From contig WQTD01000003.1 of assembly GCA_009786455.1 (NCBI GenBank), positions 60,119-102,252 of the forward strand: 42,134 nucleotides of DNA. Direction: 5' to 3'. Each line of letters starts with the position of its first letter. Position 1 is the first letter of the stretch. Position numbers and translations under genes: made by a program. Under the pieces are notes generated by a model. The model saw only the letters and a program-made list of their open reading frames with translations, did not search any database and was not told where the DNA came from. Positions 1 through 42,134 of the stretch are shown here, in pieces. Origin of the DNA: Treponema sp. (GTDB lineage Bacteria; Spirochaetota; Spirochaetia; Treponematales; Breznakiellaceae).

Positions 1-86
1 CCCGCCAACGCCCAGGACGATAACCCGCCGCCATGCAATAATATTATTACCGGTAATTCATTTTTTCCGTTCTCGATAAATAACAT
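1..86 (-). CDS. alpha/beta hydrolase, N-terminal fragment cut by window edge
   Basis: Only the first 28 codons are inside the window. Reading leftward from ATG at 86, the peptide starts MLFIENGKNELPV and continues into a hydrophobic beta strand followed by LLHGGGLSSWAL. A hydrophobic strand followed by HGGG or HGxG near the N terminus is the oxyanion-hole signature of alpha/beta hydrolases. An AAAGG ribosome-binding site lies about six bases before the ATG, which supports the start. The gene is divergent from the DUF72 gene at 223. The catalytic Ser and His would lie outside the window, so substrate and exact family cannot be given. Confidence 0.6.
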   Translation of the reverse strand, partial: MLFIENGKNELPVIILLHGGGLSSWALA

Positions 87-187
87 AGGGAACCTTTAAA
101 AACTATAACAAAAAATTAGAAAACGGACAGCTCTACGGTAATTTAGCTTTAAAACCATATTTTATCCTATAACCTGAAAATCCGGTA

Positions 188-216
188 TTGACAAACCCTA
201 TACAATTGTGTAGTAT
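188..216 (+). promoter_or_regulatory. sigma70 promoter of the DUF72-imuB-dnaE cassette, giving a leaderless transcript
   Basis: A perfect -35 TTGACA (188-193) is followed by a 17-base spacer and a -10 TAGTAT (211-216). The expected start of transcription falls on or next to the A of the ATG at 223, and no Shine-Dalgarno sequence precedes that ATG, so the mRNA should be leaderless. Confidence 0.65.
198..213. promoter_or_regulatory. 16-bp dyad, candidate operator between -35 and -10
   Basis: CTATACAATTGTGTAG is a near-perfect palindrome (7 of 8 positions match between the arms). It occupies the spacer of the cassette promoter and runs into its -10. A repressor bound here would block RNA polymerase. 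As the operon encodes mutagenesis-type polymerases, a damage-responsive repressor such as LexA is a reasonable guess, but the sequence is not one of the LexA boxes I know. Confidence 0.4.
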
Positions 217-222
217 TATAGT

Positions 223-1005
223 ATGGCGGATATTTTAGTAGGAACCTGCGGCTACTCATACAAAGAATGGATTGGGCCTGTCTACCCTGAAGGCGCGAAA
301 AAGGATCAGTTTCTCGCCCTTTATGCCGGAATGTTCGGGACGGTTGAGCTTGACTATACGTATTATTCCATGCCCAAGTCGCCGAATATCCGGCGCATGA
401 CCGAAGAAGCGCCGTCCCTTACCTTCGCCGTAAAAGCGCATCAAAGCCTTACCCACAGGATAGACCCTTTTAAATGGCAGGATGAAGCGAAAACCTACAT
501 TCAGGCGGTTGAACCTCTGCGGGAAGCGGGGTGTCTGGAGGCGGTGCTGTTTCAGTTTCCCTTCTCTTTTCATTACGAGGCTGACAACCGCCGTTATCTG
601 GACAGGCTTCTCTCTGAATTTTCGGGTATAAACTCGGCTGTGGAATTCAGAAATAATGAATGGGGCAATAACCGCGTCTTTGACGAATTCAGAAAACGCA
701 ATACCGCCTATGTCTCTACCGATATGCCGGATTTGAAGGGTCTGCCGCCGGTTCTGGATGTCTGCACTTCGGCGTTCTCTTATTTCCGCCTGCACGGCAG
801 AAACACCGGCGCATGGTGGGGATCAGACGCCGCGGCGCGTTATGACTATCTGTACAACGGCGAAGAACTGGAAGCGGCAGTGCAGCGGATAAAACAAATT
901 GTAATAAAGGCAGACCGGCTGATCGTCTACTTTAATAATCACCGCAGGGGTCAGGCTGTCAAAAACGCTGAAACGCTGAAAAAATTGCTGATGAATAACG
1001 AGTGA
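223..1005 (+). CDS. DUF72 (YecE-like) TIM-barrel family protein
   Basis: The 260-residue product matches the DUF72 family. It opens with ILVGTCGYSYKEWIGPVYP and contains the family blocks around LDYTYYSMP, FAVKAHQSLTH, LFQFPFSF, AVEFRN, YFRLHGRN and VYFNNHRRGQAVKNA. The family adopts a TIM-barrel fold and its biochemical role is not established. It is the first gene of a three-gene plus-strand cassette, 10 bases before an ImuB-like gene, so it may share a DNA-damage or mutagenesis context. The start at 223 is the first in-frame ATG and coincides with the predicted transcription start. Confidence 0.85.
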   Translation: MADILVGTCGYSYKEWIGPVYPEGAKKDQFLALYAGMFGTVELDYTYYSMPKSPNIRRMTEEAPSLTFAVKAHQSLTHRIDPFKWQDEAKTYIQAVEPLREAGCLEAVLFQFPFSFHYEADNRRYLDRLLSEFSGINSAVEFRNNEWGNNRVFDEFRKRNTAYVSTDMPDLKGLPPVLDVCTSAFSYFRLHGRNTGAWWGSDAAARYDYLYNGEELEAAVQRIKQIVIKADRLIVYFNNHRRGQAVKNAETLKKLLMNNE

Positions 1006-1015
1006 GTTTTTTCAA

Positions 1016-2260
1016 ATGGAACGAAATGTAAGCCATCTTAATGTCACCGGTTTCAAAGCCATTGTGGCGGCGTTAGAAGACAGCTCTCTCCTCAGACACC
1101 CTTTTATAATCGCAGGAGGTACGGGAGGCCGCACTGTCGCCTGGGATGTTTCTCCTGCGGCGCTGAAGGAAGGGATTACACGCGGTATGCCTCTTGCGGC
1201 GGCGCAGCGGCTTGTAAGAAATTTGACGGTTGTACAGCCTGACGCAGCCGCATACGCAAGGGCAAACGCAAGGCTTGAAAAAATTATCAGCCGTTATGCG
1301 CCATTGTGGCAGAATGACGGCGCGGGAAATATCTACCTTGATATTACGGGAACCCGGCGGATCTTCGGTCATCCTGCCGACTGCGTCAGCCGTATTCGGA
1401 ACGAGATTTCAGACGAAATCAGGTCAGATAAAATCAGGATAGAAGCCGCCGCGGCAATAGCAGCCAACAAACTTGTTTCCAAGGTAGCAAGCAGGGCAAT
1501 CCGTCCGCTTGGGCTTATAACTGTCCGCGCGGGAGAAGAAGCCTCTTTTTTGAATCATCAGGACATTGCCCTGCTGCCAGGACTCGGTCCCTCTATAATG
1601 AAAACCATTCGCGTAACGGGCTTGCGGGAAGCGGGCGAACTTGCCGCTTTGAGCGACAGCGAAGCTTTTGCCCTTTTCGGAAAGAAGGGCATTCTGCTGA
1701 GGGACAGCGCCCTTGGCATTGACGACTCTCCTGTCGCCGCCTTTAAGAGCCGCGTTATCCAAAGCACGGCGGATTTTCCCGAAGACGTAATTGAAGAAGA
1801 TATCATCCGCGGTTCGATCGCCTCAATTTCCGAACACGCAGGACTTGAAATGAGACGCGATAAAACGGGGACGACTGAGATAAAAATTGAAGTTTTATAC
1901 GGGGACGGAATGTCTGCCGAAGGAAAGGAAAAAACAAAACACCCCCTCGTTCTTGACCGCGATATTACAGCAGCGGCGCAAAGAGTCTACAACAAGGCGG
2001 TAACGCGGCGGATCAGGGTGCGCTCAATCTCCCTGTCCCTTGAAGCTCTTGTCCCTTTGATCCACGAGCCCGATCTTTTTGAAGTGGAAACCGAGACAAA
2101 AAGCCGCAAATTACAGGAAGCGGTTGACAGAATTCAGGAACGCTACGGAGCGGGGAAAGTAACAAGGGGGATTAATCCAAAAATATTTCACAAAGAGATG
2201 CGGAAAAACAGGGGCGCGATCTCCAAACCATGCGCATCGCCATTCGCTCAGCGGGATTGA
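1016..2260 (+). CDS. ImuB-like, catalytically inactive Y-family DNA polymerase homologue
   Basis: The 414-residue protein has the layout of a DinB/UmuC Y-family polymerase: N-terminal palm/fingers, a helix-hairpin-helix thumb (LLPGLGPSIMKTIRVTGLREAGELAAL), and a little-finger region ending in the kL-eavDrI-eRyG block. The metal-binding acids are missing. The usual N-terminal DxD is Asn9-Val-Thr11, and the usual SIDEAYLD box reads GAGNIYLD, with Gly104-Asn105 in place of Asp-Glu. This loss is the hallmark of ImuB, which lacks polymerase activity and bridges the beta clamp and DnaE2/ImuC. A possible clamp-binding motif, EPDLF, lies near residues 351-355. The gene sits 10 bases after DUF72 and 3 bases before dnaE2, in one operon. 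No imuA homologue is present here. Confidence 0.75.
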   Translation: MERNVSHLNVTGFKAIVAALEDSSLLRHPFIIAGGTGGRTVAWDVSPAALKEGITRGMPLAAAQRLVRNLTVVQPDAAAYARANARLEKIISRYAPLWQNDGAGNIYLDITGTRRIFGHPADCVSRIRNEISDEIRSDKIRIEAAAAIAANKLVSKVASRAIRPLGLITVRAGEEASFLNHQDIALLPGLGPSIMKTIRVTGLREAGELAALSDSEAFALFGKKGILLRDSALGIDDSPVAAFKSRVIQSTADFPEDVIEEDIIRGSIASISEHAGLEMRRDKTGTTEIKIEVLYGDGMSAEGKEKTKHPLVLDRDITAAAQRVYNKAVTRRIRVRSISLSLEALVPLIHEPDLFEVETETKSRKLQEAVDRIQERYGAGKVTRGINPKIFHKEMRKNRGAISKPCASPFAQRD

Positions 2261-2263
2261 TCA

Positions 2264-5200
2264 ATGAATATCAGGCTTGGGCTTATTTCAGCCTATTCCT
2301 TTCTCTACGGCGTTCATAAACCTCAGGCGCTTCTTGATAAAGCCTTATCATTGGGCGTTAAGACAGTTTCTATCTGCGATTTAAACAACCTTTACGGACT
2401 GCACAGTTTTATTGAAGAAGCAAAGGAAAGAAATATACGTCCTGTGATAGGGGCTGCATTAACTGTAAACCAAATATCTTGTTCAAATCCCCAGTTACGC
2501 ATTCCCCGTTATATTTTCTGCTTTGCCGAAAACCGCGCCGGTTTCAGCAGGTTATGCGAAATACTTTCAATACGAAACAGGGATTCCAAAATGTTTGATC
2601 CTTTTCTTCATTTACGCGAAAATTCCTGCGGACTTGTACTCGCTTCCTCAGATGCTGACATACTGCGAAACCTTGCGGGAAATGTCAAACGCCTTTACGC
2701 CTCGGTAACTCCCGATGATTTGGGCGGCGTTGCCGCCTGCAGGCAGTTAAACCTTCCTTCCGCTTTTCTCGATACTTCCCTTTTTCTCGGCGGTTCCGAC
2801 TACCCTGTACACAAGGTGTTACGTGCAATCGGTCTCAACAAAACAGTCGGTTCCCTTGCCTCCTGCGACACAGCGGCGCAGAACAGGGGAATTTTAAAAA
2901 CATCCGCGCAGCTTGAAGGTTTTTTAGGCTCCTGGCCCGCGGCGGCGAAAGGAACCGCGGAAATAGCCGAAATTTGCAGTTTCAATAAAATTTTTGACAG
3001 CTTTATCTTTCCCTCCTACGGCGAAAATCCTTCCGCCGAATTAAGGCGGAGGGTATACAGCGGAGCGGCTGTCCGTTACGGAGAGCTCGGCGACATGGAA
3101 ACAGACCGGATCGAATATGAACTTGACGTTATTGAAAAAACGGGATTTGCTCCCTATTTTCTGCGGATAGACGACATCGTAAAAATGGCGCGTGACGGAC
3201 GCACCTGCGGACGCGGATCGGGCGCCGCCTCAATCGTTTCCTATTCGCTTGGCATAACAAATGTCGATCCGATTGCGCATAACCTTTATTTTGAGAGATT
3301 TTTAAGCCCTGCCCGCCCCGATCCTCCCGATATAGACATTGATTTCGCATGGGATGAACGCGACGAACTGATACAAAAAGTTATCAAAACCTTCGGGGAA
3401 GACAACTGCGCGCGTGTGGCAAACCACAATTTTTTCCGTCCGCGTTCCGCATTGCGCGAAACCGCCAAGGCTTACGGTTTTTCCGATGCGGCAATCACTC
3501 AGCTTGAACGGAAGATTTTTAACCTGCGTGAAAAGGAAGAGAATATTGATCCGTTATGGACGGAGATTTATGGAATAGCTCAGAGAATAGAAGGGCTTCC
3601 CCGTGGCTTGAGCATGCACTGCGGAGGGATTGTAATAACTCCGAAAAACATTAACTGTTATGCGCCAATTGAAAAATCTCTTGAAGGCTATCCGCTTCTT
3701 GCATGGGAAAAGGAAGGAGCGGAAGCAGCCGGTTTTGTCAAAATCGATCTATTGGGAAACAGAAGCCTCGCGGTAATAAGGGATGCCGCAGGTAATCTTG
3801 AAGAATTGGGAATTGACAAAGGAGAGCTTAACAGCCGTTTGAACAGGGCTGTTCATGACAAAGCCACAATTGAAGCTTTGTCAAAAGGAGACAGCATTGG
3901 GGTTTTTTATATCGAAAGCCCCGCCATGCGGCAGCTGCAGAAAAAAACGGGCGCAGGCGATTTTGATCATATTGTCATTCATTCCAGCATTATCCGTCCT
4001 GCCGCGAATAAATTCATCAATGAATATGTAAAGCGTTTAAGAACCGGCAAATGGGATCCCCTGCATCCGCGCCTTAAAAAAATCCTTGATGAAAGTTACG
4101 GCATTTTATGCTATCAGGAGGATGTAAGCAAAACGGCAATCGCGCTTGCAAATTTCAGCGATGTTGATGCGGACAATCTGCGCAAGATTATCGCCAAAAA
4201 AGCGGGAGCCGCGAAACTTGCAGTTTATAAAAAGCAATTTTTTGAAGGCTGCCGCGAAAACAAAGTAGAAGAAAAAACAATCAATGAAATTTGGGCCATG
4301 ATGCTTTCCTTTGACGGGTATTCTTTCTGCAAACCGCACAGCGCAAGTTACGCGATGGTTTCGTTTCAGTCCGCTTATCTGCGCGTACATTATCCTGCTG
4401 AATTTATCGCCGCGGTTTTAAGCAATCAGGGCGGTTTCTACAGACCGCACGCTTATATCTCAGAAGCGCGGCGCATGCGTCTTTTTGTTACAGGTCCTGA
4501 TGTCAATGATTCAAGATGGCGTTATTACGGAATAACCAATACGGAATGCGGAATTAAGAATGAAAAAATTGAAAAATCCGGAATAGAGAAAAAAAATAGT
4601 AAAATAAATGAAATATACAAAGGAACAGTAGTTATCGGGTTTATGGCGGTAAAAGGACTGTCCGCTTCAGCGGCTGCGGCAATTATCAAAGAGCGGGAAA
4701 GAGGCGGGAATTTTCTGTCGCTTGAGAATTTCTCGCGGCGAATAAAACTTGACCGCGATGATATTGTTGCGCTCTGCCCTGCAGGGGTTTTTGACAGCGT
4801 TGCAGGCGGCATCCCGCGTCCGGTTCAAGCCCGCTTCCTGTTAGGTGCAAGAGAGGCAAAGAACGGCGATTCGGCTGACGGCGAACTGTTTTCGGATGTC
4901 AGCCGTAATTCCAAAAATATTATTTCTCCGTTAAAAAATATTCCGCATATGTCATCCCGCAACAGCCATTCTGTTTTACAGGAAGAATACGACTCGCTTG
5001 GTTTCCTGCGCAGCGCTCATCCGCTGATTCTCTGGAAAGAAGCCGTAATATCCGTAAAAAACCGCGTTAAGGCATCGCATATCGCTGAGTATGAGGGGCG
5101 TAATGTAAAAATGATCGGCTGGCCTGTGACGCAAAAGGACGTGTGGACAAAGGACGGGCTTACAATGTGCTTTTTAAGCCTTGAAGATGAAACTGCCATT

Positions 5201-5395
5201 TATGAGACTGTAGTATTCCCTGAAGTTTACGATCGTTACTCAAAACTTCTTTTTGATCAAAAACCGCTTCTTGTTTTCGGCCACGTAACAAATGACCTTG
5301 GCGCGATTTCCGTAGAAATACACCGGCTTGAAGTTCTCTGCGATCAAAGGGAAACGGCGGAAATCAGCGTTCCTACATACGGCCGTTCTCTTTAA
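2264..5395 (+). CDS. dnaE2: error-prone DNA polymerase III alpha subunit, DnaE2/ImuC-like
   Basis: The 1043-residue protein is a C-family polymerase of DnaE2 size; replicative DnaE is usually about 1150. The N-terminal PHP domain is degenerate: the usual HLHSEYS box reads GLISAYS and TDHGNLYG reads CDLNNLYG, so metal-dependent PHP activity is unlikely. The palm carries CGRGSGAASIVSYSLG and PPDIDIDF with the catalytic Asp358/Asp360 pair, plus the third acid in KIDLLGNRSL, so the polymerase should be active. A helix-hairpin-helix region and a C-terminal OB fold follow. It partners the ImuB-like protein encoded 3 bases upstream, which suggests a translesion-synthesis cassette. Its last 23 bases overlap the 3' end of the convergent epimerase gene. 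Confidence 0.85.
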   Translation: MNIRLGLISAYSFLYGVHKPQALLDKALSLGVKTVSICDLNNLYGLHSFIEEAKERNIRPVIGAALTVNQISCSNPQLRIPRYIFCFAENRAGFSRLCEILSIRNRDSKMFDPFLHLRENSCGLVLASSDADILRNLAGNVKRLYASVTPDDLGGVAACRQLNLPSAFLDTSLFLGGSDYPVHKVLRAIGLNKTVGSLASCDTAAQNRGILKTSAQLEGFLGSWPAAAKGTAEIAEICSFNKIFDSFIFPSYGENPSAELRRRVYSGAAVRYGELGDMETDRIEYELDVIEKTGFAPYFLRIDDIVKMARDGRTCGRGSGAASIVSYSLGITNVDPIAHNLYFERFLSPARPDPPDIDIDFAWDERDELIQKVIKTFGEDNCARVANHNFFRPRSALRETAKAYGFSDAAITQLERKIFNLREKEENIDPLWTEIYGIAQRIEGLPRGLSMHCGGIVITPKNINCYAPIEKSLEGYPLLAWEKEGAEAAGFVKIDLLGNRSLAVIRDAAGNLEELGIDKGELNSRLNRAVHDKATIEALSKGDSIGVFYIESPAMRQLQKKTGAGDFDHIVIHSSIIRPAANKFINEYVKRLRTGKWDPLHPRLKKILDESYGILCYQEDVSKTAIALANFSDVDADNLRKIIAKKAGAAKLAVYKKQFFEGCRENKVEEKTINEIWAMMLSFDGYSFCKPHSASYAMVSFQSAYLRVHYPAEFIAAVLSNQGGFYRPHAYISEARRMRLFVTGPDVNDSRWRYYGITNTECGIKNEKIEKSGIEKKNSKINEIYKGTVVIGFMAVKGLSASAAAAIIKERERGGNFLSLENFSRRIKLDRDDIVALCPAGVFDSVAGGIPRPVQARFLLGAREAKNGDSADGELFSDVSRNSKNIISPLKNIPHMSSRNSHSVLQEEYDSLGFLRSAHPLILWKEAVISVKNRVKASHIAEYEGRNVKMIGWPVTQKDVWTKDGLTMCFLSLEDETAIYETVVFPEVYDRYSKLLFDQKPLLVFGHVTNDLGAISVEIHRLEVLCDQRETAEISVPTYGRSL

Positions 5396-6377
5396 GCCAC
5401 TTAACTGTATCTTCAAGCGTTTGTTTCATCGGTCTTGCTGTATACCCTAATTCATTTACGGCTTTTTCATTATTGAAATTCGCGTTTGTGTTCAGAGTGT
5501 AAATTGAATATGTTGTAAAAAGCGGCGGCTGACGGAGGATTTTATAGTACAGCTCTGAAAGCGGAGCGGTTACTTTAACGAACCAGAGAGGCAGCATATT
5601 CCTTATTTTTCTTTTACCGGTAATTTCATGCAATAAATTTAAAAGCTCATATATTTTAAAATAATGCCCGGAAAGAATATAACATTCGCCGCTTTTTCCC
5701 TTGCCGCAGCAGGAAATAATGCCGTCCGCCACATCCCTCACGTCAACAAAATCATAACCGCCGTTAATGCCGCTTGCCAGTCCGCCTTTACAATAATCAA
5801 TTACAAGCTGCGTAATATGCCCTCTCCCAAAATCACCGGGACCTGTAATTCCTGACGGATGCACAACACATGCGTAAAATCCGCGTCTGGAGTAATCAAG
5901 AACGCATTGCGTGGCTTCCGCTTTTGTTTTTGCGTACAAACCGACAACATAATCAGGAGAAAATTTATCTACTTCGATAATCTTTTCGCCTTTAAGCTGC
6001 TCGGGAATTGCATGAACTGAACTTACATGTATCAATTTTTTTACTTTATATTTTTCACATAACGAAATAATGTTTTTGGTACCGGTTACATTTACGTCGT
6101 AAACATTCTGATTAAAACTCGAAGAAATTGATACAACTCCGGCGCAATGAATGACAATTAACGGGTTTATCCCGCCGCTTTCAAAAATACCGGCAAGGCT
6201 TTCAGCATCGCGAACATCGCCGTAAAATATTTTTACATTTTTAGGCGGATGTTTTTCACCCGGCAGGCAGAGAGCGTATACTGTTTTTCCCTGTTCAATC
6301 AGTTTCTCTGCGACAGCGCTGCCTAAATGACCGGCTGCGCCTGTAACAATATATACAGACTGAGATTTTTTTTCCAT
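5373..6377 (-). CDS. NAD(P)-dependent epimerase/dehydratase (extended SDR)
   Basis: The 334-residue protein has an N-terminal Rossmann nucleotide-binding motif TGAAGHLG, an acidic strand end YGDVRD, the conserved HCAGVVSISS segment, and the catalytic YAKTK (Tyr-x-x-x-Lys) motif. These place it in the extended short-chain dehydrogenases, close to the dihydroflavonol-reductase/3-beta-HSD subgroup. The substrate cannot be deduced. A GGGAG ribosome-binding site precedes the ATG at 6377. It lies 109 bases downstream of the double-receiver gene on the same strand, so co-transcription with the signalling genes is possible. Its stop is inside the 3' end of dnaE2. Confidence 0.8.
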   Translation of the reverse strand: MEKKSQSVYIVTGAAGHLGSAVAEKLIEQGKTVYALCLPGEKHPPKNVKIFYGDVRDAESLAGIFESGGINPLIVIHCAGVVSISSSFNQNVYDVNVTGTKNIISLCEKYKVKKLIHVSSVHAIPEQLKGEKIIEVDKFSPDYVVGLYAKTKAEATQCVLDYSRRGFYACVVHPSGITGPGDFGRGHITQLVIDYCKGGLASGINGGYDFVDVRDVADGIISCCGKGKSGECYILSGHYFKIYELLNLLHEITGKRKIRNMLPLWFVKVTAPLSELYYKILRQPPLFTTYSIYTLNTNANFNNEKAVNELGYTARPMKQTLEDTVKWLKENGRM

Positions 6378-6486
6378 TATGATCTCCCGATATTAAACAA
6401 CAGCGGAATTGATTTGAAACACTATATTTTACATTATCTTAAAAAAATGGTTATACGAAATGTCCGGTTCCTTAATAATTTCCAAA

Positions 6487-7338
6487 TTAACTTAACAGAA
6501 ACGCATTTTCTTCATTTTCTCTTTGCTGTTTCATTAATCTTATATGCCTGTCAACTTTGTAATTCAATTCTCTTGGATCAAAAGGTTTTACGATAAAATC
6601 AGAAGCTCCCAGCGCTATCGCGTCATTCACATTCCTGAATGTTCCTTCGGTTGTCACCATGATAATCGGTATGTCTTTATATCCTGACAAATCCCTTATT
6701 TGGGGAATAAGATCAAATCCACTCATACCGGGCATTAAATAATCCAGTAAAATCAAATCAGGTTTATTATTCATTAAAAAGTCAATAACAACTTCAGCTT
6801 TTGAAAGCAGAAATACGTTATAATTGTCGTGTAACGCATGATGAATTGTTCTTAACATGCTGGACATATCATCGACGACAAGAATATTTGGATTAAAAAT
6901 GCTTTTTTCTTCATTTTTGCCGCTGCCTTTTTTGGGGTTAAACTGATTTTGGATGCTTTCTATCAGTTTGTCGGCGTTGAACGGCTTAATTACATAATCT
7001 ACAGCGCCGAGACTCAGCCCTTTCTTTACATTTTCCTTGCTACTATCACTCGTAAAAAATATCACTGGTATTTCACAATAACGCTCGTTGGCCTTCAGGC
7101 TTTTTATCGTTTCATAACCGTCTATATCAGGCATATTAACATCAAGTAAAATTAAATCCGGCGTAACATTTTCCATAATTTTATACATTTTTTCTGCGGA
7201 TTCCGCCAGGTAAACCTCGTAATGCGAGCCAAGCCCCTTTTTCAGCGATATTAAACTGTAATTCATATCATCAACATAAATAATTTTCTTTCGTTCGCTG
7301 GAAAGCCGTGTTGCTGACATGAATTCTGATTTTACCAT
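6487..7338 (-). CDS. response regulator with two tandem receiver domains and no output domain
   Basis: The 283-residue protein contains two complete CheY-like receivers. The first spans about residues 18-135, with the acidic pair in IIYVDD, phospho-acceptor Asp66 in LILLDVNMP and Lys in VIKPF. The second spans about residues 150-270, with VVDD, Asp199 in LILLDYLMPGMSG and VKPFDP. A short charged linker joins them and the tail ends in a coil. No DNA-binding or enzymatic domain is present, so it probably works as a phosphorelay intermediate or phosphate sink. It starts 4 bases after the hybrid kinase gene with a GGAGG site inside the kinase's 3' end, so the two are translationally coupled and probably partners. 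Confidence 0.85.
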   Translation of the reverse strand: MVKSEFMSATRLSSERKKIIYVDDMNYSLISLKKGLGSHYEVYLAESAEKMYKIMENVTPDLILLDVNMPDIDGYETIKSLKANERYCEIPVIFFTSDSSKENVKKGLSLGAVDYVIKPFNADKLIESIQNQFNPKKGSGKNEEKSIFNPNILVVDDMSSMLRTIHHALHDNYNVFLLSKAEVVIDFLMNNKPDLILLDYLMPGMSGFDLIPQIRDLSGYKDIPIIMVTTEGTFRNVNDAIALGASDFIVKPFDPRELNYKVDRHIRLMKQQRENEENAFLLS

Positions 7339-7342
7339 ATGC

Positions 7343-10171
7343 TTATTCCTCCGTCTCCAACAGACCCTTTATTCTTTCGGCAGCTTCGTCAAAATTCACT
7401 ATATCAATATTTTCACGCAGCCAGTTTACAAGACCGTCGTCCGCCGTATACTGATATTTTTCTATTTCATCCATTGCTGCGTCCGCGTCATCCATACCAT
7501 AACTTTTGCACGCAGCCAGAAGTTTTCTCAGCATTCCATCATCCGGCTTGTCTTTTTTCGGTTTCTGATTCAGCGCGTCAAGGGAGGCAAGCATTTTCTC
7601 GATATTTGAAACAAATTCCGTTATCTTTTCGATGAAAGGCGGATTATTTTCCCTAATAAATTCAATATTGCCGGAAGCAGCCGCGGCCTCAAGCTGCTTT
7701 GCAGCTTCGCCCATTTTAGCGGCGCAAATATCAAAACTTGTTCCTTTAATCCCATGAACATTTATTTTATAATTGACAAGATTCTCCTCGCTGACATTAT
7801 TTATTATGTCAAATACAGAGTGAATGCTGGACGTATAGGCGCGCAGCACCCTGATATAAAAATTCACGTCATCGCTGAACTTATTAAGTCCTTTTGCAAT
7901 ATCCAAACCTTCGATTCTTTCATTTAACAAACGCGATTTCACCGGATCTGTTTCAGAAGACGTTTCCGGTTTTAATGCAGCGTTGCTTTGCAGACGGGCG
8001 TTTTTAATTACTTCTTCAGGCTGTTTATCGCGTACAAACTTGTTTAAAATTGTGTTTAACTGACGAATGTCTATCGGTTTTGAAATAAAATCGTCAAATC
8101 CGTTCTTCAGAAAGATTTCCGCCTGTCCCGCCACCGCGTTAGCTGTAAGCGCGACAATGGGTTCTTTATAGCCAAAATCCCTGATGCGTTTGGTAGTCTC
8201 AATGCCGTCCATCTCCGGCATCATGTGATCCATAAAAATTATATCGTACCTTCCGCCGTTCCTGATGTCACTAATCGCTTCAAATCCGCTTTTCACTGAA
8301 GCTACTTTTAACTGATATGGCGCAAGAAGCCCTTTCGCTACATAGGCATTCGCTTCCACATCATCAACAACCAGAATGCTTCCGTAAGGCATCGGTTCGC
8401 GTGAAATCTGAACCCTCTTCATGATTGCCCTTGACTGCGTGCGGAACTGGCGCAGGTTTTCCGCCACTTCGCTGCCAAGCTCTTTCCCGCCGCATTTTCC
8501 CTGCGGCAGACGGACTTTGAAAGATGAACCCAGACCAGGTTTACTCTCTATCTTAATTTCTCCGTTCATTAGATTGATAAGTTTACGCGCAATACTCATT
8601 CCAAGACCTGTGCCTTCCGTACTCCTGTTGGCGCCTTCGTTGAAACGCGAATATTCATCGAAAAGTCTTTCTATCTGTTCTTCAGTCATTCCCTGCCCAG
8701 AGTCTGCTACATTGATAACAAGAATCGTTTCTTCATCGTTTTTTCCTTCCTCTGAATCAATTAAAAGCTTGACAACTCCTTCTGTGGTGTATTTAAACGC
8801 GTTGGAAAGCAAATTGTTTAATATCTGTTTTATGCGCAGTTCGTCGCCTATCATGTACGCGTCCATTTCGGCGTTTATTTGCAAATCAAACTCAATCGGC
8901 TTACTGCCGATCCTCATCATGTTTAATTGAGCGGCGTCGCTGATCATGCTTGCAATCTCGTACTTATTGACAATAAGTTCCAGTTTTTCAGCTTCAATTT
9001 TTGAATGATCCAGTATGTCATTTATGATACCGAGCAGAAGATCGCCCGACGTATATATTTTTTCAAGCGCTTCCCTAACATCCGAATCAAGAGTGTCTTT
9101 CTGAAGCTGGATTTCACTGATGCCTAAAATCGCGTTCATCGGCGTACGGATTTCATGACTCATGGTGCTCAGGAACGTACTTTTCGCCCTGTTGGCGATT
9201 TCCGCTTCTTCCTTTAATACTGCGATTCTTTCAAACGGTTTTTTAACAAAATTTGACGCGATTACTGCGGCAATGATACTAAGTAAAATACTGATAAAAG
9301 CCACGATCAAAAGCCCTACATCCGTATTTTTAACAGGGCTTTCTGTAAGAGGGGCGACAACTCCGAGACTCCAGCCGTCCTCCGACCCTGAAACAGGTTT
9401 GAACGAGCAGACGCGCGGAACGCCGTAAACAGTATAAAAACTCGTCCCTGACTCTCCCCGTGTCATGCGGGTAACTGTTTGAGCCAGCTCCAGAAAATCC
9501 CTGTCGGTATTTGCGGCATCAATATAATTGAAACGTTCATTAACCCAGTTTTTACGCGGATTGGATATTGCGTACCCCTGCGAATCGCTTAAATAAATAT
9601 GACCTGTTTCCCAGATAACAAACGGGGAAAGATGTTCACTGAAATACATCCCCGGAAGCGTAACAACAAGAATTCCATTATACGAAGGCAAGGAAACAGC
9701 CATATAAAACACAGCTCCGCCTCTCACTTCAACAGTTGATGAAACCGCGTTTTTCCGGCTGCCTTTGAAAACCTTCCCTATATATTCGTTGTCAAGTATA
9801 TCAATATCAGCATATCTCCCGCCTGCTGCGGGCATTGTTATTTTTCCTGCATCAGCGGAATCCTGCTGATTTAAAAAAACCGACATCCCTATAAATTCAC
9901 GATATTGGCGGATTTGCTCGATGAGGATTTGCTGCCATTCCGCTTCTTCCGCTTCGCAGAGGATTTCTGCGACCCGCCCGGTTTTTAATCTTAAATTATC
10001 AAGCTCGCTGCTTATAAAATGATCCGCGATATTTGCCATCACTGCCAGATCAGTTTCAATTGAAATATCAATGTTTCTTTCTACAAAACCAATACCTACA
10101 AATACACTGAACAAAATAATGAACAAATTTGTGATAACTATTACGAGTATCGCTCTTATACGAATATTCAT
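7343..10171 (-). CDS. membrane hybrid histidine kinase (Cache-like sensor, HisKA-HATPase, REC, HPt)
   Basis: The 942-residue protein carries a transmembrane helix at about 7-30, a periplasmic sensor of about 250 residues resembling double-Cache domains, and a second helix at about 285-307. HisKA follows with His339 in [15 protein letters not shown]. The HATPase has N, G1 and G2 boxes ([28 protein letters not shown]). A receiver has Asp648 in [15 protein letters not shown]-terminal HPt domain has His806 in VHGIKGTS. The start is set at ATG 10171, because the promoter lies upstream of it and within any longer reading (an in-frame ATG exists at 10258). It forms a multistep phosphorelay, probably with the double receiver encoded 4 bases downstream. 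Confidence 0.85.
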
Positions 10172-10184
10172 TTTATTACTTAAT

Positions 10185-10213
10185 TGTATAGTGGAATGAA
10201 AAATTTTGGTCAA
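10185..10213 (-). promoter_or_regulatory. sigma70 promoter of the hybrid kinase gene
   Basis: On the minus strand, TTGACC (10213-10208), a 17-base spacer and TATACA (10190-10185) predict a transcript start about 7 bases before the ATG at 10171, with no Shine-Dalgarno sequence. The -35 lies back to back with that of the divergent ABC operon, 4 bases away. Confidence 0.6.
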
Positions 10214-10217
10214 TATC

Positions 10218-10246
10218 TTGACAAAAACAACTTTAATCATTATATT
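10218..10246 (+). promoter_or_regulatory. sigma70 promoter of the ABC-2 exporter operon
   Basis: TTGACA (10218-10223), a 17-base spacer and TATATT (10241-10246) form a strong consensus promoter reading into the exporter operon. Confidence 0.7.
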
Positions 10247-10247
10247 A

Positions 10248-10268
10248 TGAGTAAGCACTCACTCACTG
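10248..10268. promoter_or_regulatory. candidate TetR operator at the exporter operon start site
   Basis: TGAGTAAGCACTCA (10248-10261) has perfect 5-bp arms around AAGC and is followed by a further ACTCACTGA repeat. It covers the expected transcription start, the position for repression by a TetR-family protein. The operon's own TetR gene (12036) is the likely ligand-responsive repressor. TGAGT/ACTCA half-sites are common among TetR-family regulators of exporters. Confidence 0.55.
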
Positions 10269-10284
10269 ATTAAACAGAGGGAAA

Positions 10285-11018
10285 ATGGAGCAAGCCAATA
10301 TTGTACTGAAAAACATCAACCACTATTTTGGCGATAAACAGGTTCTTTATGATTTGAATTTGAATGTTCCGCACGGTTTGATATATGGGCTTTTGGGACC
10401 TTCCGGCTGCGGAAAAACCACGACTGTAAAGATCATGGCGGGTATTCTGGAAGCAGCTTCAGGTTCAGTGCAGGTGCTGGGAGAGGCGATGCCGAAACTT
10501 TCCCTTATGAATCGTCTTGGATATATGGCGCAATCGGACGCTTTATACACTAACCTTACAGCGGATGAAAACCTCGAATTTTTCGCCTCGCTTTACGGAT
10601 TTAAAAAAAAAAAACAGCGGAAAAAATAAGCGAGGTTATGTCGCTTGTAAACCTGACAAAAGACAGGGGAAAACTTGTGTCGGCTTATTCAGGCGGGATG
10701 AAGCGCCGTCTTTCCCTTGCCATGGCTTTGCTTCATGAACCGGAAATTTTGATACTTGACGAACCGACTGTAGGCATCGATCCCGTCCTGCGTAAAACAA
10801 TCTGGGACGCTCTTAAATCCATGACAGAAAACGGCATGACAATTATAGTCACTACCCATGTTATGGATGAAGCTGAAAAATGCCAGGAGCTTGCCATGAT
10901 GCGGGACGGCAGGCTGATCGCGAAGGGAACTCCTGCAGAACTCCAAAAAAGCGCCGGCGCTTCAAACATTGAAGAAGCTTTCATTTTTTACGGAAAAGGC
11001 GGGCAGGATGAGAGTTAA
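10285..11018 (+). CDS. ABC-2 exporter ATPase, reading frame interrupted at a 12-A run
   Basis: Two pieces in different frames together make one ABC ATPase of about 243 residues. The 5' piece (10285-10629) carries Walker A GPSGCGKT (residues 38-45) and the Q loop in YMAQSDALY, then runs into a stop just after twelve A residues at 10603-10614. The 3' piece, open across the run and recognisable from about 10615 with an internal ATG at 10638, carries the signature YSGGMKRR, Walker [13 protein letters not shown] and the H loop in TTHVMDEA. A shift giving one extra A, or two fewer, restores a continuous frame reading [15 protein letters not shown]. The frame may be restored by transcriptional slippage, by -1 ribosomal slippage or by phase variation; alternatively this is an assembly error or real inactivation. 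A GAGGG ribosome-binding site precedes the ATG at 10285. Confidence 0.75.
10603..10614 (+). repeat. 12-base poly(A) tract inside the ABC ATPase gene
   Basis: Twelve consecutive A residues lie exactly where the ATPase frame breaks, followed by a second A6 run at 10621-10626 just before the premature TAA. Runs of this length are hotspots for polymerase and ribosome slippage and for sequencing error. Confidence 0.85.
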
Positions 11019-12024
11019 AGCGATAGCGCTGAGGATTTTACAGCAGATGAAGCATGATAAAAGAACGCTTGCCCTTATGCTTATGGCTCCTGTTTTGGTT
11101 TTATCACTGATTTATTTTGTCCTTGACGGAAACAGTCTTGAAGGGCATGTAGCTGTTATAAACGCGCCTGAAAATTTTGTAAACGCGCTTTCGGAATTTA
11201 ATATTATCGCAGCTTATTATGACGAACGGGACGCCAGAATCGCCCTTGAAAGGGGAGAAGTAGAAGCGAGCATACGAATAATAAACGGAAAATCCTATAT
11301 CGAAATCGACGGCAGCAAGCCCGATCAGGCAAGAATGATTCTGAACAGCCTTGAAACAGCAAAAATGAACGTTAATCTAAACAGACCGGATTTAAAATCA
11401 GAAATCATTTATGTTTACGGTTATGACGATCTTGGCGCGTTTGACAATTTCGGCTCTGTATTAATCGGATTTTTGATTTTTTTCTTTGTGTTTTTAATCG
11501 CGGGCATTTCATTTCTTCAGGAAAGAACGACAGGAACGCTGGAAAAACTTCTTTCAACTCCGATACAGCGGTGGGAAATAGTCGCGGGATATGTTATGGG
11601 ATTCGGCATCATCACCCTGTTTCAGTCAATCATTATCAGCCTTTATGTGGTTTATGTGCTGAGCGTAATGATGATCGGTTCAATATTTCTTGTGCTGCTC
11701 ATAACCTTTTGCACAACAATGATGGCTCTTACTCTTGGAATTCTTCTCTCAACAGCGGCGAACAACGAGTTTCAGATGATTCAGTTCATCCCATTAATAA
11801 TTGTTCCTCAGGTTTTTTTCTCCGGGCTTTTCCAACTGTCGCCTGTGTGGGAAACAATCGGGAAATTTATGCCGCTTTATTATGTAGCTGAAGCATTGAG
11901 GAAGGTGATGATAAAAGGCAGCGGGTTTTCAGATATTTTTTTTGATATTGTCGTAATGCTGGCGCTCTCGCTTCTTTTTATAACGGTAAATGTTCATCTA
12001 TTAAAACGATACAGGAAAATTTAA
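11008..12024 (+). CDS. ABC-2 type exporter permease
   Basis: The 338-residue protein has the ABC-2 permease plan of YhhJ/YbhS/YbhR-like exporters. An N-terminal helix ([19 protein letters not shown]) is followed by an extracytoplasmic domain of about 120 residues. A C-terminal block of five helices follows, with the family motif [24 protein letters not shown] and the late [16 protein letters not shown] segment. I chose ATG 11008 over the upstream in-frame ATG at 10969. At 11008 it follows a purine-rich AAAGGCGGGCAGG site and overlaps the ATPase stop by 11 bases, typical of coupled exporter genes. It forms the membrane channel driven by the upstream ATPase. Confidence 0.85.
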
Positions 12025-12035
12025 GGGAGAATATT

Positions 12036-12695
12036 ATGGAAGAATACAGCTGGCTGAAAAATATTCTGGAGCAGGAGATCGACAGGATTACAGATAAACA
12101 AAAAGCCATTATCAAATCCGCCGTGGAATTGTTCAGCGAAAAAGGATACGCCGCAACATCAACAAGGGAAATCGCGAAAAAAGCAGGCGTCGCCGAAGGT
12201 TCAATTTTCAAACTATTCCCGACAAAAAAGGATTTAATGTTATGGATTACGGAACGTATTATTGATACCGCTCTTTTTCCGATGGTCACAAGCGGAATTT
12301 CTGAATTACTGGAAAAAAATTTTAAAAACCGCGAGGAATTTCTTTCCGCTTTCCTTCAGAACCGCATGGCTCTTATGCAGGAAGGAGTTCCCCTGTTTAA
12401 AATAATTATTCAGGAAATTCCATTTCAGCCGGAAGTCCGCGTCATGCTGCTTGAACAATTTAATAAACTGCCCTTTAACATGCTGGCGGAAAAACTGGGT
12501 GCAATGGAAACGCAGAGCGGTCTTGGCGAAACAGACACCGTAAAAATCATTATCACCTGCATTACGGGTTTTTTATTTTTGCGTAATATCATGCTTCCGG
12601 AATTATTTCCGAAAAGCCGGATAAAAGAGGACGCGGCGGCTCTTGCGCGTTTTATGAGCAGGGGATTGGGAAGCGAAAAGGAGCGGGATTTATGA
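12036..12695 (+). CDS. TetR-family regulator of the exporter operon
   Basis: The 219-residue protein has an N-terminal TetR helix-turn-helix at about residues 22-68 (IIKSAVELFSEKGYAATST, then REIAKKAGVAEGSIFKLF) and an all-helical ligand-binding C-terminal part with no strong similarity I can name. AGGGAGA precedes the ATG. Its stop overlaps the start of the adaptor gene (ATGA). Location inside the exporter operon, plus the TGAGT/ACTCA dyad at the operon promoter, suggests it represses its own operon and is released by an exported compound, as CecR (YbiH) does for E. coli ybhFSR. Confidence 0.85.
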   Translation: MEEYSWLKNILEQEIDRITDKQKAIIKSAVELFSEKGYAATSTREIAKKAGVAEGSIFKLFPTKKDLMLWITERIIDTALFPMVTSGISELLEKNFKNREEFLSAFLQNRMALMQEGVPLFKIIIQEIPFQPEVRVMLLEQFNKLPFNMLAEKLGAMETQSGLGETDTVKIIITCITGFLFLRNIMLPELFPKSRIKEDAAALARFMSRGLGSEKERDL

Positions 12696-13681
12696 ATAAA
12701 AAAAACATTCCTGTAAAAAAAATCATTCCCGTATTTATCATATTGATATTAACAGGCAGTTTGATAATTTTTAACATGAGCCGGGGAAAGAATTTAACTT
12801 TACGCGGAGAAGTTGAAGGCACTATTTATTCCCAAGTATCCGAAGTTCCCGGAAAAATTATAGAAATGAACGCGCAGCTTGGAAGCCCCGTAAAAAAAGG
12901 CGATCTTATCGCGCGTATAGATTCAACGGATCAGAAATACGTCCTTGAACAGCTTGAAATCGGACTTGAAAAAATACTTTTGATGAGTCAGGATGAATTA
13001 ATCAGGGCGCGCAACTCGGTCAGCGCCGCGCAGGCCAATTACCGCAGCGCGGAAGCCAGTTACATACAGGCAAAAAATGATACCGCGCCCCTTCTGCACA
13101 TGTGGGAAATCGGCGGTATTGCGCGTAACGATCTTGACAAAGCCATGCTCAGGGAGACAATCGCCGCCCAGGCGCTTGAAAACGCGGAAAGCCAGCTTCA
13201 GATTGCAAGGTCTCATCTTTCCCTTCTGCAGGACGGAACAGACGCAAAAAATATAGCCCTTGCAGATGTTGATATCAGGGAGACAGAGAGCAGAATCAGG
13301 CAGATGCAGGAAACGCTCCAAAAATATGAAATCAGGGCGAATTGCGACGGTATTGTAATCAGCATTAATTACAATCTGGGCTCAATGGTTAATTCCGGAT
13401 ATAACATAGCCGATATTTCAGCGGAAAATGAAAAATTTGTAGTCTGTTATGTGCCAACCGCGTACAGCGATCAAATTTCCTACGGTCAGCTTCTTAAAAT
13501 TAAAAACGGTAAAAAAGAAACACAGGGAACAATCTGCTATATCGACGCCAAAAACCAGTATACGCCAAAAGACATGCAGACATCGGCAATGAAAAATAAA
13601 ATCAGCGTAAAGATAAAACTCCTTCTTCCTGTTGATACTGCGATGATTCCGGGCAATAAAGTTGACGTATTAATAAAATAA
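12692..13681 (+). CDS. HlyD/YbhG-type membrane fusion (periplasmic adaptor) protein
   Basis: The 329-residue protein has one N-terminal transmembrane anchor (about 10-29), a split biotinyl-lipoyl domain (GEVEGTIYSQVSEVPGKI at the front; RANCDGIVISINYNLGSMV near 225-245), a long alpha-helical hairpin between them (about 75-215), and a C-terminal beta-barrel segment. This is the standard layout of HlyD/YbhG adaptors, which link an inner-membrane transporter to the outer membrane. It overlaps the TetR gene by 4 bases and closes the ATPase-permease-regulator-adaptor operon. No outer membrane protein gene is included. The 3' end meets the convergent ANTAR gene after 6 bases. Confidence 0.85.
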   Translation: MNKKNIPVKKIIPVFIILILTGSLIIFNMSRGKNLTLRGEVEGTIYSQVSEVPGKIIEMNAQLGSPVKKGDLIARIDSTDQKYVLEQLEIGLEKILLMSQDELIRARNSVSAAQANYRSAEASYIQAKNDTAPLLHMWEIGGIARNDLDKAMLRETIAAQALENAESQLQIARSHLSLLQDGTDAKNIALADVDIRETESRIRQMQETLQKYEIRANCDGIVISINYNLGSMVNSGYNIADISAENEKFVVCYVPTAYSDQISYGQLLKIKNGKKETQGTICYIDAKNQYTPKDMQTSAMKNKISVKIKLLLPVDTAMIPGNKVDVLIK

Positions 13682-13687
13682 TAGAGG

Positions 13688-14290
13688 TTAATTTGCATAT
13701 GTTTTGAGTATTTCTTCTGCGATTACTCTTTTGGCTGAACGTAGATCCATCGCCTGTTTTTCAATAAAACGATGAGCTTCCTTTTCTGTCAGGTTCAGAT
13801 AGGAAATGAGCACGCATTTTGCCCTGTCAATTATCCGGATGTCTTCGATTTTCTGTTTCAGCTTTGCGTTTTCTTCCTGTATTCGTTTCAATTTACTGCT
13901 TACGGCTTTTGCAAGGGAAAGCACCGACCAGAAAAAGTTCTTGTCTACAGGTTTTGAAACCGTTAAAATCCCTTCTTCCTGACAAACAGCCGAAACTGCG
14001 TTAAAATGCTCGCTGTTAACAGCAAGGATCACCTGCGACGATCCCTTGACTGCGACATACCGCGCCAGAACTTCCCCTGATTCATCTGCAAGAGGCGCGT
14101 CTATTATTACGATATCAAAGTCATTTTCAAGAAGCGTTCTGCGCGCTTCCCCGGCGGAAGCAATGACGGTAATTCTTTTAATTGAAGCGTCTTTTAATAC
14201 ATCAGAAAAAAGCGCAATGCTCTTTTCTGTGCATGAGATTAAAAGTACATTGCAGCCGTTCAATGCTTTAACCGTAAGGGTGCTTCCCAT
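13688..14290 (-). CDS. ANTAR-domain transcription antiterminator with a pseudo-receiver (NasT/AmiR/NitR type)
   Basis: The 200-residue protein has a receiver-like domain (about 12-125), a coiled coil (about 130-152) and a C-terminal ANTAR RNA-binding domain (about 145-198) with the family core IIDRAKCVLISYLNLTEKEA, AMDLRSAKRVIAEEIL. The receiver keeps an Asp (Asp64 in VIIDAPL) and a Lys (SKPVD), but the acidic pair that binds magnesium is replaced by CTE after the first strand, so normal phosphorylation is doubtful. ANTAR proteins bind paired RNA hairpins and prevent terminator formation. It is the last gene of the gltB3-glmS-glnA operon. NitR of Clostridium saccharobutylicum is, to my knowledge, a comparable ANTAR protein in a glnA/gltAB cluster. 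Likely RNA targets are the leaders near 31518-31613 and 32871-32979. AGAGG precedes the ATG. Confidence 0.85.
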   Translation of the reverse strand: MGSTLTVKALNGCNVLLISCTEKSIALFSDVLKDASIKRITVIASAGEARRTLLENDFDIVIIDAPLADESGEVLARYVAVKGSSQVILAVNSEHFNAVSAVCQEEGILTVSKPVDKNFFWSVLSLAKAVSSKLKRIQEENAKLKQKIEDIRIIDRAKCVLISYLNLTEKEAHRFIEKQAMDLRSAKRVIAEEILKTYAN

Positions 14291-14326
14291 TATTAATCGC
14301 CTCTTTATTACAACAAGTCCAGACTG

Positions 14327-14366
14327 TCCTGAAACTAACCCGAACAGAAGGTTCGCAGTATCAGGA
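14327..14366. repeat. imperfect intergenic palindrome upstream of the ANTAR gene
   Basis: TCCTGA and TCAGGA form the outer arms and CGAAC/GTTCG the inner arms of a 40-base dyad in the 127-base glnA-ANTAR gap. The RNA hairpin has no U run behind it, so it is not an obvious terminator. It may influence mRNA stability or translation of the ANTAR gene. Confidence 0.55.
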
Positions 14367-14381
14367 ACAATCCAGCTAAGC

Positions 14382-14412
14382 GTTTTTCAAAACCCGGTTA
14401 GTTTTGAAAAAC
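14382..14412. repeat. perfect 12-bp palindrome directly after glnA
   Basis: GTTTTTCAAAAC and GTTTTGAAAAAC flank a CCGGTTA loop, 5 bases beyond the glnA stop. It shares its central AACCCGGTTA with the palindrome at 15742-15775 before glnA, which marks a small repeat family. It could act as an mRNA-processing or partial termination hairpin between glnA and the ANTAR gene. Confidence 0.7.
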
Positions 14413-14417
14413 CTCAG

Positions 14418-15722
14418 TCAATATAACTTTCTTTGCGCCGCGTAAATTTGCGTTTTATCTTTAGTTGTCATAAATTCATTTAACTCAATTTTTTTTATAT
14501 CCAAATACTTTGACATAAGCTGCCCGCCTATTATGTCTTTAACAAATGCGCTTCTTTCGGCAAGAGCGATTGCTTTTTCCAGAGTATCAGGAAGTTCTGT
14601 TAAATCTTTTGTTATGCTTTTATTTGCCAAATAAAGATCTTCATCAACCGCGGGAGGAAGAACCTTGTTTTTCTCAATGCCGTCAAGCCCTGCGGAAATA
14701 ATCAGCGCAAAAGCAAGATACGGATTAAGTGAAGGATCAGGCGATCGCAGTTCCATTCTGACATTTCTTCCTGAAGCAGCGGGAATTCTCACAAGCTGCG
14801 AGCGGTTTTGATGCGACCATGATACATACTTCGGCGCTTCAAATTTACCGAATCTTTCATATGAATTCGCAAGTGGATTCAAAAACAAAGTTATCTCAGG
14901 CGTCTTTTCAAGAATTCCCGCGATGAAACTTTCCGCGTCTTTTGAATGACCCTCGCCTGCATTTTTAAATATATTTTTTCCATTCCTGTAAAGCGAAAGA
15001 TTGATGTGCATTCCGTTTCCCGGCGCGTCAGGAAGCGGTTTCGGCATAAATGAAGCCGACAATCCGTTACGTGAAGCGATCGCCTTCACGACTGTTTTAA
15101 AAGTCTGCTGATCGTCAGCGCTGGCGACAGGATCGTCAAATTTAAAATCTATTTCATTCTGCCCCGGTCCCTGTTCATGATGGGATCTTTCGGGTTTTAT
15201 TCCCATTTCTTCGAGCGTAAGGCAAATCTCACGGCGGATATCTTCGCCCCTGTCCAGAGGAGAAATATCCATATAAGTGCCGTTATCCAAAGTGGAATTT
15301 GACAGCTCGCCGTTATCGCTGTTTTTAAAAAGATAGAATTCATATTCGCCTCCTATCTTGCAGTCATAGCCCATACCAAGCATTTTTTCTGTTGCTTTTT
15401 TTAATATGTTCCTTGTATCGCGATCAAAAGCTGAACCATCCGGCGTTTTAATATTGCAAAAAAAACGCACAACCCTTCCGTTTCCGGGACGCCATGGAAG
15501 AACCGCAATTGTCGAAGGATCCGGAAATAAAAATAAATCCGACTGCGTAATATCGCGGAAACCGCGTATTACATGCGCGTCAAAAGAGATGCCGTTTTCA
15601 AGAGCAGACGCAAGTTCATCCGCCATGATGGAAATATTTTTCTGGAAACCGAATATATCGCAGAAATTAAGACGGACAAATTTTACGTCGTTTTCCCTTA
15701 TAAATTCCAATACTTCATTCAT
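14418..15722 (-). CDS. glnA: glutamine synthetase, type I
   Basis: The 434-residue enzyme joins ammonia to glutamate using ATP in the cytoplasm. Hallmarks are the N-terminal beta-grasp (VKFVRLNFCDIFG), GGEYEFYLF with catalytic acids, HHEQGPGQNEIDFKF, the MPKPLPDAPGNGMHINLSL active-site block, and the NRSQLVRIPA and ELRSPDPSLNPYLAFA segments. The size is that of the short GSI-alpha class and no adenylylation loop is evident, so control is probably by feedback or expression. I chose ATG 15722, with AGGAG 8 bases before it and the family-like start MNEVLEFIRENDVKF, over the in-frame ATG at 15785, which would overlap the glmS stop. It sits between glmS and the ANTAR gene. Confidence 0.92.
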   Translation of the reverse strand: MNEVLEFIRENDVKFVRLNFCDIFGFQKNISIMADELASALENGISFDAHVIRGFRDITQSDLFLFPDPSTIAVLPWRPGNGRVVRFFCNIKTPDGSAFDRDTRNILKKATEKMLGMGYDCKIGGEYEFYLFKNSDNGELSNSTLDNGTYMDISPLDRGEDIRREICLTLEEMGIKPERSHHEQGPGQNEIDFKFDDPVASADDQQTFKTVVKAIASRNGLSASFMPKPLPDAPGNGMHINLSLYRNGKNIFKNAGEGHSKDAESFIAGILEKTPEITLFLNPLANSYERFGKFEAPKYVSWSHQNRSQLVRIPAASGRNVRMELRSPDPSLNPYLAFALIISAGLDGIEKNKVLPPAVDEDLYLANKSITKDLTELPDTLEKAIALAERSAFVKDIIGGQLMSKYLDIKKIELNEFMTTKDKTQIYAAQRKLY

Positions 15723-15741
15723 AAATACTCCTGATAATTGA

Positions 15742-15775
15742 GCTTTTCCCAAAACCCGGTTAATTTTGGAAAAGC
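15742..15775. repeat. palindrome between glmS and glnA
   Basis: GCTTTTCCCAAAA and TTTTGGAAAAGC flank CCCGGTTAA. It is the same family as 14382-14412, so glnA is bracketed by two related hairpins. Confidence 0.65.
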
Positions 15776-15781
15776 CATAAT

Positions 15782-17611
15782 TCATTCAACCGTAACGCTT
15801 TTTGCAAGATTGCGCGGTTTATCTATATCCAAACCTTTATTTGCGGCGACATAATAACTGAATAGCTGTAAAGCAATAACCGACAATGAAGGCGAAAAAA
15901 TTTCAGAAACCTGCGGCAGAACAATGTGATAAAATTTCCCGCTTTCCTGATCAACCTTTGGGCAATTTCCGATTAGTAAAACCTTCGCGCCGCGGCTTAT
16001 AACCTGCTCGGCATTACTCATTATTTTATTATATAAATAATAGTAATTTGAAAGGGCTACGACAAGCGTATTCTCTTCCACAAGCGAAATTGTTCCGTGT
16101 TTTAATTCACCGCCGGCATAAGCTTCCGAGTGAATATAGGAAATTTCCTTTAGTTTGAGCGAACCTTCAAGCGCGATTGCGTAATCAATATTTCTTCCGA
16201 TGAAAAAAATGCTCTTGTAACCGATGCATGTTGAAGCATACATTTGAATCGAACCGATCCTGTCAAGAATCTCTGACACCTTGTCGGGAAGACTTTTAAT
16301 TTCCTCAATTTGTTTTTGCTCTTCTTCAGGTTGAATTTTTCCAAGCCGGCGCGCAAAGCGAATCGCGAGTATGTACAGTAAAATAAGCTGCGCTGAAAAT
16401 GCCTTTGTTGTCGCAACCGCGATCTCCGGACCTGCCGCTGTAAAAATACAATAATCCGCTTCCTTTGCAATTGCGCTGCCTACTACATTAACGATTGCCA
16501 ATGTCGGTGCGCTCTTTGATTTTGCCTCCCTCATTGCGGCGATTGTGTCCGCAGTCTCGCCGGACTGGCTTACAAGAATAACAAGCGTCTTTTCGTTTAT
16601 AACAGCGTCTTTGTAGCGAAACTCGCTTGCCAGTTCAACTTCAACGGAGATTCTGCAGAGTTTTTCAAACACATACTTTGCGACAACCCCGGCATTGTAT
16701 GCCGAGCCGCATGCGGTTATCATAATTTTATCAAAACGGATAATATCAATATTATCCAATACTTTCCTGTTTTCACCGTCTGTAACGGCTGACTGAATTG
16801 TATCGCGCAGCACTTTCGGCTGCTCCATAATTTCCTTCAGCATAAAGTGCGGATAACCATCCTTCTCCGCGCTGTCCATGCTCCATGTTATTGTCTCGGC
16901 TTTTTTTTGAAGCGGCTCCCTGTCCGTATTGAAAAACTGAATATCTTTTTCATGAAGAACAGCAACTTCCCTGTCGTTAAGATAATAAACCTGATTCGTA
17001 TGTTTCAGCACCGCAGGCACATCAGAAGCGATAAAATTTCCGTGATTGCTTTTTCCTATGATCAGGGGATTGTCTTTTTTTATCGCGACAAGAAGGTCAG
17101 GCTCGTCAATGCACATAACACCCAGCGCATAAGAGCCTTCAAGGGCGTTTGACACTTTGATAACCGTATCGATTATATCTCCGCTGTAATAATGCTCTGC
17201 AAGCTGCGCAATTACTTCGCTGTCGGTTTGTGAAACAAAGGTCACGCCACGGTTTTCAAGGCGTTCTTTTATCTGTTTGTAATTTTCAATGATACCGTTA
17301 TGCACAACGGCAATTCTGTTTTTGCTTCCCGTATGGGGATGCGAATTTATATCTGAAGGTTCTCCGTGCGTAGCCCAGCGCGTGTGTCCGATGCCAAGAT
17401 GCCCTGAAAGCGGTTTATTCTCCCGCATGAGGGAAGACAGACGCTCTTCCAGAACAACAAGCCGCCCTTTTTGCTTTACAATATCAAAGCCATTTTTTCC
17501 GTAAACAGCAATACCGGCGGAATCGTAGCCGCGGTACTCAAGTTTTTTAAGACCGTCAATTATAACAGGAACAGCGTCTTTATCTCCCACATAACCGATA
17601 ATGCCGCACAT
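15782..17611 (-). CDS. glmS: glutamine-fructose-6-phosphate aminotransferase (isomerizing)
   Basis: The 609-residue enzyme uses glutamine to aminate fructose 6-phosphate, the first step of UDP-GlcNAc synthesis. The N-terminal class II glutaminase begins MCGIIGYVG with catalytic Cys2, and contains GIGHTRWATHGEPSDINSHPH and VVHNGIIENY. Two SIS sugar-isomerase domains follow (SQSGETADTIAAMREAK; IGRNIDYAIALEGSLKLKEISY), and the C terminus is the expected KSVTVE. Length is normal. It lies between the GXGXG subunit gene (67-base gap) and glnA, so glutamine supply and a major glutamine consumer are co-expressed. The upstream gap is too short for a glmS ribozyme. Confidence 0.95.
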   Translation of the reverse strand: MCGIIGYVGDKDAVPVIIDGLKKLEYRGYDSAGIAVYGKNGFDIVKQKGRLVVLEERLSSLMRENKPLSGHLGIGHTRWATHGEPSDINSHPHTGSKNRIAVVHNGIIENYKQIKERLENRGVTFVSQTDSEVIAQLAEHYYSGDIIDTVIKVSNALEGSYALGVMCIDEPDLLVAIKKDNPLIIGKSNHGNFIASDVPAVLKHTNQVYYLNDREVAVLHEKDIQFFNTDREPLQKKAETITWSMDSAEKDGYPHFMLKEIMEQPKVLRDTIQSAVTDGENRKVLDNIDIIRFDKIMITACGSAYNAGVVAKYVFEKLCRISVEVELASEFRYKDAVINEKTLVILVSQSGETADTIAAMREAKSKSAPTLAIVNVVGSAIAKEADYCIFTAAGPEIAVATTKAFSAQLILLYILAIRFARRLGKIQPEEEQKQIEEIKSLPDKVSEILDRIGSIQMYASTCIGYKSIFFIGRNIDYAIALEGSLKLKEISYIHSEAYAGGELKHGTISLVEENTLVVALSNYYYLYNKIMSNAEQVISRGAKVLLIGNCPKVDQESGKFYHIVLPQVSEIFSPSLSVIALQLFSYYVAANKGLDIDKPRNLAKSVTVE

Positions 17612-17660
17612 AAAATCAACCTTAACTTAATGCGACCGAATGCCCGCACATTGTAATTGA

Positions 17661-17680
17661 AAATGAAACCTGTTTCATTT
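17661..17680. repeat. perfect 9-bp palindrome overlapping the gltB3 stop codon
   Basis: AAATGAAAC and GTTTCATTT are separated by two bases. A near-identical palindrome is at 21045-21063. It overlaps the stop codon of the GXGXG gene, so on the mRNA it would form a hairpin right at the end of translation. Confidence 0.65.
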
Positions 17681-18398
17681 AATTTGCAGTATATAACTGC
17701 TTGTACGGATTTTTCGCGTTTGGTTTTAAAATTAAAAATTGATCCTTCAGAAGAGAAGCGGCGTCCATGCCGAACAGGGAAGCAAATTCGTTTACAACGC
17801 CTTCAATTTCCCTTAGATCATCGTTAGCTGCAACATCAACAGCAACCTGTTCAGGGAGGGCGGTGATTTCTTTTTCCGTTCTGATAAAGATTTTCCCGCC
17901 GTGCATGCCTGTCCCTGTAAAATTACCGACAGGTTGTTCGCCTTCAGCGCCGATACCGAGTACAACGATAAGTCCTCCTGCAAGATATTCACCGAGAAAA
18001 CTCCCTGTCTTTCCGCCGATTACAATAACAGGTTTCTTTTCTTTATATTCCTTCATGTGAATACCTGCTCTGTATCCTGCATTGCCGCGGACAAAAATAC
18101 TTCCTCCGCGCATTGCGTAACCAAGCGCATCTCCGGCGTTGCCGTGAATAATGATCTTTCCGTCATTCATGGTATCGCCTGCAGCGTCCTGCGCGTTACC
18201 CTGCACTTCGATCACAGCGCCGTCAAGGTAACAGCCGAGCGCGTTGCCGGGCGTTCCGTTTATTGTGAGCGTTTTCCCGCTTAAAGCGCTGCCGATAAAA
18301 CTCTGTCCGTAAACATCTTCAAGACAGACATATTCGCCCGCAGCTTTGATTCGTTCATTCAGTTCTTTAAAGAGAAAATTTTTCGCCATTATGCTCAT
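17679..18398 (-). CDS. glutamate synthase GXGXG-domain subunit (GltB3/GlxC-like)
   Basis: The 239-residue protein consists almost entirely of the right-handed beta-helix that closes GltB, with repeated G-x-x-G-x-x-x-x-G units such as GTPGNALGCYLDG, GNAQDAAGDTMNDG, GNAGDALGYAMRGG and GNAGYRAGIHM. In bacterial GltB this is the C-terminal domain of one long chain. In archaeal-type systems it is a separate polypeptide, as with GlxC or MgsB. Its partners are encoded at 28853-31463, about 10 kb away on the same strand. It leads the operon with glmS, glnA and the ANTAR gene. The start could be ATG 18398 or 18389; neither has a Shine-Dalgarno sequence. N-methylglutamate synthase is the main alternative, but the glnA context favours glutamate synthase. 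Confidence 0.85.
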   Translation of the reverse strand: MSIMAKNFLFKELNERIKAAGEYVCLEDVYGQSFIGSALSGKTLTINGTPGNALGCYLDGAVIEVQGNAQDAAGDTMNDGKIIIHGNAGDALGYAMRGGSIFVRGNAGYRAGIHMKEYKEKKPVIVIGGKTGSFLGEYLAGGLIVVLGIGAEGEQPVGNFTGTGMHGGKIFIRTEKEITALPEQVAVDVAANDDLREIEGVVNEFASLFGMDAASLLKDQFLILKPNAKNPYKQLYTAN

Positions 18399-18407
18399 GG
18401 TGTTTTA

Positions 18408-18436
18408 TTTATACAGAAAGCAGGAGGTTTCGTCAA
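18408..18436 (-). promoter_or_regulatory. sigma70 promoter of the gltB3-glmS-glnA-ANTAR operon
   Basis: On the minus strand, TTGACG (18436-18431), a 17-base spacer and TATAAA (18413-18408) put the transcript start about 3 bases before the first ATG at 18398. The operon therefore seems to begin with a leaderless gene and has no room for an ANTAR leader. Confidence 0.65.
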
Positions 18437-18748
18437 GAGTCTCTTTCAGATGGAAATATTCAGTTCGATATTGTTCATTTATTTTTTGACAATGATCGCA
18501 TTCGGTGGCGATAATATCACGAGTAAAATCAACTTTATATTTTTATTTCATTTTTTCATGCGTTTTGATATAGGGAATTGTTATTTGCATTACATAACGG
18601 ATATCTTCTCCATATGGAAAAAAGGTCTGCGAATATAATCCCTGCATTTTAAGCTGTTTCAGGCGCATTTTGCTCTGTTTCGTCAAAATCTGCTTTATTC
18701 ATTTAATCCTAACCTATAATCTATAAAAAAAGCACAGGGTAATGAACT
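18437..18748. other. intergenic region between divergent gltB3 and HD-GYP genes
   Basis: About 310 AT-rich bases. A 62-codon open frame at 18450-18638 (plus) has no Shine-Dalgarno sequence and a composition expected by chance. A possible -10 TATAAT lies near 18715 for the HD-GYP gene, without a clear -35. No structured RNA was recognised. Confidence 0.4.
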
Positions 18749-19714
18749 ATGAACAGTAAGTCAGAAAAAAACAAAAAAGAAAAAACAACTGACAATAAAA
18801 GCAGGGAAGCGGAAAATTTTTACACCTCATTTCTGAAATTCACTCAATGCGTTTTTACGGGCATAGGCGCATTGGATATCGATACAATTGCAAAAGAAAT
18901 TATAAAGCTGCGGCATGAAATACAGTATAACTGCCGTTTCCTGCTGTATGCCGGAAGCTGCATAGAATCGGTAAACAATGGAAATTACCTTGCCTCCCAT
19001 GCGGTACGCTCTACAGTTACTGCGATGATTATCGGCAAAAGTCTTAAAATGCCTCCGCACCAGCTACTGGAGCTGGGTATTGCGGCATTTCTTCATGATA
19101 TAGGCATGCTCATGCTTCCCTCCGAAACATATTTAAGCGAATCAGAGTTAAAGGCGAAGGAAAAAGAATTAATTAACAGCCATCCCATGCACGGTTTTAA
19201 TGTGCTCAAGTCTTTTAACTGCTCTCCTGTAGTCAGTTCGGCTGTGCTTGAACATCACGAGCGGGAAAACGGATCTGGCTATCCCCGGAAGCTTAAAGGA
19301 GACAACATCAGCTTATACGGAAAAATTATCGCCGTCTCCTGCTCTTATGAAGCTTTATGCGCAAAACGCTCCTATAAAAAAATGAAGGATCAACACAGCG
19401 GTATAGTGGAATTGTTAAAAAACGAAGGAAACCAATATGACATTAAAATTGTCAGAGCTCTTGTCGCCGCTCTTTCAATTTTCCCGATAGGGACGCCTGT
19501 CTTATTGTCAAACGGCAAACAGGGACGGGTGTATGATATTAATCCTGTAAACAATCACTATCCCATTGTTCAGGTTGATGAAGATAAAATTATAAGAACA
19601 TCCTGTAATGACGTTTCAATAGTCCGTTACTTCACTCAGGAAGAGATTGATCGTAAAAAACAGGGTTGGTACAGCGCCGAAGAATATATTATGAAACACC
19701 GTCCGGCATCTTAA
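18749..19714 (+). CDS. HD-GYP domain protein, probable cyclic dinucleotide phosphodiesterase
   Basis: The 321-residue cytoplasmic protein has an N-terminal charged tail (1-22), a helical region, then the HD-GYP core: HDIGM (His116-Asp117), SHPMHG, HHERENGSGYP (His169-His170, Gly-Tyr-Pro 177-179) and ISLYGKIIAVSCSYEALCAKRSYKK. Two departures from the consensus are visible: HDIGM instead of HDIGK, and SCSYEAL where AD.YDAL is usual, so the Asp of the last metal motif is missing. Activity is therefore uncertain. A C-terminal extension (about 245-321) holds a small beta-rich segment ending in YSAEEYI. It is divergent from gltB3 and convergent with the oxidoreductase gene. Confidence 0.8.
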   Translation: MNSKSEKNKKEKTTDNKSREAENFYTSFLKFTQCVFTGIGALDIDTIAKEIIKLRHEIQYNCRFLLYAGSCIESVNNGNYLASHAVRSTVTAMIIGKSLKMPPHQLLELGIAAFLHDIGMLMLPSETYLSESELKAKEKELINSHPMHGFNVLKSFNCSPVVSSAVLEHHERENGSGYPRKLKGDNISLYGKIIAVSCSYEALCAKRSYKKMKDQHSGIVELLKNEGNQYDIKIVRALVAALSIFPIGTPVLLSNGKQGRVYDINPVNNHYPIVQVDEDKIIRTSCNDVSIVRYFTQEEIDRKKQGWYSAEEYIMKHRPAS

Positions 19715-19720
19715 CTGAAA

Positions 19721-19741
19721 ATAAATGCTGCTTTCATTTAT
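19721..19741. terminator. hairpin between convergent HD-GYP and oxidoreductase genes
   Basis: ATAAATG and CATTTAT are perfect 7-bp arms around CTGCTTT in the 35-base convergent gap. There is no long U run, so it would be a weak, possibly bidirectional, terminator. Confidence 0.35.
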
Positions 19742-19749
19742 GACCTACT

Positions 19750-20997
19750 TTATGCTCCGCCCAATTTTGCCATTCTGTCTTCTTTTGTAAATGCCATAAG
19801 CCCGGGCTTTTCACAGACAAGATCAAAATCTATTTTATCAAGCGGTGTGCGCTCACGGATCAGGTTTGTGTAAATCCCCGCTTTCACAACATTGCCGATC
19901 ATGATATAGCCGTTTAATTTATTGCCGCTGTAGAAAAGTTTTTTATAAGTATTTCCTTCGTCCTTTTTATATACTTCGCCGGTATAATTTCCGGCAGTGA
20001 TCATGTGAAGACCGAAAAAGCCAATCGCATTCATTGGAATTGCCTTATCAAAACTTTTTTCAGCCGCCACGCCGATTGCATTTACAGCCATGTTTATACC
20101 GGCGCATTCCCCCTGCATATAGGCGTTTGGAAGAAGCGCCATAATTTTATTCTGTCCGCTTGATATATCAAGAGTTTGCGTGCAATCACCTGCGGCGTAA
20201 ATATCAGGCGAGGAAGTTTCGGACTTACTGTTTACAATAATGCCGCGTTCAACATCGGCAATATCCTTTAAAAGCGAAGTGTTCGGACGCACGCCTACAG
20301 CTAAAACAAGTATGTCAAAGCTGATAGTTTCCCCGCTTTCAAAAATCGCTTTATTTCCTTCGAATTTTTTCACACTGGCTGCAAGTTTAAACTCAATGTT
20401 TCTGCTTTCTATATGTTTCTGCACAAGCCCGGCGGCTTCTTCATCCAGAATACTTGAAAGAATCCTTGGCGCAAGATCGGCAACAATAATTTTTGAAACT
20501 CTTTTTTCAATTCCTTCCGCGCACTTCAAACCAATTAAACCTGCTCCGATTATTAAGACTTCCACGTCTTTTTTCCTGGCAAGCATCCCGTCCAGTTTAC
20601 GCGCATCATCAAGGCTCATGAAGGTAGTTTTTTCCTTTACTGTATCAAGTCCCTCAAATGGCGGCACAAACGGAGAAGAACCTGCGGCAACGAGAAGTTT
20701 ATCATAAGAAATATTTTTTCCGCCGGATAATAAAAGTTGTTTTTTTTCCTCGTCAATTGATTTCACCGTAACATTTGACAATAAAGTGACATTATTTTCA
20801 ATGTAAAAGTTATTCGCACGGTATTTCATGCTCTCTTCCGTGACTTTTCCAAGCAGAAGATAGGAAATAAGCGGACGCGAATATGTATGATGCGCTTCGT
20901 TTGTAATGATTGTAATTTCTCCCTTTTTATCAATCTGCCTGATTCCTTCAACAGCCCCGATGCCTGCCGCCGAATTGCCGATTATTGCATACTTCAT
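19750..20997 (-). CDS. FAD/NAD(P)-dependent oxidoreductase, probable electron-input subunit of the split glutamate synthase
   Basis: The 415-residue protein is of the NirB-N-terminal/rubredoxin-reductase type. It has an FAD-binding start (AIIGNSAAGIGAVEGIR), the RPLISYLL segment, an NAD(P)-binding motif (GAGLIGLKCAEGI) and a second FAD contact (SSPDIYAAGDCTQ). It lacks the Cys pair of disulfide reductases, as expected for a ferredoxin-linked enzyme. It is encoded 68 bases downstream of the 16-Cys ferredoxin gene on the same strand. Genes of this kind occur next to archaeal-type glutamate synthase genes in clostridia, as far as I recall. I infer that it passes NAD(P)H electrons through the ferredoxin to the FMN subunit. 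Confidence 0.8.
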   Translation of the reverse strand: MKYAIIGNSAAGIGAVEGIRQIDKKGEITIITNEAHHTYSRPLISYLLLGKVTEESMKYRANNFYIENNVTLLSNVTVKSIDEEKKQLLLSGGKNISYDKLLVAAGSSPFVPPFEGLDTVKEKTTFMSLDDARKLDGMLARKKDVEVLIIGAGLIGLKCAEGIEKRVSKIIVADLAPRILSSILDEEAAGLVQKHIESRNIEFKLAASVKKFEGNKAIFESGETISFDILVLAVGVRPNTSLLKDIADVERGIIVNSKSETSSPDIYAAGDCTQTLDISSGQNKIMALLPNAYMQGECAGINMAVNAIGVAAEKSFDKAIPMNAIGFFGLHMITAGNYTGEVYKKDEGNTYKKLFYSGNKLNGYIMIGNVVKAGIYTNLIRERTPLDKIDFDLVCEKPGLMAFTKEDRMAKLGGA

Positions 20998-21014
20998 CTG
21001 AACCTCATTGTAAA

Positions 21015-21063
21015 GCGGCTGAATAGCCGCGGATTAAAATCGAAAATGAAACGAAGTTTCATT
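21015..21063. repeat. two hairpins in the ferredoxin-oxidoreductase gap
   Basis: GCGGCT/AGCCGC (21015-21030, loop GAAT) and AATGAAAC/GTTTCATT (21045-21063, loop GAA) fill most of the 68-base gap. The second is the sister of 17661-17680. Both sites lie right behind a subunit gene of the same enzyme system, which suggests a role in mRNA processing. Confidence 0.6.
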
Positions 21064-21065
21064 AG

Positions 21066-21497
21066 TTATCCCCTTTCTTCAAAAACAATCGCATTGTTGG
21101 GACAGCCTTTAACGCAGGTTGGAGTACCTGCGGCGGTTTTAACGCAAAGCTCGCACTTTTCAACAGCGCCGTCTTCGGAAGGAGACACCGCTCCGAAAGG
21201 ACAGCTTAAAATGCATGTGTAGCAGCTAACACACCGGGATTGATTAATTGTTATGACGCCGGCGGTGATTGTAAGCGAGCCGGTTATGCAGCCCTTTACG
21301 CAAAGCGGTTCATTGCAATGACGGCAGGAAACCGCAAAACTCACTCCGTCTTTTTCTTCAATTTTTATTTTTGGACGTATCTTGATGTTTTTTAAGGCGC
21401 GCGCCATGTCTTTTTCATTGGTACCTGCGAATGCGCAGTAATACTCGCATAAATGACAGCCAAGGCACCACTTTTCGTTTACATATACTCTTTTCAT
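21066..21497 (-). CDS. polyferredoxin with four [4Fe-4S] motifs (HycB/DmsB-like)
   Basis: The 143-residue protein contains 16 Cys in four groups: CLGCHLCEYYC, CRHCNEPLCVKGC, CVSCYTCILSCP and CELCVKTAAGTPTCVKGCP. This spacing is that of the HycB/HydN/DmsB electron-transfer subunits that carry up to four [4Fe-4S] clusters. It follows purA after 18 bases and precedes the FAD oxidoreductase. The likely job is to carry electrons between that oxidoreductase and the FMN glutamate synthase subunit. Another oxidoreductase partner cannot be excluded. Confidence 0.85.
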   Translation of the reverse strand: MKRVYVNEKWCLGCHLCEYYCAFAGTNEKDMARALKNIKIRPKIKIEEKDGVSFAVSCRHCNEPLCVKGCITGSLTITAGVITINQSRCVSCYTCILSCPFGAVSPSEDGAVEKCELCVKTAAGTPTCVKGCPNNAIVFEERG

Positions 21498-21515
21498 TTT
21501 TGCAGCTCCTGCTCC

Positions 21516-22784
21516 CTACATCATTAAATATTCATCGCGCTCCGCTCCGACTGACACATAACGTACCGGACAGCCGACAGCTTTCTCGATATAGCGAATA
21601 TAATTTAAGGCCGCATCAGGCAAATCCTTCACGGAGCGGCACTTTGAAATATCAGTTTTAAATCCATCGAGGTATTCATAAACAGGTTTGGCTTTATCCA
21701 GTTTATCGCCCGAAGGAAATTGTTCAGTCTTTACTCCGTCAATTTCATAGGCGGCGCAAACGGGAATTCTTTCCATAAAGGAAAGAACATCCAGTTTTGT
21801 AAGCGCGATCTCTTTCGCGCCCTGCACCATTACGCCGTACCTGCTTGCGGGAATGTCAAACGCGCCTACCCTGCGCGGACGCCCTGTAGCGGCCCCGTAC
21901 TCCGCGCCTGCTTCACGGAGAGCAGACGCTTCATCTCCGGACATTTCAACGGTAAACGGTCCTTCGCCCACGCAGCTTGAATACGCCTTCATTACTCCAA
22001 TCACGTTATCAAGTTTTTCGCCGGGAATACCCGCTCCTGTCGGAGCGTAGGCTGCAAGCGTCTGAGACGAGGTAGTGTAGGGATAAATTCCGTAATCTAT
22101 ATCGCGTAACGCTCCAAGCTGCGCTTCGAATAAAATTTTTTTTCCTGCTTTTACGGATTTATTCAGATACTCTGTCGTATCTGTTATAAAAGGCACAAGT
22201 TTCCTGCCGTACTTGTTCAGCCAAATCAGGATTTCTTCGCGTTTTATTTCTCCCGCTCCGTACCCTTTCAGGGTTAAATTTTTCCAGGCAATAATACCCG
22301 TAAGTTTTTCTTCAAGCGAATCAGCATCAACCAGATCAAGCATCCGCAGACCTTTTTTCATGTACTTGTCTCCGTACACAGGCGCAATGCCGCGTTTGGT
22401 TGAACCGTATTTTTTATCGGCAAGCCGCTCTTCTTCAAGAATATCCTGCTGTTTATGATAGGGAAGGCAAACAAAAGCCTTATCGCTGATCTTAAAAGTA
22501 TCCGGAGTTACATCAATACCCTTCTCTTTTAATTTATCAATTTCGCCGCACAGATGCTCAAGATCAATCACCATGCCGTTACCCATAATATTTATTACAC
22601 CGTCGCGCAGAATACCGGAAGGCAGAAGGTTGAGAATAAATTTTCCTTTATCGTTTACAACTGTATGCCCCGCGTTATTTCCGCCCTGATAACGGCAGAT
22701 AATGTCATAACCTTCCGACAGCAAATCGACCATACGGCCTTTGCCTTCATCACCCCAGTTAATACCGACAATTGCTGTAAGCAT
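21516..22784 (-). CDS. purA: adenylosuccinate synthetase
   Basis: The 422-residue enzyme converts IMP, aspartate and GTP to adenylosuccinate. It begins TAIVGINWGDEGKGRMVDLL, where the family usually has QWGDEGKGK, then NNAGHTVV, GSTKRGIAPVYGDKYMKKG, EAQLGALRDIDYGIYPYTTSS, GVMKAYSSCVGEGPFT, the ATGRPRRVGAFD region and a C terminus ending SVGAERDEYL. Length is normal. TAGGAGG precedes the ATG, and the purB stop is 8 bases upstream. It is the third gene of purC-purB-purA. Confidence 0.95.
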   Translation of the reverse strand: MLTAIVGINWGDEGKGRMVDLLSEGYDIICRYQGGNNAGHTVVNDKGKFILNLLPSGILRDGVINIMGNGMVIDLEHLCGEIDKLKEKGIDVTPDTFKISDKAFVCLPYHKQQDILEEERLADKKYGSTKRGIAPVYGDKYMKKGLRMLDLVDADSLEEKLTGIIAWKNLTLKGYGAGEIKREEILIWLNKYGRKLVPFITDTTEYLNKSVKAGKKILFEAQLGALRDIDYGIYPYTTSSQTLAAYAPTGAGIPGEKLDNVIGVMKAYSSCVGEGPFTVEMSGDEASALREAGAEYGAATGRPRRVGAFDIPASRYGVMVQGAKEIALTKLDVLSFMERIPVCAAYEIDGVKTEQFPSGDKLDKAKPVYEYLDGFKTDISKCRSVKDLPDAALNYIRYIEKAVGCPVRYVSVGAERDEYLMM

Positions 22785-22792
22785 ATTTCCTC

Positions 22793-24262
22793 CTACACCG
22801 ATATTTCAGCATCCGCGCCCAGAAATTCTTTATTCATGTCGATAATTCTCCTGACATCTGTTAAGAACTCTTCGGTTTGTTCTTTTGCTCTTCCTGTAAA
22901 TTGTTCGGCTAACAGCAGCTTGTCCAATTCTCCGCGCGTTATGCTGAATGCCTCATCCTGCGCAATGCGATCAATTAAATCATTTTCACCGCCGTTCTGT
23001 TTGATTCTTTTTGCCGCTTCAACCGAGTGCAGCCGAATTCTTTCGTGCAGCGTCTGTCTGTTGCCGCCTCCGGCGGCCAGACCTTTTTTAACGCAGTGCA
23101 TTAAAATATTTTCTGTTGCCATAAAGGGAAGTTCTTCTTTTAAATGTTTTTCAATTATTTTAGGATAAACGGTAATGCCGCCTGCGATGTTTATCATCAG
23201 CATAAGAATCGCGTCAACTGCGAGAAACGCCTGCGGAATCGCAATGCGTCTGTTCGCAGAGTCGTCAAGAGTGCGTTCCATCCACTGCGCGCTTGCTGTC
23301 AGCGCTGGATTAAGAGCGTCAACCGTCACATAACGGGCGAGGGATGCGATACGTTCGCTTCTCATCGGGTTGCGTTTGTACGCCATAGCGCTTGAGCCGA
23401 CCTGCCCGGACTCAAACGGCTCGTCAACTTCTTTAAGATGGGAGAGTAGACGGATGTCATTTGAAAATTTATAGGCGCTCTGCGCAATGCCTGAAAGCAC
23501 AGACAGCGTATAATAATCAATTTTGCGCGAATATGTCTGCCCGCTTACAGCGTACACTTTGTCAAACCCCATTTTTTCGGCAATCTTTTTTTCAAGCGAT
23601 TTTACTTTTTCATGATCGCCGCCGAACAATGAAAGAAAACTCGCGCAGGTACCGGTCGTACCTTTACAGCCGAGCAGTTTTAAATTGCCAAGAGTGAAGT
23701 CAAGCTGCTGGAGATCAAAAAGCATATCCTGCATCCACAGCGACGCGCGTTTTCCCACTGTCGTCGGCTGCGCTGTCTGAAAATGAGTGTACGCAAGAGT
23801 CGGCAGTGATTTGTATTCATCCGCGAAATGAAAAAGTTTATCAAGAGCGGTTACAAGAAGGCGTTTAACGCGCAGTAAAGCGGAATGCTGCACGATAATA
23901 TCGGTATTGTCGCCAACATAACATGAAGTCGCGCCAAGATGAATGATGGGCATTGCCGCAGGGCATTGATCGCCGTAAGCTCTGATATGCGCCATGACAT
24001 CGTGCCTTATTTCCGATTCGTATTTGGCGGCAGTTTCATAATTGATATCAGTCTGCCGCGCTTTCATTTCATTAATTTGATTGTCAGTAATGCCTAACCC
24101 CAATTCTTTCTGGCTTTCGGCAAGAGCGATCCACAGTTTACGCCATGTTGAGAATTTAAAATCATCGGAGAATATACCCTGCATCTCTGCGCTTGCGTAT
24201 CTTCTACATAGGGGATTTTCGTAACGATTGGCAACGATACGGGAATCATCGCCTTTAAGCAT
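22793..24262 (-). CDS. purB: adenylosuccinate lyase, long eukaryote-like form
   Basis: The 489-residue protein catalyses two fumarate eliminations in purine synthesis (SAICAR to AICAR, adenylosuccinate to AMP). The superfamily signature is SSAMAYKRNPMRSERIASLAR, and HLGATSCYVGDNTDI and THFQTAQPTTVGKRASLW are clear. The length and the motif form (AYKRNP rather than PHKxNP) resemble the eukaryotic type rather than the roughly 430-residue Bacillus type. The start overlaps the purC stop by 8 bases, giving translational coupling. Confidence 0.93.
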   Translation of the reverse strand: MLKGDDSRIVANRYENPLCRRYASAEMQGIFSDDFKFSTWRKLWIALAESQKELGLGITDNQINEMKARQTDINYETAAKYESEIRHDVMAHIRAYGDQCPAAMPIIHLGATSCYVGDNTDIIVQHSALLRVKRLLVTALDKLFHFADEYKSLPTLAYTHFQTAQPTTVGKRASLWMQDMLFDLQQLDFTLGNLKLLGCKGTTGTCASFLSLFGGDHEKVKSLEKKIAEKMGFDKVYAVSGQTYSRKIDYYTLSVLSGIAQSAYKFSNDIRLLSHLKEVDEPFESGQVGSSAMAYKRNPMRSERIASLARYVTVDALNPALTASAQWMERTLDDSANRRIAIPQAFLAVDAILMLMINIAGGITVYPKIIEKHLKEELPFMATENILMHCVKKGLAAGGGNRQTLHERIRLHSVEAAKRIKQNGGENDLIDRIAQDEAFSITRGELDKLLLAEQFTGRAKEQTEEFLTDVRRIIDMNKEFLGADAEISV

Positions 24263-24962
24263 TATTTTCCAGCCTCTTTAAAACTTCCCTGTAACCTTCA
24301 AGCACATCGCCGAGATCGCGGCGGAAAACATCCTTATCAAGTTTTTTATTTGTAGCGGAATCCCAGAACCTGCAGGAGTCAGGTGATATTTCGTCGCATA
24401 AAATTATCCTGCCGCTTGTTCGGCCAAACTCAAGTTTAAAATCAACAAGCTTGATTCCCATCTTCGAAAACAGCGCGCATAAAAGCTCATTTATTTTTAA
24501 CGCCTGCGCTCTCATTAACGAAAGTTCATCAGCTGTGGCAATGCCGATAGCGGTAATCTGGCTGTCGTTAATCATCGGATCGCCGAGCTCATCGCTCTTC
24601 AGGCTGAATTCCGTGGTAATATTTTTAAGAGCCGTTCCTTCAGGAACTCCGTATTTTTTGGAAAAACTTCCCGCGGCGACATTTCGCACAATTACCTCAA
24701 CCATGACAATCTCGGCTTTTTTTACAACCGCCGAAGTATCATCAATTACTTTGATCAAATGAGTTTCTATGCCGTTTTTCATCAGGTACTCAAAAATGAG
24801 ATTTGAAATCGCGGAGTTTAACACACCCTTACCGGAAATCTCTTCCTTTTTTTTGCCGTCAAAAGCGGTTGCCGTATCCTTGTAACGGAGGATGTAGCTG
24901 CCGCTGTCCGGTCCTTCACAGACGATTTTTGATTTACCTTCGTAAATTATTTTTTCAGACAT
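24255..24962 (-). CDS. purC: phosphoribosylaminoimidazole-succinocarboxamide (SAICAR) synthase
   Basis: The 235-residue enzyme ligates aspartate to CAIR with ATP. Recognisable blocks are YEGKSKIV at the N terminus, RYKDTATAFDGKKKEEISGKG, VEVIVRNVAAGSFSKKYGVPEG, DPMINDSQITAIG, VDFKLEFGRTSGRIILCDEISPDSCRFWD and a C-terminal YREVLKRL helix. Length is normal. AAAGGAG precedes the ATG. First gene of purC-purB-purA followed by the ferredoxin and oxidoreductase genes. Confidence 0.95.
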   Translation of the reverse strand: MSEKIIYEGKSKIVCEGPDSGSYILRYKDTATAFDGKKKEEISGKGVLNSAISNLIFEYLMKNGIETHLIKVIDDTSAVVKKAEIVMVEVIVRNVAAGSFSKKYGVPEGTALKNITTEFSLKSDELGDPMINDSQITAIGIATADELSLMRAQALKINELLCALFSKMGIKLVDFKLEFGRTSGRIILCDEISPDSCRFWDSATNKKLDKDVFRRDLGDVLEGYREVLKRLENNA

Positions 24963-24992
24963 GATTTTCTCCTTTGAGCCGCAGATGTTTAA

Positions 24993-25021
24993 GTTTTACA
25001 GGGAATCAAGAGGTTGGTCAA
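24993..25021 (-). promoter_or_regulatory. sigma70 promoter of the purCBA operon
   Basis: On the minus strand, TTGACC (25021-25016), a 17-base spacer and TAAAAC (24998-24993) lead to a leader of about 25 bases with a normal AAAGGAG site. No purine riboswitch fits in this leader. Confidence 0.55.
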
Positions 25022-25085
25022 GTGGCGTTCAAGAATATAAAATCTGTATAAACTGGAATAAAAGTTATACTGGCATTTAAAACAT

Positions 25086-25364
25086 TTATAATATCATCAA
25101 TAACATTTGTTCATTCCCGAATTTAACAGCGATATTTGCCCGTTTAACTTTATCCCTCAGCGCCTCCAGCGTTAAAGTCTCCGCCAAGCGTTTCCAAGTC
25201 TTCACCATGCTGGTTGTTGTGCATCTGTAATAATCAAACATACACATTGAATTTATGACACAGGTTGTCATATTTAAAAATATTTTCATTAAAAATTTCC
25301 GCAATATATACAGGCAGAGAACTACTTTATAAATAATGTTGTTAAAATGTATAAAATTGTTCAT
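25086..25364 (-). CDS. doubtful small open frame, possible gene remnant
   Basis: A 92-codon frame lies in the AT-rich gap upstream of purC. Its first 50 codons look like translated AT-rich spacer and include a dyad operator. Its last 40 (SMVKTWKRLAETLTLEALRD onward) have a protein-like, amphipathic composition. No Shine-Dalgarno sequence precedes the first ATG. The tail could be the end of a decayed gene. I do not recognise a family. Confidence 0.2.
   Translation of the reverse strand: MNNFIHFNNIIYKVVLCLYILRKFLMKIFLNMTTCVINSMCMFDYYRCTTTSMVKTWKRLAETLTLEALRDKVKRANIAVKFGNEQMLLMIL
25254..25272. promoter_or_regulatory. perfect 19-bp dyad operator, site 1
   Basis: TATGACACAGGTTGTCATA has exact 7-bp arms around CAGGT. 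The same core, ATGACA-n-AGGT-TGTCAT, recurs at 26479. The right arm provides a TTGTCA that could serve as a -35, 17 bases before ATTAAA on the plus strand. The WYL regulator encoded nearby is the best candidate ligand. Confidence 0.6.
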
Positions 25365-25430
25365 TAAAAATATTTTATTTCCTGTAAAAAATATTTTACT
25401 TTATAAAAAAAATTTTCAGGAGTCAGGCAG

Positions 25431-25499
25431 ATGAAACATTTTTTATTTTTTCTTTTGGCGGTTTTTTTATTTGGAATATATTTACTCATTTATCAGTAA
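25431..25499 (+). CDS. 22-residue single-span membrane micropeptide
   Basis: An ATG at 25431 preceded by a strong AGGAG (spacing 9) opens a 22-codon frame ending in TAA at 25497. The predicted peptide starts MKHFLFFLLAVF, is almost entirely hydrophobic and ends LLIYQ, so it would be one transmembrane helix with a positively charged N terminus. The good ribosome-binding site in otherwise non-coding AT-rich sequence is the main evidence. It stands 81 bases before the WYL regulator gene and downstream of dyad site 1. Small toxins and small regulatory membrane proteins look like this; function is unknown. Confidence 0.5.
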   Translation: MKHFLFFLLAVFLFGIYLLIYQ

Positions 25500-25538
25500 A
25501 GAAATACTGATGTCTCAAACCGGTATTTTTACATTACC

Positions 25539-25552
25539 TTGACGTTAGTCAA
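25539..25552. promoter_or_regulatory. dyad before the WYL regulator gene, probably overlapping its promoter
   Basis: TTGACGTTAGTCAA has exact 5-bp arms around GTTA, and its left arm resembles a -35. It lies 28 bases before the WYL start and may serve autoregulation. The half-site TGAC is shared with the two longer dyads at 25254 and 26479, but the spacing differs. Confidence 0.4.
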
Positions 25553-25580
25553 TATTTATAATTAATATTTAGGGAAAATC

Positions 25581-26477
25581 ATGTACCGTCAATTTGAAAT
25601 AATGTATCTCCTTATGAATAAAAAAGGCGCTACAGCGAAGGAACTGGCGGAGCATTTCGGAGTTTCACAGCGCACAATTTACCGTGATATTGACACTCTA
25701 AGTCTTGCAGGAATTCCTGTTTATACCGAAAAAGGCAAAGGCGGCGGCATAGGTTTGCAGCCTGAATTTGTATTAAATAAATCAATTCTCAGCGAGCAGG
25801 AACAAAATGAGATATTAACAGCTCTGCAGGGATTAATCAGCATAAAAACATCGGCTTCAGATCAGATTTTAAATAAGCTTTCCATGATATTTAACAAAAA
25901 TACTGTAAAATGGCTGGAAGTTGATTTCTCAGGCTGGGGTTTTGATGACAACAATATTTTTCAGGATTTTAAAACCGCTATTCTGGAAAAACGAATTGTC
26001 GAATTTGAATATTTCGGCAGTTCCGGCGGGATGACTTATCGACAGATTGAACCGGTTCAGCTTTGGTTTAAATCCAAAACCTGGTATGTAAGGGGATTTT
26101 GCCTGACAAGGAACGGTATGCGTACATTCAGACTTACAAGGATAAAAAATCAGAAAGTGACAGATAAATATTTCCCTGAACGAAATCCGGAAGAAATAAT
26201 ATCAAAAGAAAAAAATGAAGAGACAGAAAAGAAAATATTAAAAATTAAATTAAAAATCGCTCCTCAAATGTTTTATCGTATGTTTGATGATTTCGGCGTA
26301 TATATCCCAAAAAAGCAAAAAGACGAAAGTTATACAGTAACATTAAATATACCGGAAAATGACTGGATTTATAATATCATCCTGTCTTACGGGGAATTTA
26401 TTGAAGTCCTTTCTCCCAAACATGTGCAAAATACAATCAAGGAAAAATCGCGTAAAATTTATCAAAAATATTTATAA
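25581..26477 (+). CDS. WYL-domain transcriptional regulator (YafY family)
   Basis: The 298-residue protein has an N-terminal HTH_11 winged helix (about 1-60: RQFEIMYLLMNKKGATAKEL, HFGVSQRTIYRDIDTLSLAG), a linker, then a WYL domain (about 130-215) with YFGSSGGMTYRQIEPVQLWF and the arginine-rich FRLTRIKN, followed by a WCX C-terminal extension. WYL domains sense nucleotides or other ligands. TTAGGGAAAATC precedes the ATG. It leads a plus-strand run with two genes of unknown function. A dyad between it and the next gene (26479) overlaps the following promoter, which suggests local control. Confidence 0.88.
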   Translation: MYRQFEIMYLLMNKKGATAKELAEHFGVSQRTIYRDIDTLSLAGIPVYTEKGKGGGIGLQPEFVLNKSILSEQEQNEILTALQGLISIKTSASDQILNKLSMIFNKNTVKWLEVDFSGWGFDDNNIFQDFKTAILEKRIVEFEYFGSSGGMTYRQIEPVQLWFKSKTWYVRGFCLTRNGMRTFRLTRIKNQKVTDKYFPERNPEEIISKEKNEETEKKILKIKLKIAPQMFYRMFDDFGVYIPKKQKDESYTVTLNIPENDWIYNIILSYGEFIEVLSPKHVQNTIKEKSRKIYQKYL

Positions 26478-26478
26478 T

Positions 26479-26495
26479 ATGACAAAGGTTGTCAT
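26479..26495. promoter_or_regulatory. perfect 17-bp dyad operator, site 2
   Basis: ATGACAAAGGTTGTCAT starts 2 bases after the WYL stop. It matches the core of site 1 at 25254 with the same 5-base spacer. TTGTCA in its right arm, 17 bases before TTATAA, makes a probable promoter for the gene at 26548, so bound regulator would occupy the -35. Confidence 0.6.
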
Positions 26496-26547
26496 CTTTA
26501 TTATATTATATTTATAAGGCAGGCAGAATTTCGTTGGAGGCTTTTTC

Positions 26548-27243
26548 ATGAAAAACCATAAAATTGATTTAACGCAGATTACAGCTCACGGCAAAGCGGA
26601 AATAAAATTGTTAAAGGATAAAAGTCTTGATTTTTGGACTACACATTCAATTATGAGCCAGTTTTTTAATTACTTCCGCAATGATAGAATCAAACATTTT
26701 ATTTCTCTGCCCGGAGAGTACCGCCTGCCGTTTCGCGTTGACATGAAAGTAAAAATTGATTCACCGGCTCTTATTATTCTTCTTGGCGGCGGACACATTT
26801 CTTTTTCTACGCCGTGGCAGGATAACCGGAAAATTGATGATATCGCTTTTCCGTCCAATAAACCGGCTCTTGATAAAAATTCCTTTAACAATAGCCTGCC
26901 GTACGGCGAATACGCCGATATTTCTGTCAGTTGTAATTTAGATGAGATGCAAATTCTTGTAAACAGCGAAGAGCGTTTTTATACCGGCAAGATGCCGTAT
27001 ATGAACAAGAAAAACAAAAATGAACTGGAAGCCTTGAACGCAGACGGATTTGAAATCAAGCTTGCCGTGTTCAAACACGCGGTACTCAACATAAAATCAA
27101 TTACCATCATGGAGTTTGATGAAAACGCGTCTGTCAAACGCGGCAGTTTTAAAGAAGCGGCATTACAGCAAATCAATGAAAACAAAAAACCAACATTTGA
27201 TGACATTATGAAAAACTGCCTCAGAATTTCCGCAAAGAAGTAA
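26548..27243 (+). CDS. protein of unknown function
   Basis: The 231-residue protein is not one I recognise. It is mostly beta-strand by composition with a central segment (about 55-110: RLPFRVDMKVKIDSPALIIL, LGGGHISFSTPWQ) that resembles a jelly-roll or concanavalin-like sandwich, as in proteins written against a polysaccharide or small-molecule ligand. It has no signal peptide or membrane helix. TTGGAGG precedes the ATG. It is followed after 5 bases by the Cys-rich gene, and both probably depend on the promoter at dyad site 2. Confidence 0.6.
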   Translation: MKNHKIDLTQITAHGKAEIKLLKDKSLDFWTTHSIMSQFFNYFRNDRIKHFISLPGEYRLPFRVDMKVKIDSPALIILLGGGHISFSTPWQDNRKIDDIAFPSNKPALDKNSFNNSLPYGEYADISVSCNLDEMQILVNSEERFYTGKMPYMNKKNKNELEALNADGFEIKLAVFKHAVLNIKSITIMEFDENASVKRGSFKEAALQQINENKKPTFDDIMKNCLRISAKK

Positions 27244-27248
27244 TAAAA

Positions 27249-27746
27249 ATGGACGAATTCTTAAAATCAAAGCGTCCATTGAAATTTAAACGGGTAATTG
27301 ATAAAAACGGCGGCAAGGTAAGTTATGTCGCATCTGGTTTTGGAATTTCATACGCAATAAATATATCCGGTTTGGAATCTTCGCAAAACTTCGGCTGGTA
27401 TATTTTAACAGACGGGAAACCGGAAACATGGCATCAAAAAGCTGATCGTATGGAAGAATTATTAGCCGAAATAGCAAAATCAGATAAAGAACTTTCCCAG
27501 CGTATTTTTTCCTCGATAAGCGACTGCGCCGGCTGCGGTTCCGGCTGTAAATGCATAATTCCGTATAAGCATAACGGACAAAAACGGTTAGCATGCCACG
27601 GGCGCGTTACGCTTCGAATGAAAAACGAAGATTTTAAGGATGTACGTGAATTCTTCAGTCATTTAAATATCTTAATGGAACGAAAGATAGCGCAGGGAAA
27701 TCTGCCGCAGGAGAAGATTTTATTGAAGAAAAAAATAACCTCGTAA
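27249..27746 (+). CDS. small Cys-rich protein of unknown function
   Basis: The 165-residue cytoplasmic protein has a Cys cluster near residues 93-117: CAGCGSGCKC, then a stretch of about ten residues with His, then ACHGRV. Five Cys and two His within about 25 residues could form a zinc site. The rest is mixed alpha/beta with a C-terminal charged helix. I do not recognise the family. It lies 5 bases after the gene at 26548 and no independent promoter is visible, so the two are co-transcribed. Confidence 0.6.
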   Translation: MDEFLKSKRPLKFKRVIDKNGGKVSYVASGFGISYAINISGLESSQNFGWYILTDGKPETWHQKADRMEELLAEIAKSDKELSQRIFSSISDCAGCGSGCKCIIPYKHNGQKRLACHGRVTLRMKNEDFKDVREFFSHLNILMERKIAQGNLPQEKILLKKKITS

Positions 27747-27796
27747 TTTTAAAAGTACTTGACGTTTGTAAAGTAAAATAATAACTTTATTAATAG

Positions 27797-27829
27797 AGTT
27801 GTTCGATAATTTCAATTTATCGAACAACT
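27797..27829. terminator. 13-bp perfect palindrome, repeat-family member and likely terminator
   Basis: AGTTGTTCGATAA and TTATCGAACAACT are exact arms around a 7-base loop, 50 bases after the last gene of the WYL run. A moderately T-rich stretch (CCTTTT) follows on the plus strand. The TATCGAACAACT arm recurs at about 36937-36949, marking an interspersed palindromic repeat. Confidence 0.6.
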
Positions 27830-27947
27830 TCCTTTTAAAAACAGTATTTTGCAGGGCTTTAGCCCGAAAAATGCAGAGACTTGTGAGACAACTTACCGAG
27901 TTTTCAAACAAGTTCAGTATCGCTAATGAACATCATTTGGAGGCAGC

Positions 27948-28841
27948 ATGTTAAAGCCGTATAACTTACTGGAAAATGTATTAATTGATATTGAAAGAAA
28001 CATCAGAGAAAACTTAAACTCAAATATTTTGGCAAATAAATATTCGTTATCTGACGGGCATTTACGCAGGTTATTTAAATTCGCCTTTAAACAAAATATA
28101 GCAGGATACATACGGGCGCGTAAATTATCAGCAAGCCTTTATGAATTATTTAATACTGATTTAAATATTATAGATATCGCTTTGAGTTATGGGTACAGTT
28201 ATGAGCAAACATATATAAGAGCTTTCAAGGATGAGTTCGGTTCCGCTCCCGGTGAACTTAGAAAAACAGGGCAAATTGTAAAAGTTAAACCTCCCCTGTA
28301 TTTATTTGATGAAAATAAACTTGAAGAAAGCGTTCTGTTTGGACCGGATATTGTAATGGTTCCGAAATTCCATATCGCAGGTAAAAGCCACATTATACCA
28401 TACGATGAATCTGTGACATTAGCGCCAAAGGCCGCAATACATTTCTGGGAAAATGACAGGAAACATATCAATAATGTAAAAAATCCAAATGTATATATCG
28501 GACTTACCTGTAACAATAATTATGATGCCATGAATTCAGAATATATAACCTCGGTTATTGTCAGCGATTTGGAAAATATCCCTCAAGGTTATCGCTGTTT
28601 CACTTTTGACGGCTGCTTGTGCGCCAGATTTCGTTATATTGGACAGCATCATTATTATGATATTAACAGCCGGATAGCAAGCGGAATGTATAACAGAATT
28701 TGGAAGTATGCAAGCAGTAAACATGAAAAATATATATTGATGGATGACAAGGTACGCTTTGAAAAAATCGACACTGATTCCTACGACGGCAGCTACTGTC
28801 AAATGGAATGGTTCACGCCGGTAACGGAGAGAAATGAATAA
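27948..28841 (+). CDS. AraC-family regulator with C-terminal effector-binding (GyrI/Rob-like) domain
   Basis: The 297-residue protein has an N-terminal double helix-turn-helix (about 10-105) ending in the classical IIDIALSYGYSYEQTYIRAF, KDEFGSAPGELRK signature. A domain of about 180 residues follows that resembles GyrI/AraC effector-binding domains (VPKFHIAGKSHII, VYIGLTCNNNYDAM, DSYDGSYCQMEWFTPV). This is the architecture of Rob and related multidrug or stress regulators. TTGGAGG precedes the ATG. It stands alone between a palindromic repeat and the convergent glutamate synthase operon. The target genes are unknown. Confidence 0.8.
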   Translation: MLKPYNLLENVLIDIERNIRENLNSNILANKYSLSDGHLRRLFKFAFKQNIAGYIRARKLSASLYELFNTDLNIIDIALSYGYSYEQTYIRAFKDEFGSAPGELRKTGQIVKVKPPLYLFDENKLEESVLFGPDIVMVPKFHIAGKSHIIPYDESVTLAPKAAIHFWENDRKHINNVKNPNVYIGLTCNNNYDAMNSEYITSVIVSDLENIPQGYRCFTFDGCLCARFRYIGQHHYYDINSRIASGMYNRIWKYASSKHEKYILMDDKVRFEKIDTDSYDGSYCQMEWFTPVTERNE

Positions 28842-28852
28842 AAATCATCATG

Positions 28853-30358
28853 TTACTCGCCCGCGTGTTTTATTCCCAGAATCTCAAGTTCTTTTTCATT
28901 AAGACTGACGCCGCGAAGCATCGCCCTGTTGCCTTTCAAACTTTCAATTGAGTTGATACCCATGCCGCCCATCATCTCTTTTATTTCATGCTGCCAGGCT
29001 GTCAAAAGATTGACAAGCCGCTTGTAACCGATGTCAGGGTTTAAGCGCTTTGTAAGTTCCGGAACCTGCGTCGCGATTCCCCAGTTGCATTTGCCTCCGT
29101 GGCAGCTTCTGCACAAGTGGCAGCCTAGCGCAAGGAGTGCGCTTGACGCGATGTAAACGCAGTCCGCGCCCAGCGCGACAGCTTTTACAACATCCGCGCT
29201 TGAATGAATGCTGCCTCCTGCGACAAGCGAAACATTGTCGCGGATTCCTTCGTCGCGAAGACGCTTGTCCACGCTTGCAAGAGCAAGTTCAATCGGAATA
29301 CCGACATTGTCTCTTATTCGCGTAGGAGCGGCTCCCGTCCCGCCGCGAAAACCATCTATGGAAATTATGTCAGCGCCGCTTCTTGCGATACCGCTTGCGA
29401 TTGCGGCGACATTGTGCACCGCGGCGATTTTTACAATCACGGGCTTCTTGTATTCAACCGCTTCTTTTAACGAAAAAACAAGCTGGCGTAAATCTTCTAT
29501 CGAATAAATATCATGGTGGGGGGCAGGCGAGATCGCATCGCTTCCTTCGGGGATCATTCTGGTGCGCGCAATATCGCCTACAATTTTCTTTCCCGGCAAA
29601 TGTCCGCCTATACCGGGTTTTGCACCCTGCCCCATTTTTATTTCGATAGCAACTCCTGCGTTTAAATACCGGGGGTGAACTCCGAATCTACCGGAAGCAA
29701 CCTGCACGATTGTGTTTTTTCCGTAGCGATAAAAATCTTCATGAAGCCCTCCTTCGCCTGTGTTGTAAAGTATGCCGAGTTCTTCAGCGGCGCGTGCAAG
29801 GCTTTCGTGCGCATTGTAACTGATTGAACCGTAACTCATGGCTGAGAACATCACCGGCATTGAAAGAGAAAGCTGAGGCGGAAGGTTATTTTTAAGCTTT
29901 CCGTCCGCGCCTCGTTCGATTGTCTGCGGTTTTGCGCCTAACGAGATTTTTGTTTCCATAGGTTCGCGCAGCGGATCAATCGAAGGATTTGTAACCTGCG
30001 AGGCATTAAGAAGTATTCTGTTAAAGTAAATGGGAAAATCTTCCGGATTACCCATGCTGGAAAGGAGAACTCCGCCGGTATTGGCCTGACGGTAAATTTC
30101 ATTTATTGTCTTACCGCTCCAGTTAATATTTTCCTTGTAAGTGTTATTGCTCTTAACGATTTTAAGTGCGCGCGTCGGACACAGTGAAACACATCTATGA
30201 CAATTTACACAATGGGCATCGTCGCTGGTCATCCTGTTCTCAGCCTCAAGATACTCATGCGCTTCATTCGCACACTGTCTCTGGCAAGCCCTGCAGATAA
30301 TGCATCTGTCGTCATTTCTGGCTATTTCATAATCAGGATAAATATAATTAACAGGCAT
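28853..30358 (-). CDS. gltB: archaeal-type glutamate synthase, FMN/Fe-S catalytic subunit
   Basis: The 501-residue protein makes glutamate from 2-oxoglutarate and ammonia using reduced FMN. It begins with a two-cluster ferredoxin domain (Cys19, 22, 25, 29 and Cys50, 53, 56, 60), absent from the bacterial GltB core. The FMN-binding TIM barrel follows: MSYGSISYNAHESLARAAEE, GEGGLHEDFY, KMGQGAKPGIGGHLPGKK and SIDGFRGGTGAAP. The [3Fe-4S] motif is CHLCRSCHGGKCNWGIAT. The N-terminal glutaminase and C-terminal GXGXG domains are separate proteins here. It starts 4 bases after the glutaminase gene. MgsC of N-methylglutamate synthase is a homologue and possible alternative. Confidence 0.9.
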   Translation of the reverse strand: MPVNYIYPDYEIARNDDRCIICRACQRQCANEAHEYLEAENRMTSDDAHCVNCHRCVSLCPTRALKIVKSNNTYKENINWSGKTINEIYRQANTGGVLLSSMGNPEDFPIYFNRILLNASQVTNPSIDPLREPMETKISLGAKPQTIERGADGKLKNNLPPQLSLSMPVMFSAMSYGSISYNAHESLARAAEELGILYNTGEGGLHEDFYRYGKNTIVQVASGRFGVHPRYLNAGVAIEIKMGQGAKPGIGGHLPGKKIVGDIARTRMIPEGSDAISPAPHHDIYSIEDLRQLVFSLKEAVEYKKPVIVKIAAVHNVAAIASGIARSGADIISIDGFRGGTGAAPTRIRDNVGIPIELALASVDKRLRDEGIRDNVSLVAGGSIHSSADVVKAVALGADCVYIASSALLALGCHLCRSCHGGKCNWGIATQVPELTKRLNPDIGYKRLVNLLTAWQHEIKEMMGGMGINSIESLKGNRAMLRGVSLNEKELEILGIKHAGE

Positions 30359-30362
30359 GATA

Positions 30363-31463
30363 TTAAATCTCCTCTCTCAGCTGAACAATAACAGGCTGTC
30401 CGCCTTTCGGCGCCCACACTTTATCAAGATTCGGTTCGTTTATACGTATAGCAGACTCTTCGCTTGCGACATAAACAGTATCGTCTTTTTCGCCGACTAC
30501 CATGCTGCGAAGTTTCAGTCTGTCATTAAGAGCCATAAGCCCGCGCTCGCCAGGACCGTTGTCAAAACCAACAAGTATTGAGAAGGGACCCGTGATAAGC
30601 TGATCGGCGAACATTACGCGCAAATATTCATGCGTTTCCCTCTCTTCTTTCGCCATCCGTCCGATTGTCTGCCAGAAGGGAGCGGCGATAACGGAAGCAA
30701 TTTCGCTTAACGTCAATCCTATTTTTCTGTGAAGATAATCGATAATATATGTGATAACCTCGGTATCCGTCTGAAGTGTGCATTTGTAACCGTACATTTC
30801 GATAGCGCGGCGGTTCGCGTCGTAGGATGAAATCTCGCCGTTATGCACAACTGAATAATCAAGCAGTGCGAACGGATGCGCGCCTCCCCACCAGCCCGGA
30901 GTATTTGTCGGATAACGGCCGTGTGCTGTAAAACACCAACCTTCGTATTCTTCCAGTTTATAGAAACGCCCGACATCTTCAGGAAAACCGACAGCCTTAA
31001 AGCATCCCATATTCTTGCCGCTTGAAAAAACGTAGGCGCCTTCTATTCCTGTGTTGATGCTGAACACGCACTTTGCGGTAAATTCGCGTTCGTCTAGCTG
31101 ACTGTCGGCGAGTTTAGTGGGAAGCGGCGTAACAAAATAACGCCAGATTAAAGGTTCGTCGGTAATTTCCTTGATTTTTCTGACAGGAATTTTCGAGAGA
31201 TTTATTATATCAAAATGTTCATCCAGAAATTCCTCGCATTCCCTTTTTGCTGACGTTGAATCGTAAAACATGTGCAAAGCATAAAAATCCCTGTACTCAG
31301 GATATATCCCGTAAGCCGCAAATCCGCCTCCCAGACCATTGGAGCGGTTGCGCATCACTTTAATGGAATTTATTATAGCCTCGCCGCTTACGCGCCTTCC
31401 TGACTTGTTAATAATCCCGGAGATTGCGCATCCTGACGGGATTCTATTTTGACCTTCTCTCAT
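30363..31463 (-). CDS. glutamate synthase glutaminase subunit (class II amidotransferase, GltB1/GlxB-like)
   Basis: The 366-residue Ntn hydrolase releases ammonia from glutamine for the FMN subunit. The nucleophile is Cys12 in IPSGCAISG; the 11 residues before it would have to be removed to free its amino group, as with the GltB propeptide. Other contacts are HGRYPTNTPGWWGGAHPF, VVHNGEISSYDANRRAIEMYGYKC and QTDTEVITYIIDYL. ACGGAGGGA precedes the ATG. It is first in a two-gene operon with its own promoter and a long structured leader (31518-31649) that carries a candidate ANTAR antiterminator. Confidence 0.9.
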   Translation of the reverse strand: MREGQNRIPSGCAISGIINKSGRRVSGEAIINSIKVMRNRSNGLGGGFAAYGIYPEYRDFYALHMFYDSTSAKRECEEFLDEHFDIINLSKIPVRKIKEITDEPLIWRYFVTPLPTKLADSQLDEREFTAKCVFSINTGIEGAYVFSSGKNMGCFKAVGFPEDVGRFYKLEEYEGWCFTAHGRYPTNTPGWWGGAHPFALLDYSVVHNGEISSYDANRRAIEMYGYKCTLQTDTEVITYIIDYLHRKIGLTLSEIASVIAAPFWQTIGRMAKEERETHEYLRVMFADQLITGPFSILVGFDNGPGERGLMALNDRLKLRSMVVGEKDDTVYVASEESAIRINEPNLDKVWAPKGGQPVIVQLREEI

Positions 31464-31517
31464 GCTTCCCTCCGTGATACGGTTTGCATGCGCCTTTTTG
31501 ACAGTACGTACAAATTT

Positions 31518-31613
31518 AAAAAGCGTTCACCAAATAACAAGGTATAACCCGACATAGCGTCTAGCTATTCTCTTACTATATAGTGAACGCCTTTGTTTGC
31601 GACTTTAAAGCCG
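31518..31613 (-). ncRNA. structured leader RNA of the glutamate synthase operon: candidate ANTAR antiterminator/terminator, copy A
   Basis: Reading on the minus strand, the predicted transcript begins at a hairpin GCGGC/GTCGC with a TTTAAA hexaloop. Next comes the block AACAAAGGCGTTCACT, where AAC/GTT can close an AAAGGC hexaloop (31589-31594) that fits the A1/G4 rule of ANTAR targets. GCGTTCAC (31590-31583) also pairs perfectly with GTGAACGC (31530-31523), with ATAGTAAG/CTTGTTAT stacking inside and five U residues after, so hairpin and terminator exclude each other. The first hairpin lacks the A1/G4 loop and the AAAGGC stem is short (3 bp), so the ANTAR assignment is an inference. Confidence 0.6.
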
Positions 31614-31619
31614 CCCTTC

Positions 31620-31649
31620 ATTCTCGCAAAAAACAAAGATTTTTGTCAA
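31620..31649 (-). promoter_or_regulatory. sigma70 promoter of leader A and the glutamate synthase operon
   Basis: On the minus strand, TTGACA (31649-31644), an 18-base spacer and GAGAAT (31625-31620) place the transcript start at the first hairpin of leader A. It lies 16 bases beyond the stop of the EAL gene. Confidence 0.6.
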
Positions 31650-31665
31650 GGGGAAAAACCTCTCT

Positions 31666-32859
31666 CTAAATTAAAACAATCGGTATTCTTTTTATATCGG
31701 CGAACAGGTAAAGATTATCTGTAAGCTCATAAAAAAAGGTAAAAATTCGTTCTTTTGTTGAAAAATCCCGGTACCCTGAAGACAAACCGCTCTTTCTGCC
31801 GGAAATAATTAATTCCATTGCTTCCTGAAAAAAACCTCTCCATGCCCAGTTATTGCCGGGATAACCCTGATATTTCACTTCTCCGGAATTCCACTCGAAG
31901 TTGCGCGAAATTTGTTCTCCCTGTCTGTTACACAGATAAATTCTCATTACTTCAGGCAGTTCACAGCAAAGCTCATAAAGACCGCTATCAATATTTTCTT
32001 TCTCAAAAAAGCAGGGATTTTCCGCAAGAAAAAATTTGATTTTTGAATCCAGATAATTTTTCAGCAGATCAGTGTATTCAAAAGTTTTATATTGTTTATT
32101 ATGAGTATCATACGCGGCTGATATGAATAAATTGCTGTTTACAATGGCATTATTCATTGATGCCTGCGGATATGCGATTAAAAACCCCTGATAAAGTCTT
32201 CCCCTGGAAGACATACAGATTTCAAGCTGCTTTTGCGTTTCAATTCCTTCGTATAAAATTTCTATTCCGACAGCCTCCGCAAAAGATGCCAGTGATTTTA
32301 GATATTCGCGGTAATGATAGGAGTTCTCGCTTTTATGTATATAATCAATATTAATTTTAATAATATCAGGTTTGAGAAAAGCAAGCCTTTCAATATTGCT
32401 TGCATTCTTTCCGTAATCATCAAGCGCAATAAGACATCCTTCATTTTTATAATAAGAAATAATATTGATATGCCTGTCATCTGCGTTAAATTCTTCTTCT
32501 GTAATTTCTATTACAATTCTTCCCGGATCTATTCCAAGTTCCCTTGCCCACTTTATTGTAGGCATTTCTTCAGGTTTATCAACATAATCGTCAAGCCATG
32601 CCAGTCTGATATTAATAAAAAGGTATTCCGTTCTTTTCTCCAGCGCGTATTTTTCCAGTGCTTTCCTTCTTACAATACGATCCACTCTCAGCGCTTCTTC
32701 GTGCGTGGTATTTTCATCTGAAAAAAATGATCCCAATGATCTTACAGTTCCGCCGCAGTCTATAAAACGTCCCAGTATTTCATAAGAGAAGATTTTATTG
32801 GTCGCAGCGCATATAATAGGCTGAAAATAAGGAGTAATATTATTTGTTAAAAATTCCAT
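31666..32859 (-). CDS. EAL-domain c-di-GMP phosphodiesterase with C-terminal YkuI-like sensory domain
   Basis: The 397-residue cytoplasmic protein would hydrolyse c-di-GMP. Catalytic and metal positions are kept: Glu27 in EIL (EAL motif), Asn83 in FINIRLAW, Glu118 in VIEIT, Asp147-Asp148 in ALDDYG, Lys168, Glu204/Glu207 in YEGIETQKQ and Gln224 in YQGF. The loop after DDYG reads KN instead of the usual xG, so some activity may be lost. The C-terminal 150 residues (about 240-397) resemble the PAS-like domain of Bacillus YkuI, a protein of the same length. ATG 32859 follows GGAG; an in-frame ATG at 32889 lies in the terminator arm and is rejected. Its leader matches that of the glutamate synthase operon. 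Confidence 0.85.
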   Translation of the reverse strand: MEFLTNNITPYFQPIICAATNKIFSYEILGRFIDCGGTVRSLGSFFSDENTTHEEALRVDRIVRRKALEKYALEKRTEYLFINIRLAWLDDYVDKPEEMPTIKWARELGIDPGRIVIEITEEEFNADDRHINIISYYKNEGCLIALDDYGKNASNIERLAFLKPDIIKINIDYIHKSENSYHYREYLKSLASFAEAVGIEILYEGIETQKQLEICMSSRGRLYQGFLIAYPQASMNNAIVNSNLFISAAYDTHNKQYKTFEYTDLLKNYLDSKIKFFLAENPCFFEKENIDSGLYELCCELPEVMRIYLCNRQGEQISRNFEWNSGEVKYQGYPGNNWAWRGFFQEAMELIISGRKSGLSSGYRDFSTKERIFTFFYELTDNLYLFADIKRIPIVLI

Positions 32860-32870
32860 TTTTAACTCCA

Positions 32871-32979
32871 AAAAAAAAGAGGCGCCCACTGTATAGCAAA
32901 TAACACCTGCCGGTTAAAAACCGTACAGTTATTAACTATAGAGTGAACGCCTTTGTTCGCGGTTCTAAAGCCGTGTACT
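32871..32979 (-). ncRNA. structured leader RNA of the EAL gene: candidate ANTAR antiterminator/terminator, copy B
   Basis: Same layout as copy A. A 5' hairpin (CGG/CCG enclosing CTTTAGAA) leads to the identical block AACAAAGGCGTTCACT; here GAAC/GTTC closes the AAAGGC hexaloop (32954-32949). GGCGTTCAC (32951-32943) pairs with GTGGGCGCC (32889-32881), continued by TATAG/CTATA, ATAAC/GTTAT and CGGTT/AACCG, forming a long rod followed by TCTTTTTTTT. Arm bases differ from copy A (GTGAACGC versus GTGGGCGCC) but pairing is kept through G-U pairs, which is covariation in support of the structure. The U run directly abuts the GGAG ribosome-binding site. Confidence 0.65.
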
Positions 32980-32980
32980 A

Positions 32981-33009
32981 CTTTTATAAAAAATGAGGAA
33001 ATTTGTCAA
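32981..33009 (-). promoter_or_regulatory. sigma70 promoter of leader B and the EAL gene
   Basis: On the minus strand, TTGACA (33009-33004), a 17-base spacer and TAAAAG (32986-32981), with an overlapping TATAAA two bases upstream, place the transcript start just before the first leader hairpin. Confidence 0.6.
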
Positions 33010-33040
33010 GAGGCAGTCAAACCGTGAAAAACTGTTTGTA

Positions 33041-33610
33041 TCAGGTTTTCAGGAAATTTTTAATAATTATCCTGCCGTCAGGCGTAAGTATTGACTCAGG
33101 ATGAAACTGCACTCCATAAACAGGATATTTTTTATGACTTACCGCCATTATTTCTCCGTCATATGTCCATGCGGTAATTTTTAGTACATCAGGCAATGTC
33201 GATTTTACTCCTGCAAGAGAATGATACCGCCCGGCATGAAAGACAAGCGGCATTCCCTTGAACAAAGCATCTTCCCTGTCAACTACCGTAACCTGCGAAG
33301 ATTTCCCGTGCATTAATTTATCCGCGTAAGACACAGTTCCACCGAAAGCTTCAAATATCGCCTGATGCCCGAGGCAAATTCCCAGAATCGGTATTGACGC
33401 ATGAAGGTGTTTTATTAAGTCGATGCAGATACCGGCGGCGGAAGGTCTTCCAGGACCGGGAGAAATTACAATGCGCTTAGGGGAAAGTTTTTTAATTCCA
33501 TCTGTGTTTAACTTATCGTTACGCACAACTTTTATATCGGGATTAAAAGAGCCGATTAGCTGATACAGATTGTAGGAGAAGCTGTCATAATTGTCGATTA
33601 AGAGTATCAT
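33041..33610 (-). CDS. trpG: anthranilate synthase glutaminase component (TrpG/PabA)
   Basis: The 189-residue class I amidotransferase begins MILLIDNYDSFSYNLYQ, has the nucleophile in GICLGHQAIFEAFGG, and the His-Glu of the triad in GVQFHPES. It supplies ammonia from glutamine to TrpE. The same protein may serve PabB elsewhere. Its start overlaps the trpE stop by 4 bases. It is last in aroF-trpE-trpG and ends 32 bases before the promoter of the EAL leader. Confidence 0.92.
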   Translation of the reverse strand: MILLIDNYDSFSYNLYQLIGSFNPDIKVVRNDKLNTDGIKKLSPKRIVISPGPGRPSAAGICIDLIKHLHASIPILGICLGHQAIFEAFGGTVSYADKLMHGKSSQVTVVDREDALFKGMPLVFHAGRYHSLAGVKSTLPDVLKITAWTYDGEIMAVSHKKYPVYGVQFHPESILTPDGRIIIKNFLKT

Positions 33611-35097
33611 TCAATTCCTCCCGATGATAATTTCAGCGCGTTCATCACAGCCGCGCATTTATTGACGCACTCCTGATACTCAGATTCAGGATTGCTGTCA
33701 GCTACAATACCTGCCCCGCTTCTTACAAACACCTTGTTGTTTCGCTTGTAAACTATTCTGATGGCGATACAGGTATCCATGTTTCCTGTTAAATCAAGAT
33801 ACCCGATCGCTCCTCCGTAGATGCCGCGCTTGTTTTTTTCCTGTTCATTAATTATCTGCATTGCGCGAATTTTCGGCGCGCCTGAAAGAGTGCCGGCGGG
33901 AAGTACAGCGTTAATCGCGTCAAGCCCTGTTTTATTATCACAGATATCGCCTGTAACCGTGGAACCGATGTGCATAACGTGGGAAAATTTTAAAATTGAT
34001 AAGTACTTTTCTACATTTACAGAACCGAACTCGCTTATTTTACCAAGATCATTTCTGCCAAGATCGACAAGCATGTTGTGCTCTGCAAGTTCTTTTTCAT
34101 CATTAAGCAGTTCTTCTTCCAGCGCGATATCTTCTTCGTCTGTTTCGCCTCTTCTGCGCGTTCCTGCCAATGGATAGGTAAACAATTTTCCGTTATGCAG
34201 CTTCACAAGAGTTTCAGGGGAAGCGCCTGCTATTTCAAGATTACTTCCTGAGAAATAAAACATATAAGGCGAGGGATTAATGGTTCTCAGCGCACGGTAT
34301 GTATCAAAAATACTTCCTTCATAATCAGCTTCATACCTGTTTGACAGCACAACCTGGAAAATATCGCCTTCTTTTATATGCTCCTTTGCCCTTGTTACCA
34401 TTTGGCAATATTCTTCTTTTGTGAACAATGATCTAAAATCGGAATTTATTTTCGGCGCGGGTATCTGCGCGCCGATGCCCGTCTTTATCAGGTTTTTTAA
34501 ATATTCAAGCTGAGATTTTCCCCTTTCGTATTCTGCATCAATATTATCAGTTTTTATATTAACAATTAAAATGATCTTTTGCCTGAAATTGTCAAAGGCG
34601 ATTACTTTATCAAACAACATCAGGTCAACATCGTTAAAACGTTCCTCATCGAACGACCTCTGACCGTCAGCGTTCAAATTAAGGGTTGGTTCGCAGTATT
34701 TCGCGTAATCATAGGCAAAGTATCCGACAAGCCCGCCTGTAAAAGGAGGAAGGTTTTTATATTTGATGCTTTTATATTGATCTAAAATCCCTTGAATCTG
34801 TATGTTGGGATTATCAGTATTGATGATGCTTTTTTCATCAATTATTTTAATACCCATTTCGCCGTTAATGCATGTTATTTCAAGCAAAGGATCAAAGCCA
34901 AGAAATGTGTATCTTCCCCATGTTTTGTTATCTTCGGCGCTCTCAAGAATAAAACAATGTTTGCTTACATTCATGAGTTTTTTCAAAACATCAATAGGCG
35001 TAACCATGTCGCCGTAAATTTCTTCACTTAACGGAATTATATTATATCTTCCAGCCGCGGCTGCGTTTTTTGCTTCATCAAACAGAGGTTTAATCAT
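33607..35097 (-). CDS. trpE: anthranilate synthase component I
   Basis: The 496-residue enzyme aminates chorismate to anthranilate. FILESAED near residue 50 corresponds to the LLES tryptophan-feedback motif, which favours TrpE over PabB. The catalytic domain has FQVVLSNRYEAD, TYPLAGTRRRGETDEED, EHNMLVDLGRNDLGKI, LPAGTLSGAPKIRAMQII and the terminal GAGIVADSNPESEYQEC. Length is normal. It begins right after the aroF stop and overlaps trpG. Confidence 0.93.
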   Translation of the reverse strand: MIKPLFDEAKNAAAAGRYNIIPLSEEIYGDMVTPIDVLKKLMNVSKHCFILESAEDNKTWGRYTFLGFDPLLEITCINGEMGIKIIDEKSIINTDNPNIQIQGILDQYKSIKYKNLPPFTGGLVGYFAYDYAKYCEPTLNLNADGQRSFDEERFNDVDLMLFDKVIAFDNFRQKIILIVNIKTDNIDAEYERGKSQLEYLKNLIKTGIGAQIPAPKINSDFRSLFTKEEYCQMVTRAKEHIKEGDIFQVVLSNRYEADYEGSIFDTYRALRTINPSPYMFYFSGSNLEIAGASPETLVKLHNGKLFTYPLAGTRRRGETDEEDIALEEELLNDEKELAEHNMLVDLGRNDLGKISEFGSVNVEKYLSILKFSHVMHIGSTVTGDICDNKTGLDAINAVLPAGTLSGAPKIRAMQIINEQEKNKRGIYGGAIGYLDLTGNMDTCIAIRIVYKRNNKVFVRSGAGIVADSNPESEYQECVNKCAAVMNALKLSSGGIE

Positions 35098-36111
35098 TTA
35101 TATTTCCTTGTTTTCTATTACAGCGCGTTTTTTCAGTTCTTCCATAAGCGAAGCGAACTGTTCCAAATCAAGCGACTGCGCGCCGTCGCATAACGCTTTG
35201 GCGGGGTTGTTATGCGCTTCAATCATCAGGCCGTCAGCGCCGACAGCAAGAGCCGCTTTCGCAAGCGGCGGCACAAGGCTTCTAGAACCTGAAGCGTGGC
35301 TTGGGTCTACAATGACTGGCAGATGTGATTTTTGTTTAATGACCGCGACCGCCGACAAATCCAGCGTGTTGCGCGTCATTGTCTCAAAGGTGCGTATCCC
35401 CCGCTCGCAGAGAATAACATTTTCATTTCCGGATGAAACGATGTATTCGGCGCTCATCAATAGTTCTTCGATTGTATTTGCAAGACCTCTTTTTAAAAGA
35501 ACGGGCTTTTTTAATTTCCCGACAACTTTTAAAAGATCGTAATTCTGCATGTTTCTCGCACCGATCTGTACCATATCAATATTATCAAATAAATCAACCT
35601 GGGTCTGATTCATGATTTCTGAGACAATCGGCAGTCCCGTTTCTTTTTTTGCAAGACAAAGCATATCCAGTCCTTCAGCCTGTTTCCCCTGAAAGGCATA
35701 CGGAGATGTTCTCGGTTTGAACGCTCCTCCGCGGAGGATTTTCGCTCCGCTGGATTTAACGCTTCGCGCAATTTCCAGAATTTGCTCGCTGCTTTCGACA
35801 GAACACGGTCCCGAAATAACCGTAAAAAATCCTTCGCCGACTGATACGCCGCCGACCTTTACAATCGTATCATCTTCATGCACTGACCTGTTCGCGGCTT
35901 TGAACTGCTCAGTGATTCTTTTTCCGTAATCGATAATATCATTGGTTTCCACCACATGATCCAAATCGACAGTCATTGTGTTTCCGATCAAGCAGACCGC
36001 CGTATGCTCGGTTCCGACACTATAGATTGTAGAAAACCCCTTTTGCTCCCACTCTGAGACAAACCTGTCAATCTTCTCTTTCGGTACATTGGGTTTAAGG
36101 ATAAAAACCAT
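35098..36111 (-). CDS. aroF: 3-deoxy-7-phosphoheptulonate (DAHP) synthase with N-terminal regulatory domain
   Basis: The 337-residue enzyme condenses PEP and erythrose 4-phosphate, the first step of the shikimate pathway. An N-terminal ferredoxin-like regulatory domain (about 1-70, as in Thermotoga maritima DAHP synthase) precedes the type I-beta barrel: GPCSVES, RGGAFKPRTSPYAFQG, QIGARNMQNYDLL, PVLLKRGLANTIEE, ILCERGIRTFE and IVDPSHASGSRSLVPPL. The N-terminal domain normally gives feedback inhibition by aromatic amino acids. AAGGAGA precedes the ATG. It is transcribed ahead of trpE and trpG, tying the pathway entry to tryptophan. Confidence 0.93.
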   Translation of the reverse strand: MVFILKPNVPKEKIDRFVSEWEQKGFSTIYSVGTEHTAVCLIGNTMTVDLDHVVETNDIIDYGKRITEQFKAANRSVHEDDTIVKVGGVSVGEGFFTVISGPCSVESSEQILEIARSVKSSGAKILRGGAFKPRTSPYAFQGKQAEGLDMLCLAKKETGLPIVSEIMNQTQVDLFDNIDMVQIGARNMQNYDLLKVVGKLKKPVLLKRGLANTIEELLMSAEYIVSSGNENVILCERGIRTFETMTRNTLDLSAVAVIKQKSHLPVIVDPSHASGSRSLVPPLAKAALAVGADGLMIEAHNNPAKALCDGAQSLDLEQFASLMEELKKRAVIENKEI

Positions 36112-36129
36112 TTCTGTCTCCTTGATTGT

Positions 36130-36158
36130 ATTTTAGAGTAAAAATCATATTTTGTCAG
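36130..36158 (-). promoter_or_regulatory. sigma70 promoter of aroF-trpE-trpG
   Basis: On the minus strand, CTGACA (36158-36153), a 17-base spacer and TAAAAT (36135-36130) leave a leader of only about 12 bases. There is no room for a trp leader peptide, T-box or attenuator at this start. Confidence 0.6.
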
Positions 36159-36224
36159 GATGGGATATTATTAAACAGTCAAATGGATAACATGAACCAT
36201 AACTAAAATTACTAAATTTTGAAA

Positions 36225-36809
36225 CTAATTTTTCAGCTTTACAACTACGCCGGGAATATTTCGATACTGAACGGTTTTTGGAATATTCATCGCGTTAAGC
36301 ATTGAAATAATCTTGTCAACCGGCATAGGCATATTGTTGACAAACCAATCGAAAATGATCCTAAGGCTGCCTGTAATCTGGTAACAGATTTTATAGCGGC
36401 ATATTAAATAATCTTCGGCTGAAAGCAGTTTTTTATAGCGGTCTGTCAGTGATACTGCATAATTCTGCAATTCACGGTAGATACGATTTTCTATGCTTGC
36501 GGTTGAAAGAATTTTTTTTAGATTTTTCTGATGTTTAATCAAATACTTGTGATCAAACAATAAAATGATATTATTTTGTTTATCATCGTTATCCGTGCCA
36601 AAGGAATTATTCAGATACTGTAAAACAACCTCGTCTTTATCATCGAAATTACGATAAAATGTCGGACGGGCAACGCCTGCCTTTTTTGCAATATCAGAAA
36701 CAGTAATGCTGTCATAAGGTTTTTCGTCCATTAACAGCATAAGCGAATCAAAAATCCACGATTTAGTACGCTGAACCTGCCGGTTATGCGAAAAAGATTT
36801 TTGCAACAC
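36225..36809 (-). CDS. TetR/AcrR-family regulator, GTG or TTG start
   Basis: The 194-residue protein has a TetR helix-turn-helix at about 15-60 (SLMLLMDEKPYDSITVSDIA, KKAGVARPTFYRNFDDKDEV) and a helical C-terminal part with IFDWFVNNMPMPVDKII, similar to the DhaS/TetR_C subgroup of Firmicutes. AAAGGAGG stands before a GTG at 36809 with a spacing of only 3; the next codon, TTG, would give a better spacing, so either may be used. It is divergent from the membrane HD-GYP gene, and a dyad in between probably binds it. Confidence 0.82.
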   Translation of the reverse strand: MLQKSFSHNRQVQRTKSWIFDSLMLLMDEKPYDSITVSDIAKKAGVARPTFYRNFDDKDEVVLQYLNNSFGTDNDDKQNNIILLFDHKYLIKHQKNLKKILSTASIENRIYRELQNYAVSLTDRYKKLLSAEDYLICRYKICYQITGSLRIIFDWFVNNMPMPVDKIISMLNAMNIPKTVQYRNIPGVVVKLKN

Positions 36810-36891
36810 ATTCCTCCTTTTGTAACATCTTTTACAGTATTCGCAATCTGTTCATTTTAATAAAAAAACGCTTGTTCCTTGTATACTTTAA

Positions 36892-36919
36892 AATGTATCA
36901 TTTGTTACATATATGTCAA
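36892..36919 (-). promoter_or_regulatory. promoter of the TetR gene
   Basis: On the minus strand, TTGACA (36919-36914), a 16-base spacer and TACATT (36897-36892). The dyad at 36893-36910 lies between and over these elements. Confidence 0.5.
36893..36910. promoter_or_regulatory. 18-bp dyad, candidate TetR operator
   Basis: ATGTATCATTTGTTACAT has 8-bp arms with one mismatch around TT. It overlaps the TetR promoter spacer and a plausible -10 (TATCAT, 36896-36901) for the divergent HD-GYP gene, so one repressor could control both directions. Confidence 0.5.
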
Positions 36920-36922
36920 GTG

Positions 36923-36950
36923 TTTCAATAACTGAAGTTATCGAACAACT
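36923..36950. repeat. decayed member of the GAACAACT palindrome family
   Basis: TTTCAATAACT and AGTTATCGAACAAC flank GA. The right arm equals that of 27797-27829; the left arm carries several mismatches. It lies in the 5' leader of the HD-GYP gene at 36970. Confidence 0.5.
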
Positions 36951-36969
36951 CAATTTAAGGTGTAATATC

Positions 36970-38028
36970 ATGAATAAAGAAACTGACAGCAGAGTTGACC
37001 TGAAACAAAAGTACTCATTAAAGGAATACGCGGTAATGTTTATAACATGCGCGGCGCTTTCCGGATTTAACATGTGGATTTATCAGGAATTGAATAATAA
37101 AAACCTATTTGAAACAAATGTCATCATGTCCATTTTCATTCTTATGTTTAATATCATGTTCATGGCTTTCATTGCAACAATTATCACCAATAAAATCCGT
37201 TATCGGACATGGGTACTGCCAATTGAAAAACTCAGCAAAGCCGCGCGAAACATTGCCAGGGGAGATTTTTCTGTTCGTATCACTCCTCTTCGCTTTGACG
37301 GTAAGAAAGATTTTGTTGAAGTTCTTTTTGATGATTTTAACGCAATGACAGGCGAGCTTGCTTTTATTAACAATAACTTACAGGAAATTGTCAACGAAAA
37401 AACAGCAAAGGTTGTTAAACTTCAGGAATCAATTTTAAGAACCATGGCGAATATGGTGGAATACAGAGATAACCTGACAGGAGGACATATAAACAGAACC
37501 CAGCATACGGTAAATCTCTTGTTGGAAGAAATTAAAAAACAAGAGCTTTATAAAGATATTGTTGATAAATGGGATGTTTCACTCATATTACAGTCAACAC
37601 AATTGCATGATGTCGGAAAGATTGTAATCAACGACAACATATTGAAAAAACAAGGTTCATTAACAAATGAAGAATTTGATGAAATGAAAAAACATGTTAT
37701 TTACGGTCTTGCGATAATAGAACGAATCGAAACAGAATCAGGAGAAAGCGATTTGCTGAAATACGCAAAAATTTTCGCCTTGACTCATCATGAAAAATGG
37801 GACGGATCAGGATACCCTAACAATTTAAGCGGAGAAAGAATTCCTTTACAGGGCAGAATAATGGCTATTGCCGATGTTTACGACGCCCTCATTTCTGAAA
37901 GACCTTATAAAAAGGCAATGACGCATGAAGAAGCGGTAAAAATTATCATAGACGGTAAAGGCGCGCACTTTGAACCAGCGTTGATCGATTTGTTTACAGG
38001 TATAGAACCAATAAGGTTTTTTATATAA
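36970..38028 (+). CDS. membrane HD-GYP phosphodiesterase with HAMP domain
   Basis: The 352-residue protein has two transmembrane helices (about 20-38 and 50-73) with almost no periplasmic loop, a HAMP domain (about 75-135: LPIEKLSKAARNIARGDFSV) and a complete HD-GYP domain: HDVGK (His213-Asp214), HHEKWDGSGYP (His273-His274, GYP 281-283) and IMAIADVYDALISERPYKKA. All expected metal ligands are kept, so it should degrade c-di-GMP. I chose ATG 36970, after an AAGGTG site, rather than the in-frame ATG at 36913, which lies in the promoter region. The divergent TetR probably controls it. Confidence 0.88.
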   Translation: MNKETDSRVDLKQKYSLKEYAVMFITCAALSGFNMWIYQELNNKNLFETNVIMSIFILMFNIMFMAFIATIITNKIRYRTWVLPIEKLSKAARNIARGDFSVRITPLRFDGKKDFVEVLFDDFNAMTGELAFINNNLQEIVNEKTAKVVKLQESILRTMANMVEYRDNLTGGHINRTQHTVNLLLEEIKKQELYKDIVDKWDVSLILQSTQLHDVGKIVINDNILKKQGSLTNEEFDEMKKHVIYGLAIIERIETESGESDLLKYAKIFALTHHEKWDGSGYPNNLSGERIPLQGRIMAIADVYDALISERPYKKAMTHEEAVKIIIDGKGAHFEPALIDLFTGIEPIRFFI

Positions 38029-38147
38029 AAAAAAGAGAAAAAGACAGCCGCATCACAGAACGTTATTCGTCAATACAGGAATACGCCGTTTTTTAAAACA
38101 GTAATGCAACTCTCTTTAATAAAATATGTCTAAAATATTGAGGACTT

Positions 38148-38894
38148 ATGGACAGCCATTTTAATAAAAATTTTGAGCTTGGGTATTTTGAAATGAATAA
38201 ATACGGAGAAGCTTCCCCAACAACAATTTTAACAATTCTGGAAGAAACAGCGGCGGAACATTGTTATCACATCGGTCATTGTTTATATAGTCTTGAAAGG
38301 CAAAATATAGGATGGGTATTATTATCCGGTGTAATTGACATGGTCAGATACCCAAAATACAAGGAATGTATTACAATAAAAACATGGATTTCAAAATATA
38401 CCTTATTTAAAGGACACAGGGAAAATATTATTTTTGACAGTTCCGGAAATATAATCGGAAAAGCAAAAGGTATATGGGCATTTTTTGATATTGAAAAAAG
38501 AAAACCCTCTCCTGTTTTTGAAGAAATAAAATTAAAATGGGGCATAGTAAATGAAATATCAAAAGAAATAAATCCTGATAAAATAAAAATTGTAAATACA
38601 GATGAACCTAAACAGGAATTCAATATATATAAAGCGGATATAGACAGCAACAAGCATGTAAACAATATAAAATATTTCCATTGGCTTTTGGAATCATTAC
38701 CGGAAGAAATATTGGATAATTGTTATTTAAAAACAATAAACGCAAAGTTTTTTTCTGAAGCAAACATCGGTGAAAAAATACAGGTATACTCTGAAAACGA
38801 TATGGGAAAAAATGAATATTTAATTACCATGAAAAGCAACATGAATAATAACAAATTATTGGCGGCAGCCCATACTTTATGGGAAGCAAGATAA
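38148..38894 (+). CDS. acyl-ACP thioesterase (FatA/FatB family)
   Basis: The 248-residue double-hotdog protein releases fatty acids from acyl carrier protein. The first hotdog starts with ELGYFEMNKYGEASP and LEETAAEHCYHIGHC, and continues with GWVLLSGVIDMVRYPKYKE. The catalytic set Asp166, Asn168 and His170 is seen in ADIDSNKHVNNIKYFHWLLE. Length fits bacterial family members. TTGAGG precedes the ATG at low strength. It stands 119 bases after the HD-GYP gene, and neighbours do not reveal a pathway. Confidence 0.88.
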   Translation: MDSHFNKNFELGYFEMNKYGEASPTTILTILEETAAEHCYHIGHCLYSLERQNIGWVLLSGVIDMVRYPKYKECITIKTWISKYTLFKGHRENIIFDSSGNIIGKAKGIWAFFDIEKRKPSPVFEEIKLKWGIVNEISKEINPDKIKIVNTDEPKQEFNIYKADIDSNKHVNNIKYFHWLLESLPEEILDNCYLKTINAKFFSEANIGEKIQVYSENDMGKNEYLITMKSNMNNNKLLAAAHTLWEAR

Positions 38895-38946
38895 AAACAC
38901 GGAAAATTATCAATATTTTTTATATATCCGAAAAAGCGCAGGTCTT

Positions 38947-39207
38947 TTGGGCAGATATATTGTCTCAAGTTTTAAAAGAAATTATAAATACTCAAAAAAT
39001 GAGCTTGAATGTCTTTCCTCCGCGGTAAAAAACATAATTAAATTCATTCTGGCAGCAGGAGGATTTACATTTGCCGCGTTTGCAATTGTCAGTCTTGGAC
39101 ATATCGGAGCTCCCGAAAAACTTGGAGTCAGCCTCGGAATTTGTTTATCATCATTAACATACGCAATTGCGATCAGCTTCTTTATTTTCTTTCCCTTACA
39201 GGCATGA
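38947..39207 (+). CDS. small membrane protein, possible truncated MotA/ExbB-like gene
   Basis: An 86-residue frame beginning at a TTG has two hydrophobic spans (about 30-48 and 58-84). The frame stays open upstream as far as the thioesterase stop but offers no ATG. The second span, LGVSLGICLSSLTYAIAISFFIFFP, resembles the last transmembrane pair of MotA/TolQ/ExbB proton channels (LG...A..tT.yG...A...f.P). The cytoplasmic and N-terminal parts of such a protein are absent. It may be a remnant or an unrelated small membrane protein. Start and function are uncertain. Confidence 0.4.
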   Translation: MGRYIVSSFKRNYKYSKNELECLSSAVKNIIKFILAAGGFTFAAFAIVSLGHIGAPEKLGVSLGICLSSLTYAIAISFFIFFPLQA

Positions 39208-39265
39208 GCGGAAAATAAAGTCAGGCAGGATTGAATGATCTTATGAGGCAGTCTGACCGGATGTC

Positions 39266-41860
39266 TCACTCCGCCTGCGCGCACAGAATTTCCTGGCTTG
39301 TGATATCGGAGTACAGCGTCAATCCGTTTGCCTGAGCTAGGTGTATTGCCTGCTCCATGTCTTTGTCTGATGATGATTCCTTCAGCTGCAATGTCACATT
39401 GAGCATGTTAAACCTGTTAAGGATTTTTTCAGGATTAAAGAATACATTTTGTTCTCCGTTAAAAATGGCGGCGTAAAAAATGTCCGCTTCTACAATGTCC
39501 TGAAAAAAATGGCTGCCGAAGGAAAGCTCCGGCATTAAGCCTCCCTGTTTGTAGGACACTTCGCACATTGCCGCCATGTTGCAGAGTTCGCTGAAATGAA
39601 CAGGTACGCCGAGGGACGGAGTTGTAGTTCCCCATCTGCCGGGACCTATCAGCATGATGCTGCTTCCTTTCAATTTTTGATTCAATAAGCCGATTGTACG
39701 GGCAGTCTGATATTTGCCGCGTTCGAAAAGAGCAAGGTATTCTTCCGCTTTAACAAAAATAACATAATCCAGCGACAGGCGGACATTGCCTCCCATAAAG
39801 TTCCCCATGGAAGAAAAGAAAATGTTTTTTTTGTCAGGTTTTGGAATTTTCGTCTCTACAGGAGTTTTTCCCGCTCTCTTTGTCTGAAGCGGACGGCACT
39901 GAAGCAGATTGAATTTAAAATTTCCCTCCTGATTAAAATTGGCGGTAAACTCAATATCAACAGGATAATTGTAAGCTTTTTCAATAACAGACATCACTTT
40001 TCCGGCGAAAGCAGGGAACGTAGTTTCTGCCAGCAATTTTCTGAAATCAAGAGTCGAAGGAATTGTTTTAACTGCCATGCGCAGCTCCTGCATTCTGGCA
40101 AGAGCGGCTCTGTCAATAGTGAAAAAAATATCAGCATGGGTTTTTAAATCCTGATTAAAAAGAAAATCAACGTCAACATCGGTCATTATATTTTCCCTCA
40201 GATTCAAAACGTCTGCCTTGTGCTGCGAAATTTTTTTTTCCTCGCCGTAGTGAACAGGCGGTCCCTTTTCCGGCTGATCGAGGGGGACAAGCCGCGCGTA
40301 ATCGCCTGAAACGCGGTCTACAGCGCGGGTGCCAAGCCCGAATACAAGGCGCAACATTCCCGCCTTTGGATCCATATCCTTGTTCCAGACATAAAGGTTT
40401 GTCGAATGTCCGACACCGGCAATATGTGGGAAAAATAATTCATTGTAATGATCGCCTGAAACCCGCTGCACTAGAATAGCCATTTGCTCGTCCTTGTTCG
40501 CAAGTCCCCTTGCCTGTCTGTAAACAAGGGCGTCTTCGCTCATCGCGCTTGCGTAAACAGTGCGCACCGCCTGTACAAAAACCTCAAAGCGTTCCTCTGG
40601 CTGACCCTGGTTTGCGCAGAAAATGCTTTCATACTTTCCTGCGAAAGCGTTTCCGAAGTTGTCTTCCAGAAGGGAACTTGATCTTACAATGATCGGAGAC
40701 CAGCCGAAATGTTCCATCATCTGGTAAAACTGCTCGCGTATAACATGGGGGAATTTCCCTTTTAAAAGTTTTTCTTTTAATTCATGAGCGTGCTCAAAAT
40801 ATCCTTCAGGCGTTTTCTGTTTGCATCTTAATTCCCACCAGTCGTTTTGTACGATGTAAGTATAAAAAATGTCAGAGCCAAGAAACCATGAATCATGGGG
40901 CTCCCAGTTATTGCTCAAAGGTTCTCCGTTTTCCAGAACCGCCATGTCTTTTTCAACGACTTTCCTTCCCAGTAACATGCCGACGCTTTTCCCGCCGATA
41001 AAACCTGATCCTATCTCTCTTGAGGCGATATCAAGAATGTCGCGTAATGAAAAGTAAGATTCAGCTAGCTCTGTGATGCGCGGCTCCCTGCCGATCATGA
41101 GGCTGATAAGGAGTTTTTTCATGGCAGACTGGTTTTCTTCGCTTTCATTCAATGCGTTATTCGCTTTTTCAAGAGTGATATCCCAGTAATCACGCGCTTT
41201 TATTCCCTGTTTAATGCCTGAAAAAAGGGAAGCTGCTTCCGCGCTTGACGTAATGGGGACAACTTCCTCTCCGTCAGCAAAATGCGGAAAAAACATTGTG
41301 GGCGAATAACGTTCCCAGACCTTGAGTGGGTGTATATAAATTTTTTCATCAATGTTATAAAGGTCAAGAAGGAGCTGCGTTGTCTCGCGGATACGCGCAA
41401 TTGTAGAATGGGTATGAACCCCGCGTATCAGCGCGAAATAAGCGACAGTGTCAAGGATATAAAGGAAAGGGCATGTTACGCGAAAGAAGTTTCCGATCAT
41501 CAAATCCGAATACCAGAATTCCAGAAGATCGCTGAGGCAGTCAAAAACATAAAAAGCCCTGAGACCTTCCTTGTCGATCAGATCATGTACTTTCGTGGCA
41601 AAACCTTCAAACCCGACAGAAGCGTCAAGCTTGTAAACAACTGAAGGCTCATTGTCTTCCAAAATCGGCTCGTGATTCCCAAAGCGGAAATACACAAGCC
41701 TGCGCCCGTCTTTTTTTGACTGCTCGATATAGGGACGCACAACCTTCAGATAATCTTCGATTGACTGCACCTGCCAGACAACATTATCACCCAGCCTCAG
41801 CTGATCAATAACCTGATCAAGACCCGAAAGCCCCGTGCTTACGCGTTTATCAATACTCAT
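39266..41860 (-). CDS. PEP/pyruvate-binding (PPDK N-terminal type) protein with KaiC-like N-terminal domain
   Basis: The 864-residue protein starts with a RecA/KaiC-like domain (about 1-225: VSTGLSGLDQVIDQLRLGDN) that has lost the Walker A lysine loop. It continues into a PEP-synthase/PPDK ATP-grasp domain (about 285-700: IGGKSVGMLLGRKV, IIVRSSSLLEDNFGNAFAGK, YESIFCANQG, GLGTRAVDRVSGDYARLV). It lacks the phosphohistidine swivel and PEP-binding domains of real PEP synthase, so it cannot do the full reaction alone. Spirochaetes encode long proteins of this type, but I know no assigned role. ATG 41860 has AAGGTG before it and is preferred over 41893. The P-II gene lies 73 bases upstream. Confidence 0.75.
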   Translation of the reverse strand: MSIDKRVSTGLSGLDQVIDQLRLGDNVVWQVQSIEDYLKVVRPYIEQSKKDGRRLVYFRFGNHEPILEDNEPSVVYKLDASVGFEGFATKVHDLIDKEGLRAFYVFDCLSDLLEFWYSDLMIGNFFRVTCPFLYILDTVAYFALIRGVHTHSTIARIRETTQLLLDLYNIDEKIYIHPLKVWERYSPTMFFPHFADGEEVVPITSSAEAASLFSGIKQGIKARDYWDITLEKANNALNESEENQSAMKKLLISLMIGREPRITELAESYFSLRDILDIASREIGSGFIGGKSVGMLLGRKVVEKDMAVLENGEPLSNNWEPHDSWFLGSDIFYTYIVQNDWWELRCKQKTPEGYFEHAHELKEKLLKGKFPHVIREQFYQMMEHFGWSPIIVRSSSLLEDNFGNAFAGKYESIFCANQGQPEERFEVFVQAVRTVYASAMSEDALVYRQARGLANKDEQMAILVQRVSGDHYNELFFPHIAGVGHSTNLYVWNKDMDPKAGMLRLVFGLGTRAVDRVSGDYARLVPLDQPEKGPPVHYGEEKKISQHKADVLNLRENIMTDVDVDFLFNQDLKTHADIFFTIDRAALARMQELRMAVKTIPSTLDFRKLLAETTFPAFAGKVMSVIEKAYNYPVDIEFTANFNQEGNFKFNLLQCRPLQTKRAGKTPVETKIPKPDKKNIFFSSMGNFMGGNVRLSLDYVIFVKAEEYLALFERGKYQTARTIGLLNQKLKGSSIMLIGPGRWGTTTPSLGVPVHFSELCNMAAMCEVSYKQGGLMPELSFGSHFFQDIVEADIFYAAIFNGEQNVFFNPEKILNRFNMLNVTLQLKESSSDKDMEQAIHLAQANGLTLYSDITSQEILCAQAE

Positions 41861-41885
41861 AACACCTTCCAGAATCCATGATAAC

Positions 41886-41912
41886 TGTTCCAAAAACTGA
41901 AGTTTTGGAACA
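41886..41912. repeat. palindrome between P-II and the PEP-binding gene
   Basis: TGTTCCAAAAACT and AGTTTTGGAACA are separated by GA, with one extra A in the left arm. The centre CTGAAG and the GGAACAACC flank link it to the family at 27797 and 36923. Confidence 0.6.
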
Positions 41913-41933
41913 ACCTCAATGTCTTTTTACATT

Positions 41934-42134
41934 TTAAGCGTTATCCTGTAAAGCGTCGTAGCCTTCTTCGCCGGTGCGCACCTTGATGACATTTTCAACG
42001 TCATAGATAAATATCTTGCCGTCGCCGATGTTTCCTGTGTAGAGAACCTGCTTAACTGTATCGACAAAGAGCTTTAGCGGCACTTTGCAGATAACAACTT
42101 CAATTTTAATTTTTGGCAGAAGCTTGGATTCAAG
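41934..42134 (-). CDS. glnB: nitrogen regulatory protein P-II, C-terminal part
   Basis: The visible 66 residues start in the middle of the protein and end at TAA (41936-41934). They contain LLPKIKIEVVICK, a loop, TGNIGDGKIFIYDVENVIKV and RTGEEGYDAL, matching the P-II C-terminal signature TGxIGDGKIFV...RTGExGxDAL. The T-loop with its uridylylation site lies outside the window, so GlnB and GlnK cannot be told apart. P-II senses 2-oxoglutarate and ATP/ADP, and its presence fits the nitrogen theme. It is 73 bases upstream of the KaiC-like/PEP-binding gene on the same strand. Confidence 0.88.
   Translation of the reverse strand, partial: LESKLLPKIKIEVVICKVPLKLFVDTVKQVLYTGNIGDGKIFIYDVENVIKVRTGEEGYDALQDNA

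Follow-up and report, generated by a model that had tools for sequence, protein, structure and literature searches.

How do two neighboring genes of a Treponema sp., one encoding an EAL protein and the other a subunit of glutamate synthase, come to lie behind leaders of the same kind, and could an ANTAR protein act on both? We addressed this question in a 42,134-nucleotide stretch of contig WQTD01000003.1 (hereafter the window), which also encodes an ANTAR protein. As described in the cited passages, ANTAR RNAs have two hexaloops (PMC3369931, PMC8934654, PMC7496416, PMC8164766, PMC3369936), and the window leaders pair an ANTAR-type hexaloop with a first hairpin of another kind.

Two window leaders each have a predicted promoter, an AAAGGC hexaloop and an overlapping terminator

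The two leaders, their parts and the genes behind them are as follows.

33009-32870, minus strand: copy A leader, before the EAL/YkuI-type gene
33004..33009, minus strand: copy A -35 box TTGACA (-10-like bases at 32988-32981; spacer 17)
32960..32973, minus strand: copy A 5' hairpin CGG-CUUUAGAA-CCG, predicted at -2.4 kcal/mol; not an A1/G4 hexaloop
32945..32958, minus strand: copy A ANTAR-type hexaloop hairpin GAAC[AAAGGC]GUUC
32870..32951, minus strand: copy A intrinsic terminator GGCGUUCACU...AGUGGGCGCC with U tract and a 5' arm overlapping the hexaloop hairpin
31666..32859, minus strand: EAL + YkuI_C gene behind copy A
31649-31518, minus strand: copy B leader, before the split glutamate synthase
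31644..31649, minus strand: copy B -35 box TTGACA (-10 GAGAAT, poor, at 31625-31620; spacer 18)
31599..31614, minus strand: copy B 5' hairpin GCGGC-UUUAAA-GUCGC, predicted at -7.9 kcal/mol; not an A1/G4 hexaloop
31586..31597, minus strand: copy B hexaloop hairpin AAC[AAAGGC]GUU
31518..31594, minus strand: intrinsic terminator of copy B, likewise with a 5' arm overlapping the hexaloop hairpin
30363..31463, minus strand: class II glutamine amidotransferase subunit of the split glutamate synthase (PF00310), behind copy B
28853..30358, minus strand: glutamate synthase FMN/Fe-S subunit (PF01645)

This anatomy had been read from the window alone in the original prediction, and the promoter, the 5' hairpin, the 16-base block and the long U-tailed hairpin overlapping an AAAGGC hairpin were all borne out where they had been placed. 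The block AACAAAGGCGTTCACT is identical in both leaders (32957-32942 and 31597-31582, minus strand), both promoters score 10/12 (consensus bases of TTGACA and the -10 hexamer), and 22 bases in copy A and 21 in copy B separate the -10 from the hexaloop stem. The AAAGGC hairpin has four pairs in copy A and is weaker than had been implied in copy B, with three pairs and an outer A-C mismatch.

In both copies the 5' arm of the terminator begins inside the AAAGGC loop, and by this overlap the hexaloop hairpin and the terminator are mutually exclusive. The minimum-energy structures computed by RNAfold contain the terminator in both copies (-39.5 and -41.9 kcal/mol). Folding a fragment without the terminator 3' arm placed the hexaloop hairpin in the minimum-energy structure of copy A, not of copy B.

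Exact matches to the 15-mer AACAAAGGCGTTCAC in the 2.35-Mb assembly, which is 86% complete, were limited to copies A and B. Allowing up to two mismatches gave 13 matches, versus 10 for a reversed control pattern, and none of the other 11 near matches, judged by eye, was part of a promoter-hairpin-terminator leader.

The terminator helix covaries in a leader class found within and beyond the genus

We searched for relatives with a covariance model built from 12 sequences and with a hexaloop-plus-terminator pattern; pattern and models were seeded with GAAC stems. The model matched at E <=0.1 in 17 of 39 genus genomes. Such a search had been suggested with the original prediction, and it returned further copies in relatives, with covarying terminator arms and with hexaloop stems that changed but remained paired. 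The terminator helix covaries: its 12 columns are 97.2% paired across the 12 sequences, and 98.5% of cells are paired in a 51-sequence alignment that was fitted to the covariance model and includes two reverse-strand matches. Doubly changed cells number 51 in the larger alignment, where shuffling gives a mean of 13.6. The earlier remark that the arms differ between the window copies yet stay paired thus holds in the larger alignments as well.

The pattern occurs in at least 119 stretches of GTDB contigs, from Clostridia, other Treponema, Proteobacteria and a few others. Treponema bryantii, a cultured relative, has a leader of this type (L157). Counts beyond the genus refer to 80 loci among the matches listed, minus 6 apparent in-gene chance matches and 3 repeats from the genus. 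Leaders were grouped into a genus set (n=42, 41 from the genus and one from G051, out of 45 after exclusion of the palindrome L118 in G034, of L072 as a copy of L059 and of L097:11043 at 20 bits) and, among the matches listed, a set from other Treponema/Spirochaetales (n=13) and a Clostridia set (n=41, including one Planctomycetaceae and one Coriobacteriia MAG). Proteobacterial copies, among the matches listed, mostly precede a nitrite/sulphite reductase or an NMT1-like substrate-binding protein, which we take to be of the nitrate type.

Twelve other genomes hold 13 orthologues or partial copies of the window amidotransferase gene. Hexaloop and terminator were found upstream of eight; two, in G006 and G017, keep the hexaloop without the terminator, and three have no leader directly upstream. 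One of the latter is in G026, where the leader precedes the upstream EAL gene instead, a homologue 68% identical to that of the window. In the glutamate synthase leaders of G006 and G017 (L036:1412, L043:1469), the hairpin abuts the ribosome binding site and a terminator was not seen. Attenuators arranged in tandem, with hexaloop and terminator both present in each, precede nifH (L093:3051-3240, minus strand) and a gene of the glutamine synthetase type (L088:2999-3134, minus strand) in G031. By eye, inverted arms similar to TGACCACTTAATTTTGG recur in the terminator loops of L096:192, L100:1900 and L117:1403, from three species, and may represent a small mobile repeat.

Hexaloop stems change between lineages and stay paired

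Because the hexaloop stem hardly varies in the 12-sequence alignment, it gives no covariation there: three of its four pairs are constant, and none is changed at both positions. We then collected AANGGC loops followed by a terminator with no stem required. Four Watson-Crick pairs formed at 157 of 300 such sites, compared with 89 of 11512 sites of a control class of hexamers; five further control loops gave 0 of 266. The paired sites comprise 106 GAAC/GUUC stems, a count enriched by the fetching of loci partly by that stem, 9 proteobacterial P1 hairpins (CUUC/GAAG) and 42 other stems, among them AAAC/GUUU, CAGC/GCUG, AGAC/GUCU and ACAC/GUGU. Judged by eye, the sites left unpaired include coding sequence as well as antisense strands of these terminators. 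When wobble pairs are allowed, 66 paired sites have a stem other than GAAC, and 29 of them have a promoter scoring >=9 within 16 bases. Across lineages, the stem therefore changes with pairing kept, and the A1/G4 loop and the closing C-G pair are constant. The same rule, a terminal C:G pair with A1/G4, was obtained by SELEX with NasR, as given in the cited passage (PMC7496416).

These sites also bear on whether GAAC-N6-GUUC could be an operator in the DNA, bound by a repressor shortly after the promoter, with an independent terminator. The inverted repeat does lie just past the -10, a frequent place for repressors to bind, and its stem is nearly invariant in the genus. However, the non-palindromic AANGGC loop is kept and its 3' half is a terminator arm, stems vary between lineages around that loop, and ANTAR genes co-occur with the leaders (see below). 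We consider an operator very unlikely.

Most leaders have a single hexaloop just downstream of the predicted promoter

We searched the 40 bases upstream of the hexaloop for a second C-G-closed A1/G4 hexaloop. None was found in the genus set (0/42) or, among the matches listed, in other Treponema/Spirochaetales (0/13) and the Clostridia set (0/41), which makes 0/96 non-proteobacterial leaders in total. In Proteobacteria, 10 of the 17 leaders among the matches listed have a textbook P1, typically CUUC[AACGGC]GAAG. When any closing pair is accepted, 2 of the 42 genus-set leaders have an upstream A1/G4 hairpin, where shuffling gives a mean of 1.3. Downstream of the first hexaloop, a second was found in 3/42, 1/13 and 4/41 leaders of the three sets, close to the shuffled values of 3.4, 0.9 and 2.7.

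Promoters scoring >=9/12 precede 39 of 42 genus-set leaders (letter-shuffled mean 8.0) and, among the matches listed, 12 of 13 leaders of other Treponema/Spirochaetales (2.3) and 35 of 39 of the Clostridia set (7.1; two leaders with fewer than 45 upstream bases omitted). The end of this sigma-70-type promoter lies a median of 9-11 bases from the hexaloop stem outside Proteobacteria, among the matches listed, so that the RNA should begin a few bases before the hexaloop, at the predicted start. This short distance, about 9 bases from the predicted -10 to the hexaloop, would explain why P1 is missing outside Proteobacteria.

The window copies belong to a long-spaced minority. Among 41 genus-set leaders with a promoter score >=8, 35 have 6-13 bases between the -10 and the hexaloop stem and six have 21-41. 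One of these six comes second in a tandem pair; the remaining five, including both window copies, fold an extra 5' hairpin with UUA in its loop. Could this hairpin (loop UUUAGA/UUUAAA) be a working P1 with a relaxed loop rule, and the window leaders canonical dual-hexaloop targets? It is present in both window copies, and a 5' hairpin with a UUA loop recurs in the long-spaced genus leaders L096:192, L090:10820 and L087:822. Its loops nevertheless lack A1 and G4, the copy A hairpin is weak in the folding model, and the 6-13 bases of the 35 short-spaced leaders are too few for a P1, which together make this reading unlikely. The original prediction had proposed a variant class from the odd first hairpin; a variant class is favored, but that hairpin is not its class-wide P1, and most leaders have no room for one. 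The window's first hairpin looks most simply like a local insertion rather than a canonical P1, and we infer that it serves as a spacer or RNA stabilizer.

Leaders co-occur with an ANTAR gene that neighbors glutamine synthetase

The ANTAR gene of the window lies behind three other genes of a presumed operon.

18399..18436, minus strand: promoter-like TTGACG/TATAAA of the GXGXG-GFAT-glnA-ANTAR operon, read by eye
17679..18398, minus strand: GXGXG subunit of the glutamate synthase type (PF01493, 106 bits), first gene of the presumed operon
15782..17611, minus strand: GFAT-like gene (SIS + GATase), same presumed operon
14418..15785, minus strand: glutamine synthetase gene glnA, directly upstream of the ANTAR gene
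13688..14290, minus strand: NitR-like protein with degenerate receiver and ANTAR domain, the sole ANTAR match in the assembly

In Clostridium saccharobutylicum, nitR presumably also lies beside glnA. The window operon has no leader after its promoter-like sequence, the ATG lying 9 bases past the -10. Unlike in the window, an attenuator leader precedes the ANTAR-holding operon in five relatives, suggesting autoregulation.

The ANTAR domain (PF03861) scores 54.7 bits against a cut-off of 27.3, and the receiver 26.1 bits, under the Pfam cut-off of 30.2. By alignment to EutV, whose numbering is that of the cited part of PMC8934654, the window protein keeps the residues corresponding to K149, E160, M172 and R175. 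Its receiver retains D64 (EutV D54) and K113, with S19/C20 placed by eye at the acid pair position. We compared 41 such proteins from the genus and its close relatives. The K149, E160 and M172 positions do not vary among them, all 41 have His for Tyr164 and Glu for Arg168, the D54 position is D in 18, N in 21 and S in 2, and hardly any retain the acid pair, as placed by eye. With D54 often Asn and the acid pair nearly always lost, the receiver looks degenerate, as in AmiR, which makes phospho-relay control less likely. We also considered whether single leaders are restricted to the H164/E168 type of ANTAR protein and rejected this, as G093, G094, G100 and G103 have more distant ANTAR proteins and, by eye, short-spaced leaders.

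Leaders and ANTAR genes go together at several scales. Of 247 Spirochaetota genomes, 33 have an ANTAR gene, 13 a leader and 12 both (Fisher p 5e-11); the second covariance model may itself include sequences from some of the genomes scanned. The sole leader genome without ANTAR in this phylum has a leader of 35.8 bits, and 21 of the 33 ANTAR genomes have no leader match. Within the genus, an ANTAR gene is found in 11 of 14 leader genomes (E <1e-4) versus 4 of 25 others (p 2e-4, with genomes counted irrespective of shared descent), and in 12 of 17 versus 3 of 22 at a leader E <=0.1. Among the matches listed, the leader pattern led to 50 genomes (48 outside Proteobacteria, 2 within), 47 of them with ANTAR, and 27 of the 30 loci returned for them show a glutamine synthetase match within about 1.5 kb of the ANTAR gene.

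The exceptions fall on both sides. In the 99%-complete G020, a good leader (39.4 bits, E 2e-4) precedes carA, and no ANTAR match was found. An ANTAR match was also missing in the leader genomes G030, G017 and G001 (70, 71 and 83% complete), G082, G096 and G097, as well as in G327, with a weak leader, and G034, where the match is probably not a leader. Conversely, the genus genomes G003, G023 and G035 have an ANTAR gene and no leader match at E <=0.1; G023 has a candidate leader with a CAGC stem and a poor promoter.

Leaders precede genes of nitrogen and nucleotide metabolism

We assigned downstream genes by best BLAST match to reference members, with Pfam searches on 24 downstream proteins; four leaders without a readable downstream gene were excluded. 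Among the matches listed, 84 of 91 single-type leaders precede nitrogen, glutamine, purine, pyrimidine or arginine genes. The 91 comprise 31 amidotransferases of the glutamate synthase type, 16 carA, 6 GSI, 5 GXGXG, 5 pyrG, 4 asnB, 4 purC and 3 purA, two each of purF, GSIII, gdhA, MCP-like and Fe-S genes, and one each of glutamate synthase FMN subunit, argG, EAL, ABC binding protein, nifH, amtB and aminotransferase genes. The same type of leader is seen before Cache + HAMP (chemoreceptor-like) genes at L080:1501 and L086:376.

A regulon centered on glutamine users, together with the G020 leader, would also suit a protein-free, metabolite-binding riboswitch, for example for glutamine. The original prediction had named an unrelated riboswitch family as the outcome that would speak against it, and neither the window nor any of 9 sampled loci contained an Rfam family at the gathering score; at a permissive E-value, 31450-33100 gave sub-threshold matches only and no credible family. 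A four-pair hairpin is, to our knowledge, smaller than any aptamer, and a riboswitch leaves the link with ANTAR unexplained. It appears the most improbable of the readings considered.

A candidate mechanism of single-hexaloop antitermination

Judged from their sequences, both window leaders are likely to be transcription attenuators controlled by ANTAR antitermination at a single, 5'-terminal hexaloop, through the glnA-linked NitR-like protein with its degenerate receiver. The leader anatomy, the paired stem changes, the lack of a second A1/G4 hexaloop, the co-occurrence with ANTAR genes and the target genes come directly from the computations; stem changes, co-occurrence and nitrogen targets lend good support to the candidate ANTAR target originally placed before the glutamate synthase and EAL genes. 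We infer the start sites, binding, read-through and signal. By default, the nascent RNA would fold into the terminator. The active ANTAR protein, probably at nitrogen or glutamine limitation, would hold the AAC[AAAGGC]GUU hairpin, and the held hairpin would take the 5' arm from the terminator, so that transcription could continue to the EAL gene and to the operon for glutamate synthase. In the lineage of the window, many Clostridia and other Treponema, a single hexaloop at the predicted RNA 5' end would then be enough, without the recruitment hairpin P1.

A more specific version is possible, and we hold it tentatively: antitermination would follow glutamine status, with the degenerate-receiver ANTAR protein gated by the neighboring glutamine synthetase rather than by a histidine kinase, and would allow expression of glutamine amidotransferases, of nitrogenase and of a predicted c-di-GMP phosphodiesterase, all by way of one 5' hexaloop. 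The gate itself is our guess from adjacency and the degenerate receiver.

Discussion

Our searches of the literature, with the supplementary tables of Ramesh 2012 outside their scope, gave no account of ANTAR targets that have a single hexaloop or come from Treponema; "spiroch" is absent from the main texts of PMC8164766, PMC3369931 and PMC8934654, and "Treponema" from the first two. A single-hexaloop class linked to ANTAR and glutamine synthetase would, if true, break the two-hairpin rule of ANTAR recognition. It points to an RNA-based glutamine/nitrogen regulon in Treponema and Clostridia, whose leaders would probably escape a search model with two hairpins, and its EAL target would link nitrogen status with a predicted c-di-GMP enzyme.

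The closest precedent for the signal is NitR of Clostridium saccharobutylicum, likewise an ANTAR regulator of nitrogen assimilation genes, which is said in the cited passage to induce GS/GOGAT genes on nitrogen limitation (PMC6316151, citing Stutz 2007). We found no description of an RNA target of NitR in the literature searched; beyond NitR, the present leaders would add a candidate target class from Spirochaetota and Clostridia, whose downstream genes include EAL, nif, carA, pyrG and pur. Control of the protein may also differ from known systems. According to the cited passages, AmiR has a pseudo-receiver without phosphorylation residues and is controlled by its partner AmiC (PMC8934654), and NasS-NasT is a protein pair like AmiR/AmiC (PMC3795266); whereas those regulators have partner proteins, the usual neighbor of ANTAR here is glutamine synthetase.

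The leaders share with the dual-hexaloop targets EutV/eutP, NasR/nasF and AmiR/amiE (Ramesh 2012) the A1/G4 hexaloop, the closing C-G pair and the overlap with the terminator 5' arm. Dual-hexaloop targets also serve nitrogen genes, including glutamate synthase and nitrogenase, as listed in the cited passages (PMC3369931, PMC7496416). Against the single-hairpin reading, one hairpin does not suffice in the characterized systems: in the passages cited, deletion of P1 ablates EutV induction in vivo (PMC3369931), and NasR has an affinity of ~12 uM for P2 alone versus 1 uM for P1P2 (PMC7496416). Since the described RNAs have two hexaloops and NasR binds a single hairpin poorly, the window leaders would be a variant rather than canonical members. 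The EutV-RNA structure, as presented in the cited part of PMC8934654, indicates that a dimer cannot contact both hairpins of one RNA simultaneously, and a recruitment role was proposed for P1; a natural class without P1 would directly test this model. Unlike the dual-hexaloop targets, the leaders found outside Proteobacteria have one hexaloop at the predicted 5' end of the RNA, with neither P1 nor an inter-hairpin linker.
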